Source: a virus. Taken from it: a stretch of 64,000 nucleotides of DNA. Each line of letters begins with the position of its first letter. Position 1 is the stretch's first letter. The stretch covers positions 1 to 64,000 of IMG/VR virus record IMGVR_UViG_3300033997_000243. The stretch is one strand, 5' to 3'. Shown one piece after another: positions 1-64,000 of this stretch. The notes beneath the pieces were generated by a model. The model did not search any database. It saw only the letters and a program-made list of their open reading frames with translations, and had not been told where the DNA came from. The translations under genes were made by a program, and so were the position numbers.

Positions 1-105
1 AAGATCTCAAGGCATTTGAATTAGCCCACAGCGATCAGTGGAACAGATCATAAAAAGGCGGAGGTCTGCCTAAAATTTGCCTTCGTCAAATTAACAGGCC
101 AGATC

Positions 106-126
106 TTTTTTTTTTTTTTTTTTTTT
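106..126. repeat. Homopolymer run of 21 T
   Basis: Twenty-one consecutive T directly follow AGATC at 101-105. This is far longer than any other homopolymer noticed in the window. It could be part of an unwinding element. The exact length is also the kind of feature that sequencing gets wrong. Confidence 0.9.
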
Positions 127-214
127 GAGGTGGAAAATGAGATCAGTAGAAAAGCAAAGATCTGTTTATTAATTGTTTGTTGGGGATCTGGGCATGGGGA
201 AATTGGATCAAGAT

Positions 215-238
215 CTTAAATCTACTACGTAGATTAAG
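215..238. repeat. Imperfect inverted repeat
   Basis: CTTAAATCTA (215-224) and TAGATTAAG (230-238) pair with a single bulged A around a CTACG loop. The hairpin lies inside the GATC-rich non-coding region and could be a protein-binding site or an RNA hairpin upstream of the first gene. Confidence 0.5.
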
Positions 239-330
239 AGCTGTACTTCGCTCCGCTTCGTACAACCTTAAAAGCAAACGAAAAAGCAAACATACTAACT
301 GGGTTATTGATCTTTTCCAGGATCCTTTTT

Positions 331-415
331 CCGGTTCCGCCGCGCCGACCTTTCCCCTCACCAACTTTCGCGGACACCGACAACCCGCAGCCGCGCCTTC
401 GCAGCTTCTTCAATA
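331..415. other. GC-rich non-coding patch upstream of the first gene
   Basis: About two thirds of the bases from 331 to 410 are G or C, against an AT-rich background everywhere else in the window. The patch is rich in CCGCGCC-like words, has no gene of its own, and ends just before the ribosome binding site AAGGAAAAC of the first gene. No function is recognised. Confidence 0.6.
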
Positions 416-425
416 AGGAAAACTT

Positions 426-860
426 ATGTACAATGACGAAACCTGTAAGCAATTAATCGAGCTTCAAAAGCTTGTCCATGATGCCAGACCAAAAGGTAAA
501 AAACGTGTTGAATTTGAAGAATTCAACCAACTTTTTAATGATCATCCAGAATTATTTTGCATTGGATTGACTAATAGGATATACCTATACTGTAAATATC
601 TTGATAGGCAAGTTCAAGATAGTTTTATAGAATACGTAAATCAGTCACATTCCAAACGAATACCACTAAAGAAAAAATTCCAATATAGAACAGCTTCTGA
701 GAAACGAGGTAAATTTCAATTTGTAGTATTTACTGAGCATCCAATTAAAGATAGTGGCTGGTATGTTTTTGGATTGAACACAGAATTTGCTATGGTTTCA
801 AAAGAAATGATGGATAAGATACAGTCCATTAAAGTCTCTTTTCTTAAAAACCAAATTTAG
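426..860 (+). CDS. Hypothetical protein, 144 aa
   Basis: Not recognised. The ATG is preceded by AAGGAAAACTT, a good ribosome binding site at normal spacing. The protein is soluble-looking, mixed charge, with no membrane segment or signal peptide. It has a lysine-rich stretch near residues 23-28 and aromatic-rich segments (Tyr-Leu-Tyr, Gly-Trp-Tyr-Val) that suggest a folded globular domain. It is the first gene after the origin-like region and precedes the metallopeptidase-like gene by 43 nt, so the two may be cotranscribed. Confidence 0.8.
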   Translation: MYNDETCKQLIELQKLVHDARPKGKKRVEFEEFNQLFNDHPELFCIGLTNRIYLYCKYLDRQVQDSFIEYVNQSHSKRIPLKKKFQYRTASEKRGKFQFVVFTEHPIKDSGWYVFGLNTEFAMVSKEMMDKIQSIKVSFLKNQI

Positions 861-903
861 GCCGTAATGCCCATAATTTTTAAATTCCAATCAGGAGAAA
901 TAT

Positions 904-2133
904 ATGACAAGTGTAATTTGTGGATTAAAAGCCGGAAAGAAACCTAAAACTAAGGTTAAGGCCAAGAAAGGCAAAGTAGAAGAAATTGTGGTAAAGAAAA
1001 AGAAGGTTGCTGTTACCAAAGTGGAATTGGGTGACATTGAAAAGACCAAAAAGAAAATGGCAAAGAAGATAGCTGAAGGCGCTATTGATAAGGCCAAAAA
1101 ATCTTCAAAAAAATCTGACTCTGATTCTAAAACAGTTGTTGAGTCCAGCCAAGTTGCTTACGAAAGTGATGATCACTTGATTGTAAAGATTGGCACTAAA
1201 AATGTTCTTGGTCTTTATATAGGCCGTAACCGAATTCTTTTAGAAGATGGGGTTGAACGTGATGACTCTGACAACCAAAAAGAATTTAAACCTGAAGATG
1301 TTATTGCTAACTTAGGCAAAAAGCCAGCTATCGGCAGCGTGTTCGGGGTTAAGATAGAACCTTTTATTAAAAAGTTGACTTTGCCTGATATTGGTGAAGT
1401 TCGTTTATACCGTGAAAAGTTTACTAAACAACATTTTGATCTTCTTAAAAGTTGTTCTGAAACAGTTTTCAAATTGTTCAAAAAACACCGCATGACTTCT
1501 TGGTTAGATAACTTTAGCCATATAGAGTTACGCACTAAAGTAAGTAAGTATGCCGGAACATTTACTTACAAGCGTACAAAAGAAGGTGGCAAAACAGATT
1601 TCATTGTTATCAACGGAATTAATTTCGATGATCGTCAATATCTGGAATACGTACTTACCCACGAATTCTGCCACGGTGTCTGGTTCCGCCAAGTTCCTGA
1701 TCACTTAAAATCAAAATGGGCTGGAGTTTATGGTAAGCGTATTAAACGCCAGTCATTCGATTCGGATGATCTGAAAACACTGTTAAAAGATATTCAAGGC
1801 TACGATGGCGCAATTAATGCGTTCATGAAAGAAATGGCTGACGAAAATCAAGTAACCTTGATTAAAGAAATTTATTCTTATATGAAGCGTGTTCATCGTC
1901 TTGATCGTAATGACGTTGACATGCTGGTTCAGAACAATCGTGATGCACTCGAAGAGTTATGGCCTGAGCATCAAGATATTAGCGATCAAGTAAACGATGT
2001 TGGTTCTGAATATGCCCTTACCAATGTACGTGAATTCTTCGCTGAAACAATGACAGCGCATCTGCAAGGTAAAAAATTGCCAAGCGATGTAACTAAGGCT
2101 TGCGAATCCACAATACAAAAGTTGATTCGTTAA
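904..2133 (+). CDS. Putative zinc metallopeptidase with basic N-terminal tail
   Basis: 409 aa. Residues about 10-80 are a lysine-rich low-complexity tail, likely disordered and able to bind nucleic acid. A globular C-terminal part follows, with HEFCH at residues 253-257, an exact HExxH zinc site. A candidate third ligand is Glu381 in FFAE, although 124 residues downstream is long for a gluzincin. The ribosome binding site is AGGAGAAAT just before ATG. A second HExxH protein lies at 62119-63039. Possible roles are processing of virion or host proteins, or an SprT-like function; neither is proven. An intrinsic terminator follows 8 nt after the stop. Confidence 0.6.
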   Translation: MTSVICGLKAGKKPKTKVKAKKGKVEEIVVKKKKVAVTKVELGDIEKTKKKMAKKIAEGAIDKAKKSSKKSDSDSKTVVESSQVAYESDDHLIVKIGTKNVLGLYIGRNRILLEDGVERDDSDNQKEFKPEDVIANLGKKPAIGSVFGVKIEPFIKKLTLPDIGEVRLYREKFTKQHFDLLKSCSETVFKLFKKHRMTSWLDNFSHIELRTKVSKYAGTFTYKRTKEGGKTDFIVINGINFDDRQYLEYVLTHEFCHGVWFRQVPDHLKSKWAGVYGKRIKRQSFDSDDLKTLLKDIQGYDGAINAFMKEMADENQVTLIKEIYSYMKRVHRLDRNDVDMLVQNNRDALEELWPEHQDISDQVNDVGSEYALTNVREFFAETMTAHLQGKKLPSDVTKACESTIQKLIR

Positions 2134-2141
2134 ACAGATCA

Positions 2142-2170
2142 GGTGCAGACAAAAACTCTGCACCTTTTAT
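2142..2170 (+). terminator. Intrinsic terminator after the metallopeptidase-like gene
   Basis: GGTGCAGA (2142-2149) pairs perfectly with TCTGCACC (2157-2164) around CAAAAAC and is followed by TTTT. The GTG at 2143 lies inside the stem, so it is not used as the start of the next gene. Confidence 0.85.
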
Positions 2171-2187
2171 CAACGGAATATAACAAA

Positions 2188-2868
2188 ATGAAAGTTCATA
2201 ACACAATAAACCCGTCCGACTACGACAAAAACTCCGAACTAAGATCAAAAGTTTGGACTGAATACACTGAAGGTCATCAAGTAATAGGTATTGATCTCGA
2301 TGAATCTATTCTGGCTACCGTAGAAGTTCTTCTTAACATGGTCAATGAAAGATGCGGAACAAAATACACGTTGTCTGATGTAGTTCGCTATGATATGGTT
2401 GAAACTCTTGGCCTCGATCTTCAAATGTTTTTGGATATTCTACATAACTCTAACTATTTGAGTATGACAAAACCATTTGAACATACAAAAGAATTCATAC
2501 GCAAATTGCGTGATGGAGAATTAAACGAGCAATTCAATTTACGTAATGACCAACCTGTTTACCTTGCATTTATTACACACAGAGGATTCCGCTCTGACGG
2601 CTTTAAACTAACTCACGATGTTTTAGTTGAGAGCGGTTTAATTCCAGATATGTTAATTGTTTGTCCTGTAGGGCATTCAAAGTTGGATATTCTCGATGAT
2701 TTATTTGGCGATAACGTACAACTGATTATAGAAGATCAGCCTAAGATCTTAAATGATTTTACTCAGGCTGGTATTCAAACTGTTAAAAATCTGCGACCTT
2801 GGAATAAAGATCATTGGACAGACTATACAATTGATCTTACTTGCAGTCCTGATCCAATATTTGCTTAA
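2188..2868 (+). CDS. HAD-superfamily 5'(3')-deoxyribonucleotidase-like phosphatase
   Basis: 226 aa from ATG 2188. HAD motifs are visible in order: DLDES with nucleophile Asp36 and acid-base Asp38, THRG (motif II Thr), a Lys in the GHSKLDIL segment (motif III), and IIEDQP (motif IV acidic residue). An alpha-helical cap of about 90 residues sits between motifs I and II, as in NT5C-type nucleotidases. The family dephosphorylates nucleoside monophosphates, so a role in managing the nucleotide pool during phage DNA synthesis is likely. The ATG was chosen over the in-frame GTG at 2143 because that codon lies in a terminator stem. Its ribosome binding site is weak. Confidence 0.7.
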   Translation: MKVHNTINPSDYDKNSELRSKVWTEYTEGHQVIGIDLDESILATVEVLLNMVNERCGTKYTLSDVVRYDMVETLGLDLQMFLDILHNSNYLSMTKPFEHTKEFIRKLRDGELNEQFNLRNDQPVYLAFITHRGFRSDGFKLTHDVLVESGLIPDMLIVCPVGHSKLDILDDLFGDNVQLIIEDQPKILNDFTQAGIQTVKNLRPWNKDHWTDYTIDLTCSPDPIFA

Positions 2869-2914
2869 TTGATTTGAACGCATTTACTCGCATTTACAAA
2901 TCAAACTTTTTACT

Positions 2915-3018
2915 CGATTCAATGTTAAAAATCAACAGCACTATAATTTGTATTTAGATAGTTCGCTATCTTCCTGGTGGATTAAAGTCAATGGATTTGA
3001 CGCTGTTGATTTGAATCG
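2915..3018. repeat. Long-range inverted repeat around the small-RNA promoter
   Basis: AAATCAACAGC (2929-2939) is the exact reverse complement of GCTGTTGATTT (3002-3012). Outside it, CGATTCAA (2915-2922) matches TTGAATCG (3011-3018). The left side carries about six extra bases between its two segments. The arms enclose a TATAAT box and a UUCG hairpin. They could form a long stem in a readthrough transcript, or a protein-binding site in DNA. Confidence 0.7.
2919..2956 (+). promoter_or_regulatory. Sigma70-like promoter of the small-RNA unit
   Basis: The -10 box TATAAT is at 2942-2947, with only a weak -35 match (TTCAAT, 2918-2923) at 18-nt spacing. The predicted start is near 2954-2956, exactly at the base of the first hairpin of the candidate RNA. 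Confidence 0.45.
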
Positions 3019-3100
3019 AAAATGGAGTGAGTTTCCCCTTAACTCCTATTAGATTTACTGGCTGGTTACGATACGCTAATGTCGTGCCAGCCATTTTTTT
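2955..3100 (+). ncRNA. Candidate small structured RNA, about 145 nt
   Basis: No ORF fits this gap, yet it has a compact transcription-unit layout. A TATAAT box lies just upstream. AGATAG-UUCG-CTATCT (2956-2971) would form a stable 5' hairpin. GTCAA/TTGAC (2987-3001) and GGAGT/ACTCC (3024-3046) form further hairpins, and an intrinsic terminator ends it (3060-3100). The reading frames contain only a 7-codon ORF (ATG 2991). It could be a phage regulatory RNA or a leader attenuator for the clamp-loader operon. This is inferred from structure only. Confidence 0.45.
3060..3100 (+). terminator. Intrinsic terminator upstream of the clamp-loader operon
   Basis: GGCTGG (3060-3065) pairs with CCAGCC (3087-3092), extended by ACGA/TCGT inside, and is followed by A and seven T. 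Confidence 0.85.
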
Positions 3101-3111
3101 GTCCTGTCAAT

Positions 3112-3132
3112 ACTGTAAATCCTAGTGTATAA
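3112..3132 (+). promoter_or_regulatory. Putative phage promoter motif before the clamp-loader operon
   Basis: ACTGTAAATC followed by TAGTGTATA. The first half recurs exactly at 28199-28208 before DNA polymerase, and the second half at 14473-14481 before the 14507 gene. It lies between a terminator and the ribosome binding site AGAGG of the next gene, where a promoter is expected. Confidence 0.4.
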
Positions 3133-3148
3133 ACCTAGAGGATTTACC

Positions 3149-4303
3149 ATGTCTAAAAAACTTGTCAGTAAGAAACCCAAAACACTCGAAAGTTACAACC
3201 TTCCTGAAAAATACCGTCCAACAAAACTTTCTGATTATATTGGTCAAACTAGCGCTCAAAATACAATGAGTGGTTGGCTTGAGCGTAAACGCTTTCCCTC
3301 AACAATTTTAATCAGCGGTTTAACTGGTAGTGGAAAGACCACGCTTGCCAAAATGATAGCGCGTTACGTAAACTGTGAAAAGAATACAGCTTGCGGTAAA
3401 TGTGATGCTTGTAAATTCTCTGATGACCAAATTCCAGATTTAATTGAAATCAATGCTGGTGAAGCTGGTAACATAGATGACATTCGCAATCTGTTACAAC
3501 GCGCAAAACGTACACCCCGTTTTAACAAACAAATCATTTTGATTGACGAAGCCCATTTACTTAGTGATAAAGCTGAAAGCACTTTGCTGGTTCCACTAGA
3601 AAAGCCGAGCAAAAACTGCATCTGGATTTTATGTACTACTAATCCAGAAAAACTTAAGAACACAATTCGCAATCGCTGCACACACATAACGCTTAATCCA
3701 ATATCAGCCAAAGAAGTTTATGCTCGTTTAGAGATCATTGTGAGAGAAGAAGGTCTTAAGATTAAAGACAAAGACTTATTCAAAAAATGCCTTAAGCGTA
3801 TTGCCGAACTTTGTGAAGGCCAGATGCGTAATGCAATAAGTATGTTGGACACATTGATCAGCATTGTTTCAAGTGGTAACAAATATGATGAAAGTGTTGT
3901 CAGCGATCTTGGTATGCAAGCAACTGAAGAAGAATTGAATTCTGTTTCTGCTGAAATACTTGTTGCAGTTCTTGGTAACAATTTGTTGGGTATCGTTAAA
4001 AACTGCAAAGGTTGCAAAGAACCTCGTAAACTTATTTCACAACTGCGTTATCTTATTGACTGGCAAATTGAAAGTATTACTGGCATTGCAAAATATGTTC
4101 CAGCCATTGGTAAACTTTTTGTTTCGTCCGTTAATAAAAACAAGGTAAAAGTTTCGTTGCCCGCTTTGTTAAAAGTTCAATCTGTTTTACTTGATGTCGA
4201 TCACAAAATCTTAACGGTTCCGGCTTATCCTGCGGCTGTTGCACTTTATACTGCATTAGCTGATTTAAGTGTTGACGACTATTTTAACAAGGTGAAAAAA
4301 TGA
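3149..4303 (+). CDS. dnaX: DnaX-like clamp loader ATPase (gamma/tau type)
   Basis: 384 aa. AAA+ ATPase that would load the sliding clamp on primed DNA. The N-terminal EKYRPTKLSDYIGQ matches the family opening. Walker A GLTGSGKT is at 57-64. Zinc-binding Cys76, 82, 85 and 88 sit where bacterial DnaX has its Cys cluster. Walker B is LIDEAH (131-136). RNRC corresponds to the SRC arginine-finger motif. The C-terminal collar region is present, but there is no tau-like extension. ATG 3149 was preferred to the upstream in-frame codon at 3125 because AGAGGATT precedes it. It is the first gene of a long replication/recombination operon and overlaps the next gene by ATGA. Confidence 0.85.
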   Translation: MSKKLVSKKPKTLESYNLPEKYRPTKLSDYIGQTSAQNTMSGWLERKRFPSTILISGLTGSGKTTLAKMIARYVNCEKNTACGKCDACKFSDDQIPDLIEINAGEAGNIDDIRNLLQRAKRTPRFNKQIILIDEAHLLSDKAESTLLVPLEKPSKNCIWILCTTNPEKLKNTIRNRCTHITLNPISAKEVYARLEIIVREEGLKIKDKDLFKKCLKRIAELCEGQMRNAISMLDTLISIVSSGNKYDESVVSDLGMQATEEELNSVSAEILVAVLGNNLLGIVKNCKGCKEPRKLISQLRYLIDWQIESITGIAKYVPAIGKLFVSSVNKNKVKVSLPALLKVQSVLLDVDHKILTVPAYPAAVALYTALADLSVDDYFNKVKK

Positions 4304-4542
4304 TTGAAGTTCAAAACGAAGCATCCATTTCAATAGCTTTATTTTTACTATGCTTATTTTCTGCGGTTGCTGTACTAGCCTTTGCTGTCTACAAGATTTT
4401 CTTTAGTAATCCTGATCACAAAATCAGCTATCATGAATTTGATAATGGTGTGGAATACGATCATCGTGATACTGGTGCAGAAATGAATGACATTATTTCA
4501 CATGCCGAAAAATCTAGGCAAGGAGATAAGAATGATGGATAA
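4300..4542 (+). CDS. Small single-pass membrane protein, 80 aa
   Basis: Not recognised. Residues about 10-34 form one strongly hydrophobic segment (ALFLLCLFSAVAVLAFAV), followed by a charged tail rich in Asp, His and Glu. Topology is probably a short N-terminus, one membrane helix and a cytoplasmic tail of about 45 residues. It is translationally coupled to the clamp loader through an ATGA overlap. Phage operons often carry such small membrane proteins; a host-membrane or replication-anchoring role would be a guess. Confidence 0.75.
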   Translation: MIEVQNEASISIALFLLCLFSAVAVLAFAVYKIFFSNPDHKISYHEFDNGVEYDHRDTGAEMNDIISHAEKSRQGDKNDG

Positions 4543-4855
4543 AACATTTACAATAGATTTTTCTGGATTCTTCCCAAGCGATAAAAGGCCAAAGTTAACA
4601 ATTGATGTTCCTGAGTCTTTTCATGAAAAGGCATTCAGTTCACCTTTACCGACTGAAGGTTGCTTTGATTGTACTTTTGAAGAAGAGAAGCCTTCAGTCG
4701 GTGCAATACGAGATATTTTTTCTAAGTGGGCTGAATTAATGTATGATCAGCCAATTTATAAAGATCCTCTTGCTGAATTTCGTCCGAGAGCACTCAAAGC
4801 TGTTAACGAAATTCAGCAACACAATTTTGAAGTAAATAAAGTATTTACTTGTTAA
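4532..4855 (+). CDS. Hypothetical protein, 107 aa
   Basis: Not recognised. ATG 4532 follows AGGAGATAAGA, a strong ribosome binding site. The longer in-frame start at 4487 lacks one and would overlap the upstream gene heavily. The protein is acidic with a folded-looking C-terminal half. Its TAA stop is followed directly, in the same frame, by another long open stretch (4856-5329) without a normal start codon, so this gene may be the first part of a larger interrupted gene. Confidence 0.7.
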   Translation: MMDKTFTIDFSGFFPSDKRPKLTIDVPESFHEKAFSSPLPTEGCFDCTFEEEKPSVGAIRDIFSKWAELMYDQPIYKDPLAEFRPRALKAVNEIQQHNFEVNKVFTC

Positions 4856-5329
4856 ATAACAGAGCTTGAACATTGGAGCTATGGTATTCCCGATAGTAAA
4901 TTTTTACGTGAGTACGAATCAGGAACTATTGTAGTTTATATTCCTGTTGTTAAGGCTCAGAAATTTGAAATAATCCACTGTATAGATAAACAATTGTCAG
5001 CTCGTTTGTCTTTTCTTGCAGGTAAAAAAGTTAAAGCTCGTTATTGTTATGCGATTACAGAAAAATTTGAGAAAAACGGTTTAGCATACACCAAACCTGA
5101 TTTGATTGATAACTTTGTCTTGCTTCATACTTTGAAGTTTGGTAATGTAAAAAGTATTTATCACGGATCTACTGAGCTACAGCTTACTGATGGCACTATT
5201 GGAAATAGTTCATTGATAGCAACAGCTGTTCTTGATTATGTAAATCCGTATGATATTGATCCGACCGAACAAAAACCAATGAATAAAGTTTCAGTTGAGA
5301 TTAACACTGAAACCAATGGAGAAATTTAA
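4856..5329 (+). CDS. Hypothetical protein, 157 aa, apparent AUA start or interrupted continuation
   Basis: The frame is open from the codon right after the TAA at 4853-4855 to 5329. It encodes a well-structured protein beginning Ile-Thr-Glu-Leu-Glu-His-Trp-Ser-Tyr. The first codon is ATA. No ATG, GTG or TTG with a ribosome binding site exists before the TTG at 4994, which would discard about 46 residues. Explanations are an ATG start changed to ATA (TAAATG would be a typical phage junction), a nonsense codon splitting a 265-codon gene, readthrough, or a sequence error. Function unknown; a paralogue was not seen in the window. Confidence 0.5.
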   Translation: MTELEHWSYGIPDSKFLREYESGTIVVYIPVVKAQKFEIIHCIDKQLSARLSFLAGKKVKARYCYAITEKFEKNGLAYTKPDLIDNFVLLHTLKFGNVKSIYHGSTELQLTDGTIGNSSLIATAVLDYVNPYDIDPTEQKPMNKVSVEINTETNGEI

Positions 5330-5330
5330 A

Positions 5331-6107
5331 ATGCAAACAATTCAAACTGTACAAAAATCTTTCGGTAGTGATATGCAGCGTATTTGCGTTTCCGGTATGC
5401 CTTCAAAAGAAATCTGCAACTTATTTTTTGATCAACCTGATACTCAGTTCACTGACGGCATTAAAGAATTAATGCTTATTCAGTTTGCTAATGTTCTTGA
5501 TAAAGACTCTATTAATCTTTTATCTGTATCTAAGCGTGTTGATGTGCATTCTCCATTTTCTAAAATTGGTGTTCTTTCTCGTTTGAGAACAACTCGGTTT
5601 CTTACCAACCTTGTACTTCACACTCGTTTTAATGAATACTACAACAATGCTGGCCGCAAAAGATTTTCCGGTAAGTACAGAGTAAGACTTGCAGAAACTG
5701 ATATTGATCAAAAGCGTATTGAAAATAGTGTTGTAGTTAATCCTATGTACGATATTTCAAAACGTATAAGTCACACAATTGTCATGTGTTCTGCGCTTCA
5801 ACGTGAAACATATTTTAAGTATGTTACAGATTTCTTTGCTTTCATAGATAATGTTCGCAATGGAACTATTAGTACAGAACTCGGAGATCAAAGTTCTACT
5901 TTACCTCCGCTTGGCCGCACTGACTACATGCTTAATTCTTCTCAGGTTGTACGTTTAGCTAGTATCTACGAAGATCTTTATAAAATCTTCAAGGCAAGTT
6001 ATGCGAGTGATCTTGATACAGATCAAATTGTTTTCCAAATACGTCCAGATTTACTGATTAAAAAACCTGTGCTTGTTTTTATAGCACCTTCTGAGGTGAA
6101 AGACTAA
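5331..6107 (+). CDS. Hypothetical protein, 258 aa
   Basis: Not recognised. ATG 5331 follows GGAGA with 8-nt spacing; the upstream in-frame start at 5295 would overlap the preceding gene. The protein is soluble, rich in Arg and Ser, with alternating helix-like and strand-like segments and a basic middle region (residues about 100-130) that could contact nucleic acid. It lies between the clamp-loader end of the operon and the two nuclease-type genes, so a part in DNA metabolism is possible but unproven. Confidence 0.75.
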   Translation: MQTIQTVQKSFGSDMQRICVSGMPSKEICNLFFDQPDTQFTDGIKELMLIQFANVLDKDSINLLSVSKRVDVHSPFSKIGVLSRLRTTRFLTNLVLHTRFNEYYNNAGRKRFSGKYRVRLAETDIDQKRIENSVVVNPMYDISKRISHTIVMCSALQRETYFKYVTDFFAFIDNVRNGTISTELGDQSSTLPPLGRTDYMLNSSQVVRLASIYEDLYKIFKASYASDLDTDQIVFQIRPDLLIKKPVLVFIAPSEVKD

Positions 6108-6109
6108 CA

Positions 6110-6649
6110 ATGAATTTTCACGCAGCTGATTTGCATTTCGGTCAGTCGAATGTTTGTAAATACAGAACTCATTTCTCTTCTGTGCAAGAACATGACACTG
6201 TTATTTTTGAAAATATTTTAAGACAACTTAACAAAAGATCTACCCTTTATCTTCATGGAGATATTTGCTTTAGTGAAGAATCGTTAAAGTATATCGAGCA
6301 ATTTCGTGAAACTGGGGCCACCGTTATTTTGATAGGTGGCAACCACTGCACAGATAAAATTCCATTGAAGAGACTGTGCGAAGTCTACTCAGCGGTTTAT
6401 TTTTATCAAAACAAATATGGTTTTACTTTAAGTCATATGCCACTGCATCCAGAACATTTACGTGGTAAATTAAATGTTCATGGCCACTTGCATGATAAAG
6501 TTATTGAAGATCCTCGTTATTTGAATGTTAGTCTTGAACAAACAAACTATCATGCACTTAGCTTGGATCATATTCGTGAAATTTTTTCTGAAAGAATTTC
6601 TTCTGGAAAGCTCTGTGAAACATACAAGCAGAGTCTGAAGTTACTGTAA
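6110..6649 (+). CDS. Calcineurin-like metallophosphoesterase, 179 aa
   Basis: The metal-binding blocks of the family are all visible: Asp7-x-His9, GD at 50-51 in HGDICF, GNHC at 77-80, His109 in LSHMP and GHLH around 124-127. The protein consists of just the catalytic domain, smaller than SbcD/Mre11. GNHC replaces the usual GNHD. Similar small phage enzymes act as phosphodiesterases or phosphatases on nucleotides or nucleic acid; the substrate here is unknown. The gene starts 2 nt after the preceding stop. Confidence 0.75.
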   Translation: MNFHAADLHFGQSNVCKYRTHFSSVQEHDTVIFENILRQLNKRSTLYLHGDICFSEESLKYIEQFRETGATVILIGGNHCTDKIPLKRLCEVYSAVYFYQNKYGFTLSHMPLHPEHLRGKLNVHGHLHDKVIEDPRYLNVSLEQTNYHALSLDHIREIFSERISSGKLCETYKQSLKLL

Positions 6650-6662
6650 ATAAGGTAGTACA

Positions 6663-6755
6663 ATGTTTGACGATCCACGCATGTTAAGTGAGTTCCAAAA
6701 GATATTTGGTGAACAAAAAGAATCTGAAGAAACCACTGAAACAAAAGAAGAGTAG
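6663..6755 (+). CDS. Small acidic protein, 30 aa
   Basis: A 31-codon ORF from ATG 6663 to TAG 6755 fills the gap between the phosphoesterase and the SbcC-like gene. TAAGGTAGTACA before the ATG gives an AAGG ribosome binding site. The peptide starts MFDDPRMLSEFQK and ends in a run of Glu, Thr and Lys. Position and binding site support expression, but the small size leaves doubt. No function is known. Confidence 0.5.
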   Translation: MFDDPRMLSEFQKIFGEQKESEETTETKEE

Positions 6756-6759
6756 AACT

Positions 6760-9108
6760 ATGATTAAGCTAAACGGGTTTGGCCTGAAAAACGTATTGAC
6801 CTTTGAAGATACGCTTCTTGAGGTTGGTAGCGAACATGGGTTGTATGTAATCCACGGTAAAAATTTAGACAGTAGAAATCCAGCTAACAAAAATGCTGTT
6901 GGCAAAAGTCGCTTGTTTTCAAGTATTCCTACTGTCGCTTTTGAAACAGACCCTTTAGCCATCAAAAGTCGAAACAAGAAAGATGTGCTTAAAGGTAAAA
7001 AGAGCACTCACATCCTTGAGGTAGAAAATCATTTAGGTGAATGTTATCGTTTTGAGCAAACAGCTTCTGCTTACAGTGTATTCATCAAAAATAAATCTGG
7101 TGAATATGTTAACGTAAACGAAGCTGGAAAACCAGTGAAACTTGAAATTGCCCGTACCCATTTGGATCGGGCTTTTCCTATTTCCGAAGAAATGTTTTAC
7201 GCAACTTCTTATGTTAGCGATCAACGTAGTTGCAACTTTATAAATGCTAGTCCACAGAATAGATTGGCCTTTATAACAAAATTGTTTGGCCTTGATGTTT
7301 ACGATGAACTACGTAAATATTTTACTAAAAAACTGGGTGAAGTTGCTAAAGCAGAGATTGAATATCAAACTTTAGCTCAAGAACTTAAAGCTGCTCAAAA
7401 AAGAATAGAGGAACTTGAGTGGACTTCTGATAAAAATTCCAAGTTAAAACGTGTCCATGAAAAACTGGATGGTGTCAAAGCCAAACTAAAAAAACTTTAT
7501 GAGTTATCTGGCAAACTAACAACAGCAAAAAACAATGCTGATCGTTTAAAGAAGCTTGTTACCAAACAAAAAGAATTACAAAAAGCTTTGGGTAAGTTAA
7601 GCACCAAAGAAGATCTTGCCAAATTAAGAAGCAACCTAAAACTTTCACAGCAGTTTGAATTTTATGTGGAAGCCAGCTCCGAGTATAAAAGTAAATCTTC
7701 TGTCATTCAAAAATCTTTGGATTCCATAACCAAACCCGAATTAAGCACAGACGAATTAGCTGAACAGTATGAAAAATACGTTAGCCTTATTTCAAAACTT
7801 GAACGCGATCTTGAAAACCAAACAGAAAAATATCAGGCTTATATAGAGATCAAAAAACAAAACTCTAAAGCAACAGCCAAGGCTTCAGCTTTGAAGTCCA
7901 CTTTTCTAAAAACAAAATTTGCAAAAAGTCTTGACCTTACCGAAAAAAATCTTGGCAAGAAAACTGACGCTATTTCCAGTCAGGTAGATTTGCTTAAAAC
8001 TACTGTTGCACTTTGGGATCAACTTCAAGATCATGAACATTTAGCAGGATGTCCTGTGTGTGGATCTGAAAAAGTTAAATACAAAGACCTTGAAAATCGA
8101 GTTAAAAAAGCGCAACAGTATTTAGAGGATTATGAAATATATTCAGAGTATGAAGAATTAGGTTCTTCTGTTGAAAGTATTTCTAAAGTAACCATAGATA
8201 CTAAGCTTGAAACCAAGTTAGAGTCGGCTCGTAAAAAGCTCAAACAAATTCGTGAACAAGGTAAACAATCGGAGCAGTATGATAAGTTGATTGCTCAAAT
8301 GGATTCACTTAAGAAACCAGTCAAACCAAAAGTTATTGTTAAAGAATCCAGCGAATCTATCGAACGTAAAATCGAAGCGCTTTCACTGTTACTTCAAAAC
8401 AAAGATCGCATTAAAGATCTTGGCAGCGAACATTACGATGAAAAAGCCCACTCTCGCGTTCAAAAAGAATTAAAGGAACTGACTCAGGAAAACGATCAGC
8501 TTGAAAAACTTTGGCGTAAATTAAATCTTGCCAAAATTGAATTTAAGAATTTAAGTAAGACTGCTGAAGATCTTTCTAATAAATTGAAGGTTGTAGAGCC
8601 ATTATTAAAAATGCGTGAGCAGTATAAGATATTGCAGACTGCATACTCTCCGAATAATTTAAAGCTACAAGCAGCTGAGGCAATAGTTCGTCAATTAGAA
8701 GATAGCTTAAATCGCTATAGTAGTTTAGTTTTTCTTGAACCTATGAAATTTCAAATTCGCACTCAAGCGAATGGCATAAGTGCAGTTGCCATCCGTAATA
8801 ACGGAGAATCAAGCGACATAGTTTACTTGAGTGGTGCAGAAGCCAACTGTTTCCGTTTATTATTCGCAGTTAGTTTATTGCCATTGATTCCAGAAGAAAA
8901 GCGAACCAATTTCTTGATACTTGACGAACCTGATAGTCGATGCAGTACAGCCGTGCGCGAACATTTGATTAGAGAATTTTTACCAAAACTTCGGCAAATA
9001 GTTCCGCATATATTCTGGATAACACCTAAGAGTATAGATGATTTCCAAGATTATACGCTACTAACAGTAGTTAAAGAAAAAGGATCATCATACCTAGAAG
9101 TATCTTAA
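6760..9108 (+). CDS. SbcC/Rad50/gp46-like recombination ATPase
   Basis: 782 aa SMC-type ATPase, expected to pair with the SbcD/gp47-like nuclease at 12475 to resect DNA ends for recombination-dependent replication. The N-terminal nucleotide-binding half has GKN at 33-35 and NAVGKS at 45-50, so the P-loop carries an insertion of about nine residues. Long coiled coils flank a zinc hook CPVC at 431-434. The C-terminal half has the signature LSGAE (690-694) and Walker B ILDEP with Asp722 and Glu723. ATG 6760 was chosen because the protein then begins at the first beta strand; the start at 6688 would overlap the small upstream gene. Confidence 0.85.
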   Translation: MIKLNGFGLKNVLTFEDTLLEVGSEHGLYVIHGKNLDSRNPANKNAVGKSRLFSSIPTVAFETDPLAIKSRNKKDVLKGKKSTHILEVENHLGECYRFEQTASAYSVFIKNKSGEYVNVNEAGKPVKLEIARTHLDRAFPISEEMFYATSYVSDQRSCNFINASPQNRLAFITKLFGLDVYDELRKYFTKKLGEVAKAEIEYQTLAQELKAAQKRIEELEWTSDKNSKLKRVHEKLDGVKAKLKKLYELSGKLTTAKNNADRLKKLVTKQKELQKALGKLSTKEDLAKLRSNLKLSQQFEFYVEASSEYKSKSSVIQKSLDSITKPELSTDELAEQYEKYVSLISKLERDLENQTEKYQAYIEIKKQNSKATAKASALKSTFLKTKFAKSLDLTEKNLGKKTDAISSQVDLLKTTVALWDQLQDHEHLAGCPVCGSEKVKYKDLENRVKKAQQYLEDYEIYSEYEELGSSVESISKVTIDTKLETKLESARKKLKQIREQGKQSEQYDKLIAQMDSLKKPVKPKVIVKESSESIERKIEALSLLLQNKDRIKDLGSEHYDEKAHSRVQKELKELTQENDQLEKLWRKLNLAKIEFKNLSKTAEDLSNKLKVVEPLLKMREQYKILQTAYSPNNLKLQAAEAIVRQLEDSLNRYSSLVFLEPMKFQIRTQANGISAVAIRNNGESSDIVYLSGAEANCFRLLFAVSLLPLIPEEKRTNFLILDEPDSRCSTAVREHLIREFLPKLRQIVPHIFWITPKSIDDFQDYTLLTVVKEKGSSYLEVS

Positions 9109-9117
9109 AGGTATTTT

Positions 9118-10020
9118 ATGTCTAAAACTTATGTTGTGTATAACGCTCACACAATGGACGGCCAAGCTTCTGCGTTGGCCGCATATTTTAGATTCAAAAA
9201 TGATGCTATTTATTTAGCATTTGATTATGGAAAGCTCAGCATTTTTGAATATTTTACAAAAGGTGATATAGCCGATCACATTTATATTCTCGGCTTACAT
9301 CTTACACCGCAAGATCTTGCACGTATATCATCTTATGGTAAAAACGTGACATACATAGATCATATGCCTGTTGAGCTATCAGAATCAAGCAAAACCAAAA
9401 TAACTCAGTTTTCCATTCCTGAGCGAAGCACTTGCGTATCTGCATGGTCATATTTTTTACCGAGCGACATGGTTCCAGAAACATTACTTATTATAGAGGA
9501 TGTTGTACTACATAAAAATGAAATATCTAATAGCCGTTTTATTTATGATGGATTGCGTTATAAAATGTTGCAGTGTGAGGAAGATGCGTTTTTATTAAAC
9601 ACCCAACATTTTATAAGCCCTAATTTGTCAGAACTTGCGGTTGAAGGTATGCAAGTTGGTTCGTTTTTTCAAACCACTGCTTCTTATCTTGCATCCAATT
9701 GCGGCTATTCAAATTTATTGGATTACAAATGTGCTTTCATTAACGCGCCCAAACTTTTCTCATATCACATAATCAAACATTTACTTAGTTTAGGAAAATA
9801 CGATTATGTGTTTTTGTATTCTGATTGCAGAGTAAGTGGTTACGTGTATCGCAGTTGGTCAGTAGGATGCAGATCTGGACTTGATTATGACGCTTCATTA
9901 ATAGCAAATATTTTTGACGGCTATGGTACTCAAAGTTTTGCAGGATTTGTCAGCTCTTTAAATTTACGCGAAAACGATATTTGTAGTGAAATAGTTCAGT
10001 ATATAAACGCTAAACTGTAA
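9118..10020 (+). CDS. Degenerate DHH-family phosphoesterase-like protein
   Basis: 300 aa. The N-terminal part has the layout of DHH phosphoesterases: His11-Thr-Met-Asp14-Gly15 followed by a Ser-Ala-rich helix, then a strand ending ILGLHL where the family has an Asp, then IDHM (80-83) where it has DHH. Two metal ligands therefore seem lost, so the protein may be inactive as a hydrolase or use other residues. The remaining 200 residues are not recognised. The gene lies 9 nt after the SbcC-like gene with AAAGG before its ATG. Confidence 0.45.
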   Translation: MSKTYVVYNAHTMDGQASALAAYFRFKNDAIYLAFDYGKLSIFEYFTKGDIADHIYILGLHLTPQDLARISSYGKNVTYIDHMPVELSESSKTKITQFSIPERSTCVSAWSYFLPSDMVPETLLIIEDVVLHKNEISNSRFIYDGLRYKMLQCEEDAFLLNTQHFISPNLSELAVEGMQVGSFFQTTASYLASNCGYSNLLDYKCAFINAPKLFSYHIIKHLLSLGKYDYVFLYSDCRVSGYVYRSWSVGCRSGLDYDASLIANIFDGYGTQSFAGFVSSLNLRENDICSEIVQYINAKL

Positions 10021-10023
10021 ATC
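10014..10023 (+). promoter_or_regulatory. Third copy of ACTGTAAATC
   Basis: The decamer found before the clamp-loader and polymerase genes recurs here, overlapping the stop codon of the preceding gene and 8 nt before the strong ribosome binding site of the next. The downstream TGTATA half of the motif is missing, so this may be chance or an internal weak site. Confidence 0.2.
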
Positions 10024-10047
10024 TACTACAAAGGAGATACCTAAACC

Positions 10048-10854
10048 ATGCCTGTATTTTATGGAGTAGCTGGACATTCACCAGACGAAGTTATTAAAGC
10101 TTTATTGTCTTTTGATTCCAACCCAACTTTTAAGATCATAAAACCCAAATCCGTATTTACGGCAGAAGGTTTGCGTAAAACCAAATATATCATTTGTCTA
10201 AGTCGAGAAGATTTTGTACGCAATTACAAGATTTTGTGTGGGTTAAAGCAAAAAGTTTTTGTATTTGCTTCACCATTATTCTTGCTTGAGTACAAAGGCT
10301 TTAATAGACTTGATTACGGAATTGATTCTGAAAATAAAACTCGAATAGTTGTTTTTGATGAAATAGATTTAGAGGTTCTTTCTAACCCTGTTGAAAAACC
10401 TATACAGAAAAAGAAAGTAACTTATTTGGACATTGTTATTCAAAAAGCCAAATCTGGATCTGTCTTTGACAAGCTAATGACTTACATTTATAAGTTACCT
10501 GCCAAGACTCACCAAAAACCTGTTAAAAAAATCTGCTGTCAGTTTTTACGCAATGATTGGTCTAAAGAAAAGCTTATAGAAGAACTCAAAAGACTTGGCA
10601 CTCAAATAAAACTTAGCTCGGCAATAGTGTCTGGCATAAGTGATATTCTTTTTTCCGATATTGCACGACGCTATCAAATTGCTTTCAAAGAAATAAATGG
10701 TGTTCCTGATGTAGCTGACGTATCAACAGCTTACGATTTGAATCCTTATGAATTCATGTACATTTTAAAAATGCTTGAAAGCGATAAACAAATAACAGAT
10801 AAAAGCAAGGTCAGTATTGATACTTATCTTGCAAATGAAAAGAAGGGGAAATAA
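10048..10854 (+). CDS. Hypothetical protein, 268 aa
   Basis: Not recognised. It has one of the strongest ribosome binding sites in the window (AAGGAGAT). The N-terminal half alternates short strands and helices in a Rossmann-like rhythm with no P-loop. A basic linker of lysines near residues 120-127 joins it to a helical C-terminal half with two conserved-looking Cys (KICCQF). Being inside the clamp-loader/SbcCD operon, it could be a replication accessory factor; nothing in the sequence proves this. Confidence 0.75.
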   Translation: MPVFYGVAGHSPDEVIKALLSFDSNPTFKIIKPKSVFTAEGLRKTKYIICLSREDFVRNYKILCGLKQKVFVFASPLFLLEYKGFNRLDYGIDSENKTRIVVFDEIDLEVLSNPVEKPIQKKKVTYLDIVIQKAKSGSVFDKLMTYIYKLPAKTHQKPVKKICCQFLRNDWSKEKLIEELKRLGTQIKLSSAIVSGISDILFSDIARRYQIAFKEINGVPDVADVSTAYDLNPYEFMYILKMLESDKQITDKSKVSIDTYLANEKKGK

Positions 10855-10855
10855 A

Positions 10856-11713
10856 TTGAATTTGGATTTAACCAAACTTAATCTTCATCCAGACGGTTTA
10901 GCTGAAACCTATCAACGCAATGCCGCATTGATCTTACGACATCTTACTCATTTGATGTATGCTGCTACGCAAAGCGATCAAGCAAAAACAAATGCAAATG
11001 ATTGCTACGAAATAAACCCAGTAAACTTATATAAAGAGCTATTGAATATAACAGACTCTGATCTTGTTGAGCTTCCTTCAGCAGATCGTGCTGTACTTTG
11101 CGCTATGTTCTGTGGCTACTCTAGTCAGATTTATGATCAGACTTTTGCTTACGTGTCTGGTGGTGAAATCGATTTATCAGTTTTCGATGTTGAGTATAAC
11201 GATCTGGATTTGTTTGATTTTATCAGCACTGGTTACAAGTTCACGGACAAGGTTAAATTCAGAACTACTTTGGAAAGAATTCAGAACAACGGAATAATCT
11301 TGTACAGCAAAAAGTTTGGCAATCAAGCTGGTACAAGTTTCGTAAAAACAGTTCAGATAGATCCTCAGTTCATTGATGATTTTTTCTGCAAGCATTACAT
11401 TCGTCCAATGAAGAAAACAGCTGAAGTGAATCACTATAAATATATAGATGAACATTTTGCTACGTTTTTAGAAAAGCTTGGTCTTAATCCTGACTTGGCT
11501 GCTGGTGCTGGTGCTGCTCACGGTGATAAGTGTTATCAGTATCGTGACACTTGGGAAAAATGGGGAATTTCTTTCGAGAAAGGTTGTTGCATTTATTTGC
11601 TAACGTACTACACACCATTTTCAGATACTGTCCGAAATACACCACAAGGTTGGGTAGATCCTTCACATTGGGTTATTTCTAACCGCAATAAGTTTATGTT
11701 TCTTCTTCCTTAA
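10856..11713 (+). CDS. Hypothetical protein, 285 aa, TTG start
   Basis: Not recognised. The best start is TTG 10856, directly after the preceding stop and preceded by AAGGGGAAATAAA. The alternative ATG at 10835 lies inside the upstream gene and lacks a binding site. The protein is mixed helical, with an Ala-Gly-rich loop near residue 215-222 and several Cys and aromatic residues in the last third. It is soluble, with no membrane segment. Confidence 0.7.
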   Translation: MNLDLTKLNLHPDGLAETYQRNAALILRHLTHLMYAATQSDQAKTNANDCYEINPVNLYKELLNITDSDLVELPSADRAVLCAMFCGYSSQIYDQTFAYVSGGEIDLSVFDVEYNDLDLFDFISTGYKFTDKVKFRTTLERIQNNGIILYSKKFGNQAGTSFVKTVQIDPQFIDDFFCKHYIRPMKKTAEVNHYKYIDEHFATFLEKLGLNPDLAAGAGAAHGDKCYQYRDTWEKWGISFEKGCCIYLLTYYTPFSDTVRNTPQGWVDPSHWVISNRNKFMFLLP

Positions 11714-11722
11714 GGATATTTT

Positions 11723-12184
11723 ATGAATCCTGATACTGTTGGATCTCATTTAGATTGGCATCGACTGTGTATGGCGGAACTTGCTGATCTATTTCTGCGT
11801 GATATTGCAGACATATCTTTCTCTGATTGTAACTGCAAATATTTTGCGAAAGTAACCATGCGTGATTTTTCAGACGATCCTGATGCTGTCTCTTTAGAAT
11901 CATTAGCATTCACTCTTGCTATTGCACAAAATATCACGCAAAATCTTAAGAAAAATTTAGAGCCTAATAAAATTCAAGTTGGTTCACTTCAGCAAGATTT
12001 CAAAACTTACTACCATAAGCTTTGTCCTGATGCTCCAATGCTTCCTGTCGTAGACATCACTTTGTTTATGAAACAAGTAACAGATTTTGTAAACTACGCT
12101 GGATATTCTATTGATAGCACTCAACACATTTTGTTTGTTCCAGAAAATATCTTCAAGGTATTTTTAGATGAAGTCGAAGTCTAA
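11723..12184 (+). CDS. Hypothetical protein, 153 aa
   Basis: Not recognised. AAGGATATTTT precedes the ATG. The protein is acidic and mostly helical, with Cys-Asn-Cys in the N-terminal third and no membrane segment. Its end overlaps the next gene by 17 nt, which indicates cotranslation within the operon. Confidence 0.75.
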   Translation: MNPDTVGSHLDWHRLCMAELADLFLRDIADISFSDCNCKYFAKVTMRDFSDDPDAVSLESLAFTLAIAQNITQNLKKNLEPNKIQVGSLQQDFKTYYHKLCPDAPMLPVVDITLFMKQVTDFVNYAGYSIDSTQHILFVPENIFKVFLDEVEV

Positions 12185-12509
12185 GGTTCCTCAGTTAAAG
12201 GTCGAACGTACTTCTCCGTGTGGTAATAAGAAAAAGATTTATTATTTCTCTGTTACCACTCACTCTTATCCTTCACCTAGCATTACCTTTACTGACTATG
12301 AATATTTAAAACTCATTGACGGAAAATGGAAAGTAACTCAAAACTATAGTGCTGTTGGTCATCCAAGTAATCTTAAAGAATTTCAACTTGATGAAAAGAT
12401 CTTAAAGTTGGCGCACAAGCAGTATTTGAAATTCATAGACAAATATTTAATCATCCATACAAAAGAAGGCAGTTATGTCACGGGAAGTTCAGGTAATTCA
12501 TACAGGTGA
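12168..12509 (+). CDS. Hypothetical basic protein, 113 aa
   Basis: Not recognised. A short basic N-terminus (MKSKSKVPQLKVERT) precedes a beta-rich middle part with many Tyr and Ser. It overlaps the preceding gene by 17 nt and the following SbcD-like gene by 35 nt, an unusually long overlap for this window. A small nucleic-acid-binding accessory of the nuclease is possible. Confidence 0.65.
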   Translation: MKSKSKVPQLKVERTSPCGNKKKIYYFSVTTHSYPSPSITFTDYEYLKLIDGKWKVTQNYSAVGHPSNLKEFQLDEKILKLAHKQYLKFIDKYLIIHTKEGSYVTGSSGNSYR

Positions 12510-13536
12510 TTGGCATTTTGATGGTCTGAAAAATCATTTCCCTTCCGACCACGCTGACCGCATAGGATTTGAAGTAGAAAAAGTTTACAAGTACGCTGTT
12601 AAAAAGGCAATTCCTTATATTATTGTTGCTGGTGACATAAGCGACAGTTATAAAATGACTGCCGAAAGTATTCAAAAACTTATTGCTGTCTTGAGTAAGT
12701 ACGACAACCACGTTACAACTTTTTACTTGATGGGCAATCACGATTACGGTGATAACAAAACTTCTAGCCTTAGTATCTTTCAGACTATGGTTGAGTTTAA
12801 AATGCTTAAGAACTTTGTGGTTGTAGACCAAAGAGAAATTCGCAAAATTGGTGGAATAGATTTTAATTTCTGCCCATTTCCGTTTACTGAACTGCTGCCT
12901 TCTGATAAACCAGTTGTGAACATAATACACCGTGATGTTCAAGGTGCTGTTGGTGACAATGGCCGCGAATTAAAAGTAAAAGAAGCACTAAAGGTCAATA
13001 GCCAACGTGACTTCACTGTTAGCGGCCATATACATCTGAGACAGTATCTTAAAAAACTCAGAGTCCTTTATCCAGGCGCTTTATTTCAAAAAACCTTTGG
13101 CGAAACACTACCTAAAGGTTTTGCTGTTGTAAAATACAAGGTCAAGAATGGAGTGATGAAAGCTGATTGGGAATACGTAGATAATATTCCTAAATTTAGA
13201 TTGGAAACTGTTCACATAGCAAATCAGAAAGAATTCGCAGCTTTGCGCGTAGATCCAAACATACGCTATAGGCTTTATGTTGCTGACGGTATTGTTGTTC
13301 CTGCAAAACTAAGACAAGATGTTCCAAACATTGACCAGCTTTGGGGAGTTAAAGGTAAAAAGCTTGAGGCTGATTTGGACTACGACCAAAACTTTTTAAA
13401 AGAAGTTAGCGAACTTCCAAAGATAGATCCCATGCTCGGCCTGAAAGATTTTTATAAAACTAATAAACTAAAAAAGGAAGATTTTCTTTTTGGAAAGAAA
13501 GCAGTTACTGAGGCACTCCGAACTTTAGGCTATTAA
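12475..13536 (+). CDS. SbcD/Mre11/gp47-like recombination nuclease
   Basis: 353 aa, the expected length for a phage gp47-type subunit. Phosphoesterase motifs are complete: GDWHFD (11-16), AGDISD (Asp54), GNHD (87-90), IHRD (His152) and SGHIHL (His185, His187). It should form a complex with the SbcC-like ATPase at 6760, trimming double-strand ends for recombination-driven replication. Unlike the T4 arrangement, the two subunit genes are separated here by several unknown genes. The gene closes the operon; an AT-rich gap with a possible promoter follows. Confidence 0.85.
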   Translation: MSREVQVIHTGDWHFDGLKNHFPSDHADRIGFEVEKVYKYAVKKAIPYIIVAGDISDSYKMTAESIQKLIAVLSKYDNHVTTFYLMGNHDYGDNKTSSLSIFQTMVEFKMLKNFVVVDQREIRKIGGIDFNFCPFPFTELLPSDKPVVNIIHRDVQGAVGDNGRELKVKEALKVNSQRDFTVSGHIHLRQYLKKLRVLYPGALFQKTFGETLPKGFAVVKYKVKNGVMKADWEYVDNIPKFRLETVHIANQKEFAALRVDPNIRYRLYVADGIVVPAKLRQDVPNIDQLWGVKGKKLEADLDYDQNFLKEVSELPKIDPMLGLKDFYKTNKLKKEDFLFGKKAVTEALRTLGY

Positions 13537-13648
13537 AAATATTTAAAATATTTTATTTTTATTTTTATAATAGTAATTTTAAGGTAAGAGGATTGTGAGA
13601 GATTCTCGTGGAGAGTAATTAATTTAATTTCAAAAGTAGAGGTCTATT
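13537..13648 (+). promoter_or_regulatory. AT-rich promoter region of the histone-like gene
   Basis: The 112-nt gap is nearly pure A/T in its first half. TATAAT at 13566-13571 is a perfect -10 box; the -35 area (TTAAAA, 13543-13548) is weak. A small GAGA/TCTC hairpin (13597-13607) lies in the leader. The gene downstream stands alone with its own terminator, so it should have its own promoter. Confidence 0.45.
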
Positions 13649-14389
13649 ATGGCTGTTAAAGGTAAAGGTAAAGGCAAGGACGGCAAAGGCGCTGGTTCTC
13701 GCTTGGGCGGTAACGTAAACGCTCCAGTTAAAAAACAAACTCCCGCTCAGAAAGCTGCTGCTGCTGGTCATGGTAAAAAAATGACTGCTGCTGAAAAAGC
13801 AAAAGCTAAAAAGCAAGCTGAATTACGTGACCGCAAGAAAACTCCTGCTGAGCGTAAGTTTGAAAAAGAACGCGCTAAACTGTTAGCTGAAAAACGTAAA
13901 GCTAAAGAAGGCAAAGCTCCAGCTAAAGCCCCTAAAGCTTCTACAACTTTAAAAGAGCGTTTGGCCGCTTGGAAAGCTCGTGGTGGTACTATCCGTACTA
14001 AACAAAAAGAGCAATTCAAAGCTTTAACTGAACGTCAAAAAGCCAGCAACAAGTTACGTGCTGAAAAACAGAAAGCTGCTCGTGAAGGTATGAAACAACG
14101 CCATGCTGATCAGCTGAAAAAGTACGAAGCTCGTAAACCTGGTACTAAGGCTCCAGCTCCAGCTGGTAAGAAACCTGCTGCTCCTGCTGGCAAAAAGCCA
14201 TCAACAGCTCCTGCTGGCAAAAAGCCAAGTGCTCCAGCCGGTAAAAAACCTGCTGCTCCTGCTGGTAAAAAGCCAAGTGCTCCTGCTGGCAAAAAACCTG
14301 CTGCTCCTGCTGGCAAAAAACCTGCTGGCAAAAAACCTGCTGCACCAGCTGGTAAGAAACCAGGAACTTCGAAGTTCCCTAAGAAGTAA
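13649..14389 (+). CDS. Histone-H1-like Lys/Ala/Pro-rich DNA-binding protein
   Basis: 246 aa, extremely basic. Residues 1-170 are rich in Lys, Ala, Arg and Gly with helix-prone segments. Residues about 168-240 are tandem PAGKKP units with variable Ala, Ser or Thr spacers, like the tails of bacterial and eukaryotic H1-type proteins. It probably binds DNA non-specifically and may compact the phage genome or coat the host chromosome. It has its own AT-rich promoter region, a good ribosome binding site (AGAGG) and its own terminator, which fits strong independent expression. The repetitive DNA makes copy number prone to change between strains. Confidence 0.6.
   Translation: MAVKGKGKGKDGKGAGSRLGGNVNAPVKKQTPAQKAAAAGHGKKMTAAEKAKAKKQAELRDRKKTPAERKFEKERAKLLAEKRKAKEGKAPAKAPKASTTLKERLAAWKARGGTIRTKQKEQFKALTERQKASNKLRAEKQKAAREGMKQRHADQLKKYEARKPGTKAPAPAGKKPAAPAGKKPSTAPAGKKPSAPAGKKPAAPAGKKPSAPAGKKPAAPAGKKPAGKKPAAPAGKKPGTSKFPKK
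14150..14370 (+). repeat. In-gene tandem repeats encoding PAGKKP units
   Basis: About nine units of GCTCCTGCTGGCAAAAAA-like sequence, most 24 or 27 nt long, with third-base variation between GGC and GGT. The variation shows divergence rather than a recent expansion. Confidence 0.85.
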
Positions 14390-14406
14390 TTCTTAGTTAA
14401 AAAGAA

Positions 14407-14437
14407 AAGGCCGAGATTAATTTCTTGGCCTTTTTTC
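14407..14437 (+). terminator. Intrinsic terminator after the histone-like gene
   Basis: AAGGCCGAGA (14407-14416) pairs with TCTTGGCCTT (14423-14432), including one G-T pair, with loop TTAATT and a run of T. Confidence 0.9.
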
Positions 14438-14458
14438 GTTTCTGTCGTTAAAAACACT

Positions 14459-14484
14459 CTGATATATAATTTTAGTGTATATCC
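14459..14484 (+). promoter_or_regulatory. Putative phage promoter motif
   Basis: CTGATATATAATTTTAGTGTATATCC follows a terminator and precedes the 14507 gene. TAGTGTATA is shared with the motif before the clamp loader, and ATAATTT with those at 2943 and 39587. Confidence 0.4.
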
Positions 14485-14506
14485 ATAGCAACCGTTAAGG
14501 CCAATT

Positions 14507-15925
14507 ATGTTTAAGGTAAATCGCTTATCAGAAAGAGCGGAATCAATTCGCTCAGCACGTTCTGTAAAAGAATTAGCTGCTATTATAAGTACACTGAGCG
14601 ATGAAGTTAAAATCTTGAGTGAAGATACGGAACATTTTCTGCAATCTGTATCATCTAAAAAAACTAAACCTTCAGTGTACACGATTGCAATAGCCAGTTC
14701 TAAAACCAACAGAATCGAACTTGGCGATCTAGATGATCAACAAGATAGAATCGAAGAATACGAAGCAAAGAAAGTCAAAAAGAAACGCGAAGCTGGTACT
14801 CCAATTCCTGCTTCAGATGTAAAGCTTCCTAGCGTTACGACAAAATTGACTTCTTTCACTGCTCCTGATTTAAAAGAAATTGCGAAAGAAAATGAAACTC
14901 TGCACAAACTTGAGCAGCACATTGCCGAGCTTGAGATAGCAGAACAAGTTTTAATGAGTTCCACTTTTACAAAGATGGAAAACAATCGTCTGCTTCGTCA
15001 GAATTTACGTGCCTCAATTAACTTGGCTAAGACAGCTGTTGAAGATCAGCTGAAGGCTATGTCCAAAATTGCGCGTGAAACAAGACCTAAACATCATAAT
15101 GCAATGATCAAAGGTGTCGTCGAATATTTAACTGATGTCATCGACAAGCGTTTGTACAGTGCAATTACTCAGAACACTTTTGTCTACAAAACAACTTCTC
15201 CCGACACAACAGCTTATGTTGGTAAATCAGGACGTCCTGAAGGTAAGAGTATTGATCGTAGCAAAATCAACTACCAAACTTTTATTCATATAAAAGATTT
15301 GGTGACTGTTGGCGGTCATGTGCGTGATGATTATTCAATTGTTGTTACTGGTTCAATTGATATTGGAACTGGTGAACTTTCTTACCATGTTATTAGTTTA
15401 ACAAGTGATAAGATTCCTGGTTCTTTCCCAATCGGTAAACCTTTATCTAACACAGCTGAAATGAAACGCTTAATTGGTGCAATGTTAACTCAGGATATGG
15501 GTAATCCAACTCGTGATCGCGTAGCCGTTGGCTTAACAACCAGCCAAATGAAACGTATTCCTGAATTTGCATCAATTGAATATGTTGACCAGTTACGTCA
15601 AGTTGATGATTTCTTGATTTTCCGTTTGGTCAAAGGCTTAAGCAAAGAAGAAGAGTTGGAAGCAAAAACACAAATTGCTGCGGCAGTAGATCGTGTTTAC
15701 TACAACAAGATTGCCGATCTGAAAAAGATTACTTCTCAGATCCAAACACGTACACGACCAAACATGCGTGAAGAAGTCGGCCGCAATTCTCGTCGCAAGT
15801 ACATTCGTGTTGCAATGGTTTCTAAAACCAAACACGATTTGACACGCGATAAGATCAAAAAACTTGGAACGGAACTTCACTTAAAACCTGAAGTCGTGAA
15901 TGAAATGCTTCGGACGATTCAATAA
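14507..15925 (+). CDS. Hypothetical protein, 472 aa, possible virion protein
   Basis: Not recognised. The first 170 residues are helical and charged, with a coiled-coil-like stretch at about 125-175. The middle (about 200-300) is beta-rich, and the last 100 residues are basic and helical. It opens the 14507-19094 cluster, whose other members look like structural proteins, so a virion or assembly role is a reasonable guess. AAGG in GTTAAGGCCAATT is the probable ribosome binding site. It ends in a TAATG overlap with the next gene. Confidence 0.75.
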   Translation: MFKVNRLSERAESIRSARSVKELAAIISTLSDEVKILSEDTEHFLQSVSSKKTKPSVYTIAIASSKTNRIELGDLDDQQDRIEEYEAKKVKKKREAGTPIPASDVKLPSVTTKLTSFTAPDLKEIAKENETLHKLEQHIAELEIAEQVLMSSTFTKMENNRLLRQNLRASINLAKTAVEDQLKAMSKIARETRPKHHNAMIKGVVEYLTDVIDKRLYSAITQNTFVYKTTSPDTTAYVGKSGRPEGKSIDRSKINYQTFIHIKDLVTVGGHVRDDYSIVVTGSIDIGTGELSYHVISLTSDKIPGSFPIGKPLSNTAEMKRLIGAMLTQDMGNPTRDRVAVGLTTSQMKRIPEFASIEYVDQLRQVDDFLIFRLVKGLSKEEELEAKTQIAAAVDRVYYNKIADLKKITSQIQTRTRPNMREEVGRNSRRKYIRVAMVSKTKHDLTRDKIKKLGTELHLKPEVVNEMLRTIQ

Positions 15926-17082
15926 TGCACTTGTCTGCTGCCTCTACATTTAAGCTTAACCCAGTTAATGGTTTAAGCCGACAAGTCAAACGTGCATTGG
16001 TGGTCAGAGAAAACAATGGAACAGAGGATCTAGGTAGACACTTAGGTTCTTTGTTCACATTTATTTTGAATCGATTAGAGAGTTACCCATTTGTTCTTGT
16101 TCGAGCAAATAGCTTTTCTTTAGTGAATGTATCTACTTCACTTGGCAAAAGCTTCGGTTACTCTGAAGTTAATTTTAAGAAAAGAAGCACATTGCCTTCT
16201 AATCTTATAACCTTCACCTTTTGTTTGACTGGCCGACCTTTGAAAAAGATTGAACAGTTAACAACAATCGACTTGATTAGTAATGATTTTCTTTTTGGCC
16301 CCGACCTAAGAAATTTAAACTACTTAACCATTACTGTGGATCAAAGTACGGCTCGTAAATATGGAATTGATTTCAATATTCACAAGCAACTTGAATTTCT
16401 TTATAACACTGTTGGACTTGTCTCAAAAAGTTTTGTTGTTCATCCTCGTGGTTGGTGGGATTCTTCTGTGTATTCCACACATTTTTTAAGAAGTTTGTAT
16501 AACCAATTTTACGAAAAGCAACCTGAGTATCTTTTCAAAGAAGTACCAATTGGCTATTGGCATTACAACAAAAAGTTTTGGCAAGATTACTCACATTTGC
16601 TTGTTCCAAAACTTATCGATGAAGGGTTTTATAAATACTTTACTGTTTTTATCTTGGATAGTATTTACATAGGTCAAAATTTGGATGCTGAAGCATTTAA
16701 CTGGATCTATGGCCCAACTTCCTCACTTACTGCTTTTATTGAATCTGGCATTAGAAAACTTATGTCAGAAATTCATTCAAGCATTCAGCGACAACTAACA
16801 CCTAACGATATTGACATGAACATAATCGATGACAGTGTTCATTGCGTTATTCACTTGCTTTATCGTTATCATGAAACTTTAGGTGTGGGTCTTGATGATC
16901 AACTTGTTGCTTCTCTTTATACTAAAATTCTTCGCAAGGTAACAAAAGGCGATGGCATGTATAGCGAAGAAGCTTATGGTCTTATGAGAAAATTGTTTGC
17001 TGTTCAAGATAAAGCAGCTTACTCACTCATAGATCAAGATGTTGAATTCAAAAAACTCAGCGACCAACTTTTCGAGGAATAA
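15925..17082 (+). CDS. Hypothetical protein, 385 aa, possible virion protein
   Basis: Not recognised. The sequence is aromatic-rich, especially residues 150-220, with a mixture of strands in the N-terminal half and helices in the C-terminal half. The ATG shares a base with the preceding stop (TAATG). It is flanked by other unrecognised, probably structural genes. There is no membrane segment, signal peptide or catalytic motif visible. Confidence 0.75.
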   Translation: MHLSAASTFKLNPVNGLSRQVKRALVVRENNGTEDLGRHLGSLFTFILNRLESYPFVLVRANSFSLVNVSTSLGKSFGYSEVNFKKRSTLPSNLITFTFCLTGRPLKKIEQLTTIDLISNDFLFGPDLRNLNYLTITVDQSTARKYGIDFNIHKQLEFLYNTVGLVSKSFVVHPRGWWDSSVYSTHFLRSLYNQFYEKQPEYLFKEVPIGYWHYNKKFWQDYSHLLVPKLIDEGFYKYFTVFILDSIYIGQNLDAEAFNWIYGPTSSLTAFIESGIRKLMSEIHSSIQRQLTPNDIDMNIIDDSVHCVIHLLYRYHETLGVGLDDQLVASLYTKILRKVTKGDGMYSEEAYGLMRKLFAVQDKAAYSLIDQDVEFKKLSDQLFEE

Positions 17083-17085
17083 GAA

Positions 17086-18246
17086 ATGCGTGTAGTTGAG
17101 GGAAGTCAGCAAAATTTAACACAAAAAATGTTGGAGCCTGACGGAACTCCGATATATCCGTATGAGGGAACCGGAGGCCCAACTGTAACACTTTTTGATC
17201 TTGATAACAGTATCATTGATCGCAGAGAAGCCACCCCCACAACTGTTGTTGGCGAATGGCAAGTTGATTTTGTTTTCCCTAACATGAATTTAACTGATGA
17301 AGTTGATTTGCGTGTTTTATGGGAAATGACTGATGACGGTTGCAACCGTGTCAGTTATGAACTCAAAGTAACTGTAGAACCTGCCACTAATAAGCGTTAC
17401 GGTGATATTGTTTGTTTACACAGAGCATCTGGAAGCAAATTTACTTTTGTACTTGAGGCTCCTGTGAAACAAACAGATTCTGTATTGATGGATATTTCTA
17501 TAAATAATGAATCTGTTCTTGAAGATCTTGATTTGATGACTGATCCAAATGTGACACGTACCATAACAAAAACTCGTGCTGTATTCGAGGTTCCTTTTGA
17601 TATGGACGTTAGTTTGCTAAGACTGGAACCTATAAGCGTTGTTGTTAATCACACTGATGCCAGAATGGTTCCAAACATGCACCAGTCAAATTTGTGGGTC
17701 ATTACAAACCAAATAATGGTAGCTGTTGGTATGATGCAAAAAGCTATTGATAAAGCAAAGCTTGAAAACATTATACCGGAACTTGAATATACTACGGCAG
17801 ATTACGTTAACTATCTGTATCGTGGACTTCAAATGTTTAATAGTTACCCGCCTTTAGTGACATCTATTCGCGGAACAAACATGCAAGGTATTTTATTGCA
17901 TTTGTGGATTGTGTGTTCTTCGTTAGAATGTTTGAAAGCTCAGACTTTAGCTGAAGGTGCAAGTGCTTTTGATTTCAGTGGACAAACTGTTAATCTTAAT
18001 GTAGACAGAACTCCGAGTTTAGAGGCTGCTATAGGCAGACTTGAATCTCAGATTGAAAACGAAGTAAAGCCTTACAAGAAATTGTTAGGCAAGGCCAGTA
18101 TCACTGATAACGATGGATCTATCGGATCATCTAACTTAGCAAGTGCAATAGCACGTAGCTTAGGAAGAACAAGCGTTATTAACAGTGCTACAACAAAACT
18201 GAGAAGAGGTCCGGGATTCTGGATGCGTTCTTCAATAAAGCGTTAA
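17086..18246 (+). CDS. Hypothetical protein, 386 aa, probable virion protein
   Basis: Not recognised by family. Residues 1-190 look like two beta-sandwich modules, with strand-rich segments, few Lys and many Val, Thr and Asp, as common in tail and neck proteins. Residues 200-320 are helical, and the tail after about 355 is basic (SLGRT, KLRRGPGFWMRSSIKR). It starts 3 nt after the preceding stop. A head-tail connector or baseplate role is possible; nothing here decides it. Confidence 0.7.
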   Translation: MRVVEGSQQNLTQKMLEPDGTPIYPYEGTGGPTVTLFDLDNSIIDRREATPTTVVGEWQVDFVFPNMNLTDEVDLRVLWEMTDDGCNRVSYELKVTVEPATNKRYGDIVCLHRASGSKFTFVLEAPVKQTDSVLMDISINNESVLEDLDLMTDPNVTRTITKTRAVFEVPFDMDVSLLRLEPISVVVNHTDARMVPNMHQSNLWVITNQIMVAVGMMQKAIDKAKLENIIPELEYTTADYVNYLYRGLQMFNSYPPLVTSIRGTNMQGILLHLWIVCSSLECLKAQTLAEGASAFDFSGQTVNLNVDRTPSLEAAIGRLESQIENEVKPYKKLLGKASITDNDGSIGSSNLASAIARSLGRTSVINSATTKLRRGPGFWMRSSIKR

Positions 18247-18254
18247 TTGATTTC

Positions 18255-18270
18255 AAAATAAATGTACTAT
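18255..18270 (+). promoter_or_regulatory. Possible promoter motif before the 18282 gene
   Basis: CAAAATAAATGTACTAT resembles CATAATTTATGTCTAT at 39585-39600 before the tail sheath gene. The gene downstream has a strong ribosome binding site and its own terminator, so separate strong expression is plausible. Confidence 0.3.
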
Positions 18271-18281
18271 GGAGAATAACC

Positions 18282-19094
18282 ATGCAAGTAAAGATCACAA
18301 GTTTTAAAGCTTTAGCTGGCGGCGCAATGATTATCGCTGACGTATCTCACGGCTTAAATCAAGTTGTGTCTGCTTCTGATTTTCACAACGGTTTTCAGCA
18401 ATTAACTAAAAGCAACATGATGGCCGTTGCTGGAAGTTTTCAAGTTATTGAAAAAAGCCCTTACCGCACTTTAGTACGTGGTGCAGCTATTCCGACAAAA
18501 GACATCATTCGCTATCAAGAAGGTATGGCTGGTTTCCGCAGTCTGAGTAAATCTATTTACGAAGATGAAAACGACAATATGTGGTCACTGACTACAAATG
18601 CCGATGGTAAATATTTAGTACGTGCCAACAATGTTGACAACGCTACTGAAATCAATGAACTTATGGCAAGTTTATGTAGTTCACCGGTTCCTGGTTCTGA
18701 TAATGCATATTTCTCTGCTGTTGCTTCTGCTGACAATGCAAAAGACAATGTTCAAAGCGGTGACTTCGCACTTTACTTACAAAAAGGCGAGTTACGTGCT
18801 GGTGTTGTTTTAGCCAGCGTGAGCGCTGATGGTGCTGATGCTTTGGCAGTTCTTGCTCCGAAAGAAGAAGAGTTGGACATTATCGATCCAGATCAGGTAA
18901 TGACATATTCAAGTTTAAGTGCTGCTCCAGATTTAAGTGGTCTGAAATTAACTGTTCCAGAACACTTAACTGTTGAAGCTGGTTCAGAAAATACAGTAGA
19001 TAAGTTAGTAAGTTTCTACCAAAAAGTTTACGGCTTCAACCGTACTTACTGGGATAAATACGAAGCTATCATTCGCGGCCATGCTTGGGCATAA
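18282..19094 (+). CDS. Probable abundant virion protein, 270 aa
   Basis: Family not recognised. Features that suggest an abundant structural protein are a strong ribosome binding site (GGAGAA), codon use favouring GCT, CGT and AAA, low Cys (one), an Ala/Ser/Asp-rich composition and a private terminator. Residues 1-150 look beta-rich; the end (WDKYEAIIRGHAWA) is helical. A tail-tube, decoration or core protein are all possible. Confidence 0.55.
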   Translation: MQVKITSFKALAGGAMIIADVSHGLNQVVSASDFHNGFQQLTKSNMMAVAGSFQVIEKSPYRTLVRGAAIPTKDIIRYQEGMAGFRSLSKSIYEDENDNMWSLTTNADGKYLVRANNVDNATEINELMASLCSSPVPGSDNAYFSAVASADNAKDNVQSGDFALYLQKGELRAGVVLASVSADGADALAVLAPKEEELDIIDPDQVMTYSSLSAAPDLSGLKLTVPEHLTVEAGSENTVDKLVSFYQKVYGFNRTYWDKYEAIIRGHAWA

Positions 19095-19115
19095 TCTCAA
19101 GATAAGACAAAACAA

Positions 19116-19147
19116 GTGGGGCTTTAATAGCCCCACTATTTGTTTCT
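19116..19147 (+). terminator. Intrinsic terminator
   Basis: GTGGGGCT (19116-19123) pairs perfectly with AGCCCCAC (19129-19136) around TTAAT, followed by a T-rich tail interrupted by A and G. Confidence 0.8.
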
Positions 19148-19158
19148 AGGGGAAAAAG

Positions 19159-19929
19159 ATGGCAGGTAAGAAAATAGAATTGTCAGAAATGACTACCAAA
19201 CGAAAAGCCACTTCGGAAAAGAAAAAAGCTAAGGTAGTTGTTAAACAGGAAAAGCCTACTAAAACCAAACCTAAAGTTACTCCACAAGGTAAACCAAAGT
19301 TAAAAACCAAAGAAGTTCCGAAGCCTAAGTTAAAAACCAAAGAAGTTCCGAAGCCTAAGTTAAAAACTAAATCTTCGATTAAAGATAAAAAAGATCTTCC
19401 ATCTAAGTTGACTGGCAAATCTTCAAAATCCTTGCAAGATCTTCAAAAACATAAAGCGGCTTTGGTTGCTGAGGCTAACGGACTTCTTGAGCAAATGGGC
19501 GACAACGTATTCGATGATAATCGTAGATACGTCAATCAATACGAAACAATGTTCAAACAGTTGATAACTATCTCAGACATGGCTGAAAAAAAGTATTTCA
19601 AGAGCAAGGATAGTCGAGACATTTATGCGCTTATGAAAGTTTATGATCAGATGCGCGATGTTATTGCGGATATGAAAAGTTTACAAAATGTTGGCGAATA
19701 CATTGATGCTCTTGTTCAAGATGTTTTGAATCCGTTCGCTATGACTACCTCTCAATCAATTTTGGATTTTGTAAATCATCTTAATTCTTATGTACGAAAA
19801 AACATCCCAACTGATTTGCAAGATGAAGTCATTAAGTATTGTAAAACTCAGGCAAAAGCTTCAGCTGTTAAAATGAAAGAAAGCTATTTAGCCTCCATAG
19901 AAAATACAAAACGTATACTGACAGGTTAA
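19159..19929 (+). CDS. Hypothetical protein with basic repeat tail, 256 aa
   Basis: Not recognised. The first 90 residues are lysine-rich and disordered-looking, with KLKTKEVPKP repeated twice and a partial third copy. The remaining part (about 95-256) is helical and acidic-to-neutral. The tail could bind DNA or act as a scaffold; similar basic N-termini are seen in the 904 and 13649 proteins. No catalytic motif is visible. A weak ribosome binding site (AGGGGAAA) precedes the ATG. Confidence 0.7.
   Translation: MAGKKIELSEMTTKRKATSEKKKAKVVVKQEKPTKTKPKVTPQGKPKLKTKEVPKPKLKTKEVPKPKLKTKSSIKDKKDLPSKLTGKSSKSLQDLQKHKAALVAEANGLLEQMGDNVFDDNRRYVNQYETMFKQLITISDMAEKKYFKSKDSRDIYALMKVYDQMRDVIADMKSLQNVGEYIDALVQDVLNPFAMTTSQSILDFVNHLNSYVRKNIPTDLQDEVIKYCKTQAKASAVKMKESYLASIENTKRILTG
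19297..19376 (+). repeat. 30-nt tandem repeat inside the 19159 gene
   Basis: The unit starts AAGTTAAAAACCAAAGAAG and recurs at 19297, 19327 and, shortened, 19357. The copies are nearly identical, which suggests a recent duplication. Confidence 0.9.
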
Positions 19930-19935
19930 ACGCAT

Positions 19936-20301
19936 ATGGGAATTGCTCAGAGAAACCGAGGATTTAAAAAATCCGGCAATAGACTTTCCGGCCCACTTAA
20001 ACCAAAATCCGATTTAAGATCTGGCCCTGAATGGGAAAGAGTAAAAGCTATTGTAAAAGAACGTGATGATTATACTTGTGTTTGTTGTGGTGCTGAGGAT
20101 AATCCTAATAATCCTAGTGCTGTTCAACTGACTGTTGATCACATTGTTCCTGTTGCAAGAGGAGGTTTGAATATTCTTTCAAATCTTGAAACTTTATGCG
20201 CTACCTGTCATTCTAAAAAACGAGGTAAGGCAAATGAGGCAGGTAAACATCTGTTGAAAGCTTTACAAACAAGAAAGAACAAACGTCTATTTGGAGGTTA
20301 A
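19936..20301 (+). CDS. Free-standing HNH endonuclease
   Basis: 121 aa. Zinc-type HNH fold: CVCC (Cys48, Cys51), VDH (Asp68, His69), Asn83 in LSNLETLC and CATCH (Cys88, Cys91, His92). The family cuts DNA using one metal ion held by the HNH residues, with a structural zinc on the four Cys. It could be a homing endonuclease or a packaging-associated nickase as in other phages. It sits between two unknown genes with gaps of only 6 and 3 nt, so it is embedded in the operon rather than an obvious recent insertion. Confidence 0.85.
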   Translation: MGIAQRNRGFKKSGNRLSGPLKPKSDLRSGPEWERVKAIVKERDDYTCVCCGAEDNPNNPSAVQLTVDHIVPVARGGLNILSNLETLCATCHSKKRGKANEAGKHLLKALQTRKNKRLFGG

Positions 20302-20304
20302 CCA

Positions 20305-21048
20305 ATGAGTTTTGCCTCTACACTCAAAAAACATGGTTTGCGTATAGGGCACAAATCAGATTCCTACCCTTCTATGGTTAAACAGCATGAAGGTGACGCT
20401 CTTTGGGAAAAATTTAATGATACTCAAACCATAAAAGATGTAAGAACTTTGTATGAAACCAATGCTGATATTCTAGTTAGTATTCTTTTCATAAACTATC
20501 TGAACAATATTACCACTAATGCTTTTGTTGGTGGTAAAAAATACGAAGCAAGTCAATTTAGTTTGAATCTTATAACAACTTTGTTGAAAACTGTAAATAT
20601 TAAATTGAATGAATTGTTTCGTCGAAAAAACTTATTAGTCTTTCGCCAAGGCACTAGATCTATAGATGTTGGATTGAATTACAATTCTTTTCTACATGCT
20701 TCTGCCTTACCAAACGTAAGCATCTATCAGAATCTGATAATTCCAAAAGGTAATATGGATGCGGCTTTGCATACACTTAAGGGATTTCTTTACAGAGATT
20801 TTCCAAAACCTTTAAGTGTTGACCGAGACTTCACTTTAGATTCGATTAAAAAGCAAAATATTTACAGCTGGTTTTTTGTTGGTGATGTTAGTGGAATTAA
20901 GGTGCATTTGAAAAGATTGAACAAAGATATTCTTTGTTTAAAAATATCTTTTGACTTTCCTTACGTTTTACCTATGGGAAAATATACAAAGCAATCTTTC
21001 CATAATTTACTAATAAGATCACTCAATTCATTTAACGCGGGATATTGA
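20305..21048 (+). CDS. Hypothetical protein, 247 aa
   Basis: Not recognised. GGAGG precedes the ATG. The protein is basic, helical in the N-terminal half and strand-rich in the C-terminal half (VHLKRLNKDILCLKISF). No membrane segment or known motif. It follows the HNH gene by 3 nt and overlaps or abuts the next gene, depending on that gene's start. Confidence 0.75.
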   Translation: MSFASTLKKHGLRIGHKSDSYPSMVKQHEGDALWEKFNDTQTIKDVRTLYETNADILVSILFINYLNNITTNAFVGGKKYEASQFSLNLITTLLKTVNIKLNELFRRKNLLVFRQGTRSIDVGLNYNSFLHASALPNVSIYQNLIIPKGNMDAALHTLKGFLYRDFPKPLSVDRDFTLDSIKKQNIYSWFFVGDVSGIKVHLKRLNKDILCLKISFDFPYVLPMGKYTKQSFHNLLIRSLNSFNAGY

Positions 21049-21050
21049 AT

Positions 21051-21473
21051 ATGAAAAGCACTTCCATTGTTCTTCCTTTGGTGGCAAGAGATTACCCCAA
21101 AGCAATTTTTTCAAGATCTTCAGAAGATGAATCAAATGATGACAAGCAAACTATAGCGGAATTACGCAGACAAGTTGCTTTGCTTGAAGAACGTCTTGCC
21201 TTCTATACGCAAACTGAGGAACTTCCAGAAGATCTTCAGGGCGGTGATGTTCTTGAAACTCCTGAAGAGGATGACAAACTTGCTCAACGTCGAGAGCATA
21301 TTCAGGCAGAGATAGACAATCTTACTTCAGAGAATATGTTTTTGATTTACAATAACAAGGCAACTTGGGACACTTTAAGTTCTTTGGATGCCAAACTTTA
21401 TGCTACAGCTTTGATTCAACGCTGTTCACAAGAAAAAATTGCAGCTAATCCTCTTTGGAATTTATTTATTTAG
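21051..21473 (+). CDS. Hypothetical coiled-coil protein, 140 aa
   Basis: Not recognised. ATG 21051 was taken rather than the TTG at 21045. A short heptad-like stretch (KQTIAELRRQVALLEERL, residues about 29-46) predicts a coiled coil, followed by an acidic linker and a helical end. Small coiled-coil proteins next to a large ATPase gene could be partners, but no direct evidence exists. Confidence 0.7.
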   Translation: MKSTSIVLPLVARDYPKAIFSRSSEDESNDDKQTIAELRRQVALLEERLAFYTQTEELPEDLQGGDVLETPEEDDKLAQRREHIQAEIDNLTSENMFLIYNNKATWDTLSSLDAKLYATALIQRCSQEKIAANPLWNLFI

Positions 21474-21488
21474 TGTAAGGAAAAACAA

Positions 21489-24400
21489 ATGGCAATTACA
21501 ATCGACGGAGAATTTACTTCGACGAGTGCTACAGCGGAAGAGTTGTTGACTAAAGCTGTTGCTCCTGTTGAGTTAGATCCGAAATTAAAAAAGCTGTATA
21601 CAGAAGCATTTTACACTGTTAATAACAGACCTACTGAAGCTGGTTTCAAAATGGACGGTTTCCGTGAGGCTGCAAGTAAAACACTTTCTGTCAGCATGGG
21701 CCTTAACAATTTCTTTGCTTTCTGTCGTAAAGCTTTAGAGCAAGCAAATATTTTAGATGATATGCCCGACAGCCAAGTAACTGCTGAGCTTCAAGCATTG
21801 GCATCTAATATTATTCAAATGAATGAAGAACCAAGTGAAGATATGGTTCGCCATTTGTTAATTGCTTTAAGTACACAACGCGATACACAAAGTGAAGATG
21901 CTGAAGATAGTCGCTTTCCAAAAGATATGCCTTTTGAAGATCGTCCAACAGCAAACACTATTATCAAACCTTCCTCACGTTATAAAGGCGGTTACGATAT
22001 TCTGTTTAGTGGACAATATGGTCGTGGCGGTTTAAAACTTCACATCAAACCATTCCCTGCTTTACCGACTCGTCCGAATGATGCGCGTCATTTAGGTATG
22101 ATGCAAACAAACTATTCAACACCAATTGCCCAACGCATTATGGCGGCTGCACAGAAAATCTGTGAATTAGTTACTATGCGTAGTGATAAAGGTGTACTGA
22201 CTTTAGATAACGCGCACCAACGTCGTCTTTGTCAATTTCCAGTTGATTACAACTTCAAAAGTTGGAACAGCGAAATAAGTAAACTGATTGGCTTTCCACT
22301 AAACTTCTTTAATAACTTAGATGGTTCAGTTACTTTGTATAAGAGTTTCCTGAACGTACTGGTTATTATCGAACAAGAGCCAGAGTTAATGCAGCCTTGG
22401 GCTTCTTGGAATTCAAGTCAAACTCGCGCACAAATTTCTGGAACAGAATCTATTGAAGTTCCTCGTCCGAAAAACGAAACTTTAATTACACCAACAGTTG
22501 TATTTACTCCTCGCGTTGGTGGATCTATTTCATTAAGTTTTGAACGCGCTATCGTAAACTTTATGTGTCAGAGCGAAACTGGCGATAAAGCACTTTATTG
22601 TTTAAGCTCTTGGGTTACTCAGTGGGCTGGTGCTTTCTTAAAACCAAAACATGCTAAAGGCATTAACTACGATCCTCGTCGTACTGCACAGTATGTTATT
22701 CCACCAAGTCGTATTCAAGAACTTGCTGGTTATCGTGAGAAATTTGGCTATCATGTTTCTGAAAGTAAATCAGATGATGATGGTCTTGTGATTATGCCTG
22801 ATGGACGTTTCGGTTACATTCCAAGTCCTGCCGATTCTTCAAATGATAATGCACTTGCTTATGAGCAAGCATATGAAGAAATGCTGTCACTTTCTTACGA
22901 ATTAGGTTTACCTGCTGGTAGTCCTGCTGGTGCATCTGTTACCGCAAGTAATCCTGAGAAATTAAATATCGCTGGCACAAACGGTTTAATGGCAGATAAA
23001 AACTCTAAGTTAAAATCAATGCGCGGTGCGCTGATTGCATTTAACTGGGATTACAACACTCTGCTTTACGCAAGTGAAACCGATAACTTAGTTCCAAAAG
23101 ATCTGAACGGTTGTACTCCACCGGACGATCTGATTATGGCAGATTTCCTTGGTTTTGATTTTAAAGAACCAGGAGAAAAATCTCAGAAGAAACATATTTT
23201 AACTTCTCTTTCTGAGTTCCGCCATGATCCTGATGCACTGCATACACTGACAAACTTGAACAGTATTTTGCAAATCAGAAAACTTGCACCAGATTTGAAC
23301 ATTCCTGAAGAACGTAAAAAGTTGGTAGATGCTCCAATTTATTTGCGTGTTTTCTTGAACCAGCGTCTTATCAAGTTATTTGAAACCTACAGCTTTTATG
23401 CAAAAGAAGGTGTGGTTCCAAACATTGTTCAATTGATTGAAGAAACCAAGAAAGAAAAGAATTACACTTCTTTTACCTTGGAAGGTACACCGTTAGACTT
23501 CGATCTGTATAGCAATTTAATTCCTGATACAATTGATGGAAGTTCTTTGCTTGCTGATCATTTATATGGTCAAGGCTATGTTGTACTTGCTTTCCTGTTG
23601 AAAGCATTGGCTGATGCCGAAGGTACTCCCGGAACAAATCTTCACGCCATGATTGCAGATGAAGTCGGCTTTAGTAATGTCAAAACTGAATTGCCTGACC
23701 ATCCTGCTCATTTAAACTTCCGTAGTGCTGATACTACTATGGCCAAGTTTAATAACATCTATACTTACTTTGGTGGTTGTTTATTCAAGAATATGTGTAA
23801 GCATATTACTTTGATTCCGAAGAAAGAGCTGTTATATCCTAAGCGTGACGAAAAAGATTTAAACAACAAAAACTTGCCTTCGTTCAACTATATCAGTACG
23901 GATGTTCTACCGCTTGCTTACATATTTTCAAAGTATGTTCCAAAAGCGTTGGATTATTTTGAACGTGCTGAAGAAATGTTTGACCGCTATCAACAAGATT
24001 CTGATGTTGATGTTGAAGATATTGTTGCTCCAGGTATTGTTGCTGTTAACGGCAAAAAACCTCAAATGTTTCCTCACCAAGTAAAAGCTCACCAGTTTTT
24101 ACGAAAAGCGCCGAAGTATGCAATTCTCGACGTAAGTCCAGGTGGCGGTAAAACATTAATTGGTATTACAGACATTTTATGTTTGGCCGAGAAACACAAA
24201 GCAGATCACTTCGTTCCACTCGTACTTGCTCCAGATGGATTGTGTGCAAACTGGTGTGAAGATACTGCCAAGTTTACTAACGGTAACTGGAATACTATTC
24301 CAATCACAACCAAAATCGTTAAAATTTGGGGTCTGGATTTACTGACCAAGATTATTAAGGATGCTCCACGTAACACAATTATTGTTGCTGGTATTCACTT

Positions 24401-27400
24401 CCTTAGTAAAACAAATACATTCGATTTGACTTTTGGTACGCGCAAAATTAAAATCAGTGGTGGTGTTGAATTCTTAAAACAATTCAATCCTAACTATGTG
24501 TTGCTTGATGAAAGTCATAAAGCAAAAACATTTATGCGTAGTGGCAAGACCTCAACAATTCATACTGTAATCAAAGAAGTATTTACTATGACTGGCGTTG
24601 CTTATGCGCGTTTAGCCACAGGTACTTTGGTTCACGGTATTCTTGCTGATGTTATCGGTCAAGCTGCTTTAATGAATGCTTACGCACTTAAAACTCCTGA
24701 TGAAATGGATAAACTTGGAATCAATCTTTCTGCTGAAGATGGTCCTGGTAAAATGCGTACAAAACTTGGTAAGTATTGCAGCATGATCACTCTGAAACGT
24801 AAAGAGTGGGCGTTCATGTTGCCTAATCCAATTGATACGTTTATTCAAATTCGTTTGTTCGATCCTACAGACGAAACAATGAATAAACTTGGTAACAAGT
24901 TACACCAAGAAGCTTACGAACACGTTATCAACGAAGTTAAATCTATCATTCTTTCTGGTGACATCGGTAAAGCTGATGACGATGAAGATGACGATGATGA
25001 AAACTCTTTCGATGATGAATTGGAAGAAAATGATGACGAAGAAGGTGGCGGTGGTGGTCGTGGAAAAGTTGTTGATGCCAGTGGTGTTATCAATGCTTCT
25101 ATGTTACCTACTATCGACAAAAAATACTTCCAACGTGTTGAGCAGCTAATTACAAATCCTTGGGGTGATTCTTACTTCAAAGAGTTGGCAGCTATTGCTG
25201 GTGTAAGACAAGGCGATTTTGTTCCATCAAAAGTTTCGATGGTAATAGAACGCTTACGTGAACATTTTGAAAGTGTTAAGTATGATGCAAACGCAGATCA
25301 AACTGGACGTATTATTCAGTGGGATCGTGAAATGCAAGCGAAAGAGTACGATATAGTTGAATATAAAGGTCAACTGTATATGCGTCGTCCAATTCCACTT
25401 GGGCCAGACGAATTACCGACTATAAAACGTCGATTGACTCCGAAAACTTCTACGCCACCAGATCAAGATTTGGATAACTGGAAACCGGAGATTAAAGGTA
25501 AGGTACTTATTTTCTGCCGCTACACAGGTAACACGAAATATATTTTCGATTCGTTACCTCCTGAGTACAAACGCAAAGCGCGTATGTTCCACGGTCAGAT
25601 TCCAGAAGATCAACGTAAGCAAAACTTACAAGACTTCATGAAATCAAAAGATGTAGAAATTTTCGTAGCCAACGAACAAGCTATTACAGAAGGTTACAAC
25701 CTTCAAATGGCAAGTCGTATTATTCGTGTTGATACTCCGTGGTCACCAGGTGATTACGAACAAAGTACAGCACGTATTTTCCGTCCAGATCCAGCCGCAG
25801 CAAAATTTACTGATGGTCAACCTGGAGATATGGCGCGTGAAGTTATTTACGTCGATTGGATTATGACTGGCGGTACATTGGAAGTTGGTAAAGTTGCTCG
25901 TTTGATGTGGAAAACTGTTGACAGTATTCGCTTCAATGAAAAAGGCAACAGACGTTATGAACCTTTAAACGAATACGTCTTGAAGCCAATCAAGATGTCT
26001 TTAGACTTGTTGTTTGAGCGCTGTGAATTAGAGGATTACCGTGGTACGTTAGAAGAAACGGAAAATGGTGAAACTCGTATTGTAAACGATTACTTTGGTG
26101 CAAAAGCTTTATTAGCAAACATCGAAGCAAGCGAATTTACGGAAATGCGTAAAACAACTCGTGCGGAAATGTTGGATCTTGATATTCCACCTATTCCAAA
26201 AGATTTCAAAACGATGCCACAAATTCCAACAATGCCGAATCAAAATATTCCTGATCCAGAAGGATTTGGTTTGGTTAAATTGTCAGAATATATTCCAACG
26301 CGCATCGAAGAAATTTTAGAAGATGCAGAAGCAGTGTTGAAAGGTAGTCCAGTTCGTACTGGTTTTGGTACTGGTACAATTGTTGGTTTGCAACGTACTC
26401 GGAAAATTCCTGATCCTGATAATCCAGGAGAAATGATTTCTGATCCACGCAGACCGATTCATAGTGTTCGTATTAAATATCATGAACGTAACATGCTGGA
26501 AAATATACCTCCTGTACTGATGCCTATTAGTATGGTTTATATTGCAACAAAAGTTTCCGGTAAAGTTTATGATCAGTTTTTCAAACCTACAGAAATGTGG
26601 GGAACGAAAACTGAGAAACTTCAGATGGAACGTGCAGCAGCCAAACAACAGGCAGAAGCTGATCGTATTCGCGCTCAGAGAGAACAGGCTGAGGAACAAC
26701 GCATCAAGCAAGAACGTGAAGATGCTCGTCGTCAGACACGCGAACGCGAACGTGCAAATATCCGCAAAGACAACATTGAGAAAAAACGCCCAGTAAATCA
26801 AGGTGTAGAAGTTGTTCCAAAAGTTCCGCGTGTACGGCCAACTGTTAGCGTGGTTCCTGCTGGTACACTTTCAGGTCGTGTTCCACCTAAACGTCCTGTT
26901 GCACCTGCGGCTCCAGCGATTAAACCTAAGAAGATTAAATTAATTCCTTCTTTCTATAACGGCTTATTGTGTATGCACGTTACGAATAATGATGCAGATG
27001 CAGATGGCTTGTTGAAATTTGGCTTCAAAAACTTTGAAGATTTCGTATACGTAGATTTCAAAGCGTTCCCTGCGTACTACGCTTTCTTGAACTGGATTGA
27101 AGAAAAATCAGACAAAGGACAGTTGGAAATTGATGGCCCAACTTATAATCGTTTGGTTGCTGTTTACGATATGTTTAGTGACAAGAAGATCGATCCTAAA
27201 CAACTCTTTAACCAACGTCATGCTAAGAAAATCATGAATGATGTTCAAGATTTTTTCCGTGCGCGTTTGCGTGAAAGCAAGAATACTAAAATGGTTAAAA
27301 TGTATCCGGTAACGATGCACGACCGTTTACGTATTGTTGTGGACAAAGCAACTAACCCATTTGCGAAACGTCTTGAAGGAAAAGCAATTCCTGGTGGCGG

Positions 27401-27557
27401 TGTAGGTGGAACTTGGAAGCTTCATCCTGGTATGCACATTTATTTCGCAGCTGGTAAACGCGAATTCATGAGCAAACTTAAAGAGTTGAAAGAAGCTGGT
27501 TACGTTATCACTAACCAAGATCAACTTGTTGCAAAAATTGATGATTTACGCATGTAA
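21489..27557 (+). CDS. Giant SNF2/SF2-type helicase, 2022 aa
   Basis: The N-terminal 850 residues are unrecognised. The ATPase core follows: motif I SPGGGKT (883-889), motif II DESH (1007-1010), a LATGT motif III, then an acidic insert rich in Asp and Glu with a Gly run (about 1163-1192). RecA domain 2 has VLIFCRY (from about 1339), FHGQIP, VANEQAITEGYNLQ and motif VI QSTARIFRP (from 1425). This pattern fits SNF2-like double-stranded-DNA translocases. Residues about 1700-1820 are a charged coiled coil and a Pro-rich linker before a folded C-terminal domain. Size and position among putative structural genes suggest a virion-associated or injected protein, but that is inferred. Confidence 0.8.
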   Translation: MAITIDGEFTSTSATAEELLTKAVAPVELDPKLKKLYTEAFYTVNNRPTEAGFKMDGFREAASKTLSVSMGLNNFFAFCRKALEQANILDDMPDSQVTAELQALASNIIQMNEEPSEDMVRHLLIALSTQRDTQSEDAEDSRFPKDMPFEDRPTANTIIKPSSRYKGGYDILFSGQYGRGGLKLHIKPFPALPTRPNDARHLGMMQTNYSTPIAQRIMAAAQKICELVTMRSDKGVLTLDNAHQRRLCQFPVDYNFKSWNSEISKLIGFPLNFFNNLDGSVTLYKSFLNVLVIIEQEPELMQPWASWNSSQTRAQISGTESIEVPRPKNETLITPTVVFTPRVGGSISLSFERAIVNFMCQSETGDKALYCLSSWVTQWAGAFLKPKHAKGINYDPRRTAQYVIPPSRIQELAGYREKFGYHVSESKSDDDGLVIMPDGRFGYIPSPADSSNDNALAYEQAYEEMLSLSYELGLPAGSPAGASVTASNPEKLNIAGTNGLMADKNSKLKSMRGALIAFNWDYNTLLYASETDNLVPKDLNGCTPPDDLIMADFLGFDFKEPGEKSQKKHILTSLSEFRHDPDALHTLTNLNSILQIRKLAPDLNIPEERKKLVDAPIYLRVFLNQRLIKLFETYSFYAKEGVVPNIVQLIEETKKEKNYTSFTLEGTPLDFDLYSNLIPDTIDGSSLLADHLYGQGYVVLAFLLKALADAEGTPGTNLHAMIADEVGFSNVKTELPDHPAHLNFRSADTTMAKFNNIYTYFGGCLFKNMCKHITLIPKKELLYPKRDEKDLNNKNLPSFNYISTDVLPLAYIFSKYVPKALDYFERAEEMFDRYQQDSDVDVEDIVAPGIVAVNGKKPQMFPHQVKAHQFLRKAPKYAILDVSPGGGKTLIGITDILCLAEKHKADHFVPLVLAPDGLCANWCEDTAKFTNGNWNTIPITTKIVKIWGLDLLTKIIKDAPRNTIIVAGIHFLSKTNTFDLTFGTRKIKISGGVEFLKQFNPNYVLLDESHKAKTFMRSGKTSTIHTVIKEVFTMTGVAYARLATGTLVHGILADVIGQAALMNAYALKTPDEMDKLGINLSAEDGPGKMRTKLGKYCSMITLKRKEWAFMLPNPIDTFIQIRLFDPTDETMNKLGNKLHQEAYEHVINEVKSIILSGDIGKADDDEDDDDENSFDDELEENDDEEGGGGGRGKVVDASGVINASMLPTIDKKYFQRVEQLITNPWGDSYFKELAAIAGVRQGDFVPSKVSMVIERLREHFESVKYDANADQTGRIIQWDREMQAKEYDIVEYKGQLYMRRPIPLGPDELPTIKRRLTPKTSTPPDQDLDNWKPEIKGKVLIFCRYTGNTKYIFDSLPPEYKRKARMFHGQIPEDQRKQNLQDFMKSKDVEIFVANEQAITEGYNLQMASRIIRVDTPWSPGDYEQSTARIFRPDPAAAKFTDGQPGDMAREVIYVDWIMTGGTLEVGKVARLMWKTVDSIRFNEKGNRRYEPLNEYVLKPIKMSLDLLFERCELEDYRGTLEETENGETRIVNDYFGAKALLANIEASEFTEMRKTTRAEMLDLDIPPIPKDFKTMPQIPTMPNQNIPDPEGFGLVKLSEYIPTRIEEILEDAEAVLKGSPVRTGFGTGTIVGLQRTRKIPDPDNPGEMISDPRRPIHSVRIKYHERNMLENIPPVLMPISMVYIATKVSGKVYDQFFKPTEMWGTKTEKLQMERAAAKQQAEADRIRAQREQAEEQRIKQEREDARRQTRERERANIRKDNIEKKRPVNQGVEVVPKVPRVRPTVSVVPAGTLSGRVPPKRPVAPAAPAIKPKKIKLIPSFYNGLLCMHVTNNDADADGLLKFGFKNFEDFVYVDFKAFPAYYAFLNWIEEKSDKGQLEIDGPTYNRLVAVYDMFSDKKIDPKQLFNQRHAKKIMNDVQDFFRARLRESKNTKMVKMYPVTMHDRLRIVVDKATNPFAKRLEGKAIPGGGVGGTWKLHPGMHIYFAAGKREFMSKLKELKEAGYVITNQDQLVAKIDDLRM

Positions 27558-27566
27558 GGAAATTAA

Positions 27567-28151
27567 ATGGAAACCAATATCCAACGCTTACAACGTCAGC
27601 AAATGATTTTGAAGTTTCTTGGGTATTATACCGGAGCGTGTGACGGCATTTGGTCTGAAAAGACCATTGCCGCCAAACGTGCTTTTGAAGTTAGCGGTAA
27701 ATTCAGTCCGGCATATCCGAATCATGGTATGCCTTTTGACTTTACCTCAAAACTTCCTTCTGGCATAATGCTTGATTATACGAAACCGAAAAGTGGATTG
27801 CTTACTCACGTAGATATACCAACGGGTTACTACGAAAAGTTGGCTGCTGAACTTGTTAAAGTAGATCAGGTTTTTGATCCAACCCAAAACATAAAAGCCG
27901 CTTACGATCCATTAATGGCTGATACGGTAAGATCTCAAACTGTCGAACCCCGTAGACAGAAAGTTGAACCAGTAGAAGTTATTAAAACTGCTGAAGCGGT
28001 TGTGACTGAAAATGTTGAACAACCGCCTGAGCAAAATAAAGATGCTGGAGCTACCGATAATTCACAGGTAAAAACAGCTGAACAGCTGAATGCTAACCGT
28101 GATCAAAATCGGCATCACAAGCATCCTAATCAAAACCACAGACCGCGTTAA
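27567..28151 (+). CDS. Peptidoglycan-binding-domain protein, 194 aa
   Basis: Residues about 5-45 match the PG_binding_1 pattern: an LQRQQ helix, LGYYTGACDG, IWSEKT, then AAKRAFEVSG. The rest is a Pro, Glu and Asn-rich, probably disordered tail ending in His and Arg. No lytic catalytic domain is present, so it may target or anchor a cell-wall-acting partner, or be a virion protein contacting the host wall. There is no signal peptide. AAGGAAATTA precedes the ATG. A terminator follows, so it ends the 19159-28151 operon. Confidence 0.6.
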   Translation: METNIQRLQRQQMILKFLGYYTGACDGIWSEKTIAAKRAFEVSGKFSPAYPNHGMPFDFTSKLPSGIMLDYTKPKSGLLTHVDIPTGYYEKLAAELVKVDQVFDPTQNIKAAYDPLMADTVRSQTVEPRRQKVEPVEVIKTAEAVVTENVEQPPEQNKDAGATDNSQVKTAEQLNANRDQNRHHKHPNQNHRPR

Positions 28152-28158
28152 ACTCAAA

Positions 28159-28186
28159 GGGCAGCCTAACGGTTGCCCTTTTTCTT
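28159..28186 (+). terminator. Intrinsic terminator upstream of the polymerase operon
   Basis: GGGCAGCC (28159-28166) pairs with GGTTGCCC (28171-28178), one G-T pair, loop TAAC, followed by a T tract. Confidence 0.9.
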
Positions 28187-28198
28187 TGCTTGTACAAA

Positions 28199-28221
28199 AC
28201 TGTAAATCAATATGTGTAAAC
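28199..28221 (+). promoter_or_regulatory. Putative phage promoter motif before DNA polymerase
   Basis: ACTGTAAATC followed by ATGTGTAAAC, 13 nt after a terminator's T tract and just before the AAGAGG ribosome binding site of the polymerase gene. It shares its first ten bases with the motif at 3112. Confidence 0.4.
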
Positions 28222-28236
28222 TAAGAGGTTAATCAC

Positions 28237-30201
28237 ATGGCAGTTGTTTCAGCAAAGAAAAAACATGCTAAACAAGAGATTCCACTTCGTTGGATAGACT
28301 TAGGCTATAAACCTAAAAAATCCATAAGGGAGGCTCTTAAGTCACGCTTTTCAGATGGAAATCTGTACAACGTGAAAGCAGTCCGGTATAAAAATCCAGA
28401 TGCTAAGAAAAGAATATTATTTGTACTCGATCATGTACCTACAGAAGATCTTGAGAGCAATCGTTTGCTTTCTGGTGCGACAGGTGAAAAGTTTTTATTG
28501 CTTTGTAAACTTGCACACGAGTATTATAGATCGGAATGTGCTGAAAGTGACTATGATTGGGTAGCAACAAACTTTAATCAGTTTAAAACTTATGGTAAAG
28601 CTTACGCAGATACGCTTGATGAAAGCAATCAGGATTTTGCACGGCATTTAAAGCAAACTATTTGTGAGTACAAGCCTGACATTGTTGTTACATTTGGGCA
28701 AGATCCTTTTACTTATTTGTGTCCACTTGCTTATCAAAAATCTAAGCAGAACTTTGTCAACTACTTAGGTCAAGCTGTTGATGCTAACGTAAGTATAAAG
28801 AATAAAGATGGAAAAACAATAGAGCATGATTTTGTTGTAGTTCCTTCTCTTTCATTTAACACAGTATTTAGCACCAAAACAAAAGAGAATTATTATCTTA
28901 GTGGTTATTCAGCCAGAAATCTTGTAACAGCTCTTGATGGCGGTATTAATCGCTACAACATTCAACCTGTACACATAATGAAACGGAACAAATTCGTTCC
29001 AAAGTATAAAACTCATTATGTGACAAAAGTTTCCGAAGTAGAGCGCATTCTGAAAAAGATGGCTGCTGCTGAATACGTGGCTGTCGATACTGAAACCGAG
29101 GATCTTAGTAAGGTTCTTAATAAAGTTCAGACTGTGCAATTATGTTGTGATGCTAAGAACGCTTATGTAATTCCAATTTATCACTTTGATACTCCATTTA
29201 GTCGTAAGGAGCTTGATCGAATCAAAGTGCTTATGCGAATGTTTTTTGAGAGAAAGAATAAAAACAAGTTGCATATTACCACCAACGGAAAGTTTGACCT
29301 TAATGTAATGAGGGCAAATTTTGACATCAGACATTTCAAAGCTGATATGTGGGATATTGCGGCTGGTGAATTCATCTTAGATGAAAACATGAAAGTGTTA
29401 TCTACTGCTACAGGTAAAGGTTACTTTAATTTAGGTAATCTTTCAATGCAGTATGGATGCACTGCTTTCCTTGACAATCCATTTGGTAAAGAAAATCGCG
29501 CACACATTGCACAAACTCCATTGACTGAACCTGTACTTCAATATTGTAGTCTCGACGTTGTTGTTCCTTGGTTGATCTTTCATCAGCAATTACGCAGAGC
29601 GAAAGATATTGGATTTAAAAAGTACCAGAAAACAGTTTCAACCATTGTTGGAGATCAGATACATTCGTTCTCTATTTTGGAATCTACTGGTGCGCTTTGT
29701 GATGTTGATTACTTGTTCTATCTAAAAACAAAAGATAGTCCAGTGAACCAAATCATTAAGGAACGTGAACTCAATATTAAAAACAGCGATGAAGTTCGTA
29801 AAGCCAATAAGATTCTGGCTAAGAATCGTGGTGCGCCTCAACGCGGATTGTTTGGTACTGTTGAACTGAACAACTTTGATCTTAGCAAAGAAGAACATAA
29901 ACAAATATTGTTCTTTGACGTTTGTAAATTGGAACCAGTAAACTTTTCTACCAAGAAAAAGCGTAAAGGTACTGACCAGCCAATGCCTCAGATTGATAAA
30001 CAATTTCAGGCCAAGCACAAAGACGTTAAAATCGTTAAGAACTTCACGGATTTACAAAAAGCTCAGAAGTTACGAAACAGTTATGTGAATAGTTTTATTA
30101 AATTGTTTGCTACTGATAAAGACTTCAAGCACACACGTAGATTAAGACCTAACTATAGTTACCAAGCTGTTGTTACTGGTCGGACGAGTGCATCAAATCC
30201 T
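28237..30201 (+). CDS. DNA polymerase family A, exon 1 (UDG-like and 3'-5' exonuclease domains)
   Basis: Codons 1-655 of a spliced 1089-aa replicative polymerase. Residues about 60-225 have a uracil-DNA-glycosylase-like layout, with a DIVVTFGQDPF strand-turn; polymerases with an N-terminal domain of this kind are known in SPO1-type phages. The exonuclease motifs are Exo I DTET (284-287), Exo II NGKFD (350-354) and Exo III YCSLD (436-440), all with catalytic acids kept, so proofreading should work. The exon ends at TGRTSASNP, inside the conserved segment before motif A. Without splicing, the frame runs into the intron and stops at 30217-30219. Confidence 0.85.
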
Positions 30202-30307
30202 AGATTGGGCTTCATGTAGGAAACTGCATGTCGAAAGCTACCTAAACGGGGAAGAGTCCTGTGTAGAGAATACATGGGAAGAACCCCGTAGCAAAGAATG
30301 TTATACG

Positions 30308-30322
30308 TGATATAGTCTTAAC
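30308..30322 (+). repeat. Extra copy of the intron S element
   Basis: TGATATAGTCTTAAC here matches TGATATAGTCTCAAC at 30946-30960 in 14 of 15 positions. The downstream copy is the normal 3' strand of P7. The upstream copy lies just before the ribosome binding site of the endonuclease gene and could compete for the same GACTA partner. Confidence 0.85.
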
Positions 30323-30337
30323 CAGAGGAGTAAGATT

Positions 30338-30841
30338 ATGTTACTGACCGCGACTAAATTTCATGGTATTTTTATAAATAAAAGGACAAAGAAGGTATAC
30401 TCTAAACGATCTGGAAGTTTAAAAGAGTTAAAGCAATCCCATGTCTATGATAAAAGGAAGAGAAAACCTAAACCATATATTCAGGTTGGCGTTCCAGAAT
30501 GTACCCTTCTTCATAGAATTATCGCCTATACTTTTATCGGAAATGCTGATGGTTTGACTGTTAATCATAAAAACGGCAATACATTAGATAACCGAATCAA
30601 AAATTTAGAGATAGTGACCCTTGAGCAAAATCTTTTGCATGCAAAAGAAACCGGTTTACTATCGAAAGGCGAAAGTCACGGGAGATCTTTATACAAAGAC
30701 TCTTTATTACTAAAAGCATTGAAGAGAATATCTTCTGGTTTTTCTGTCAAAAGCACCGCTGAAAAATATAAAGTAAGCCAAAGTTATTTAAACAAAGTTA
30801 AAAACGGCGTTTACAGACGAGACTTATTAAATCGCGTATAA
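30338..30841 (+). CDS. Intron-encoded HNH homing endonuclease
   Basis: 167 aa, inserted in the P6 loop of the intron as in T4 td. HNH residues: His59 in LLHR, Asn76-His77 in VNHKNG, and Asn85 in DNRIKNLEIVT. A C-terminal helix-turn-helix-like segment (about 124-160, ending SQSYLNKVKNGVYRR) resembles the modular DNA-binding domains of such enzymes. It should cut intronless polymerase alleles near the insertion site and spread the intron. GAGGAGTAAG is its ribosome binding site. The I-HmuI family, also in a phage polymerase intron, is the closest known parallel by location. Confidence 0.9.
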   Translation: MLLTATKFHGIFINKRTKKVYSKRSGSLKELKQSHVYDKRKRKPKPYIQVGVPECTLLHRIIAYTFIGNADGLTVNHKNGNTLDNRIKNLEIVTLEQNLLHAKETGLLSKGESHGRSLYKDSLLLKALKRISSGFSVKSTAEKYKVSQSYLNKVKNGVYRRDLLNRV

Positions 30842-31058
30842 CAGGAAAAGCTCTAACGACTATCGCTGAAATGCGAGTAGGGTGATAAGCAAATGATCAC
30901 TCCAAACGGTAGCGGCCTACGTTTATTGAAAAATAAATATGGCCTTGATATAGTCTCAACTTCCATTTGTAAAGAATGGAGCGATGTGTAAGACGAGGAT
31001 TGCTGAAACTCGCATCATCGGGATATGTTTTGCGAACATATCTTAAGAAAGAATAAAG

Positions 31059-32363
31059 AATCTCCAGCAAGTACCTAGCCGTGATGAATTAGGCTACCAT
31101 ATTAAACGTCTGCTTATTTCTCAACCTGGAACATTATTGATCAAGGTTGACTACTCGGCTCACGAAGTACGTGGTTGGTCTATTATTAGTGGCGATAAAA
31201 ATGTTGCTGATGTTTTCCAAGTTGGTGCTGATTTACGTAATCGCTATAAGTTTGTTCCAGATCCTTGGATTGCTCACCGAATAGAAATTGAAGGTGACGT
31301 TCACCGTATCAACGCTAGTTACTTCTTTGGACTTCCAATCCATGAAGTAAGTAAGCCTATTCGTAACGCAGTAAAAACAGTTATCTTCGGTTTGATTTAT
31401 CAACAAGGTGATGATGGTTTATCCTTATCTACTGGTCAGACTGTTGAGAAAATTCGTGAACTTAAAGCGAAGTTTCTTGAAAGATTCCCTGTTGGTTACG
31501 GTTGGTTTGATACCTGTAAGAAAGATGCGGTTGACAATTTGTTTGTTGAAAGTCCTGTTGGTCGTCGTCGTACATTATGGCCACTGATGTTCAAGAAACT
31601 TGTTGATCGTCAAACTGATTACAGAAGCAAGGACAAACATTTAAACAGTATTATCAATCGTTGTTTACGTCAAGCGGTTAACAGTCCAGTTCAAGGTTTT
31701 GGTAGTGACCTTATGATGTTGGCAATACGTTTGATTGATAAATACAAATATCAACATTTCTTGGACACTGGTAAATATCCATTAATGAACCTTAATGTTT
31801 CCGTACACGACAGTTTAACTGTTGAAGTTGGTTACGAGTGGTTCTGGTTAGCAGTTAAATTTATCGAACGTGCTATGACTACTGGAGCTAAAACTCTGGT
31901 AGAAGAAAAGTTTGATTATAAATTTACTAGCGCACCTGAAATGGATTTTGATATTGGTGGAAACGAGCGGGATGTTAAGGCGTGGAACTTTAGTTTCTTA
32001 AGTATGGAAGCTTTAGTTCGTAAGAGTCTTGAGTTCCAAAGTAAAGAATTGGGCCACAAAGTAAACATTGATAAAGTTGTAGATACTATCATGCAAGATC
32101 AGTATGCTGATATGCCTGAGTGGTTACAAAAACAATTGTGGGCTAATAACATCAAAATCAGAAGTATGCCAAAGAAAAATCCTTTGACTAAAGAGGAAAT
32201 CAAATTGGCTGCTGTTTACGCAAAAGAAACTCGTAGTAACAAAGTTTTACTTGACAAGGCGATTGCTGAAATTGAAGCAAGCAAGAAAAAAGCTGCTAAA
32301 ACAGAATCAACTAGAAGTGAGACAGTTGCTGCGGCCAAGAAGAAACTTAAGGAAGCGGCCTAA
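31059..32363 (+). CDS. DNA polymerase family A, exon 2 (polymerase domain)
   Basis: Codons 656-1089, starting AAT CTC CAG (NLQQVPSRDELG). Motif A is VDYSAHEVR with catalytic Asp686. Motif B is RNAVKTVIFGLIYQQG, with Arg757, Lys761 and the fingers Phe and Tyr. Motif C is VHDS with Asp906; the Glu of the usual HDE is Ser here. The final 60 residues are lysine-rich and may be a flexible tail. All residues needed for nucleotidyl transfer by the two-metal mechanism, Asp686 and Asp906, are kept. The ORF appears to begin with an internal codon at 31137, but real coding starts at the splice junction. Confidence 0.9.
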   Translation, partial: NLQQVPSRDELGYHIKRLLISQPGTLLIKVDYSAHEVRGWSIISGDKNVADVFQVGADLRNRYKFVPDPWIAHRIEIEGDVHRINASYFFGLPIHEVSKPIRNAVKTVIFGLIYQQGDDGLSLSTGQTVEKIRELKAKFLERFPVGYGWFDTCKKDAVDNLFVESPVGRRRTLWPLMFKKLVDRQTDYRSKDKHLNSIINRCLRQAVNSPVQGFGSDLMMLAIRLIDKYKYQHFLDTGKYPLMNLNVSVHDSLTVEVGYEWFWLAVKFIERAMTTGAKTLVEEKFDYKFTSAPEMDFDIGGNERDVKAWNFSFLSMEALVRKSLEFQSKELGHKVNIDKVVDTIMQDQYADMPEWLQKQLWANNIKIRSMPKKNPLTKEEIKLAAVYAKETRSNKVLLDKAIAEIEASKKKAAKTESTRSETVAAAKKKLKEAA

Positions 32364-32384
32364 TTAGGCCGCTATGGTTCTTTT
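32355..32384 (+). terminator. Palindromic hairpin overlapping the polymerase stop codon
   Basis: GCGGCCTAATTAGGCCGC (32355-32372) is a perfect 18-nt palindrome containing the TAA stop. The T tract (32381-32384) is short and 8 nt away, so termination is probably partial; mRNA processing or stability are alternatives. Confidence 0.55.
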
Positions 32385-32759
32385 ATGTTAGAGCAAATTC
32401 TCAAAAAACATTTCCCCGATATTACTGCTGAAACTTTGGCCGAAGTTACGTCAGAGATTAAAAAACAACAGGCTACGGATGCAGCAAATCTTTTGAATCA
32501 TATGCTGGAAAAAGATCCTCGCGCTGTCTCCGCTTTATTATCCACAAATTTCATTTGCAGTCTTGCTATTGCAGATACAGATGTTTTCGCTACCCAACTT
32601 AATCAAGATCTTTGCAGTTTAGGAATTCTTGGACTACTTCAGGGAGTTATTGGTAGCGAAAATATAATTCGCGCTATCCCACATGACGTAGTTGGCTTGA
32701 ATACCGTTTCAGTTGTTCGTTATTTTACAATACAACCTAATACGGAGCAAACATCTTGA
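32385..32759 (+). CDS. Hypothetical protein, 124 aa
   Basis: Not recognised. Mostly helical in the first half, with a hydrophobic stretch (LCSLGILGLLQGVIG) around residue 80 that is short for a membrane helix. There is no clear ribosome binding site; the polymerase-end hairpin lies just upstream and may affect its translation. It overlaps the clamp-like gene by 4 nt (TTGA), so the two are probably cotranslated. Confidence 0.65.
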   Translation: MLEQILKKHFPDITAETLAEVTSEIKKQQATDAANLLNHMLEKDPRAVSALLSTNFICSLAIADTDVFATQLNQDLCSLGILGLLQGVIGSENIIRAIPHDVVGLNTVSVVRYFTIQPNTEQTS

Positions 32760-33877
32760 GTAATGTATTTGTTGTTGATGGGAAAGAATTAAAGGAAGCA
32801 CTTGATCGAGTTGTACTAACAGTTCCTGTTGGTGAACTCACTCACTACGGTTTTGTTTTTGGTAAAAAAGCCGTTAAGTTGGTTGCTATGGATTCAGACC
32901 GTGTTGCTTCAGTTGTTCTTACCCCGAAAAGATTTAAAGGCGAAGGAGAATTCTTCTTTGCCGATGCTGTTACATTGAAAACAGCTGTTAATGGTCGTGA
33001 TGAAGTTACTATTGAATTCACCCATGATAAAATAGTGTTTTCTGCTGGCCGATTCAAAGGCGATTTAAAACGTAGCGAACCCGGAGCTTCAGCTCTTGCA
33101 GATTTAAAACTTGGATCAAGTATTGACACTGATTCAAGTATAGCAATCGATAAAGATTTTTTCGGTTCATTGGGTGATGGCGTTAAAGTTGCACGTTTAA
33201 AAGATCCATATAACGATAATTACATTCCATCGGCAACAATTGTTTATGATGGTAAGTATTTAACGGTAATGGGTAATGATGATTATCACTTGCATATATA
33301 CAAGCGAAAAATCAAGTCTAAGACTGCGCCTTTGAAACTCACAATACCTATAGGTATTTTTTCTATTTTAGATCGCATTATCAAAGATGATGCTAAATTC
33401 TTTATTACGGACGAGCGTTTGTTTATTCGTGGTAAAAACATAACTGTTTCTTTGCCCCCAATAGATACTGAAGTAAACTTGGAGCAAATAGAAAATTTCT
33501 TGGCTGGACTTAAAAAACCAATCAAATCTTTTACAATAGGTTCTGATTTCGCAACTGCTTTTCAGAACATTGCTGGTTATTTTAAGAAGGGGGTTTCTTC
33601 GCTTTTAATTAAAACCAACAAAGATCGAATCCAGTTACACTATCAAAATGATGGTGGTTCAATTGAAGATGTTGTAAAAGTCAAGGACGCAAAAGGATCA
33701 GAATTTAGCGCTCAAATAGATCCAGTTATCTTTGAGGACAGTTATAAAAACATTCGAGGCTGTAAGAAAATCGAGTTTTCTGTTTATCCTAACAAGCAAG
33801 GAGATCCTGCCTGTTATAAAATGGAAACTGAATTTTCTGATGGAGTCTTGGTAGCTTACGGATATTTCAAAGAATGA
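32756..33877 (+). CDS. Sliding-clamp-like protein (DnaN type)
   Basis: 373 aa, the length of a bacterial beta clamp. The sequence shows three repeats of strand-rich modules of about 120 residues with little helix, an LVAMDSDRVASV segment like the LxAtD motif of beta domain 1, and a YGYFKE end. Context fits well: it follows DNA polymerase, and the phage encodes its own DnaX-like loader. Start is TTG 32756 with GGAG at good spacing; no in-frame ATG is near. Similarity is by pattern only, so a structure prediction would be decisive. Confidence 0.55.
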   Translation: MSNVFVVDGKELKEALDRVVLTVPVGELTHYGFVFGKKAVKLVAMDSDRVASVVLTPKRFKGEGEFFFADAVTLKTAVNGRDEVTIEFTHDKIVFSAGRFKGDLKRSEPGASALADLKLGSSIDTDSSIAIDKDFFGSLGDGVKVARLKDPYNDNYIPSATIVYDGKYLTVMGNDDYHLHIYKRKIKSKTAPLKLTIPIGIFSILDRIIKDDAKFFITDERLFIRGKNITVSLPPIDTEVNLEQIENFLAGLKKPIKSFTIGSDFATAFQNIAGYFKKGVSSLLIKTNKDRIQLHYQNDGGSIEDVVKVKDAKGSEFSAQIDPVIFEDSYKNIRGCKKIEFSVYPNKQGDPACYKMETEFSDGVLVAYGYFKE

Positions 33878-34287
33878 TTATTCGAGATCCTAGATTACCC
33901 TTCAGTATTAGAAAAATGCCGTTGAACACTTTTATTGTTCTCGGCGTTGATTCTAAAAATAAAACTCAGTTGCTTTATGTTACATCAAACGAAAAAAGCA
34001 CTGTTTCAATCGACAGAGACAGTGTTCTTGAATATGGGCCTCATTGCAAATGTTATCCCATAGTCAGCGCAACAAATGCTATAGTGGGATCTCTCCTTTT
34101 AATCGATACTCACTATCTTGAATTTAAAACATCGCACGTTATGGTAACGCGAAAGTCTGAAATAGGATCTTACACGCTTAAACAGGCTGAAGGTGTTGGT
34201 GGACTCATGACTTTTATTGATGAATACGACAACGTATTGATTGTTCCTTATGATCCAACTAACAGCAAACTCACTGTAACTGATTAA
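33874..34287 (+). CDS. Hypothetical protein, 137 aa
   Basis: Not recognised. It overlaps the clamp-like gene by ATGA and is beta-rich with few long helices. It contains His-Cys-Lys-Cys near residue 53. It is probably translated together with the clamp-like protein and could be a replication accessory factor; no motif supports a specific job. Confidence 0.7.
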   Translation: MIIRDPRLPFSIRKMPLNTFIVLGVDSKNKTQLLYVTSNEKSTVSIDRDSVLEYGPHCKCYPIVSATNAIVGSLLLIDTHYLEFKTSHVMVTRKSEIGSYTLKQAEGVGGLMTFIDEYDNVLIVPYDPTNSKLTVTD

Positions 34288-34297
34288 AGGTGATATA

Positions 34298-34834
34298 GTG
34301 GATAAGCAAACACGCGAAAGAGTAAAGAGAATCCTTAAAAAAGACGCAAAGCTTTTACGTTTGAAACAGACGTTTCAAGATTTGCCTCAATACAATTTGG
34401 ACTTTGATGAATTAAAGCAGGAAATGAAGCACTTGCATTCAAGTCGCAAACTTCATTCACTCGAAGTTAATAGCCCTAACTTCGTTCGCAACTTAAGTAA
34501 GGCAGCTATTTTAGATCATAGCTTTCGTACACGCCTCACCGAAATTCAGGTTATGGGTTTAGAGGCAACAACTCTTTTATCCAAAACTCTGAACAGTATG
34601 GTCGATTATTTGGTTAATGAATATGCCAATGATCTTGCAAAGTTGCGTACAAAAGAAGAAAGAAAACAATTCGTAGTTGGTATCATGGAACCTTACTATG
34701 AATATTTGATTGATGCTGAGCAGTTGCTTCAAATCTGTAAATCTTACATTGACAACATTGATAAAGGCGGATTCATGATAACGCAGTTAGTTAACGCGCA
34801 TCAGGTTATCCGTAAATTTGAAGGTAACACTTAA
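34298..34834 (+). CDS. Hypothetical helical protein, 178 aa, GTG start
   Basis: Not recognised. GTG 34298 is preceded by AAAGGTGATATA. Nearly the whole protein should be helical, with a very basic first 25 residues (RERVKRILKKDAKLLRLK). Basic helical proteins of this size in a replication operon can be single-stranded-DNA or helicase-loading factors, but this is a guess. It ends in TAATG overlap with the helicase gene. Confidence 0.7.
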   Translation: MDKQTRERVKRILKKDAKLLRLKQTFQDLPQYNLDFDELKQEMKHLHSSRKLHSLEVNSPNFVRNLSKAAILDHSFRTRLTEIQVMGLEATTLLSKTLNSMVDYLVNEYANDLAKLRTKEERKQFVVGIMEPYYEYLIDAEQLLQICKSYIDNIDKGGFMITQLVNAHQVIRKFEGNT

Positions 34835-36495
34835 TGAGTAAGCCACCATTGGTGCTACGAGAACATATCTATATACCAGTGAAGGTTGTTGATATGGATC
34901 TTGCGGAAAAGCATTATATTAAACATTTTTACGAAGAAAAAGTTTGTCGTCGTTGCCCTTATAAACGAGATCGTTTCTCAGAGTTCTGCGCTAACTGCGA
35001 ACTTGGCGGTTATAAAGGTGGCGTTAATTTATTAAAACGTAAAATGGTTGGTGGCACAAACTACGTTGGATTTCCAATAGGTGATCGCTTAAACCTTGAA
35101 GATAAAATTGATATTGATTTTGATGATTTTAAAATCATTGATAAGCGTAAGCGTGTTCCAATGGACAAACGCATAAAGTTTGTTAGTGAATTGAGAGATT
35201 ATCAAATAGAAATTCTTGGTGATTGGAGTAAAGCCAAACATGGCTTGTTAAAAGCTCCACCAAGATCTGGTAAAACAATAACAACATTAGCTATTGCAAT
35301 AAAGATGGGCCAGCGCACAGTTATTATTGCTGACCAAAAAGATTTCCTTGACAACTTTTTAGAGGAAATGGAAGCACATACAAACATCAAACAAATTCAG
35401 GAATTGGCTGGTAAAAAGATCTACGGATTTCTCAAGAAAAAAGAGGACTTTGAGAATTTTCAAATAGGCTTAGCTACCTACCAAAGTTTCATCAAAGATA
35501 GTGGTATGAGTGAGAAGCGGTTAAAGTGGCTTAAAGACAATTTTGGTATGGTATGGTGTGATGAAATTCACCGTGCTAACGCAACACTTTACGCAAAATT
35601 TATCAGTAAGCTTCCGGCACTTTATAAAGGCGGCTGCACCGCGACGGACGTTAGAAAGGACGGACGGCACATAATTATTGAAAATTTAGTTGGCCCAGTT
35701 GTTGCTGAAACTACTGTAGACAGCATGAAACCTGTTGTTACAGTTCACGCAACAGACTGTGCGCCAAAGAACAGAAATAGTTATACTCGTGGGCCAGCTG
35801 CTTGGACATACGCAAACAGATTTTTATCCAAACATCCAGCACGTAATAAAAAAATCATTGAAGGAGTTGTGCATGATTTAAGAGCAGGACGCTCAATTGT
35901 TATGGCTGTTATGTTCAAGGAGCATGTTAAAGAATTGGTCGATGGAATCAATAATGCTTTTGGTGAAAAAATTGCAATTGGCTTTACTGGCGGTGGCGGC
36001 GAAAAGAACAAACGTGAACGTATTCAAATAATTCAAGATGCTCGTGCTGGAAAAGTTCGGGTTGTTGTAGGTATCAGACGTTTAATGCAATTGGGTTTGA
36101 ATGTTCCACGTTGGGACACTCTTTATATGGTTTCTCCAATTAGCAACAAGCCTAACTGGGAACAAGAGTCTCGCCGTATCTGTACTCCAATGGAAGGAAA
36201 GAAGCAACCACTTATTCGTATGTTTGTTGATATTGACATGCCCATTAGTTTTGGTTGTTTTAAAAATACCTTGGGACATAGTATAGAACTTGGCTATCGT
36301 TTAAGCAAAAAAGCAAACAGAGTTTATGGAAGTTTGCTTGATAAAAAGCTACAACGTCCTGATAACGATTCTGGAATGTACGACAGTGAAGAACGTGATG
36401 CGTACTCCGAACGCAAATCTAACAAGAAGAAAAAATCTGGCCCCAATATTGAACGTGGTTTGTTTTCTATGTTTGGAAATATGGCTAAAAAATGA
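34834..36495 (+). CDS. UvsW-like SF2 DNA helicase
   Basis: 553 aa. The N-terminal region has a likely zinc site (Cys38, Cys41, Cys52, Cys55), uncommon for the family. The helicase core follows: LRDYQ (Q-motif-like), APPRSGKT (141-148), DEIH (243-246), CTATD (motif III), GFTGGGG (linker to domain 2) and QESRRI (motif VI, from 444). T4 UvsW of this family branch-migrates and reannels DNA at forks and controls the switch of replication modes. The end is basic and disordered (RKSNKKKKSG). It shares an operon with the clamp-like protein and overlaps the next gene by ATGA. Confidence 0.8.
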   Translation: MSKPPLVLREHIYIPVKVVDMDLAEKHYIKHFYEEKVCRRCPYKRDRFSEFCANCELGGYKGGVNLLKRKMVGGTNYVGFPIGDRLNLEDKIDIDFDDFKIIDKRKRVPMDKRIKFVSELRDYQIEILGDWSKAKHGLLKAPPRSGKTITTLAIAIKMGQRTVIIADQKDFLDNFLEEMEAHTNIKQIQELAGKKIYGFLKKKEDFENFQIGLATYQSFIKDSGMSEKRLKWLKDNFGMVWCDEIHRANATLYAKFISKLPALYKGGCTATDVRKDGRHIIIENLVGPVVAETTVDSMKPVVTVHATDCAPKNRNSYTRGPAAWTYANRFLSKHPARNKKIIEGVVHDLRAGRSIVMAVMFKEHVKELVDGINNAFGEKIAIGFTGGGGEKNKRERIQIIQDARAGKVRVVVGIRRLMQLGLNVPRWDTLYMVSPISNKPNWEQESRRICTPMEGKKQPLIRMFVDIDMPISFGCFKNTLGHSIELGYRLSKKANRVYGSLLDKKLQRPDNDSGMYDSEERDAYSERKSNKKKKSGPNIERGLFSMFGNMAKK

Positions 36496-37163
36496 ATAAA
36501 CCAAAACCCAAAACCCAAAAAGACATATCGACATTAGTGTCTTGTATCTTTCCTAAAGACCGTGAGAAATTCTTGCTCTCGTGTGGCATGGATCGCCTCG
36601 TTATTGCAAATCGTAGATTAACATTCGACTTGTTAAATTGCGTATCAAGTTTTAAGCCTAAAATTTCTGAGGTCAAAACAAGAAACGTGGGTGAGCAAAA
36701 GCAAATAGAATGCTATCAAAAATTAATGGCAAATCCATTGAAAGGAAGTGGCACTTTTGTTATAAATAGTTTTCCAACTGATCTAAGGGCCAAGCAATTG
36801 GCCGCTGTTGTTATGAATAGAGCTATGGATATTTACAGCGATTTCGATAGCAGACATCGCGCTGGAAGATCCGCTCCAATGTGGATTAAGTTAACTGGCT
36901 ACAGTTCTCATGATGTTATTAAACAAATCCGTGAGACAAATCCTTGCATGTTGGTCATAACAAATATAAATGATGAATCAACTCCGTACAAAATAGAAAA
37001 ACTTCGAGACATTCTCGATGTATTCGATAGCATTCCAAAACTTGTTGTGACAGCTGGACAAGACCCACTTACATTTTTTGCGCGTAAGCTGTATTATCCT
37101 GTCACTGCCGCAATAAGAATTGGTTCCGATCAAAAAATAACACATATTCTGGATATGCTTTAA
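36492..37163 (+). CDS. DnaC/IstB-like protein with a degenerate P-loop
   Basis: 223 aa. From residue about 85 the order resembles AAA+ helicase loaders: a strand GTFVINS, then a turn where the P-loop should be but reading SFPTDLRAKQ with no GKT, then a helix AAVVMNRAMDIYSD. A Walker-B-like strand MLVITNINDE follows, and after a helix, KLVVTAGQDPLTFF is like sensor 1. Catalytic Lys and Thr are missing, so ATP binding is unlikely. The N-terminal 80 residues have no recognised domain. It could be a structural helicase-loading partner, but similarity is faint. Confidence 0.4.
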   Translation: MNKPKPKTQKDISTLVSCIFPKDREKFLLSCGMDRLVIANRRLTFDLLNCVSSFKPKISEVKTRNVGEQKQIECYQKLMANPLKGSGTFVINSFPTDLRAKQLAAVVMNRAMDIYSDFDSRHRAGRSAPMWIKLTGYSSHDVIKQIRETNPCMLVITNINDESTPYKIEKLRDILDVFDSIPKLVVTAGQDPLTFFARKLYYPVTAAIRIGSDQKITHILDML

Positions 37164-37669
37164 TGGACTCACTGCTTTATTGGTTGTTTCAAGGTAAACA
37201 ACATTTACCTATGAAATTTATTTTTCAAAAACCTGTATTCAATGTTACTTTTGATGGTATAAATTTTCAGGATAAGTTTGCCGAGTGGAAAGAAAACAGA
37301 AGCTTTTACGGAAGAAAGTCGAGAGATTTATTGATCCCTCTTAACTATGTAGTAAGGGAAGAACCCGCAACTGGATTCTACTATTTATTAAATGGCTACT
37401 ATGTAGATCCAAAGCAGTATGCAGATTGTGCTTGTCAGGCCGTAACACTACTGGCCAGTTGGTATGTGGAAAGGCATGTTAGCATTGAAGATAGATCGGA
37501 TATGCTTGCAGATTTACCTCATATTGTGGATGCTGATTTCGCTGAAAGTCTTTTGGCCGGAACTTATCATCCATTTGAAATATTTATGAAAAAATTTCCT
37601 TCAGGATCTATACATGACATGCCTCTGTATAGAATAAATCATCCATTCAAAGTTCGGATAAATAAATGA
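37163..37669 (+). CDS. Hypothetical protein, 168 aa
   Basis: Not recognised. The ATG shares its A with the preceding stop (TAATG). The protein is aromatic-rich (many Phe, Tyr, Trp) with a CACQAVTLLASWYVERHV helix near residue 90. It ends in ATGA overlap with the next gene. No catalytic motif or membrane segment. Confidence 0.75.
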   Translation: MDSLLYWLFQGKQHLPMKFIFQKPVFNVTFDGINFQDKFAEWKENRSFYGRKSRDLLIPLNYVVREEPATGFYYLLNGYYVDPKQYADCACQAVTLLASWYVERHVSIEDRSDMLADLPHIVDADFAESLLAGTYHPFEIFMKKFPSGSIHDMPLYRINHPFKVRINK

Positions 37670-38415
37670 AAATATTAAGTAAATCAGTTTTAGGTATTTG
37701 GCACAAAAAATTCGCATGGTTTCCTGTTACTGACAATCGTGCGGAAGGTAACGACTTGACGACAACAACAATTTGGCTTGAAGATTATTGGAGTCGTACA
37801 ATTGTATCTCGTCAAGATCGTAGTTTAAAAACTCAGGTTCTTACAACCGAAGATTACTTGAAGTTTTGGTTGGAAGCAACTATTCCATTTGTGTACAGAA
37901 GATTACCTTCTGGTTCAGTAGATGCTTTAGATCAAGAAACTTTTATCAAGTGTTACATGGATCGTTCAATCGAAGAAGCTGCTGACACTCTTCAAACGCA
38001 CAACATGCTGACTACTCAACTGGATATACTTATTCCAGAATTCTTAAATACTGGAATAAGTGGTGAAGAAGTTGTGGAGAAAAGTTCGGGCTTGAGTTTT
38101 GAACAGTTCAAGTTTAATCTGCTTGCTCGTGCTTGGAATCCTCATGTTCCAACTTTAATGAAGCAGCATGGTAAAACTTTAGAGCTTCCTGAAGGCCACA
38201 CTTCTGATTCTTTACTCAGTTTGTTGATGGAATCTAAATATTTTGCAAATAATCCTATTTACGCACAGTACGATTATTTGCAGAAAATGCTTTCTGATAA
38301 ACGAATTTGTTTCACATACAATCCTAAAAATGTTGTTACCGGAATAAATTTGATGAACAGTCGCCTTACTCAAGTTGAAATCAGTGTAAGTGTTGCAGCA
38401 CCTAAGAAGGATTAA
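37666..38415 (+). CDS. Hypothetical protein, 249 aa
   Basis: Not recognised. The N-terminal 80 residues are Trp- and Thr-rich (WHKKFAWFPV, TTTTIWLEDYW) and look beta-structured; the rest is mainly helical. It is in the polymerase-operon tail, coupled to the preceding gene by an ATGA overlap and to the next by a 2-nt gap. Confidence 0.75.
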   Translation: MKILSKSVLGIWHKKFAWFPVTDNRAEGNDLTTTTIWLEDYWSRTIVSRQDRSLKTQVLTTEDYLKFWLEATIPFVYRRLPSGSVDALDQETFIKCYMDRSIEEAADTLQTHNMLTTQLDILIPEFLNTGISGEEVVEKSSGLSFEQFKFNLLARAWNPHVPTLMKQHGKTLELPEGHTSDSLLSLLMESKYFANNPIYAQYDYLQKMLSDKRICFTYNPKNVVTGINLMNSRLTQVEISVSVAAPKKD

Positions 38416-38417
38416 AA

Positions 38418-38606
38418 ATGTCATTAGATGTTCTTAACAGATTATTAGCCGATCCCAAATTAAATCTTCCAAAACACCGCAGAAGCGTTAGTGAAGGCGG
38501 CTCGAATTTAAAGTGGTTAAAAGATCATATCGAGGACAAGAATGAGATTAGTCCAGAATTGCGCTCATTGCTCGATACTCCAATTCAAAATCTTGTGAAA
38601 GGTTAA
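38418..38606 (+). CDS. Small hypothetical protein, 62 aa
   Basis: Not recognised. AAGGATTAAAA precedes its ATG. It is basic in the middle (KHRRSVSEGG) and helical at the end. Both gaps to its neighbours are below 6 nt, which supports it as a true gene despite its size. Confidence 0.65.
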   Translation: MSLDVLNRLLADPKLNLPKHRRSVSEGGSNLKWLKDHIEDKNEISPELRSLLDTPIQNLVKG

Positions 38607-38611
38607 AACTT

Positions 38612-39520
38612 ATGTTCGGCTCAAGTAACGATATGCGACCTAGATGGATAGGATGGGATAAAGCCCGTCCAGATATTCCAGAACAGTTTGAAGAAAAAAC
38701 ATCGGAACCTGATGTCCGAACAGAAGTATATTTGCCTGTATTATTTGACGAATCAAATATAGATCTGACCAGTATCGAAAATCAAATTCAATACTGGCAG
38801 CGCAAGATCGATGAAAACAAGATAATCAAGGCTCATGTTGAATCTCTTGAGGAACAGGTTAATAAAACACTTTCTAAATATCCGACCTATATGGAACTCT
38901 TTCATGAATTAAATATGCTTATAGCAGAAAACATGATTGAGCGCGAAAAATACGAAGAAAATTTAAAGCAGGAAATGCTTCGTATGAAACAGGAAGGAGC
39001 TGCTGGTAAAGAAATTCTTGAAAGACTTCGAGCTTTAAATGAAAGTCAGACAATTAGTGCTAATGAAAAACCTAAATTGTCGGATAAGCAAATTCAAAAG
39101 TTGTATAAAGCTCTCAAGAAAGAACTTAATAGAGTTCTGCATCCAGATAAATTGGGAAGTGATTTCAGCAAAGCAATGTACGATCATGCGAAAACTTTAT
39201 TAGAAGCACATGCTTTTGATGAACTTCGTACATTACTCGATGAATTAAAAATAACCAAGAATAAAAAAGCCAGCAAATTCTCTAAGAAAGCTGCTGCCGA
39301 AAAATTGAAGCGCAGAGTTGAAGAATTGAAGGCACAGGCAATACAAATTCAGGAAGAAGTAAAATCAATTTTACTGAGTCCTCGTGGAATGCTGTGCGCT
39401 GCTTATGAACAATTTGGTGATAGCTATGCTTTGATGCGTACTGCGATTAATTTAATTTCAGAACAAATCAGAATGGCTAAAGCCGAAAAGTTTAGATTCA
39501 AACAAACTGAATTCGACTAG
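38612..39520 (+). CDS. J-domain-like coiled-coil protein
   Basis: 302 aa. Residues about 158-215 resemble a J domain: KLYKALKKELNRVLHPDKLG with the HPD triad at 177-179, then a helix with EAHAFDELRTLL. J domains bring substrates to Hsp70 and trigger its ATPase. Both flanks are long charged helices (about 50-150 and 225-302), so the J domain sits in a coiled-coil protein without zinc or G/F regions. A phage may use it to direct host DnaK to assembly or replication complexes. It is the last gene of the polymerase operon, directly before a terminator and the tail module. Confidence 0.6.
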   Translation: MFGSSNDMRPRWIGWDKARPDIPEQFEEKTSEPDVRTEVYLPVLFDESNIDLTSIENQIQYWQRKIDENKIIKAHVESLEEQVNKTLSKYPTYMELFHELNMLIAENMIEREKYEENLKQEMLRMKQEGAAGKEILERLRALNESQTISANEKPKLSDKQIQKLYKALKKELNRVLHPDKLGSDFSKAMYDHAKTLLEAHAFDELRTLLDELKITKNKKASKFSKKAAAEKLKRRVEELKAQAIQIQEEVKSILLSPRGMLCAAYEQFGDSYALMRTAINLISEQIRMAKAEKFRFKQTEFD

Positions 39521-39525
39521 CCAAC

Positions 39526-39556
39526 AAAGGGATCTTGCGATCCCTTTTCTTTTTCT
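39526..39556 (+). terminator. Intrinsic terminator before the tail module
   Basis: AAAGGGATC (39526-39534) pairs with GATCCCTTT (39539-39547) around TTGC, followed by TCTTTTT. Confidence 0.9.
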
Positions 39557-39581
39557 ACCTCAAAATTTAATCATTGTCAAA

Positions 39582-39603
39582 ACTCCATAATTTATGTCTA
39601 TAC
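39582..39603 (+). promoter_or_regulatory. Putative promoter motif before the tail sheath gene
   Basis: ACTCCATAATTTATGTCTATAC shares ATAATTT and the TGTxTATA-like end with the other putative phage promoters. It lies between a terminator and the sheath gene, so the sheath ORF's apparent earlier start at 39594 would sit within the promoter. Confidence 0.4.
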
Positions 39604-39635
39604 TGAAAAAGTATTGTCAATGGAGCAAAAACGCT

Positions 39636-41288
39636 ATGATTAACCCTTCAAATCCGGCACCTGGTGTCTACGGATATATTAAAGACGCTTCTGAAAGATT
39701 TCCACTCGTTTCCTCAAGTATTCCGGCTTATGTTGGCGAAGCTCAACGTGGTAAACCGAATACACCTATTTTCGTAACCGACAATGAAGATCGTCGTGCT
39801 AAGCTTGGCGATCTGAATCCACAAAAATATGGATTTGCTGGTTACTGTTTAGATCGTAACTTAAGAAATACTAACCGTGCGTTTTTCGTGCGTGTTGTCA
39901 ATCAGGCTAAAACTGCTTTTGCTTGGTTGACTGTTGATGATCCGGCTGCTGTTAATCCTGTAATGCGCTTAACAAATAATTCTGTTGCCGGATCTAATGT
40001 TCCTGAAGGCAATGAAGATCCAATGAAAAATATTGGATTTCTTGCAACAACTCCTGGAATTCAAAACGTAACTGGTTTCTTTAGCGCCAAAGATCCAGGT
40101 GCTTGGAATAATCAAATAACTGTTGCTGTTGGCCCATCAAATCCAGCTGGTGTTCCATTACGTTCAAATGGCCACAACCCAAAACATTTGAATGTTTATG
40201 TTTATTACGGAGCATTTGCTGCTGGTATAGCACCGATTGAAAAGTTTACTGTTAGTTTAACTCAAGAAGTTAACGAGAACGGCGAGCAAATGTATATTGA
40301 AGATGTTATTAACGTCAACAGTAAATACATTGATTTCAAACACAACGAATTGTTTGGCGCTCAATACGAATTCGTTACTTCTGCCCACGAAACTTTGGCT
40401 GGCGGTGATGATGGCCAACGCGCCACAGTAACTCAAATAGTTAATGCTTGGGATGCTTACTCAGATCCTGAACAAATTGACATCAGCTTGTTAGTAAACG
40501 CTGGTTACACTCACCATTTGATTCAACACAAAATGTTGCAATTGGCTGAACAGCGCGGTGATGCTTATGCAATTCTTGATACACCAAGTAATATGCAAGA
40601 AGTTTCAAACAGTGTTGCTTATCGTCGTCAAACATTAAATGCTAATACCTTTTGGGGTGGCATGTACGGCCCTGATATTTTGATTTACGATACATTCACT
40701 GATCGCCAGCTTTATATTCCTATCAGTGGTGACGTTGCACAACGTATGGCATTTACCGCAAGTAATCGTGCTCTTTGGTTTGCCGCTGCTGGTATGGAGA
40801 ATGGTACTCTGCAAAATATTCTTGGTGTTCGCCATGAATATGATCAAGGTGCTCGTGATGCTCTGGAACAAGCTCAAGTTAACTACGTGCGTAAACTTCC
40901 AGATGGTTTAGGTTACTGCTTATGGTCACAGAATACATTGCTTGCTCGTGCAAGTGCTTTCCGTGATGCTAACGTAGTTGCACTTTCACTTCACATTTTG
41001 AAAGCCAGCAAAACTTACACAGAGAATAAATTGTTTGATCCAAACGATGCTTTCTTACGTGCAAGTATCAAAACAAGTGCTGATGATTTTATGCGTCCAA
41101 TTAAAGCTGGCCGTGGTGTTGAATATTTCAATAACCAATGTGATGAAAGAAATAACACTAAAGATTTAATTGCAAACGGCGATTTAGTATTGGACATGCT
41201 TTATGATCCGACTATTGCAACAAAACGTGTACACGTTCGTTTCAATTTGAATCCGAAGGGCAGCACTTTTACAGGCATTGAAGCATAA
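39636..41288 (+). CDS. Tail sheath protein
   Basis: 550 aa. The start NPAPGVYGYIKD, followed by SSIPAYVGEAQRGKPNTP, is the typical N-terminal opening of contractile sheath proteins, in which each subunit begins with a short strand and a first beta domain. The C-terminal part (RASIKTSADDFMRPI, then GRGVEYFNNQCDERNN, ending in a long strand) matches the sheath's conserved last domain that links to neighbours. Sheath contraction drives the tube through the host envelope. ATG 39636 with GGAG was chosen over ATG 39594, which lies in the putative promoter. It identifies the phage as contractile-tailed. Confidence 0.85.
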   Translation: MINPSNPAPGVYGYIKDASERFPLVSSSIPAYVGEAQRGKPNTPIFVTDNEDRRAKLGDLNPQKYGFAGYCLDRNLRNTNRAFFVRVVNQAKTAFAWLTVDDPAAVNPVMRLTNNSVAGSNVPEGNEDPMKNIGFLATTPGIQNVTGFFSAKDPGAWNNQITVAVGPSNPAGVPLRSNGHNPKHLNVYVYYGAFAAGIAPIEKFTVSLTQEVNENGEQMYIEDVINVNSKYIDFKHNELFGAQYEFVTSAHETLAGGDDGQRATVTQIVNAWDAYSDPEQIDISLLVNAGYTHHLIQHKMLQLAEQRGDAYAILDTPSNMQEVSNSVAYRRQTLNANTFWGGMYGPDILIYDTFTDRQLYIPISGDVAQRMAFTASNRALWFAAAGMENGTLQNILGVRHEYDQGARDALEQAQVNYVRKLPDGLGYCLWSQNTLLARASAFRDANVVALSLHILKASKTYTENKLFDPNDAFLRASIKTSADDFMRPIKAGRGVEYFNNQCDERNNTKDLIANGDLVLDMLYDPTIATKRVHVRFNLNPKGSTFTGIEA

Positions 41289-41299
41289 GGAGAATCCTG

Positions 41300-41962
41300 A
41301 TGGCAAGTCCGGCAATGGAACTTCGTTTACAGAAATTCATTGATGCTGCTGAAATAATCAGTAACATGGGTGATCTTAATAACGAAACACCTGTTGCTTT
41401 GCGTCATCAAGATCCAACAAGTTTACGTACCACAACTTTTGTGTGCAGTCAGGTAGAACCAACTCGTATGGTTCTACCTGCTAACGTAATTTGGATCAAC
41501 TTTGATCGCAATAGCAAATTTTATAAGCAAGCACTACAACGTACAAGTAAAACAAGCGGTTCCCACAGTGAATTTGAACACAGTTGGGAACTTCTGTATT
41601 TCTATGACGAAGTTTTTGATCAGCAATACTATGATCCTTCAGACTTAGAAGGCATGGATGATGAACCAGTTTCTTATGCAACAACATTAGAAGCCGGTAT
41701 TTTTAAACTGACTACTCAACCTACTATTGCACTTGCTCCACGTATCATAAGTGAAGGGCATTATACTCTTACAAATGATCGAGATCCAACTGCACACGAT
41801 CATCCAGAAAAACCTGCAACGATGTTAAAGACAGTCAGCGCCTTTGTTACTGTTCAAAATCAAAATGCTCCAGCTATTGGAATGGCTTTGGTCTGTGACA
41901 GTCACACAACTGCAATTTGGCGCAGATTAACAGAAGCTGATGTAAATATGGGAGCAGCGTAA
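41300..41962 (+). CDS. Tail-module protein, paralogue 1 (base domain only)
   Basis: 220 aa. It carries the base domain shared by this and the next two genes: a strand with CSQVEPTRMVLPANVIWINFD, then YKQALQRTSK, W-x-x-LYFYDEVFDQQYY, and a second part with NDRDPTAHDHPEKPATMLK. It has no Ig-like extension. Being directly after the sheath gene, it is probably a virion protein of the tail. AAGGAGAAT precedes its ATG; it ends in a TAATG overlap with paralogue 2. The base domain is not recognised beyond this family. Confidence 0.7.
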   Translation: MASPAMELRLQKFIDAAEIISNMGDLNNETPVALRHQDPTSLRTTTFVCSQVEPTRMVLPANVIWINFDRNSKFYKQALQRTSKTSGSHSEFEHSWELLYFYDEVFDQQYYDPSDLEGMDDEPVSYATTLEAGIFKLTTQPTIALAPRIISEGHYTLTNDRDPTAHDHPEKPATMLKTVSAFVTVQNQNAPAIGMALVCDSHTTAIWRRLTEADVNMGAA

Positions 41963-42969
41963 TGGATAGTCGTCAAACAGCATTCGTCGCTGCATTAACC
42001 GAATTTACTCAGATTGAAAATTTAAGTACCAACACTCCAATAATTGCAAAGCGCACTAACAGCGTGTTGGGTAAAACTAATATTTTTGCTTGCTCTAAAA
42101 TTGAACCGCATGAATATGTTTTACCACTTAATGTGATGTGGATTGATTACAACCGAACAAGTTTACGTTACAAACGTGTTCTTGCTCGCGTAAGTAAAGA
42201 TCCTGATCCGCTGTATGGCACTCAGCATACTTGGGTGGCTATAACTAATTTCGATGATATGTGGTATGATCATTTTTACTTACCAGGTGAAGAACCTAAT
42301 GGTGAAATTGAATTAGCTACTGTAGATCGTATCGGTATCGTTACGTTAACTCGTACTCCTACTCATGTGGCTGAACGTGAAACTCCAACAGTTGTTTCTG
42401 CTGAAGATCCACGCAATACAAATCCTCGGAATCCATTGCCTCACGATGGAATGCACCCTGAAATTCCAGCGCGTATGTTAAAAACAACTGGAAGAACTGT
42501 TGTGATTGACAACGGAAATGCGGAAGCAAATTTCTCTGTGATCGCAAATGTATCAGGCGATAGTAGTTACAGAAAATTGTTGCTGTCTGAAGTTCACGAA
42601 ACTTCTCCAACTGCTCCTGCATTAAATCCTTCAGCACTAAATGTTCCTCCTTACTCTGGTGAACTTTTTATTCCAGAGTTAACTGTATTTGATCGTGCTA
42701 ATGGTGTGATTGTTACAGAAGCACGTACATTCACAATTAACATCAAAGCATTTGGTGAATCAGATCCTGAAACAAAATTTAGAACTTATTTAGGCACATT
42801 TGTTCCAAGTGTTATTGTTTTACGTCATGAAGGTGTTATTCAATCCATTTCTGGAAACACTTTTGTGGCTAACCAAGTTGGTAAATACACAATACAAGCA
42901 ACGCTGGTTGACATCAACGGAATGAGCAGCATTCAGGTTGAAGGTGCTGTTGTTGTGGTGGAGGAATAA
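41962..42969 (+). CDS. Tail-module protein, paralogue 2 (base domain plus one Ig-like domain)
   Basis: 335 aa. The N-terminal 215 residues repeat the base domain (CSKIEPHEYVLPLNVMWIDY, YKRVLARVSK, FDDMWYDHFYLPGE, HPEIPARMLKTTG). Residues about 220-335 form an Ig-like beta domain, including VGKYTIQATLVDINGMSS. It sits between a shorter and a longer paralogue, so the three genes form a graded series. Probably a tail or baseplate decoration protein. Confidence 0.7.
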   Translation: MDSRQTAFVAALTEFTQIENLSTNTPIIAKRTNSVLGKTNIFACSKIEPHEYVLPLNVMWIDYNRTSLRYKRVLARVSKDPDPLYGTQHTWVAITNFDDMWYDHFYLPGEEPNGEIELATVDRIGIVTLTRTPTHVAERETPTVVSAEDPRNTNPRNPLPHDGMHPEIPARMLKTTGRTVVIDNGNAEANFSVIANVSGDSSYRKLLLSEVHETSPTAPALNPSALNVPPYSGELFIPELTVFDRANGVIVTEARTFTINIKAFGESDPETKFRTYLGTFVPSVIVLRHEGVIQSISGNTFVANQVGKYTIQATLVDINGMSSIQVEGAVVVVEE

Positions 42970-42972
42970 ACG

Positions 42973-45588
42973 ATGACTTTAGCTGAATTTATTGAAAAGC
43001 ATTACCAGCTTTGTTCATATCGTGGCATAGATCCGCTCAACCCAATTGATTTCATTATTCAACCAGTTGAAGGTGTTGATGAAACTTGGACATTATTATG
43101 TAGCGTTAGTGAACCTACGTTTTCTCGCGTTGCCTACAATATCTTATGGATGCCATTGAATCCGATTGATCCTAACTACAGAAAAGTTTTGCGTAGAACG
43201 GATCATGAAACTTCAACCGCTCCATACAAAAGTGCTTGGATTGAAATCACCGATTACGATATGTTGTGGGACGAACCTCAGTATTGGATTCCAGTTGTTA
43301 CCGATCCAAATTTGTTAGGTATTGAAACACCTAATGAAAATATTGGGCCAGCAACAACATCGATTTTAGGTCTTGCTTATTTAGAACCTAATCTGCCGGA
43401 TTCGGAAAATAATATAGAGCCAGTTTTACCAATCGGTGTAGAAAAAGACGATTTGCGTATGAGCAATGATCGTTACCCAAATCTGCACACGCATCCCGAT
43501 TACGCAAGAACAATGATAAAGATCAATGCTACGCAATATGCGCGTGTTGATACAAGTTTTCCTCCTGAAGATGGAATGCTTTTATTTTTAGATGCGATTA
43601 ATCCAGATAATGCTAATGAATTTTTAGCTGTATGGCGTTATCCTCGCTCTGAAGATATTGCATTTGTTGACAGAAGCTTGTTAAGTATTGAAATTGTTGG
43701 CCCTACTGTTGTACAAGAACAATCAACTGAGCAGTATGAAGTTATTGCTCATTTCGCTGATGGTTCAAGTCGTGCAGTTGTCCCATCAATATTTGAAAAC
43801 GAGTTAAACACTTCTGCCGCCAGCATAAACATTAGTGGTTTGTTGACAACAAATAACATCAGCGTAAATACTCCGATTAGATTGGCCGCAAGTTATACTC
43901 ATTTAGGTATTACTCGCTCCGCTACTTTGAACGTGAATATAGTTGCTGGTATAGAAGTAATTGCTTTAGAAATTTTAGGTGCTGATGAAGTAACTGAAAA
44001 CACAACGTCAAGTGTTTATAGTGTACGTGCAACTTTCAGCGATAACTCGCAGTCAATTGTAACTCCACTTACTTTTGTTACAAACTCTCCGGCACTTGTG
44101 TCGATAAATCCAAACAGAAGTCTAACTGTTGGTGAAGTTAACGCAGCTACTCCAACAATTCTTACTGCAACCTATAGTTTTGGTGGCGCTACTGCTACAG
44201 CAACAAAACAAGTTACAGTTATTGAAGCTCCTGTTGTCCCACAATCGCTTGCAATTATTGGCCCAAGTCCGGCTACATTAATGGAAGGTGAAAGTTTTGT
44301 ATTTACTTTCCGTGTTACATACAGCGATGGAAGTATAGTTGTTTATAACACAACTAATATTTTCGCAAGCGAGAATACAGCTGTACTTGCTGTAAATCAA
44401 AATGGTGGTGTAGCAACTGGTACTGCTGGAAGTGTTACAACAAATACAACGGTACGATTAAACGCCAGCTATATTGAAGGTGGAGTAACTTTAAATGACA
44501 GTATGAATATTACTGTTACTGATGTTGCTGTTCCAACAGGTGCCGAAATTTATAACGGATTAACTGACTTCTTTGAAGATCAGCCTCAAGTTTTCCGTAG
44601 TCGTATTCGTTTTGATAATAACACAACACTTGCGGTTACAGATAGTACACGTACAGTCTGGAGTATTGTGAATGGTGGCGCTCATGCCTCTATCACAGAA
44701 CATCCAACTGACGGATCTGCAACTTTAGTTCCAAACAATATAACTGCGAACCAAACAGTTCGTATTCGTGTTGTTGTAACTTATAACGGTGTTGATTATG
44801 CGGTTGAGCAAAACTTAACTATTCGCGCTCGTTTAAATACACCAAACACACTGAAAATATTTGAAGCCAGTGTTGCTCCAGCAAACTATGATGGTGCTGT
44901 TACCAGCATTAACGTGAATGCAGGAACAACAGAAGATTTCAAACTTGCTGCAAAAATGTCATTCACTCCAACACAGTGGACAGCTATAGCAGCAAACAGT
45001 GGACAAGTTACGTTCTCAATTGCGTCACCAAACTATGGAATAACTGCTGTTGTTGATCCAAATAACAGTAACAATATTCTTGTTTCAGTTCCATTGAGTT
45101 TAGATCAAAACCGCACAGTGCAATTAATTGCAAGTTATGTGAATGACGGTGGCACCGCTAACGCCAGTTACACAATTAACGCAAAAGCAATTAGCACTGA
45201 CATTTCTCCACGTTTTGGTATGGCTCCACAGCAAAACTTAAAAGCAGATTACGCAACATCTGCATTCTATGATTTGTTGACAGGAACTTTAACTGGAGTA
45301 AACAACGAAACATTCACTACTGGTGCAAGCACTAACATGCAATCGTTGGCTTATATTATGTATCCTAAATCTTGGGGTTACATTTATATTGTCAACACTG
45401 GTAATAATGTTGCTGGTTCTTGGGATGGCGCTGGAACAACTGCAAGCGATGGTACATTTAATAGTGCTGAAGAAGTCACTGTTAATGGCAAGCAGTATTA
45501 TGTTTATCGTGTTACATTCCCTTATGGCCCTGCGATCACTTGGCGCATTAGTTATGGCTCCAGTGTTCCAGATTCAAGTATTCCATAA
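42973..45588 (+). CDS. Fibre-like tail protein, paralogue 3 (base domain plus five Ig-like domains)
   Basis: 871 aa. Residues 1-230 are a diverged base domain (YNILWMPLNP, YRKVLRRTDH, MSNDRYPNLHTHPDYARTM). Five BIg2-like repeats of about 85-110 residues follow from about 235 to 745, each with a strand pattern such as SIEIVGPTVVQEQSTEQYEV or ALEILGADEVTENTTSSVYS and a T/N-rich end. The last 125 residues are a distinct C-terminal head with Gly, Tyr and Trp (WGYIYIVNTGNN, WRISYGSS). Ig-like domains on phage tails bind weakly to surface sugars; the terminal head is a candidate receptor-binding or capping domain. Confidence 0.75.
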   Translation: MTLAEFIEKHYQLCSYRGIDPLNPIDFIIQPVEGVDETWTLLCSVSEPTFSRVAYNILWMPLNPIDPNYRKVLRRTDHETSTAPYKSAWIEITDYDMLWDEPQYWIPVVTDPNLLGIETPNENIGPATTSILGLAYLEPNLPDSENNIEPVLPIGVEKDDLRMSNDRYPNLHTHPDYARTMIKINATQYARVDTSFPPEDGMLLFLDAINPDNANEFLAVWRYPRSEDIAFVDRSLLSIEIVGPTVVQEQSTEQYEVIAHFADGSSRAVVPSIFENELNTSAASINISGLLTTNNISVNTPIRLAASYTHLGITRSATLNVNIVAGIEVIALEILGADEVTENTTSSVYSVRATFSDNSQSIVTPLTFVTNSPALVSINPNRSLTVGEVNAATPTILTATYSFGGATATATKQVTVIEAPVVPQSLAIIGPSPATLMEGESFVFTFRVTYSDGSIVVYNTTNIFASENTAVLAVNQNGGVATGTAGSVTTNTTVRLNASYIEGGVTLNDSMNITVTDVAVPTGAEIYNGLTDFFEDQPQVFRSRIRFDNNTTLAVTDSTRTVWSIVNGGAHASITEHPTDGSATLVPNNITANQTVRIRVVVTYNGVDYAVEQNLTIRARLNTPNTLKIFEASVAPANYDGAVTSINVNAGTTEDFKLAAKMSFTPTQWTAIAANSGQVTFSIASPNYGITAVVDPNNSNNILVSVPLSLDQNRTVQLIASYVNDGGTANASYTINAKAISTDISPRFGMAPQQNLKADYATSAFYDLLTGTLTGVNNETFTTGASTNMQSLAYIMYPKSWGYIYIVNTGNNVAGSWDGAGTTASDGTFNSAEEVTVNGKQYYVYRVTFPYGPAITWRISYGSSVPDSSIP

Positions 45589-45605
45589 GACTAGGAGTTA
45601 GTTTT

Positions 45606-46409
45606 ATGCCGTTGGCAGCTACAGATTTTTATCAGCCAGCGACAAACTTTGTTCCGTTCATCCTTGAGGATAATTTCCTCAAGGGTGGCTACAGAGTTTT
45701 TGCTACAATTGCTGATCGTGATCAATTTTTGGTTGACGCTGCATCTAAAAGTTTTGGTATTGAACAATTTGATGCTCGTAAGAAAATGATGCTCTGTGGT
45801 GTTATGGAAACTCCAGGGATCATTTATTATCTGGATGAAACCAAAGAAGCTTGGCTTGAGTATGAAAGCGGCTTAGTTTTTACCACAGAAACTCCATTGG
45901 AATTTTTAGGTGAAAACCAAGATCGTTTATCTATCAATCCGAACTATTTGGTTCCGCAACAAGGAAAGGCAGTTAGTAAAGTTTTAACTGTTCGACTTGA
46001 CGGCACTATAGGTTGGGAATATGTTGGCCTTGGTGCTGGTCAACGAGTTACAAGAACTTACCAACCGTTGAACAGTATTGCAGCTGGTGAAGAACATCCT
46101 TTTGAACTTAATTTAGGATTGAGTGTATTACTTGCTTATGTAGAAGTTAACACACCTGATTTTGAATTAAAAGGATTTACAACAGCCGCTCGTACTGATC
46201 GAAATCCTTACAAATTTGTAAGTAGTCCAGAATTTCTGTTTGATGAAGGTATTACCAATATAAATGGTGACTACATTAATCACAGGCGTTTTAGCTTTAT
46301 GCTTAATTTGTCTGAAGCACCTAGCACAATGCAATATTTTACTTTAAAAAATGTTGGTGCTGTTGACTCAAGACCTACAGTAACAATCACAGCTTTGACA
46401 TTGCAATAA
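45606..46409 (+). CDS. Virion protein candidate, 267 aa
   Basis: Not recognised. AGGAGTTAGTTTT precedes its ATG. It looks beta-rich, with a first half containing MLCGVMETPGIIYYLDETKEAW, a typical collar of a small beta barrel, and a second half of long strands. Its place between fibre-like paralogues and the next paralogue pair suggests a tail part. Confidence 0.65.
   Translation: MPLAATDFYQPATNFVPFILEDNFLKGGYRVFATIADRDQFLVDAASKSFGIEQFDARKKMMLCGVMETPGIIYYLDETKEAWLEYESGLVFTTETPLEFLGENQDRLSINPNYLVPQQGKAVSKVLTVRLDGTIGWEYVGLGAGQRVTRTYQPLNSIAAGEEHPFELNLGLSVLLAYVEVNTPDFELKGFTTAARTDRNPYKFVSSPEFLFDEGITNINGDYINHRRFSFMLNLSEAPSTMQYFTLKNVGAVDSRPTVTITALTLQ
45662..45684 (+). repeat. Perfect 9-bp inverted repeat inside a tail gene
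   Basis: CCTTGAGGA (45662-45670) and TCCTCAAGG (45676-45684) flank TAATT, about 55 nt into the 45606 gene. It could form an mRNA hairpin near the start of the gene. There is no T tract, so it is not a terminator. Confidence 0.75.
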
Positions 46410-46420
46410 CAGGAGTTAAC

Positions 46421-47512
46421 ATGCCCGGACATTTTAACAGAACTGGCTTCGTAAATCTTCAGGTTATGGTGCGTGACATAGTTACCGATTTAAAATCAGC
46501 TGGTTTTACTTTGTTAACTGCTTATACAGCAGTCGCGCAAGGTGCAAATACTGCACCTAACCACGATGAAAATACACACGTTTATGTTCTTGCTCCAACG
46601 ACTGCCGTTGATCCATTAGCGGTAGAAGAAGGTGCAACTTCAGATCCAAACTATTCTCGTCGTCAACCTTGGAGACTTGTGATTCAAGTTTCACATGCAG
46701 ATCATTATATACGTTATTGGGCTTGTACCCCAACACAAGTTATTACTGAAGCCAACGGATTAATTTCTGTCTCTGCGTATAAAGCAGATGCAACAGATGT
46801 TCGTCAATCTGGTTTCTTTGGAAAAAATAATATTGTTTCTGTTGGGCCAAATCAAAAGTATTTCTTCCGTGCTTTCAAAGATGCGAATAATACTGTGTGG
46901 CCTAGCTTTAATGGTGAAGAGTTGGATTATGAAGCCTTACCTATGTCCTATATGTTGAGTGTGACCGATCATGGTGTAACATTAAACACATGGGCAGAAA
47001 GTTATGACAGTAGTGGCAAATGCTTTAACTGGTTTGCTATCCAACGTCTTGTGAAAGAAGATGGTTCAATACTGTTAGATGAAAAATCTCCACTGTTTTG
47101 TTTGTTTACTCAAGATGGTGGCGGTGGAACAGATGACAATGCAATTTCACCTGATGGAATTCTTTATTTTGTTGTACGTGAAGAAGATATTTCTGCACCA
47201 ACAATTCCGTTAAGTGCAGTTGTTGCGTCTGCTGATAGTTTCCCATTAATAAATCCTATTCAACAAGTAGGTATGATGGTAAATCGTAACTTTGTTATTC
47301 ATTTCCCTAAAGGTATGAACACACATCGTTACTACTATCCGTATAAGTTGGACATGATTGGATATGCTAGTGCAGAATTACTTTCTCAAAAATCTGTGCA
47401 GCCGTTAACGATGTTTGGGCAACAAAGAGTTTATGAGGCTATTCAAGCCAATTCACCTTATAACAAAGGTGTTCGTATTTGCGTTATGAAACAAGGTGCT
47501 GGTATACAGTAA
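46421..47512 (+). CDS. Tail-module protein, tandem paralogue A
   Basis: 363 aa. It aligns with the next gene over its length: RTGFVNLQVMVRDIVTDLKSAGF, VDPLAVEEGATSDPNYSRRQPWRLVIQV, YWACTPTQVI, SVTDHGVTLNTWAE, SPLFCLFTQDGGG, VVREEDISAPTIP and KGMNTHRYYYPYKLDMIGYASAE. It is a probable structural protein; the shared ACTPTQ and LDMI segments mark the family, which I cannot name. A ribosome binding site (AGGAG) precedes the ATG. Confidence 0.7.
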   Translation: MPGHFNRTGFVNLQVMVRDIVTDLKSAGFTLLTAYTAVAQGANTAPNHDENTHVYVLAPTTAVDPLAVEEGATSDPNYSRRQPWRLVIQVSHADHYIRYWACTPTQVITEANGLISVSAYKADATDVRQSGFFGKNNIVSVGPNQKYFFRAFKDANNTVWPSFNGEELDYEALPMSYMLSVTDHGVTLNTWAESYDSSGKCFNWFAIQRLVKEDGSILLDEKSPLFCLFTQDGGGGTDDNAISPDGILYFVVREEDISAPTIPLSAVVASADSFPLINPIQQVGMMVNRNFVIHFPKGMNTHRYYYPYKLDMIGYASAELLSQKSVQPLTMFGQQRVYEAIQANSPYNKGVRICVMKQGAGIQ

Positions 47513-47530
47513 ATTTTAGGAGATAGCTAA

Positions 47531-48832
47531 ATGGCTACAAGTTATATCGAACGTGGTAATTTTATCAACGTGCAAAGCATGGTCGCTTCTTTAGTGATGG
47601 ATTTGCAAGCTCGTGGTTTCAAAGTGTTGAACATAAACGATTCAGCAGTAACTGCTCACCCAACAACTGTTGATAGCACTGTTAAACGTGTGTTGTTAGC
47701 TGCAACGGAACAAGTAGATCCGTTGGCTATCGAAGATGGCGCAACAATGATGCCAGACGGCACTACTCCGAATCCACTTTATGATAATCGTCAACCGTGG
47801 CGTTTTGTTATCGAAGTGAATTCTGAAGGCGCTGGCGGTATTCCACTTGCAAGCGCTAAAGGTTGGATCAACTGGTATGTTTGTACACCAACAAACATTA
47901 TCGATGCTGATGGCGAATTTAAAGTTGCAATCAGTAAAGATGTTATGGTTGGCACTAACCGTCAAGTTTCTCGCACTGGTTTGTTAACTACAAATTCAAT
48001 TGCTAAAACTCCTAATGGTAAAGATTGGATTCATCCAGATTGTAAGCAAGGTACTGACGCTGCAAGTTGGGCTGCTCTTGCGTATCAAGATCGTCCAAGC
48101 TGGCGCTATGAACACTTCGGCTTCTATATCAACCGCCAAGGTACTGATGTAGTTAACGAAGAATCTATTCCACTGACTTACGCATTATCAACAACCGATC
48201 ACGGTGTTGCATTTATGATGTGGACAGAAGCTCGTGATAACACTGGTGATCGTTTCCATTGGTGGACTGTTCAACGCATGGTTGATAAAGATACTGGACA
48301 AACAATTTTAGGAAATGAAACTCCTGGTGTTGTTGGTAAGTCTCCATTATTCTGCGTATTCAGTATGGCAGGTGGTGGTGATCTGGCTTCAAGCCTTGGT
48401 GATGATATTCAAGGGCCAGATCTGTTGGATGCTTTCGATGACGTTTACTATTTCGTTGTTCGTGAAAGTGATGTTCACACTCCAACAGTTCCAGTTACCG
48501 CTTGTTTTGATACAAACGACAGCTCACGTATTATCAACGTGATGCAACAAGTAAGTATCAGTGAAAACAACGACCTGACCATGAACATGATCAAAGGTCT
48601 GAGTACACAGCGTTATTCATACCCACACGAATTGGATATGATTACTTATATTTCAGCTGATGTTGTTTCTCAGTTTGCTGAAGTAGAAGTTAACGTGTAC
48701 AACGAAATGAACGGTAATGATCCGCATAAACGTGTGTATAAGGCATTGAAAGCAAACCGTCGTGACAACAAAGGTATGCGTTTAATGTTCTTAAAGGCCG
48801 GTGGTGATTTACCTGCTCCTGTTACTCCTTAA
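47531..48832 (+). CDS. Tail-module protein, tandem paralogue B
   Basis: 433 aa, longer than its neighbour A because of inserts around residues 75-90, 170-200 and 305-320. Matching segments include RGNFINVQSMVASLVMDLQ, QVDPLAIEDGAT, RQPWRFVIEV, WYVCTPTNII, STTDHGVAFMMWTEA, KSPLFCVFSMAGGG and KGLSTQRYSYPHELDMITY. Gene duplication followed by insertion is clear. Codon use is biased to CGT, GCT and AAC, consistent with high expression. It is followed by a strong terminator. Confidence 0.7.
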   Translation: MATSYIERGNFINVQSMVASLVMDLQARGFKVLNINDSAVTAHPTTVDSTVKRVLLAATEQVDPLAIEDGATMMPDGTTPNPLYDNRQPWRFVIEVNSEGAGGIPLASAKGWINWYVCTPTNIIDADGEFKVAISKDVMVGTNRQVSRTGLLTTNSIAKTPNGKDWIHPDCKQGTDAASWAALAYQDRPSWRYEHFGFYINRQGTDVVNEESIPLTYALSTTDHGVAFMMWTEARDNTGDRFHWWTVQRMVDKDTGQTILGNETPGVVGKSPLFCVFSMAGGGDLASSLGDDIQGPDLLDAFDDVYYFVVRESDVHTPTVPVTACFDTNDSSRIINVMQQVSISENNDLTMNMIKGLSTQRYSYPHELDMITYISADVVSQFAEVEVNVYNEMNGNDPHKRVYKALKANRRDNKGMRLMFLKAGGDLPAPVTP

Positions 48833-48847
48833 GTTACAAAACTAAAC

Positions 48848-48873
48848 AAAGGCGGCCAAGCGCCGCCTTTTTC
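48848..48873 (+). terminator. Intrinsic terminator after the paralogue pair
   Basis: GGCGGC (48851-48856) pairs with GCCGCC (48862-48867) around CAAGC, with A upstream and five T downstream. Confidence 0.9.
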
Positions 48874-48889
48874 GTTTGGAGAAATATTC

Positions 48890-51800
48890 ATGCGCTTAAT
48901 AGATGTTCGTCCAGATCGTGAAGCGGGTCAGCGCTATACCTCTCTTACATTTACACCAGATCCTGCATTATTTCTTTTTGATGCTCAAGGCAATCCGTTT
49001 GCTAATATAACTATCAGCAATGGTCAGTTGCAAACACAATCAGGATCAGTTTTAGGTTCCGGTGCAGACGTTGCTCCTGATGCTGAATTGAAAATTTTAT
49101 TAAGTTCTTCAAATACAAATGGCGCAAGCGCTGTTAGTGTGGTTCGACAAAATGGAGTTGTAGTAGGCTATTACGCTCTTATCACAAAAAACATAGCCAC
49201 ATTTAGCTATGATGAACGATACAACGATTTATTTAGTGCTGAAGTGATTCCAGAATTAACTTGGGCTCCTAATAGCCAACGGTATTTAAAAAGTTTCGAT
49301 TTCAATGGCATTCAAACTCACAGTTACGATCTTAATGCTCAGCCTACAAATGCGTTTGCTTTAAATGCGTTTGCTGTATTAGATTTTAATCGTAATCAAA
49401 CAATCATCTTTGATACAGACTCTAAAACTATTGCAAAAACTTTAGCAGGTGCTGGCCCAATAAGTTCCTCAAATTTATATGGCTCAGACCAAATTCGTCT
49501 TTGTACAGCAGTTGCTTACAATAAAGACAATAGTATTGTCATATATGATGCTTTCTTTTCTCCAATAACATCTTTAAGCTTGAGCGATGTTGCCGGAGTC
49601 TTATTCAATGACAATAAGCTTTATGCTTATGCACAAGGCTCCACAGTTTTAAAAGTTTGGGCAGTAGATTCATCTTTAAATTTTGTCGCACAGCCAGATA
49701 TAACATTTGCTGGAAGAATTCACAGTCTTGCCTCAAAAGACACAACCATATATGTTATGTCTGAGCATGAACTTGTGGATCTTAATGATGTGGCTTTAGC
49801 TGCACTAGATGCTGACGCAAGAAACAGTTATGTAAATGATAATACTCTTTACATAACTCACGGCTTTAATTCATTCATTACAAAAATAAACCTCACCGAC
49901 TTTTCTACGCAAAAAATAAATATACCTGACGCATTATTTTTAGATGTTGTGATTGTTCAAGCAAGCGGCCGCATTTATGTCAGTGACGTAGAAGCTAAAA
50001 AAGTTTATGTTCGTGACGAATTTAATCAAGATTGGTCTGTAGGCTTTGGTGCTTATGGTATAGCATTAGCAGATGAAATTTATTTATTTGATGCCTATGC
50101 GAACATTCCAAACAAGATTGATATGGATCAACTTGTTTATACTCTGGATTCTTCGGAATTTATTGATATAACAGATTTTCCATTAGGTGATACAGGTGTA
50201 ACTGGCCCAATTGAAATCCTTACCGCTAATAAGCCAATAAGAATCCAATTGTTTCCGGCGGAATCTAATTACACTTTAATGGTAAATGGTGTACCACAAC
50301 CAAATGTTACTTCAGTTACTTCCAACGATAGTATTCAAGTTCGTTTTGATTATATTCCTGGAGTTCCAGATCCTCTTTTCTTTGGCGTTGTTGTAGACCA
50401 ACAAATTTTCACTGCTTCAGTTTATCTTGATGATAGCAGAATTGTTCCATTTGATTTTAAATTCAATCCTGTATTTGGTGCGGCTCCAGAATCTTTTGTT
50501 GTCAGTAACACCGTAACAATCTCACATTTAACTTCTCCTGTTGAAGTAGAAACTGATACTGGTATTTTTGTACACAACGGAAATTTCGTAGGAACTTCGG
50601 TTATAATTCAAAATGGTGACACACTGGCCGTTCGAGTTCAAGCTGATGCTTTAGGTTGTGCTGTTGTTACCGCAAGAATAACTATTGAACAGGAAAGATT
50701 TGAAACTCCATTTAGTGTTAGTACGCTTGCTGAGTCAGATACTGCTGTATTGCCAAGACCTGTACTTGAATTTGATAGCACATATGACAATCCACTTGGT
50801 ACTTTTGTTTACTCGAATGAAATTAATTTGAGTGGAACAAACTATGAGCCGACTGTATTCAAAATCCCTGATCAATATGAGGCGCAGTTTGTCGTCAACG
50901 GAATTGAATCAGGACAAACAATCACCGCCAGAACAGGCGATAAAATCAAGATCAAAGTTAAAACAACGTATAACTACGACACACCGCACAATGTTGCGGT
51001 CTCGACTTGTTATGCGGTGGGTGGATTCGTTGCTTATACTATTGGTGATACTACTCCTGACGCATTTAACTTTGGAACTATTGTCGGTGCAAGTATAAAG
51101 GATTTTTTATCCAGTAACACAGTTTCAATAACTGGAATTGGAAATTCAGTTAATGTTCCGGTGGTTGTTCCTTACGGCACAGAATTATATCATAATGGAC
51201 AGCGTGTTGATTTAGGATCTGCTCGACTTGATTGGCGCGGTATGCCATTAAATGATGTATTTCGTACAATCAATATGGATGATGGTGATACACTTCAACT
51301 TAAAGGTTATGGCCGACCAATACATGGTGATACTGTAAATCTAAGTGTATATGTTGGAGGGCGTCGAGGCTTTTGGACTATTGAGACTTTTGATAGCAAT
51401 ATCAGTGTTACACTAGATCCCGAACTTTATTTTGGTCAGTTAGGTTCTGCTGTTGAAACAGATACGACAGTTGATTATGTTCGTGCTCAAAGTTATAGCA
51501 TGAAAGTAAATCATAGTAATGGAACTAAAGCGGCCACTGTTCTTAAACCAATAAAAGTCTCTAATGCACCTGTTGTTTTAGGTCAACCTAATAGCATAGT
51601 GCCTGAATCAAATAAAAGTTTGGTTTTGGCTGATCACAGTGAAGTAGTTCCTCAGAAAAATAAAAACTTCTCTGAGATACTACGTGATTCAAACTATGTT
51701 GTTACCAAACCGAATATTGTCACACCTTCAGATTTCAACTATGTGTTTGATGCTGGTGTAGATTTAGTTTCAATGCGTGGACTGAGAATTAATGTAGGTT

Positions 51801-52885
51801 ACGCAAACAATGTTTTATCTATACCAATGTTACTGGAAGTTGTTACTCCTAATAACACAGAACATTTGATTGATGTTGGCCGAAAAGTTGCTGTAGACAA
51901 TTCAGCTCATTTAGTAAATTTAAAATCAAGTATAGCCGTTGTTTATTCAAACGCTACTTACACAGTCAATGTCTTGGACACCAACAATGTTCAAGCCGTT
52001 GTGTTCAGTGGTTATGATAATCCAGTAATATTGACTGAGTTTACCGTTGTTAGGTATGACAATAAGCCTTTCACTTTATTTGATATGTCGAATGGTCAGG
52101 TTCTGCAATTTGGACACTCTCCAACTTACACACCTAACTATGTTTGGAGATCCGACACTGCTTATTACATTGATCGTGATGGTTGGTTTGATGACGAGCA
52201 AAATAGAAACTTTATTACTGCATCGAGAAATTGGTCAGTATCTGAATCACACACTGAAGTAAAAACATCTACGAATTTTTGGATTGTTAAACAACCAGAT
52301 CCTGTTAAATTTGTTTTGGATTATTCAGTTAATGACTCCAATGTTGTGTATGCCAATACTAAATATTCGGTCAGCGATTTGGGATCTGCCTACACGTTCA
52401 CTACGCAATATGCGGTTCCAATGGTAAGTGATTTAATAAGTTTTGCTCCAAAATATGATGCACGATTGAGTGGAACAGATCCAAAATTTGGATTAACTCG
52501 TATGACTGATGGAGATCCATCGAATCGCATTTACATCAAAGATCCATTCGATACTGTAGTACATAAGACAAATTCGCCTGTTGTTATTCGTGAAGTTGCT
52601 TACACAGATACAGATAGAAACTTTGTATTTGCTGTGGCTGCTGTTGAACCACTTGAATTTACATCTACGTTTGTTCGTACTCCACCTGCTAATGAATTGC
52701 ATCCTGGTTATTTTGCAACTCAAGAGCTTGCTGAAGATAACGCACTAACCTATGGTTATACGTCAGGACAATTTTACGCTGTTTACGTTGAAGAGAAAGG
52801 ATGGGCTTGGACAGCCATAATGCCTTGCGAAAACTTATGTAATCCAGACGATTGCCCTCCTCGTGGTTACATTCACGGCGGTTAA
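48890..52885 (+). CDS. Large fibre-like virion protein with propeller-like and Ig-like regions, 1331 aa
   Basis: The first 420 residues have repeated strand motifs with Asp and Asn turns (IIFDTDSKT, DNKLYAYAQGS, TIYVMSEHELVD, GRIYVSDVEAKKVYV), as in beta-propeller proteins. Residues about 430-870 contain several beta-sandwich modules with recurring segments such as PIRIQLFPAESNYTLMVNGV. Later parts are strand-rich with Asn and Tyr. The last 60 residues have YTSGQFYAVYVEEKGW and end with a Cys cluster, CENLCNPDDCPPRGYIHGG. A tail-fibre or baseplate protein is the best reading. GGAGAAA precedes the ATG. Confidence 0.6.
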   Translation: MRLIDVRPDREAGQRYTSLTFTPDPALFLFDAQGNPFANITISNGQLQTQSGSVLGSGADVAPDAELKILLSSSNTNGASAVSVVRQNGVVVGYYALITKNIATFSYDERYNDLFSAEVIPELTWAPNSQRYLKSFDFNGIQTHSYDLNAQPTNAFALNAFAVLDFNRNQTIIFDTDSKTIAKTLAGAGPISSSNLYGSDQIRLCTAVAYNKDNSIVIYDAFFSPITSLSLSDVAGVLFNDNKLYAYAQGSTVLKVWAVDSSLNFVAQPDITFAGRIHSLASKDTTIYVMSEHELVDLNDVALAALDADARNSYVNDNTLYITHGFNSFITKINLTDFSTQKINIPDALFLDVVIVQASGRIYVSDVEAKKVYVRDEFNQDWSVGFGAYGIALADEIYLFDAYANIPNKIDMDQLVYTLDSSEFIDITDFPLGDTGVTGPIEILTANKPIRIQLFPAESNYTLMVNGVPQPNVTSVTSNDSIQVRFDYIPGVPDPLFFGVVVDQQIFTASVYLDDSRIVPFDFKFNPVFGAAPESFVVSNTVTISHLTSPVEVETDTGIFVHNGNFVGTSVIIQNGDTLAVRVQADALGCAVVTARITIEQERFETPFSVSTLAESDTAVLPRPVLEFDSTYDNPLGTFVYSNEINLSGTNYEPTVFKIPDQYEAQFVVNGIESGQTITARTGDKIKIKVKTTYNYDTPHNVAVSTCYAVGGFVAYTIGDTTPDAFNFGTIVGASIKDFLSSNTVSITGIGNSVNVPVVVPYGTELYHNGQRVDLGSARLDWRGMPLNDVFRTINMDDGDTLQLKGYGRPIHGDTVNLSVYVGGRRGFWTIETFDSNISVTLDPELYFGQLGSAVETDTTVDYVRAQSYSMKVNHSNGTKAATVLKPIKVSNAPVVLGQPNSIVPESNKSLVLADHSEVVPQKNKNFSEILRDSNYVVTKPNIVTPSDFNYVFDAGVDLVSMRGLRINVGYANNVLSIPMLLEVVTPNNTEHLIDVGRKVAVDNSAHLVNLKSSIAVVYSNATYTVNVLDTNNVQAVVFSGYDNPVILTEFTVVRYDNKPFTLFDMSNGQVLQFGHSPTYTPNYVWRSDTAYYIDRDGWFDDEQNRNFITASRNWSVSESHTEVKTSTNFWIVKQPDPVKFVLDYSVNDSNVVYANTKYSVSDLGSAYTFTTQYAVPMVSDLISFAPKYDARLSGTDPKFGLTRMTDGDPSNRIYIKDPFDTVVHKTNSPVVIREVAYTDTDRNFVFAVAAVEPLEFTSTFVRTPPANELHPGYFATQELAEDNALTYGYTSGQFYAVYVEEKGWAWTAIMPCENLCNPDDCPPRGYIHGG

Positions 52886-52894
52886 GGAAAAATT

Positions 52895-54595
52895 TTGATG
52901 AAAAAACTTCGTTTCAACTTAAATCCGTTATCGGTTTCTAACTTGCTTTCTCTTAGTGCTAAATATGATGAACTTGATGATTTTTCTTGGCATAGATTTC
53001 ATGGATCTCGTGGAATAAAAATTGTCCAGCGTAGTCATACTCGCACTATAACTCAGAACGATATTTATGGTATTCGCGCTGCCAGAAGCGGCAACTTTTA
53101 TGTTGTGCTTCCTGATTTATACCATGTAAATTTTGCAATAACTCAAAAAGAAGCTAACAAACTTCTGGAGAACAGTAAAAAAGTCAAAAGACCTGCTATT
53201 AAAAATTTAGCAGGTCAAGACGGCAAGATTGTTCGGGTTATCAATAAACAATCCGACAATCGTGCATGGGATGCGGCTTATTTTAAAGCCGCTCGTGCTG
53301 TTAATGCTGAAGCAAAAGAAGGTGTAAATTTTGCCAATTACCAATGGCGTAGAGTTGGTGATCCTTCAGGCTTTACCGTAAAGAAAGCTGATAAAAAAAT
53401 TCACTACAAACGTGGTGATGTGTTTGGCATTCGCTTTATAAAACCTGCCACTGGTGGAGTGTTAATAGATCAGAATTTTAATCGGTTCGCTATTAACCTT
53501 GACACCTATGACATAATTCTTTCAATGACAACTGTTTTACCAAAAAATAAATGGCCTGAAGGTGGATTCACCAAGGCTGATATGGAAAACAGTATGGAAG
53601 AACAGCGTTTGCGTGAAAAAGAAAAGAGAGCAAGGGAACGTCAATTAATTCGTGAACGGGAAGCTGCTGCAAAACGTAAGCAAATTCAGGAGTTAAGTGA
53701 GAAACGTGCGGCTGAACGTCAAAGACGTAAACAAGAAGCTGAAGATGCTAAAGCTCATTTGCAAACTCTTGAAGAACACATGATTAAAGTTCGTAAATCC
53801 CAAACAGTTAAAATGTCTGACAAGGAAATTGCCAAGCAGATTAAACGTAGACGTTTAGTTAACGCTGAAGATCTTGGCTTGCGTGTTGATCATTTGGCTG
53901 ATGAAGAAGATTTCGATTTGAATTTAGATCTTGACAATCTTCAGATAGAAGGTGAGTTCAATAAAAAGGATGAACCTGAGCGCGAAGCGAAAAAAGTAGA
54001 AGTTGCTGAAATGTTTGAACAGGCAATTTCCGATCTTAAAAAGACTATACCAAAACCTAAACTGGATCTTTCTCAATTTGCTGAAGAAGAAACTGTTGAT
54101 GATCTTGAGGCAGACGAAGAAGTAGAGTACGAGTCCGATGAAGATCAGGAAGAATCTGAAGAAGAGTTTGAAGATGAAGTTGTTGAGGAACCGGAAGAAG
54201 AATTGGTTGAAGATGAAGATCCAGTTGATTTAGATACTGATGATTCAGAAGTAGATACTGCTATTAAAGAGCTTGAAGAACCTGAAGTGAAAAAAGTCGT
54301 TAAAGATTTTGAAGAAGGTTCGATCATAAAGTTCAATAATGATCGCAGTGAACAACGGGAATTCTTGATTTTCGACATATCTACTATGGAAGGTAGCGAT
54401 CACATTATCATCTACAAACTTTATGATTTGACCAACGAGCCTGATGACTATCGTACTGTACGTATTGATAAACGTCAGAAACGTAGAATCGAAGATATGG
54501 CCGAATTTGTTCGCAAGCTTCCGGTTCGTCAGTTGATTGAAAAACAAAGTTTAGCTGACACACTAACAAAAAATAAAGAACCTATTGAGAGTTGA
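52895..54595 (+). CDS. Coiled-coil acidic protein with an internal duplication, 566 aa
   Basis: Not recognised. Two related modules open it: FSWHRFHGSRGIK...NDIYGIRAA (about 29-67) and YQWRRVGDPSGFT...GDVFGIRFI (about 148-188), each followed by a strand with a conserved F-A-I. Residues about 230-315 are a highly charged coiled coil. Residues about 330-470 are strongly acidic (runs of Glu and Asp), then a small beta domain from about 478. Scaffold or packing-related proteins can look like this, but no direct evidence shows its role. Confidence 0.65.
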   Translation: MMKKLRFNLNPLSVSNLLSLSAKYDELDDFSWHRFHGSRGIKIVQRSHTRTITQNDIYGIRAARSGNFYVVLPDLYHVNFAITQKEANKLLENSKKVKRPAIKNLAGQDGKIVRVINKQSDNRAWDAAYFKAARAVNAEAKEGVNFANYQWRRVGDPSGFTVKKADKKIHYKRGDVFGIRFIKPATGGVLIDQNFNRFAINLDTYDIILSMTTVLPKNKWPEGGFTKADMENSMEEQRLREKEKRARERQLIREREAAAKRKQIQELSEKRAAERQRRKQEAEDAKAHLQTLEEHMIKVRKSQTVKMSDKEIAKQIKRRRLVNAEDLGLRVDHLADEEDFDLNLDLDNLQIEGEFNKKDEPEREAKKVEVAEMFEQAISDLKKTIPKPKLDLSQFAEEETVDDLEADEEVEYESDEDQEESEEEFEDEVVEEPEEELVEDEDPVDLDTDDSEVDTAIKELEEPEVKKVVKDFEEGSIIKFNNDRSEQREFLIFDISTMEGSDHIIIYKLYDLTNEPDDYRTVRIDKRQKRRIEDMAEFVRKLPVRQLIEKQSLADTLTKNKEPIES

Positions 54596-54596
54596 C

Positions 54597-56561
54597 ATGA
54601 CAAAAACTCAATTAAAATCTTTTCTTAGTGATGGGTGGCGTAAAGCCACTCGCACTGAGTTTGATGCACTATTGGATTATTTAGATCACCAATACTACAA
54701 TCTGGCTAAAAAACCGATTGCAGATAATGATTACGATGATCTGAAGGAAAAATATTTATCTCGGTTTCCTAAATCACCTCGTAAGTTCAAAGTGGGACAT
54801 AAGGTTGGGAATAAAAGAGTCGAAGTGCGTTTACCTAATCCAATGAGTAGTCTTGATAAAATCAAAGACGATAAAAAAATTGGATTATTCACCAAGAAAT
54901 ACAGTGGCCCTTACGTTCTCAGTGACAAAGAAGATGGAATGAGTTTACAACTTTGTTATGACAAAGGTGTTCCAGTCGAATTGTATTCTCGTGGTGATGG
55001 ATTAAAGGGCCAAGATATTTCTCATTTACTTCCTTATCTAAAGATTCCAAAACGCATTAAAATTAAAACACGTTTTGACATTCGTGTCGAAGCAATTGCG
55101 GCTAACTCTACTTTTGATAAACATCTGCATAAGGATTCTGGTGGAGATTTTAGTGCAGTACGTAATGCGGCTGGTGGCATCATTAATAAGTTACCTACCA
55201 GTAAAGATTTTGCAAAGTACGCAAACTACGCAAAACATTTGACTCTGTTCGCCTTTAAAATTCTTAACGGCCAAGGAAGTAAACTTAAACCAAGCGCTCA
55301 GTTTAAATTGCTTGAATCGCTTGGCTTCAAAGTAGTGCCTCATAAAGTTGTCAAAACAATCAACTTCAGTATTCTTTCGGAATACTTGGCAAAACGCATT
55401 CAACTTAGTGATTATGAAATTGACGGCATTGTTGTCGAAGAAGATAACTACTATCCTGTAGGTCATGAAGATCCAAAACACGCTAAGTCTTTTAAAGAAA
55501 ATAGCGCAGCCAGTATGGTGGATATTCCAGTTAAATCTGTTGAGTGGGAAGCAAGTCGTACTGGAAATTTAATTCCGGTTGTTACCATTAAACCTACTCG
55601 AATTGGTGGAGTTACAGTAAGCAACTTTACTGGACACAACGCATTTTATATTCAACATGGATATAAAAGTGAGTTGAAAGATACACCTCCATATAAAGCT
55701 CGACCTTTAGGTAAAGGCGCGATCATTCGTGCTGTAAGATCTGGCGGTGTAATTCCTTATATTGTTGAAGTGGTTAAGGCCGCACCTAAACCACAGATGC
55801 CAGATGTTCCTTATAAAATATCTGGTATACACGCCAAACTTTTAAACAAAACAAGTTCAGGTTCTGATCTTCAGAAGCAAAAGAAAATTGAACACTTCTT
55901 TGTTCGTATCGGTGTGGATGGATTCAAACTTAGTACCGTACAAAAGTTTTGGGACAACGGTTACAAAAAACTCAGCCAATTTCTTAAATTGGATGCCGAA
56001 GATTTTATCAACATCGAAGGTCTAGGTACACGTAAAGCCCAACTGTTTGAACAAAGTTTAGAGAAAGCTTTGAGTGAACTTACCTTTACTAAAGTTGCTG
56101 ATGCCAGCGGTTATCTTTTGAATTTTGGTACTCGTAGACTTGACGCTATTTCTGAAGCATATCCTGATGTTTTATCTTGGGCTGATAAATATAGTCAGAG
56201 TCAGATAGAAACTAAAATACGTATGCTCACTGGTTTTAAAGATTTGGCCGATGAATTTGCTATTGCCTTACCTAAGATCAAAAAGTTTGTAGATACATTC
56301 AAACTCAAGATTAAGGTTGTTAAGAAAGTTATTAAAGGCAATAAATTGTCGGGAACAAACGTAACCTTTACTGGTGTACGTGACGAAGAACTGAAAAAGT
56401 TCATTACAGAGCAAGGCGGCAAGGTACAGGACTGGCGCAAGGACACTAATTTAGTCTTAGTGAAAGATCTTGGCTTCTCAAGTGGAACCACAGGTAAAGC
56501 GCAGGATGCTGGTATTCCAATTATGTCTGTGGAACAATTCCGCAAAAAATACAGGGTGTAA
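54597..56561 (+). CDS. ligA: NAD-dependent DNA ligase (LigA type), zinc finger lost
   Basis: 654 aa. NAD-binding Ia domain: YYNLAKKPIADNDYDDL (Tyr33, Tyr34, Asp43, Asp45, Tyr46, Asp47). Adenylation motif KEDG at 111-114 with Lys111 as nucleophile. OB-fold ASRTGNLIPVV, then helix-hairpin-helix GLGTRKAQLFEQ. A BRCT domain covers about 584-654 (NVTFTGVRDEELKKFI, ending VEQFRKKY). The four-Cys zinc finger expected before the HhH domain is absent: no Cys at all occurs between about 400 and 460. The start at ATG 54597 begins 1 nt after the preceding stop. It would seal nicks in replication and recombination. Confidence 0.9.
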   Translation: MTKTQLKSFLSDGWRKATRTEFDALLDYLDHQYYNLAKKPIADNDYDDLKEKYLSRFPKSPRKFKVGHKVGNKRVEVRLPNPMSSLDKIKDDKKIGLFTKKYSGPYVLSDKEDGMSLQLCYDKGVPVELYSRGDGLKGQDISHLLPYLKIPKRIKIKTRFDIRVEAIAANSTFDKHLHKDSGGDFSAVRNAAGGIINKLPTSKDFAKYANYAKHLTLFAFKILNGQGSKLKPSAQFKLLESLGFKVVPHKVVKTINFSILSEYLAKRIQLSDYEIDGIVVEEDNYYPVGHEDPKHAKSFKENSAASMVDIPVKSVEWEASRTGNLIPVVTIKPTRIGGVTVSNFTGHNAFYIQHGYKSELKDTPPYKARPLGKGAIIRAVRSGGVIPYIVEVVKAAPKPQMPDVPYKISGIHAKLLNKTSSGSDLQKQKKIEHFFVRIGVDGFKLSTVQKFWDNGYKKLSQFLKLDAEDFINIEGLGTRKAQLFEQSLEKALSELTFTKVADASGYLLNFGTRRLDAISEAYPDVLSWADKYSQSQIETKIRMLTGFKDLADEFAIALPKIKKFVDTFKLKIKVVKKVIKGNKLSGTNVTFTGVRDEELKKFITEQGGKVQDWRKDTNLVLVKDLGFSSGTTGKAQDAGIPIMSVEQFRKKYRV

Positions 56562-56562
56562 T

Positions 56563-57027
56563 ATGAAAAAACGCAGAATCCAATTGAACATACCTTTAAA
56601 AAGTTTGGCTGCTGGTGAACGTGTTCGTAAACAGACTGGTGTTATACCTTATGCTTACGATAAAAAGGGCGTGTTACATATTTTATTAATTAGTTCACGC
56701 CATGCTGGAAACTGGGGCATACCAAAAGGTAAAAAAGAAAAAGACTTGGGCAAAAAAGAAAGTGCTGAAGTTGAAGCTTGGGAAGAAGCCGGAGTCGATG
56801 GTGATGTTACCTTCAATCTCGGCCAATACTCTTACCGCAAAGGATCTACTGGTGTTGCTCAAAAAGTAACTGTGTACGGCCTTAAGGTAGAGAATATGTA
56901 CAAAAAGTTTCCAGAAAAAGATATGCGCGTTCGCAAATGGTTTGAAGCCAAAGATGCTTTGAAAAAACTTAATGCAAAATTGCGCCCATTTCTTTCTCAT
57001 TTGATTGTAAACTTAGACAACGAATAG
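56563..57027 (+). CDS. NUDIX hydrolase
   Basis: 154 aa from ATG 56563; the earlier in-frame start lies inside the ligase gene. The Nudix box is clear in outline: WGIPKGKKEKDLGKKESAEVEAWEEAGV, with catalytic EE and Gly in place. The conserved Arg of REUxEE reads Val. The family hydrolyses nucleoside diphosphates linked to another group; the substrate cannot be read from this sequence. It follows the ligase gene by 1 nt and precedes the next gene by 10 nt. Confidence 0.75.
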   Translation: MKKRRIQLNIPLKSLAAGERVRKQTGVIPYAYDKKGVLHILLISSRHAGNWGIPKGKKEKDLGKKESAEVEAWEEAGVDGDVTFNLGQYSYRKGSTGVAQKVTVYGLKVENMYKKFPEKDMRVRKWFEAKDALKKLNAKLRPFLSHLIVNLDNE

Positions 57028-57037
57028 TAGGTACATT

Positions 57038-57958
57038 ATGTTTGGTAGCATGATTGTAGCCAGCGACTATTGGAGACACTTTATACCTTTTGCTCCTGAC
57101 ATTGAAGTATCAGTCACTTTGGGGCAAGAGGTATTTATTGATCTTGAGCCTTATATAATTCAGGGCGCTCGTGATTTCTTTGATAGTTCAAGTCCAGATC
57201 CTTTAGTTCTACCTTTACGTGTTCCTGTTCAACGTGGTTGGCGTTTGGATTATATTGCTGAAGTTATGCCAAAGAAAGGCACTTTACGAAAAGATGAATT
57301 CAAGAAAGGATTTATTTATAGACCTTATGGTGAGATTGGTAATACGGAGGATTGCTTTAACTATCAATTCAGCAATGGAACACAAAAATCCAATTTTGGC
57401 AAAATCTCTATAAATGTAATTGAGCCATTTAAAGTAGATTGGAAAATATATGCTAAAACTCGTGATGATGTTACAGGTATATCTCCTGCGCGTTTCAGAA
57501 TGAGCATTAGCGTTGCGGCCAATCATCCAAGTTTCTTTCTTGATACGATTCACGGTTTCCGTTGGTACTATGAACGTATTTATGTGGATCAAGATGGCTT
57601 TGTTCGTAATGTAAGAACATTCATGTACGGATTTGAAACATTTACCAATTCAGATCAACGTACAACCATGATTGATCGCGCTAGAAATCTTAGCGAAAGA
57701 ACATTTAAAACAGACTCTGACATTGTTGGTATAGATCCTCGCACTAATCTGCGCTATGTACCAACAAACAAGTTTCCTAAAATAGAATGTGAGTTCTGGA
57801 ATTTTCCGTACTCAAGAAGAGTTTATTACGCTTCTGATAGCCCTGCTTTCTATTTGGTCACTGACATGAGCAGACCTGAAGTTTATACTTTACCAATCGA
57901 ATCTTTATTTACAAGAAGCTGGAACACCAGCGGAAAAATAATACTACCACCAGTGTAG
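57038..57958 (+). CDS. Protein with a cadherin/Ig-like repeat, possible virion protein, 306 aa
   Basis: Residues about 70-135 follow the cadherin-like Ig pattern: KGTL, then FIYRPYGEIG, then EDCFNYQFSNG and GKISINVIEP, which matches a G-TL, FxYxP, DxFxYxxxDG, VxIxV layout. The rest is beta-rich, with aromatic clusters (FRWYYERIYVDQDGF). It has no signal peptide. Similar domains decorate phage tails. A weak ribosome binding site (AGTAGGTACATT) precedes ATG. Confidence 0.55.
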   Translation: MFGSMIVASDYWRHFIPFAPDIEVSVTLGQEVFIDLEPYIIQGARDFFDSSSPDPLVLPLRVPVQRGWRLDYIAEVMPKKGTLRKDEFKKGFIYRPYGEIGNTEDCFNYQFSNGTQKSNFGKISINVIEPFKVDWKIYAKTRDDVTGISPARFRMSISVAANHPSFFLDTIHGFRWYYERIYVDQDGFVRNVRTFMYGFETFTNSDQRTTMIDRARNLSERTFKTDSDIVGIDPRTNLRYVPTNKFPKIECEFWNFPYSRRVYYASDSPAFYLVTDMSRPEVYTLPIESLFTRSWNTSGKIILPPV

Positions 57959-57966
57959 GGGAATTT

Positions 57967-59091
57967 ATGAGAGTTGCAGTTTATACAACATGCTTTAACA
58001 ATTTAAGTATCATTGAGAATTTTCTTGCGGAAACAAAGCAAGCAAGTTTGATCTTTATTATGGATCTTGGAAGTACAGATGGATCTTATGAAGCACTTAA
58101 AGCCGCTGAAAACTCAGATTCCAGAATTAAAGTTTCTGAATTTGGGGCTGCTAGTGGAATGGATTTGGCTGCGGCTAAAAACATGCTTCTTCATATGTGC
58201 CAAAATACTTATGCTGATTGGTGTGTAAATTTTAATATAGACTGCAACTTATCTTTATTTACTAAAGGTGGCTGGTTTTCCGCTCTGGAGAAAGCTGTTT
58301 CAGAAAATCCAAGCGCGACAAATTTTTCTATATCCCACTCACTTCTACAGTTAAGGGATAATAACACTACACTGGGTATTTCCTCCACAACACAAGTTAC
58401 CACTATTGTAAGTGGTACAGCTCGTGCTGTATGGGAACACCCAGTTTTTCCCGTTTTAAAGGCCGTTGGTGATAACGCTTATGCCAGCATTACAATGTCA
58501 ACCTCAAGTTTTGGTATCTATGATTTTATACAACAAAACATAGATTACTGGAACAAGAATCGTTCAAGTCAACTTGCCACTTATTATGCTGCTCGTGCGC
58601 TATCCAATAGCTCTAATATCAAAAGCTTTTTGCCTACACTAGAGGCAGCATTGAACCTTGAGCTTGATAGTAGTCTGGATCTATGTGTAGAAATTTGTTG
58701 TCTGTTAAATCAAATAACAGATGATAGTAAATTTTTATATCGTGCTCTTTCCTATTGCCCTACCTCAAGAGATGTATTTTATTCTCTTGCTCATGACTTT
58801 TTCTTGGATGAAGATTACTGGCAGTGTATAGGCATTTGTCATCAAATCCTCAAGATTCCTCAAGATGCTGATAATTTTATTGTATATCGCGATCCGAACA
58901 TTCTGTCAAAGACATATCACTTACTTTCCACTGCTTTATACAGAATTGATTCCGAGGTTTTACTTGGTGAATCCATAAAATACTTAGAGCAAGCTATTCA
59001 GCTAGATCCTAATTCTGTTGCACTTAAGAATGATTTAGCTAAGTTGATTCAAGCTGCTCAGGAGACTAATAGTGAAGAAAGTACAACTTGA
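57967..59091 (+). CDS. Glycosyltransferase family 2-like protein fused to TPR repeats
   Basis: 374 aa. The N-terminal MRVAVYTTCFNN and FIMDLGSTDGSYEALK (Asp33, STDGS 36-40) are typical of GT2 enzymes of GT-A fold. The expected metal-binding DxD region reads CVNFNIDCNLS, so it is altered or uses NID. Residues about 210-365 are helical, ending with a tetratricopeptide-like unit (SIKYLEQAIQLDPNSVALKNDLAKL). Known GT2-TPR proteins modify proteins or DNA in some phages and bacteria; the acceptor here is unknown. It ends overlapping the next gene by 20 nt. GGGG precedes the ATG. Confidence 0.6.
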   Translation: MRVAVYTTCFNNLSIIENFLAETKQASLIFIMDLGSTDGSYEALKAAENSDSRIKVSEFGAASGMDLAAAKNMLLHMCQNTYADWCVNFNIDCNLSLFTKGGWFSALEKAVSENPSATNFSISHSLLQLRDNNTTLGISSTTQVTTIVSGTARAVWEHPVFPVLKAVGDNAYASITMSTSSFGIYDFIQQNIDYWNKNRSSQLATYYAARALSNSSNIKSFLPTLEAALNLELDSSLDLCVEICCLLNQITDDSKFLYRALSYCPTSRDVFYSLAHDFFLDEDYWQCIGICHQILKIPQDADNFIVYRDPNILSKTYHLLSTALYRIDSEVLLGESIKYLEQAIQLDPNSVALKNDLAKLIQAAQETNSEESTT

Positions 59092-60769
59092 TCTAGTGGA
59101 TTCATTGTTTGTATCTGAATCCGCAAGAAAAATAACTAAAGAGCCTGATTGGTGGAAAAAATTATCCACCAATCAGCAAAAGAAGTATCTGGAAAAACAC
59201 AAAACAAGTCAACTTGCCAAATACCTGCGTGAAAAAGAAGCGCAGAAAAAACGTCTGGCTAAAAAGAAGGCGGAACGTGCGAATAAAGCAGTTGACGTTG
59301 AACCTGAAGAACTTGATCAGGATATAGCGGAACTTGAAGTTCCAGAGCCTGAAGTTGATTTGGTTCCTCCACTGACTCCTGTAGATCCTGCTAAAAAGAA
59401 GGAAAGTATTTTTAGCAGATTACGTAAAGCTGTTGCTCCAATTTTAAAACGTAAGAAAAGATCTCCAGAAGAATTAGCGGTTGCTATAGAACGTGTAACT
59501 CGTGACGAAATTGATCGCAGAGCAAACGATAAATTTCCACAAGTCAGATCTACAATCGCAGAACAGACATCCAAATTTAGCAATAAAGTAAAATCTGTTG
59601 CTAGTGCCATAAGCGATCAATTATCACCTGCAAAGAAAAAAGAATTAGGTTCTTACCTTAAAGCAAAATCTAAGGGAATGAGTACCAAGAATGATTCTAA
59701 AGGTGAACAAGTTGCTCGTGATGTAGGTTTTGGTCTTGCTGAAGTTGCATTAGGCTTAGGTGCGTTAGTAGCAGTTTTTTCAGGTGCTGCTGTTATAGCT
59801 GGAGCATTGACTGCCGCTTATCTTGGTTTCCGTGATTATAAATCAACTATTCCACGTTCACGTAAAAAAGATATTCCTGTTCCACAACAAGAGCAAGAAA
59901 ATCCAGCTGAAGTTGAACAGAACTCTACTGAAACCAAAGCGCAGGAAAGCACTGATACAAGTAATCAACAAGAGACAGTTCCTTCTGAAACTAAAGTGGA
60001 AGAAGTTAAGACTGAGCCAGTTAAAGAAAAAGACGATCTAGATTTTGAAGATGACGATTCAGAACTTGATCGTATGCTGGAAAATGCACATAAAAGTTTA
60101 GAGGAAGAAGAACCTGCTTCTGAAAAAGCTCCAGAGGAATTGGAAAGTAAATCTTCTGATGCAGAAATTGAAGATGATCCTGTTGAATTCTTAACAGCTG
60201 ATTTTGCTGTGTGGTTACAAGATCAAGATTTAGATTTGATTGCACGTAAGATCTCTGAATACATTGCTATAGAAGAAATGAAGGCCGAAGGTTGGCAACC
60301 AAAGCTTAGTGATTTATCCGATGACGAACTTGACGCTGTTTTAAGTCCTCGTCAAGAAATAGAAGAACTTGTGTCCAATAGTTCTGATGACTCTGATGAA
60401 GATTACGAACAGCTTTATGTTGAAGTTTCTGACGATAAGCCTAAAAAGCTTACACTACGCTGCGATAAAGAATGCGCCAAACTTCCTGTTGATCAACGCT
60501 GGCGCTATAACTTACGCTTTGGAAATCGTATTATAGGAAATATTCGTTGTGTTGACAAAACAACCGGCGGAAAATTTTCACGTAAATGGATATGTGTGTT
60601 AGAGGATGGATTTGACGAAAGCGTATATCGTTCAGGTCGTCCAATTAAAAATGATCAACCGTACACACTTATCAAACGCGGAAAAATTTATCTTGTTCAG
60701 CCAATCAAACAAACATTTGATGAATGTTATGCTTGGGCTAAATTGAACATAGACAAGGAATTTTTATGA
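59072..60769 (+). CDS. Large charged protein with two membrane-like segments, 565 aa, GTG start
   Basis: Not recognised. GTG 59072 follows GGAG at good spacing and overlaps the previous gene by 20 nt. Residues 1-210 are Lys- and Arg-rich. Residues about 217-252 are hydrophobic with Gly and Ala (LAEVALGLGALVAVFSGAAV), possibly one or two membrane helices. Residues about 265-460 are acidic, rich in Glu, Ser and Asp. The last 110 residues form a small beta domain with four Cys (LRCDKECAK, IRCVDK, WICVLED). The role is unknown; the layout suggests a membrane-linked or packing-related protein. Confidence 0.6.
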   Translation: MKKVQLDLVDSLFVSESARKITKEPDWWKKLSTNQQKKYLEKHKTSQLAKYLREKEAQKKRLAKKKAERANKAVDVEPEELDQDIAELEVPEPEVDLVPPLTPVDPAKKKESIFSRLRKAVAPILKRKKRSPEELAVAIERVTRDEIDRRANDKFPQVRSTIAEQTSKFSNKVKSVASAISDQLSPAKKKELGSYLKAKSKGMSTKNDSKGEQVARDVGFGLAEVALGLGALVAVFSGAAVIAGALTAAYLGFRDYKSTIPRSRKKDIPVPQQEQENPAEVEQNSTETKAQESTDTSNQQETVPSETKVEEVKTEPVKEKDDLDFEDDDSELDRMLENAHKSLEEEEPASEKAPEELESKSSDAEIEDDPVEFLTADFAVWLQDQDLDLIARKISEYIAIEEMKAEGWQPKLSDLSDDELDAVLSPRQEIEELVSNSSDDSDEDYEQLYVEVSDDKPKKLTLRCDKECAKLPVDQRWRYNLRFGNRIIGNIRCVDKTTGGKFSRKWICVLEDGFDESVYRSGRPIKNDQPYTLIKRGKIYLVQPIKQTFDECYAWAKLNIDKEFL

Positions 60770-61311
60770 AAAAAGCTAAATTGTTTTTAAGTACATCAGG
60801 TGTCAGTGCTATTGTAAAAGGCTACCAGACTCCTGTTTATATGGCTGCACTTCAATGCTTTCCGCCAAATCAACAACTTGATGTTAAAAGAGCTGTTGAG
60901 CAAATAGATTTCTTAGGTAAGCAAGCACTTAAAGAAATGAAAGTCGCTGTTGTTCCTGCGGGTAACAGTGAATTTACTCAAGGAAAGCTTGCCAGCGATT
61001 TAGAAAGTTTACAGCAAGCTTATCAAGCAAGCTTAAGCGGCCACAATAACAAACACGAGTTATACAACTTATTCAATAGTTTGCGTAACCGTGTTGAGTT
61101 GGAAATACGTAAAGAATTTCCTCTTGCAAGTCTTGTAGAAATGTTTGCTTATCTTGACGTTATTTGCAAACACTTTATCGAACAAAATAAAGGCATCGAT
61201 CTTATTTCTGATTACATATTTACTGATGGTCAGAAATTTAAACGTAATCCCACACTGTTGCTTGCTCAGCAAAAACGCTTAGAGCAGCAAATTGCTGAAA
61301 ACATTGATTAA
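60766..61311 (+). CDS. Hypothetical protein, 181 aa
   Basis: Not recognised. It overlaps the preceding gene by ATGA. Almost entirely helical and soluble, with Gln-rich segments (CFPPNQQLDVKRAVEQ, LLAQQKRLEQQIAE) and a possible C-terminal coiled coil. It is followed by AAGGAGAAGT, the ribosome binding site of the next gene, which overlaps it only slightly. Confidence 0.75.
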   Translation: MKKAKLFLSTSGVSAIVKGYQTPVYMAALQCFPPNQQLDVKRAVEQIDFLGKQALKEMKVAVVPAGNSEFTQGKLASDLESLQQAYQASLSGHNNKHELYNLFNSLRNRVELEIRKEFPLASLVEMFAYLDVICKHFIEQNKGIDLISDYIFTDGQKFKRNPTLLLAQQKRLEQQIAENID

Positions 61312-61324
61312 GGAGAAGTACACA

Positions 61325-62119
61325 ATGGTTCCTGTTAAGTTAAATACGGATATAGGTAAGTTTGTATCTTCTTCTTTTGATATTGGCCGTTATTCAGTTC
61401 GTGAAGGTGAAGGTCGCGGTATAGATCTGCACAAACTTTCAAAAAACAATATGGCAATCACAGCTAAACCAGAAATGGTTGGTGGCTGTGAGGGTGTTGT
61501 ACTTGATGTTAATGCTTGGCTTCCAGCCGCTGCAAAAGTTTACAACACAAGTCCTGATATTCGTGATTATGTAATGGTTCCTACTCCGGCATTAATCACA
61601 GATCTGCCAAATACAAATGGCGATAGTGCAAGCTTGAGTGAGTTGTTACAGTTCAAACCTAAGTTGGGTATGCAAGCATACAAAACTTACAAAGGTAAAC
61701 CAACTTTCCGCGAACATGATAATCAGGATCACACCAAAGCGCGTGGCATTATTTTAGATGCTTATTTAAAACCGCTTCGTGGTTTCCGTAACAATCACGC
61801 AAAATTAATTCTGCTGTTGGCATATGATCGTACTCGTGATCCTGAAATCTGTAATCGCATTCTGACAAACGAATGCAATACGCATAGCGTAGGATTTTAT
61901 TACACAAGTTACACTTGCAGTTATTGCGGCCACACTACCCACCAAGACACTATGTTAACTTGTTCACATACTCGTTTAGGTCGCAAGCCGTACTTGAAAG
62001 ATGGGCAAATTGTTTACCGTTGGTGTCACGATTCAACTGGTTTTGAATGCAGCCAAGTTGAAAATCCGGCTTACGTAAGTAACCAACACGATCCTAAAAA
62101 CATTATGATGGTGCGCTAA
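61325..62119 (+). CDS. Prohead-protease-like protein with a Cys/His zinc site
   Basis: 264 aa from ATG 61325 after AAGGAG. The middle resembles phage prohead-maturation-protease-type proteins: LPNTNGDSASLSELL, then GKPTFREHDNQDHTKARGIILDAYLK with His131, then a strand LILLLAYDRT and HSVGFYYTSYTCSYCG with Ser188 as a candidate nucleophile. The Cys198-x-x-Cys201, later Cys213 and His215, and Cys234 suggest a zinc ribbon. Such proteases cleave the scaffold during capsid maturation. Similarity is by recognised segments only; a structure search is needed to be sure. Confidence 0.45.
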   Translation: MVPVKLNTDIGKFVSSSFDIGRYSVREGEGRGIDLHKLSKNNMAITAKPEMVGGCEGVVLDVNAWLPAAAKVYNTSPDIRDYVMVPTPALITDLPNTNGDSASLSELLQFKPKLGMQAYKTYKGKPTFREHDNQDHTKARGIILDAYLKPLRGFRNNHAKLILLLAYDRTRDPEICNRILTNECNTHSVGFYYTSYTCSYCGHTTHQDTMLTCSHTRLGRKPYLKDGQIVYRWCHDSTGFECSQVENPAYVSNQHDPKNIMMVR

Positions 62120-63039
62120 TGGAATTCAGATACAATTCAGATACTCCATTCCAATTAGGTGAATGGTTTAAAATAGAGCGTAATCATTTCTGGCATGTGT
62201 ACTTAGATTCACGTATTAAAATTCGTGATGACAAAGGCGCTGTTGCTGTAGTTGATGAACGTACTTTGCGAGATCTTGTTGAAAAAAGCTTAATGCTTAA
62301 TGGCGATCCTGCTTTGTTCGATTCTGTTTGGATTACACTAAACAACATTAAACCTGTTGCCATTGACTCTAAGGATATTGTTAGCGAAAGTGCAACATTG
62401 AATTACAACTACCGTGTTGTTCTTCAACCTCCTGCAATTAAAAAAGCGCATCCATTAGCAATAGGTTTTCTTGAGGAAAATCTTGAACGCAGAAGAAATG
62501 AATGGTGCTACCCATTAGCTGACATTGAGCGTAAGGCCGTAAATCAAGCTTTAGATTACACAGGATTTAAGAAGAAGATCAACTTAAATCATTTTATTCT
62601 GTGTAAATCTGATGTAGTACCTACTTGCTTCAGTCGTCAAACCGATGCCTCTATAAAAGCGCGTCAGTTGCTTGTTCTGAACTTCAATCAACTTCAAGGC
62701 TTACGTTCAGGTGCAATAACTTCAGGATTCCTTGCTCAAGTTATCACGCACGAGCTTGCTCACTTTTTAATGTATGATGGCATTGTACGTCAATCTCAGA
62801 TGGAGCGTTACAAACAAGCTTTGGTTGCAAGACGTTTGCATCCAGATCAATTTAATCATGCAGGATATACTTATCCTTGGTATGAAGAAGCTTGGGCTAC
62901 ATTGTGTGAGTATATGGTTCACGGTAAATCTGAACGTGGTTTAAGCTGCACAGATGGTTGGGAACTTGCAAAACAATACTTCGATAACAACTTTTTAATT
63001 AACGGAAATCCAACTGGTGATCGCTTAATTAAAATTTAA
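62119..63039 (+). CDS. Putative zinc metallopeptidase, 306 aa
   Basis: HELAH at 211-215 is an exact HExxH site, followed by EEAWATLCEYM, where Glu256 or Glu257 is a likely third ligand (41-42 residues downstream, normal for gluzincins). The first 120 residues are strand-rich. The family cuts peptide bonds using a single zinc; targets are unknown. The gene is coupled to the preceding protease-like gene (TAATG overlap), so the pair may act together in head maturation or processing. A second, diverged HExxH protein is encoded at 904-2133. Confidence 0.65.
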   Translation: MEFRYNSDTPFQLGEWFKIERNHFWHVYLDSRIKIRDDKGAVAVVDERTLRDLVEKSLMLNGDPALFDSVWITLNNIKPVAIDSKDIVSESATLNYNYRVVLQPPAIKKAHPLAIGFLEENLERRRNEWCYPLADIERKAVNQALDYTGFKKKINLNHFILCKSDVVPTCFSRQTDASIKARQLLVLNFNQLQGLRSGAITSGFLAQVITHELAHFLMYDGIVRQSQMERYKQALVARRLHPDQFNHAGYTYPWYEEAWATLCEYMVHGKSERGLSCTDGWELAKQYFDNNFLINGNPTGDRLIKI

Positions 63040-63048
63040 GGAAAACAT

Positions 63049-63447
63049 ATGAAAATCAAAGTATTCGTTTCGCAAAGTTCGTACTCTTTGGCCAGACTTA
63101 AAGCATCTGACTCTAAATTCAGACAGTTGGCTGACGACAGATTTACTTCGTCACAAATCAAAAAACTTATGACCAAAGGAACGAAACTTCTTATGGTTGT
63201 TACAGGTGCTTACACACGTAAGGCTGATAACAAAGTAACTCCACAACTAAACAAATATACTCTTGTCATCAAAGAAGTTGAAATAGCTGGCAACGGAAAA
63301 TTAAAAAGAGTGTTGATTGCTCCAGAAGGTAAACATTCAAAAGATGAAATTAAACCTTTATCTGCGGCTGCTTTGGCAAAACTGTTGAACGGCGAAAAGG
63401 CTACTCTTAAATCTAAGAAAGGCACCAAAAGTGCTTCTCTTAAATAA
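63049..63447 (+). CDS. Small basic protein, tandem paralogue 1, 132 aa
   Basis: Not recognised. It begins MKIKVFVSQSSYSLARL, has a strand-rich middle (TLVIKEVEIAGNGKLKRVLIAPEG) and a basic lysine-rich end. The next gene starts MKIQVMLSESAD and keeps a similar order of strand pairs and a LxxAxLxxLxG helix, so the two look like a diverged tandem pair. AAGG precedes the ATG. Confidence 0.65.
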   Translation: MKIKVFVSQSSYSLARLKASDSKFRQLADDRFTSSQIKKLMTKGTKLLMVVTGAYTRKADNKVTPQLNKYTLVIKEVEIAGNGKLKRVLIAPEGKHSKDEIKPLSAAALAKLLNGEKATLKSKKGTKSASLK

Positions 63448-63465
63448 ATTCAATAGGAAAATCTT

Positions 63466-64000
63466 ATGAAAATTCAAGTTATGTTGTCTGAGAGCGCAGA
63501 TTTAACTGCTGCCCAAGAAAAGAAAATTGTTGTTGGCGGTACTTTTACTTTATATACAATAGTATCAACTAAAAAGACTCCACCAAGACCGAGCATTGGC
63601 TTTATTCCGAAAGAAACTATAGAGCGCTACAAAAAGATGCCTCCTGTTATAACAAAGGCGGCCACTAACTATCGTATAACCGAAGTGAATAGCACTAAAT
63701 CTGGATCAGTTAAATCCATAGTTGCTGTTGCAGAGCGTGACAATTCTCTTACACGTAAGCATCCCGGCAATTTATCAACTTTAACATTAACTAAAGCTAA
63801 ACTTTTGAGTTTAATCGGAAACAAAATAACAAAAGAAGATGTTGGAAGTCAGAGTATAACACTTACTACAAATTCTAAAGATACAACAGCATTCTTTAAC
63901 AAAACTGAGGCAAAAGACAAACAACGCATAAAAGCCTTAGATGAACAAATAGCTAAACTTCAAAAACAACGTGAAGAATTAGCTGGAGTTCAGAAAAAGC
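63466..64000 (+). CDS. Tandem paralogue 2, partial at the window end
   Basis: Open from ATG 63466 (preceded by AGGAAAAT) to the last base of the window; at least 178 codons are visible. After the common first part it adds a helical, coiled-coil-like region (KDKQRIKALDEQIAKLQKQ) not found in its upstream neighbour. The rest of the gene lies beyond the window. Function unknown. Confidence 0.7.
   Translation, partial: MKIQVMLSESADLTAAQEKKIVVGGTFTLYTIVSTKKTPPRPSIGFIPKETIERYKKMPPVITKAATNYRITEVNSTKSGSVKSIVAVAERDNSLTRKHPGNLSTLTLTKAKLLSLIGNKITKEDVGSQSITLTTNSKDTTAFFNKTEAKDKQRIKALDEQIAKLQKQREELAGVQKK

Follow-up and report, generated by a model that had tools for sequence, protein, structure and literature searches.

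In this virus, a long gap separates the nucleotidase-like gene from the clamp-loader gene, which raises the question of whether the gap encodes an RNA of its own or belongs to the message of a neighboring gene. The virus record comprises 319,518 bp (319.5 kb), of which the first 64 kb make up the window analyzed here, and its proteins are 34-47% identical to those of jumbo myoviruses, e.g., NCTB, PaBG and Lu11. From the end of the nucleotidase-like gene at 2868 to the clamp-loader start at 3149 there are 280 non-coding bases, "nucleotidase" being the name used by a first-pass annotation, which saw an independent regulatory RNA in this gap. Our results suggest that the element is probably the 3' UTR, long and structured, of the peptidase-nucleotidase mRNA, and that a stable RNA may be released from it; it looks more like a tail on the upstream message than like a small-RNA gene with its own start. 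The features are listed in Table 1, for which gene calls and promoter motif matrices were home-made.

Table 1. Positions of the features discussed (window coordinates unless prefixed; G000, the whole record; G001, its relative).
Feature	Position	Strand	Basis or remark
Candidate promoter of the peptidase-nucleotidase unit, middle-type motif ACTGTAAAT	589..597	+	score 17.6 against the motif matrix
Peptidase gene (phrog_17197)	904..2133	+	first gene of the upstream unit
Nucleotidase-like gene	2188..2868	+	no Pfam match; PHROGs of unknown function; the putative 3' UTR starts at its stop codon
First hairpin of the putative 3' UTR (TTGATTTG/CAAATCAA)	2869..2904	+	folding
Outer stem, 5' arm	2914..2939 (2914-2922 and 2931-2939, 8-nt bulge between)	+	pairing probability >0.99
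Hairpin A of the three-way junction	2959..2984	+	competing fold: UUCG hairpin, 2956-2971
Hairpin B of the three-way junction	2987..3001	+	folding
Outer stem, 3' arm	3002..3019	+	pairs with 2914-2939
Hairpin C, pyrimidine loop UUUCCC(C)	3024..3046	+	folding
Intrinsic terminator	3059..3100	+	folding; stem 3059-3093 plus seven T
Clamp-loader promoter motif ACTGTAAAT (middle-type)	3112..3120	+	score 28.0, above the training-set median
Clamp-loader gene (phrog_5846)	3149..4303	+	next transcription unit
Gap after the major head protein gene	G000:76348-76573 (L095:16348-16573); G001:197685-197853; L227:4594-4800		outside the window
Early-type promoters with inverted repeat	G000:147408, 152051, 179372, 182649, 286009, 290575, 298023, 299838	-	

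Coding potential and structure of the gap

The gap is non-coding. It had been described as holding no open reading frame longer than 7 codons, which is incorrect, as frames start at TTG 2948 (34 codons), ATG 2922 (11), ATG 3079 (17) and, on the minus strand, ATG 3094 (42). No good ribosome site was seen for the open frames in the gap, and the longest of them, 59 codons from stop to stop (2873-3049), scores as non-coding. A decayed-gene remnant with fortuitous folding, to which this frame could point, is extremely unlikely, and a coding remnant was rejected because the codon score falls below that of 99.7% of real genes and related peptides in either phage or in phage records occur only at chance level.

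The RNA from 2915 to 3100 is predicted to fold at -59.4 kcal/mol (z -6.33), a value reached by none of 200 shuffles and ranking 8th among 10,646 same-length windows genome-wide after GC correction, and the wider stretch 2860-3160 gives a z of -6.55; the calculation is thermodynamic, without proteins or pseudoknots. Its dominant feature is a two-block outer stem with 18 Watson-Crick and no G-U pairs, which closes a three-way junction (2914-3019) that contains hairpins A and B. Two-block stems of this kind were found at 2 places in the 319 kb and at none in 20 first-order resampled genomes. The first-pass annotation had divided the gap into separate hairpins. Those at 2987-3001 and 3024-3046 are present, but the main structure is the outer stem (p >0.99), and the AGATAG-UUCG-CUAUCU hairpin at 2956-2971, although it can form, is a minority state (p ~0.19) at about -4 kcal/mol versus -8 for the competing hairpin at 2959-2984. 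The strong intrinsic terminator it reported is borne out, as the stem at 3059-3093 is followed by seven T and its pairing probability is ~1 in all contexts tried.

Conservation in related phages

Searches for relatives with the clamp loader and the tail sheath returned one 99.3%-identical variant and one relative, G001, while the other clamp loaders found share at most 41% identity and a comparable gap is absent from the further phages inspected. The exact stem-arm pattern matched 84 stretches in IMG/VR, among which only the near-identical variant is relevant, and a DNA similarity search of phages and plasmids gave chance-level matches. An Rfam search, which had been suggested as a check, returned no match at the gathering score and only chance matches at relaxed thresholds. 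A covariance model of the three-way junction, run against both genomes, found itself and one marginal match (E 0.038). The near-identical variant has zero changes between 2667 and 3319, which is compatible with constraint, but this is too little data to show selection.

With the close variant identical across the gap, G001 is the one informative relative. Its genome of 286,584 bp encodes proteins with about 50% identity (57% for the clamp loader, 53% for the nucleotidase, 77% for the sheath) and keeps the order of nucleotidase, 215-nt gap, terminator, ACTGTAAAT promoter and clamp loader. Among 146 gaps between conserved neighbors this one is the longest in both genomes, at 280 nt here and 215 nt in G001, where the 95th percentiles are 116 and 107 nt. 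Stop codon and terminator are 190 nt apart here and 123 nt apart in G001; across all terminators listed, the medians are ~40, a figure that misassigned cases inflate. The three-way junction is not recognizable in G001, whose gap cannot be aligned to the fold and, once the terminator is left out, shows no more folding than expected by chance (z -1.3); conservation therefore covers position and terminator, but not the fold. A UUUCCCC loop also occurs in G001, ~23 nt before the terminator, a weak match noticed post hoc. The two phages share a long non-coding tail and a boundary between transcription units rather than this particular fold.

Promoters and the source of the transcript

The recurrent motif ACTGTAAAT is found a short distance upstream of 23 genes in this phage and of 22 in G001. 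In its fuller form, AaACTGTAAAT, it precedes more than 20 genes per phage by 20-80 nt, including those for DNA polymerase and the clamp loader, with copies in the window at, e.g., 3112, 10014 and 28199. The copy in the gap, which precedes the clamp-loader gene, was absent from the first-pass annotation, and the order of terminator followed by ACTGTAAAT recurs before the DNA polymerase gene. Another copy stands ~315 nt before the peptidase gene, as a motif match inside another reading frame, and G001 has one ~216 nt before its peptidase start. As this motif precedes the peptidase in both genomes, read-through from upstream is the simpler source of the RNA. The element also lies between the stop codon (2868) and an intrinsic terminator (3059-3100) on the same strand, as expected of a 3'-UTR-derived small RNA.

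We propose that transcription would start at the middle-type promoter near 589, and that the polymerase would read through the peptidase and nucleotidase genes and then through ~230 nt of non-coding sequence. The tail would fold into a hairpin, the three-way junction with its 18-bp stem, the pyrimidine-loop hairpin and the intrinsic terminator. Transcription would end near 3100, and the clamp-loader unit would restart from its own ACTGTAAAT promoter at 3112. The folded tail may then shield the 3' end and survive decay as a stable RNA of roughly 185-230 nt.

The reading put forward earlier, an independent phage small RNA of ~145 nt running from a TATAAT start to the terminator, is unlikely. The TATAAT box is present at 2942-2947 and suitably spaced, and RNA starting at 2953 would still be well folded (z -5.0); moreover, TATAATTT is rare in the genome, with six of its 9 copies intergenic. 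As a promoter, however, the box is unsupported. It has no acceptable -35 or extended -10 element, is unlike the phage's early promoters, against which it ranks ~105th of the 164 TATAAT sites scored, and is not promoter-like by either phage-specific or sigma-70 tests. As judged by sequence tests, it matches none of the promoter classes found in this phage, and it lacks the GTAAG found after TATAATTTA in both phages at several other intergenic positions. Because the box sits inside the three-way junction, a transcript starting there would be missing the 5' arm of the outer stem, i.e., of the best-supported helix, which needs the upstream bases 2914-2939. Finally, the long gap and its terminator are also present in G001, but no promoter was recognized before that terminator. 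Thus, the earlier description of a non-coding, highly structured, terminator-ended RNA is supported, and this RNA matches no Rfam family, while an independent unit starting at ~2956 is not supported. Of the features of an independent small-RNA gene, a terminator without a coding frame is present and a functional promoter of its own was not detected by the same tests.

The early-type sites have the form CAAAAA...TTG...TTTTTGnTATAAT. In several of these promoters a CAAAAA...TTTTTG inverted repeat overlaps the spacer directly before TATAAT, and it sometimes doubles as a terminator hairpin. No match to PF00562, one RNA polymerase family, was found in the record, so use of the host polymerase is likely.

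Possible functions in trans, as DNA or as an attenuator

A regulatory role of the gap RNA in trans is only a possibility. It seems quite unlikely that this is an undescribed phage RNA pairing with Shine-Dalgarno sequences of phage genes, as the loop of hairpin C might suggest. Its GUUUCCCCUUA has an 11-nt complement to the ribosome site before the phage groEL gene, and gene start regions pair with the loop better than internal regions by 1.7 kcal/mol, compared with 0.6 (sd 0.6) for shuffled loops. This difference is below 2 sd and no GGGGAAA sites occur in G001, so the anti-Shine-Dalgarno pairing is only a hint. The phage-encoded GroEL chaperonin (phrog_5725) lies at G000:106241-107848 on the minus strand.

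It is very unlikely that the inverted repeat acts as DNA, either bound by a protein or belonging to a replication origin beside the clamp-loader gene. The purely Watson-Crick outer stem would suit such a site, as would its folding on the minus strand and the nearby contig end, a GC-skew minimum. However, the repeat sequence has no second copy in the genome, IMG/VR or phage records, GC skew follows gene direction, and G001 lacks the repeat.

A clamp-loader leader or attenuator is likewise a very doubtful reading, in which alternative folds would set whether upstream transcription passes the terminator. The terminator stands directly before the clamp-loader gene and the gap is almost wholly paired; in addition, TTGATTTGAA occurs at both 2869 and 3006, so the arms could exchange partners. 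Against this, the clamp-loader gene, here as in G001, has a promoter of its own downstream of the terminator, and no strong antiterminator was seen, the terminator remaining paired in each context tried.

Comparison with known RNAs

A 3' UTR of the peptidase-nucleotidase message that yields a stable RNA would have parallels. In the jumbo phage PhiKZ, an RNA of ~100 nt confirmed by Northern blot is thought to be processed from a 3' UTR, and its second and last stem-loop is a possible terminator (PMC8545117). This PHIKZ298 3'-UTR RNA resembles the gap RNA in that it is intergenic in a jumbo phage, has no start site of its own mapped and likely ends in a terminator stem-loop (PMC8545117). It has two stem-loops, whereas the gap RNA has a three-way junction plus three hairpins, and we claim no sequence relation; expression has been shown for the PhiKZ RNA, whereas the gap RNA is a prediction from sequence.

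Small RNAs derived from 3' UTRs are well known in bacteria, and CpxQ, SdhX and OppZ likewise lie at an mRNA end and terminate in an intrinsic terminator (PMC9438474). These are released by processing, whereas processing, chaperone binding and a target are hypothetical for the gap RNA. Lambda PreS (LPR1), of ~88 nt, is also a phage non-coding RNA (PMC12197685). PreS acts on the replication gene dnaN (PMC12197685), and the gap RNA adjoins the clamp-loader gene. PreS is encoded between ea10 and ral and depends on Hfq (PMC12197685); what the gap RNA shares with it is limited to the neighborhood.

Other non-coding loci

A second long conserved gap follows the gene for the major head protein, which was identified in L227. 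Unlike the nucleotidase/clamp-loader gap, it shows sequence conservation across three phages, and it contains a hairpin loop, TAGAAAA-CTCTCAC-TTTTCTA, and a terminator, GAACCCGTATCGAG..CTTGGTACGGGTTTTCT. It is a better candidate for a conserved phage RNA than the nucleotidase/clamp-loader gap.

Outside the window, G000:301289-302354 on the minus strand (L107:1289-2354) is a stretch of ~1 kb without called genes, with a z of about -5, just downstream of tRNA-Gly(TCC) and with a terminator at its end. We take its layout to recall giant phage RNAs such as GOLLD and ROOL, although an Rfam search of this tRNA-Gly-side gap gave no match beyond tRNA and none to GOLLD or ROOL. In G001, a 1.6-kb gap (G001:108370-110001) holds tRNA-Gly and tRNA-Met.

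A large non-coding gap also spans the contig join (window 1-425 plus G000:318937-319518, ~1.0 kb; G001:124751-126129, ~1.4 kb). The join is a GC-skew minimum, and in G001 the gap carries several terminator-like hairpins; it is possibly an origin region or an RNA locus.

Implications for giant phages

Non-coding RNAs of giant phages are poorly catalogued, and the two candidates reported for PhiKZ were identified by inspecting it manually. The probable long 3' UTR described here, which keeps its position in two phages with only ~50% protein identity and is strongly folded in the one studied, is a concrete target for RNA-seq. More generally, long gaps between conserved neighbors flag candidate RNAs in such phages, one of them conserved in sequence.
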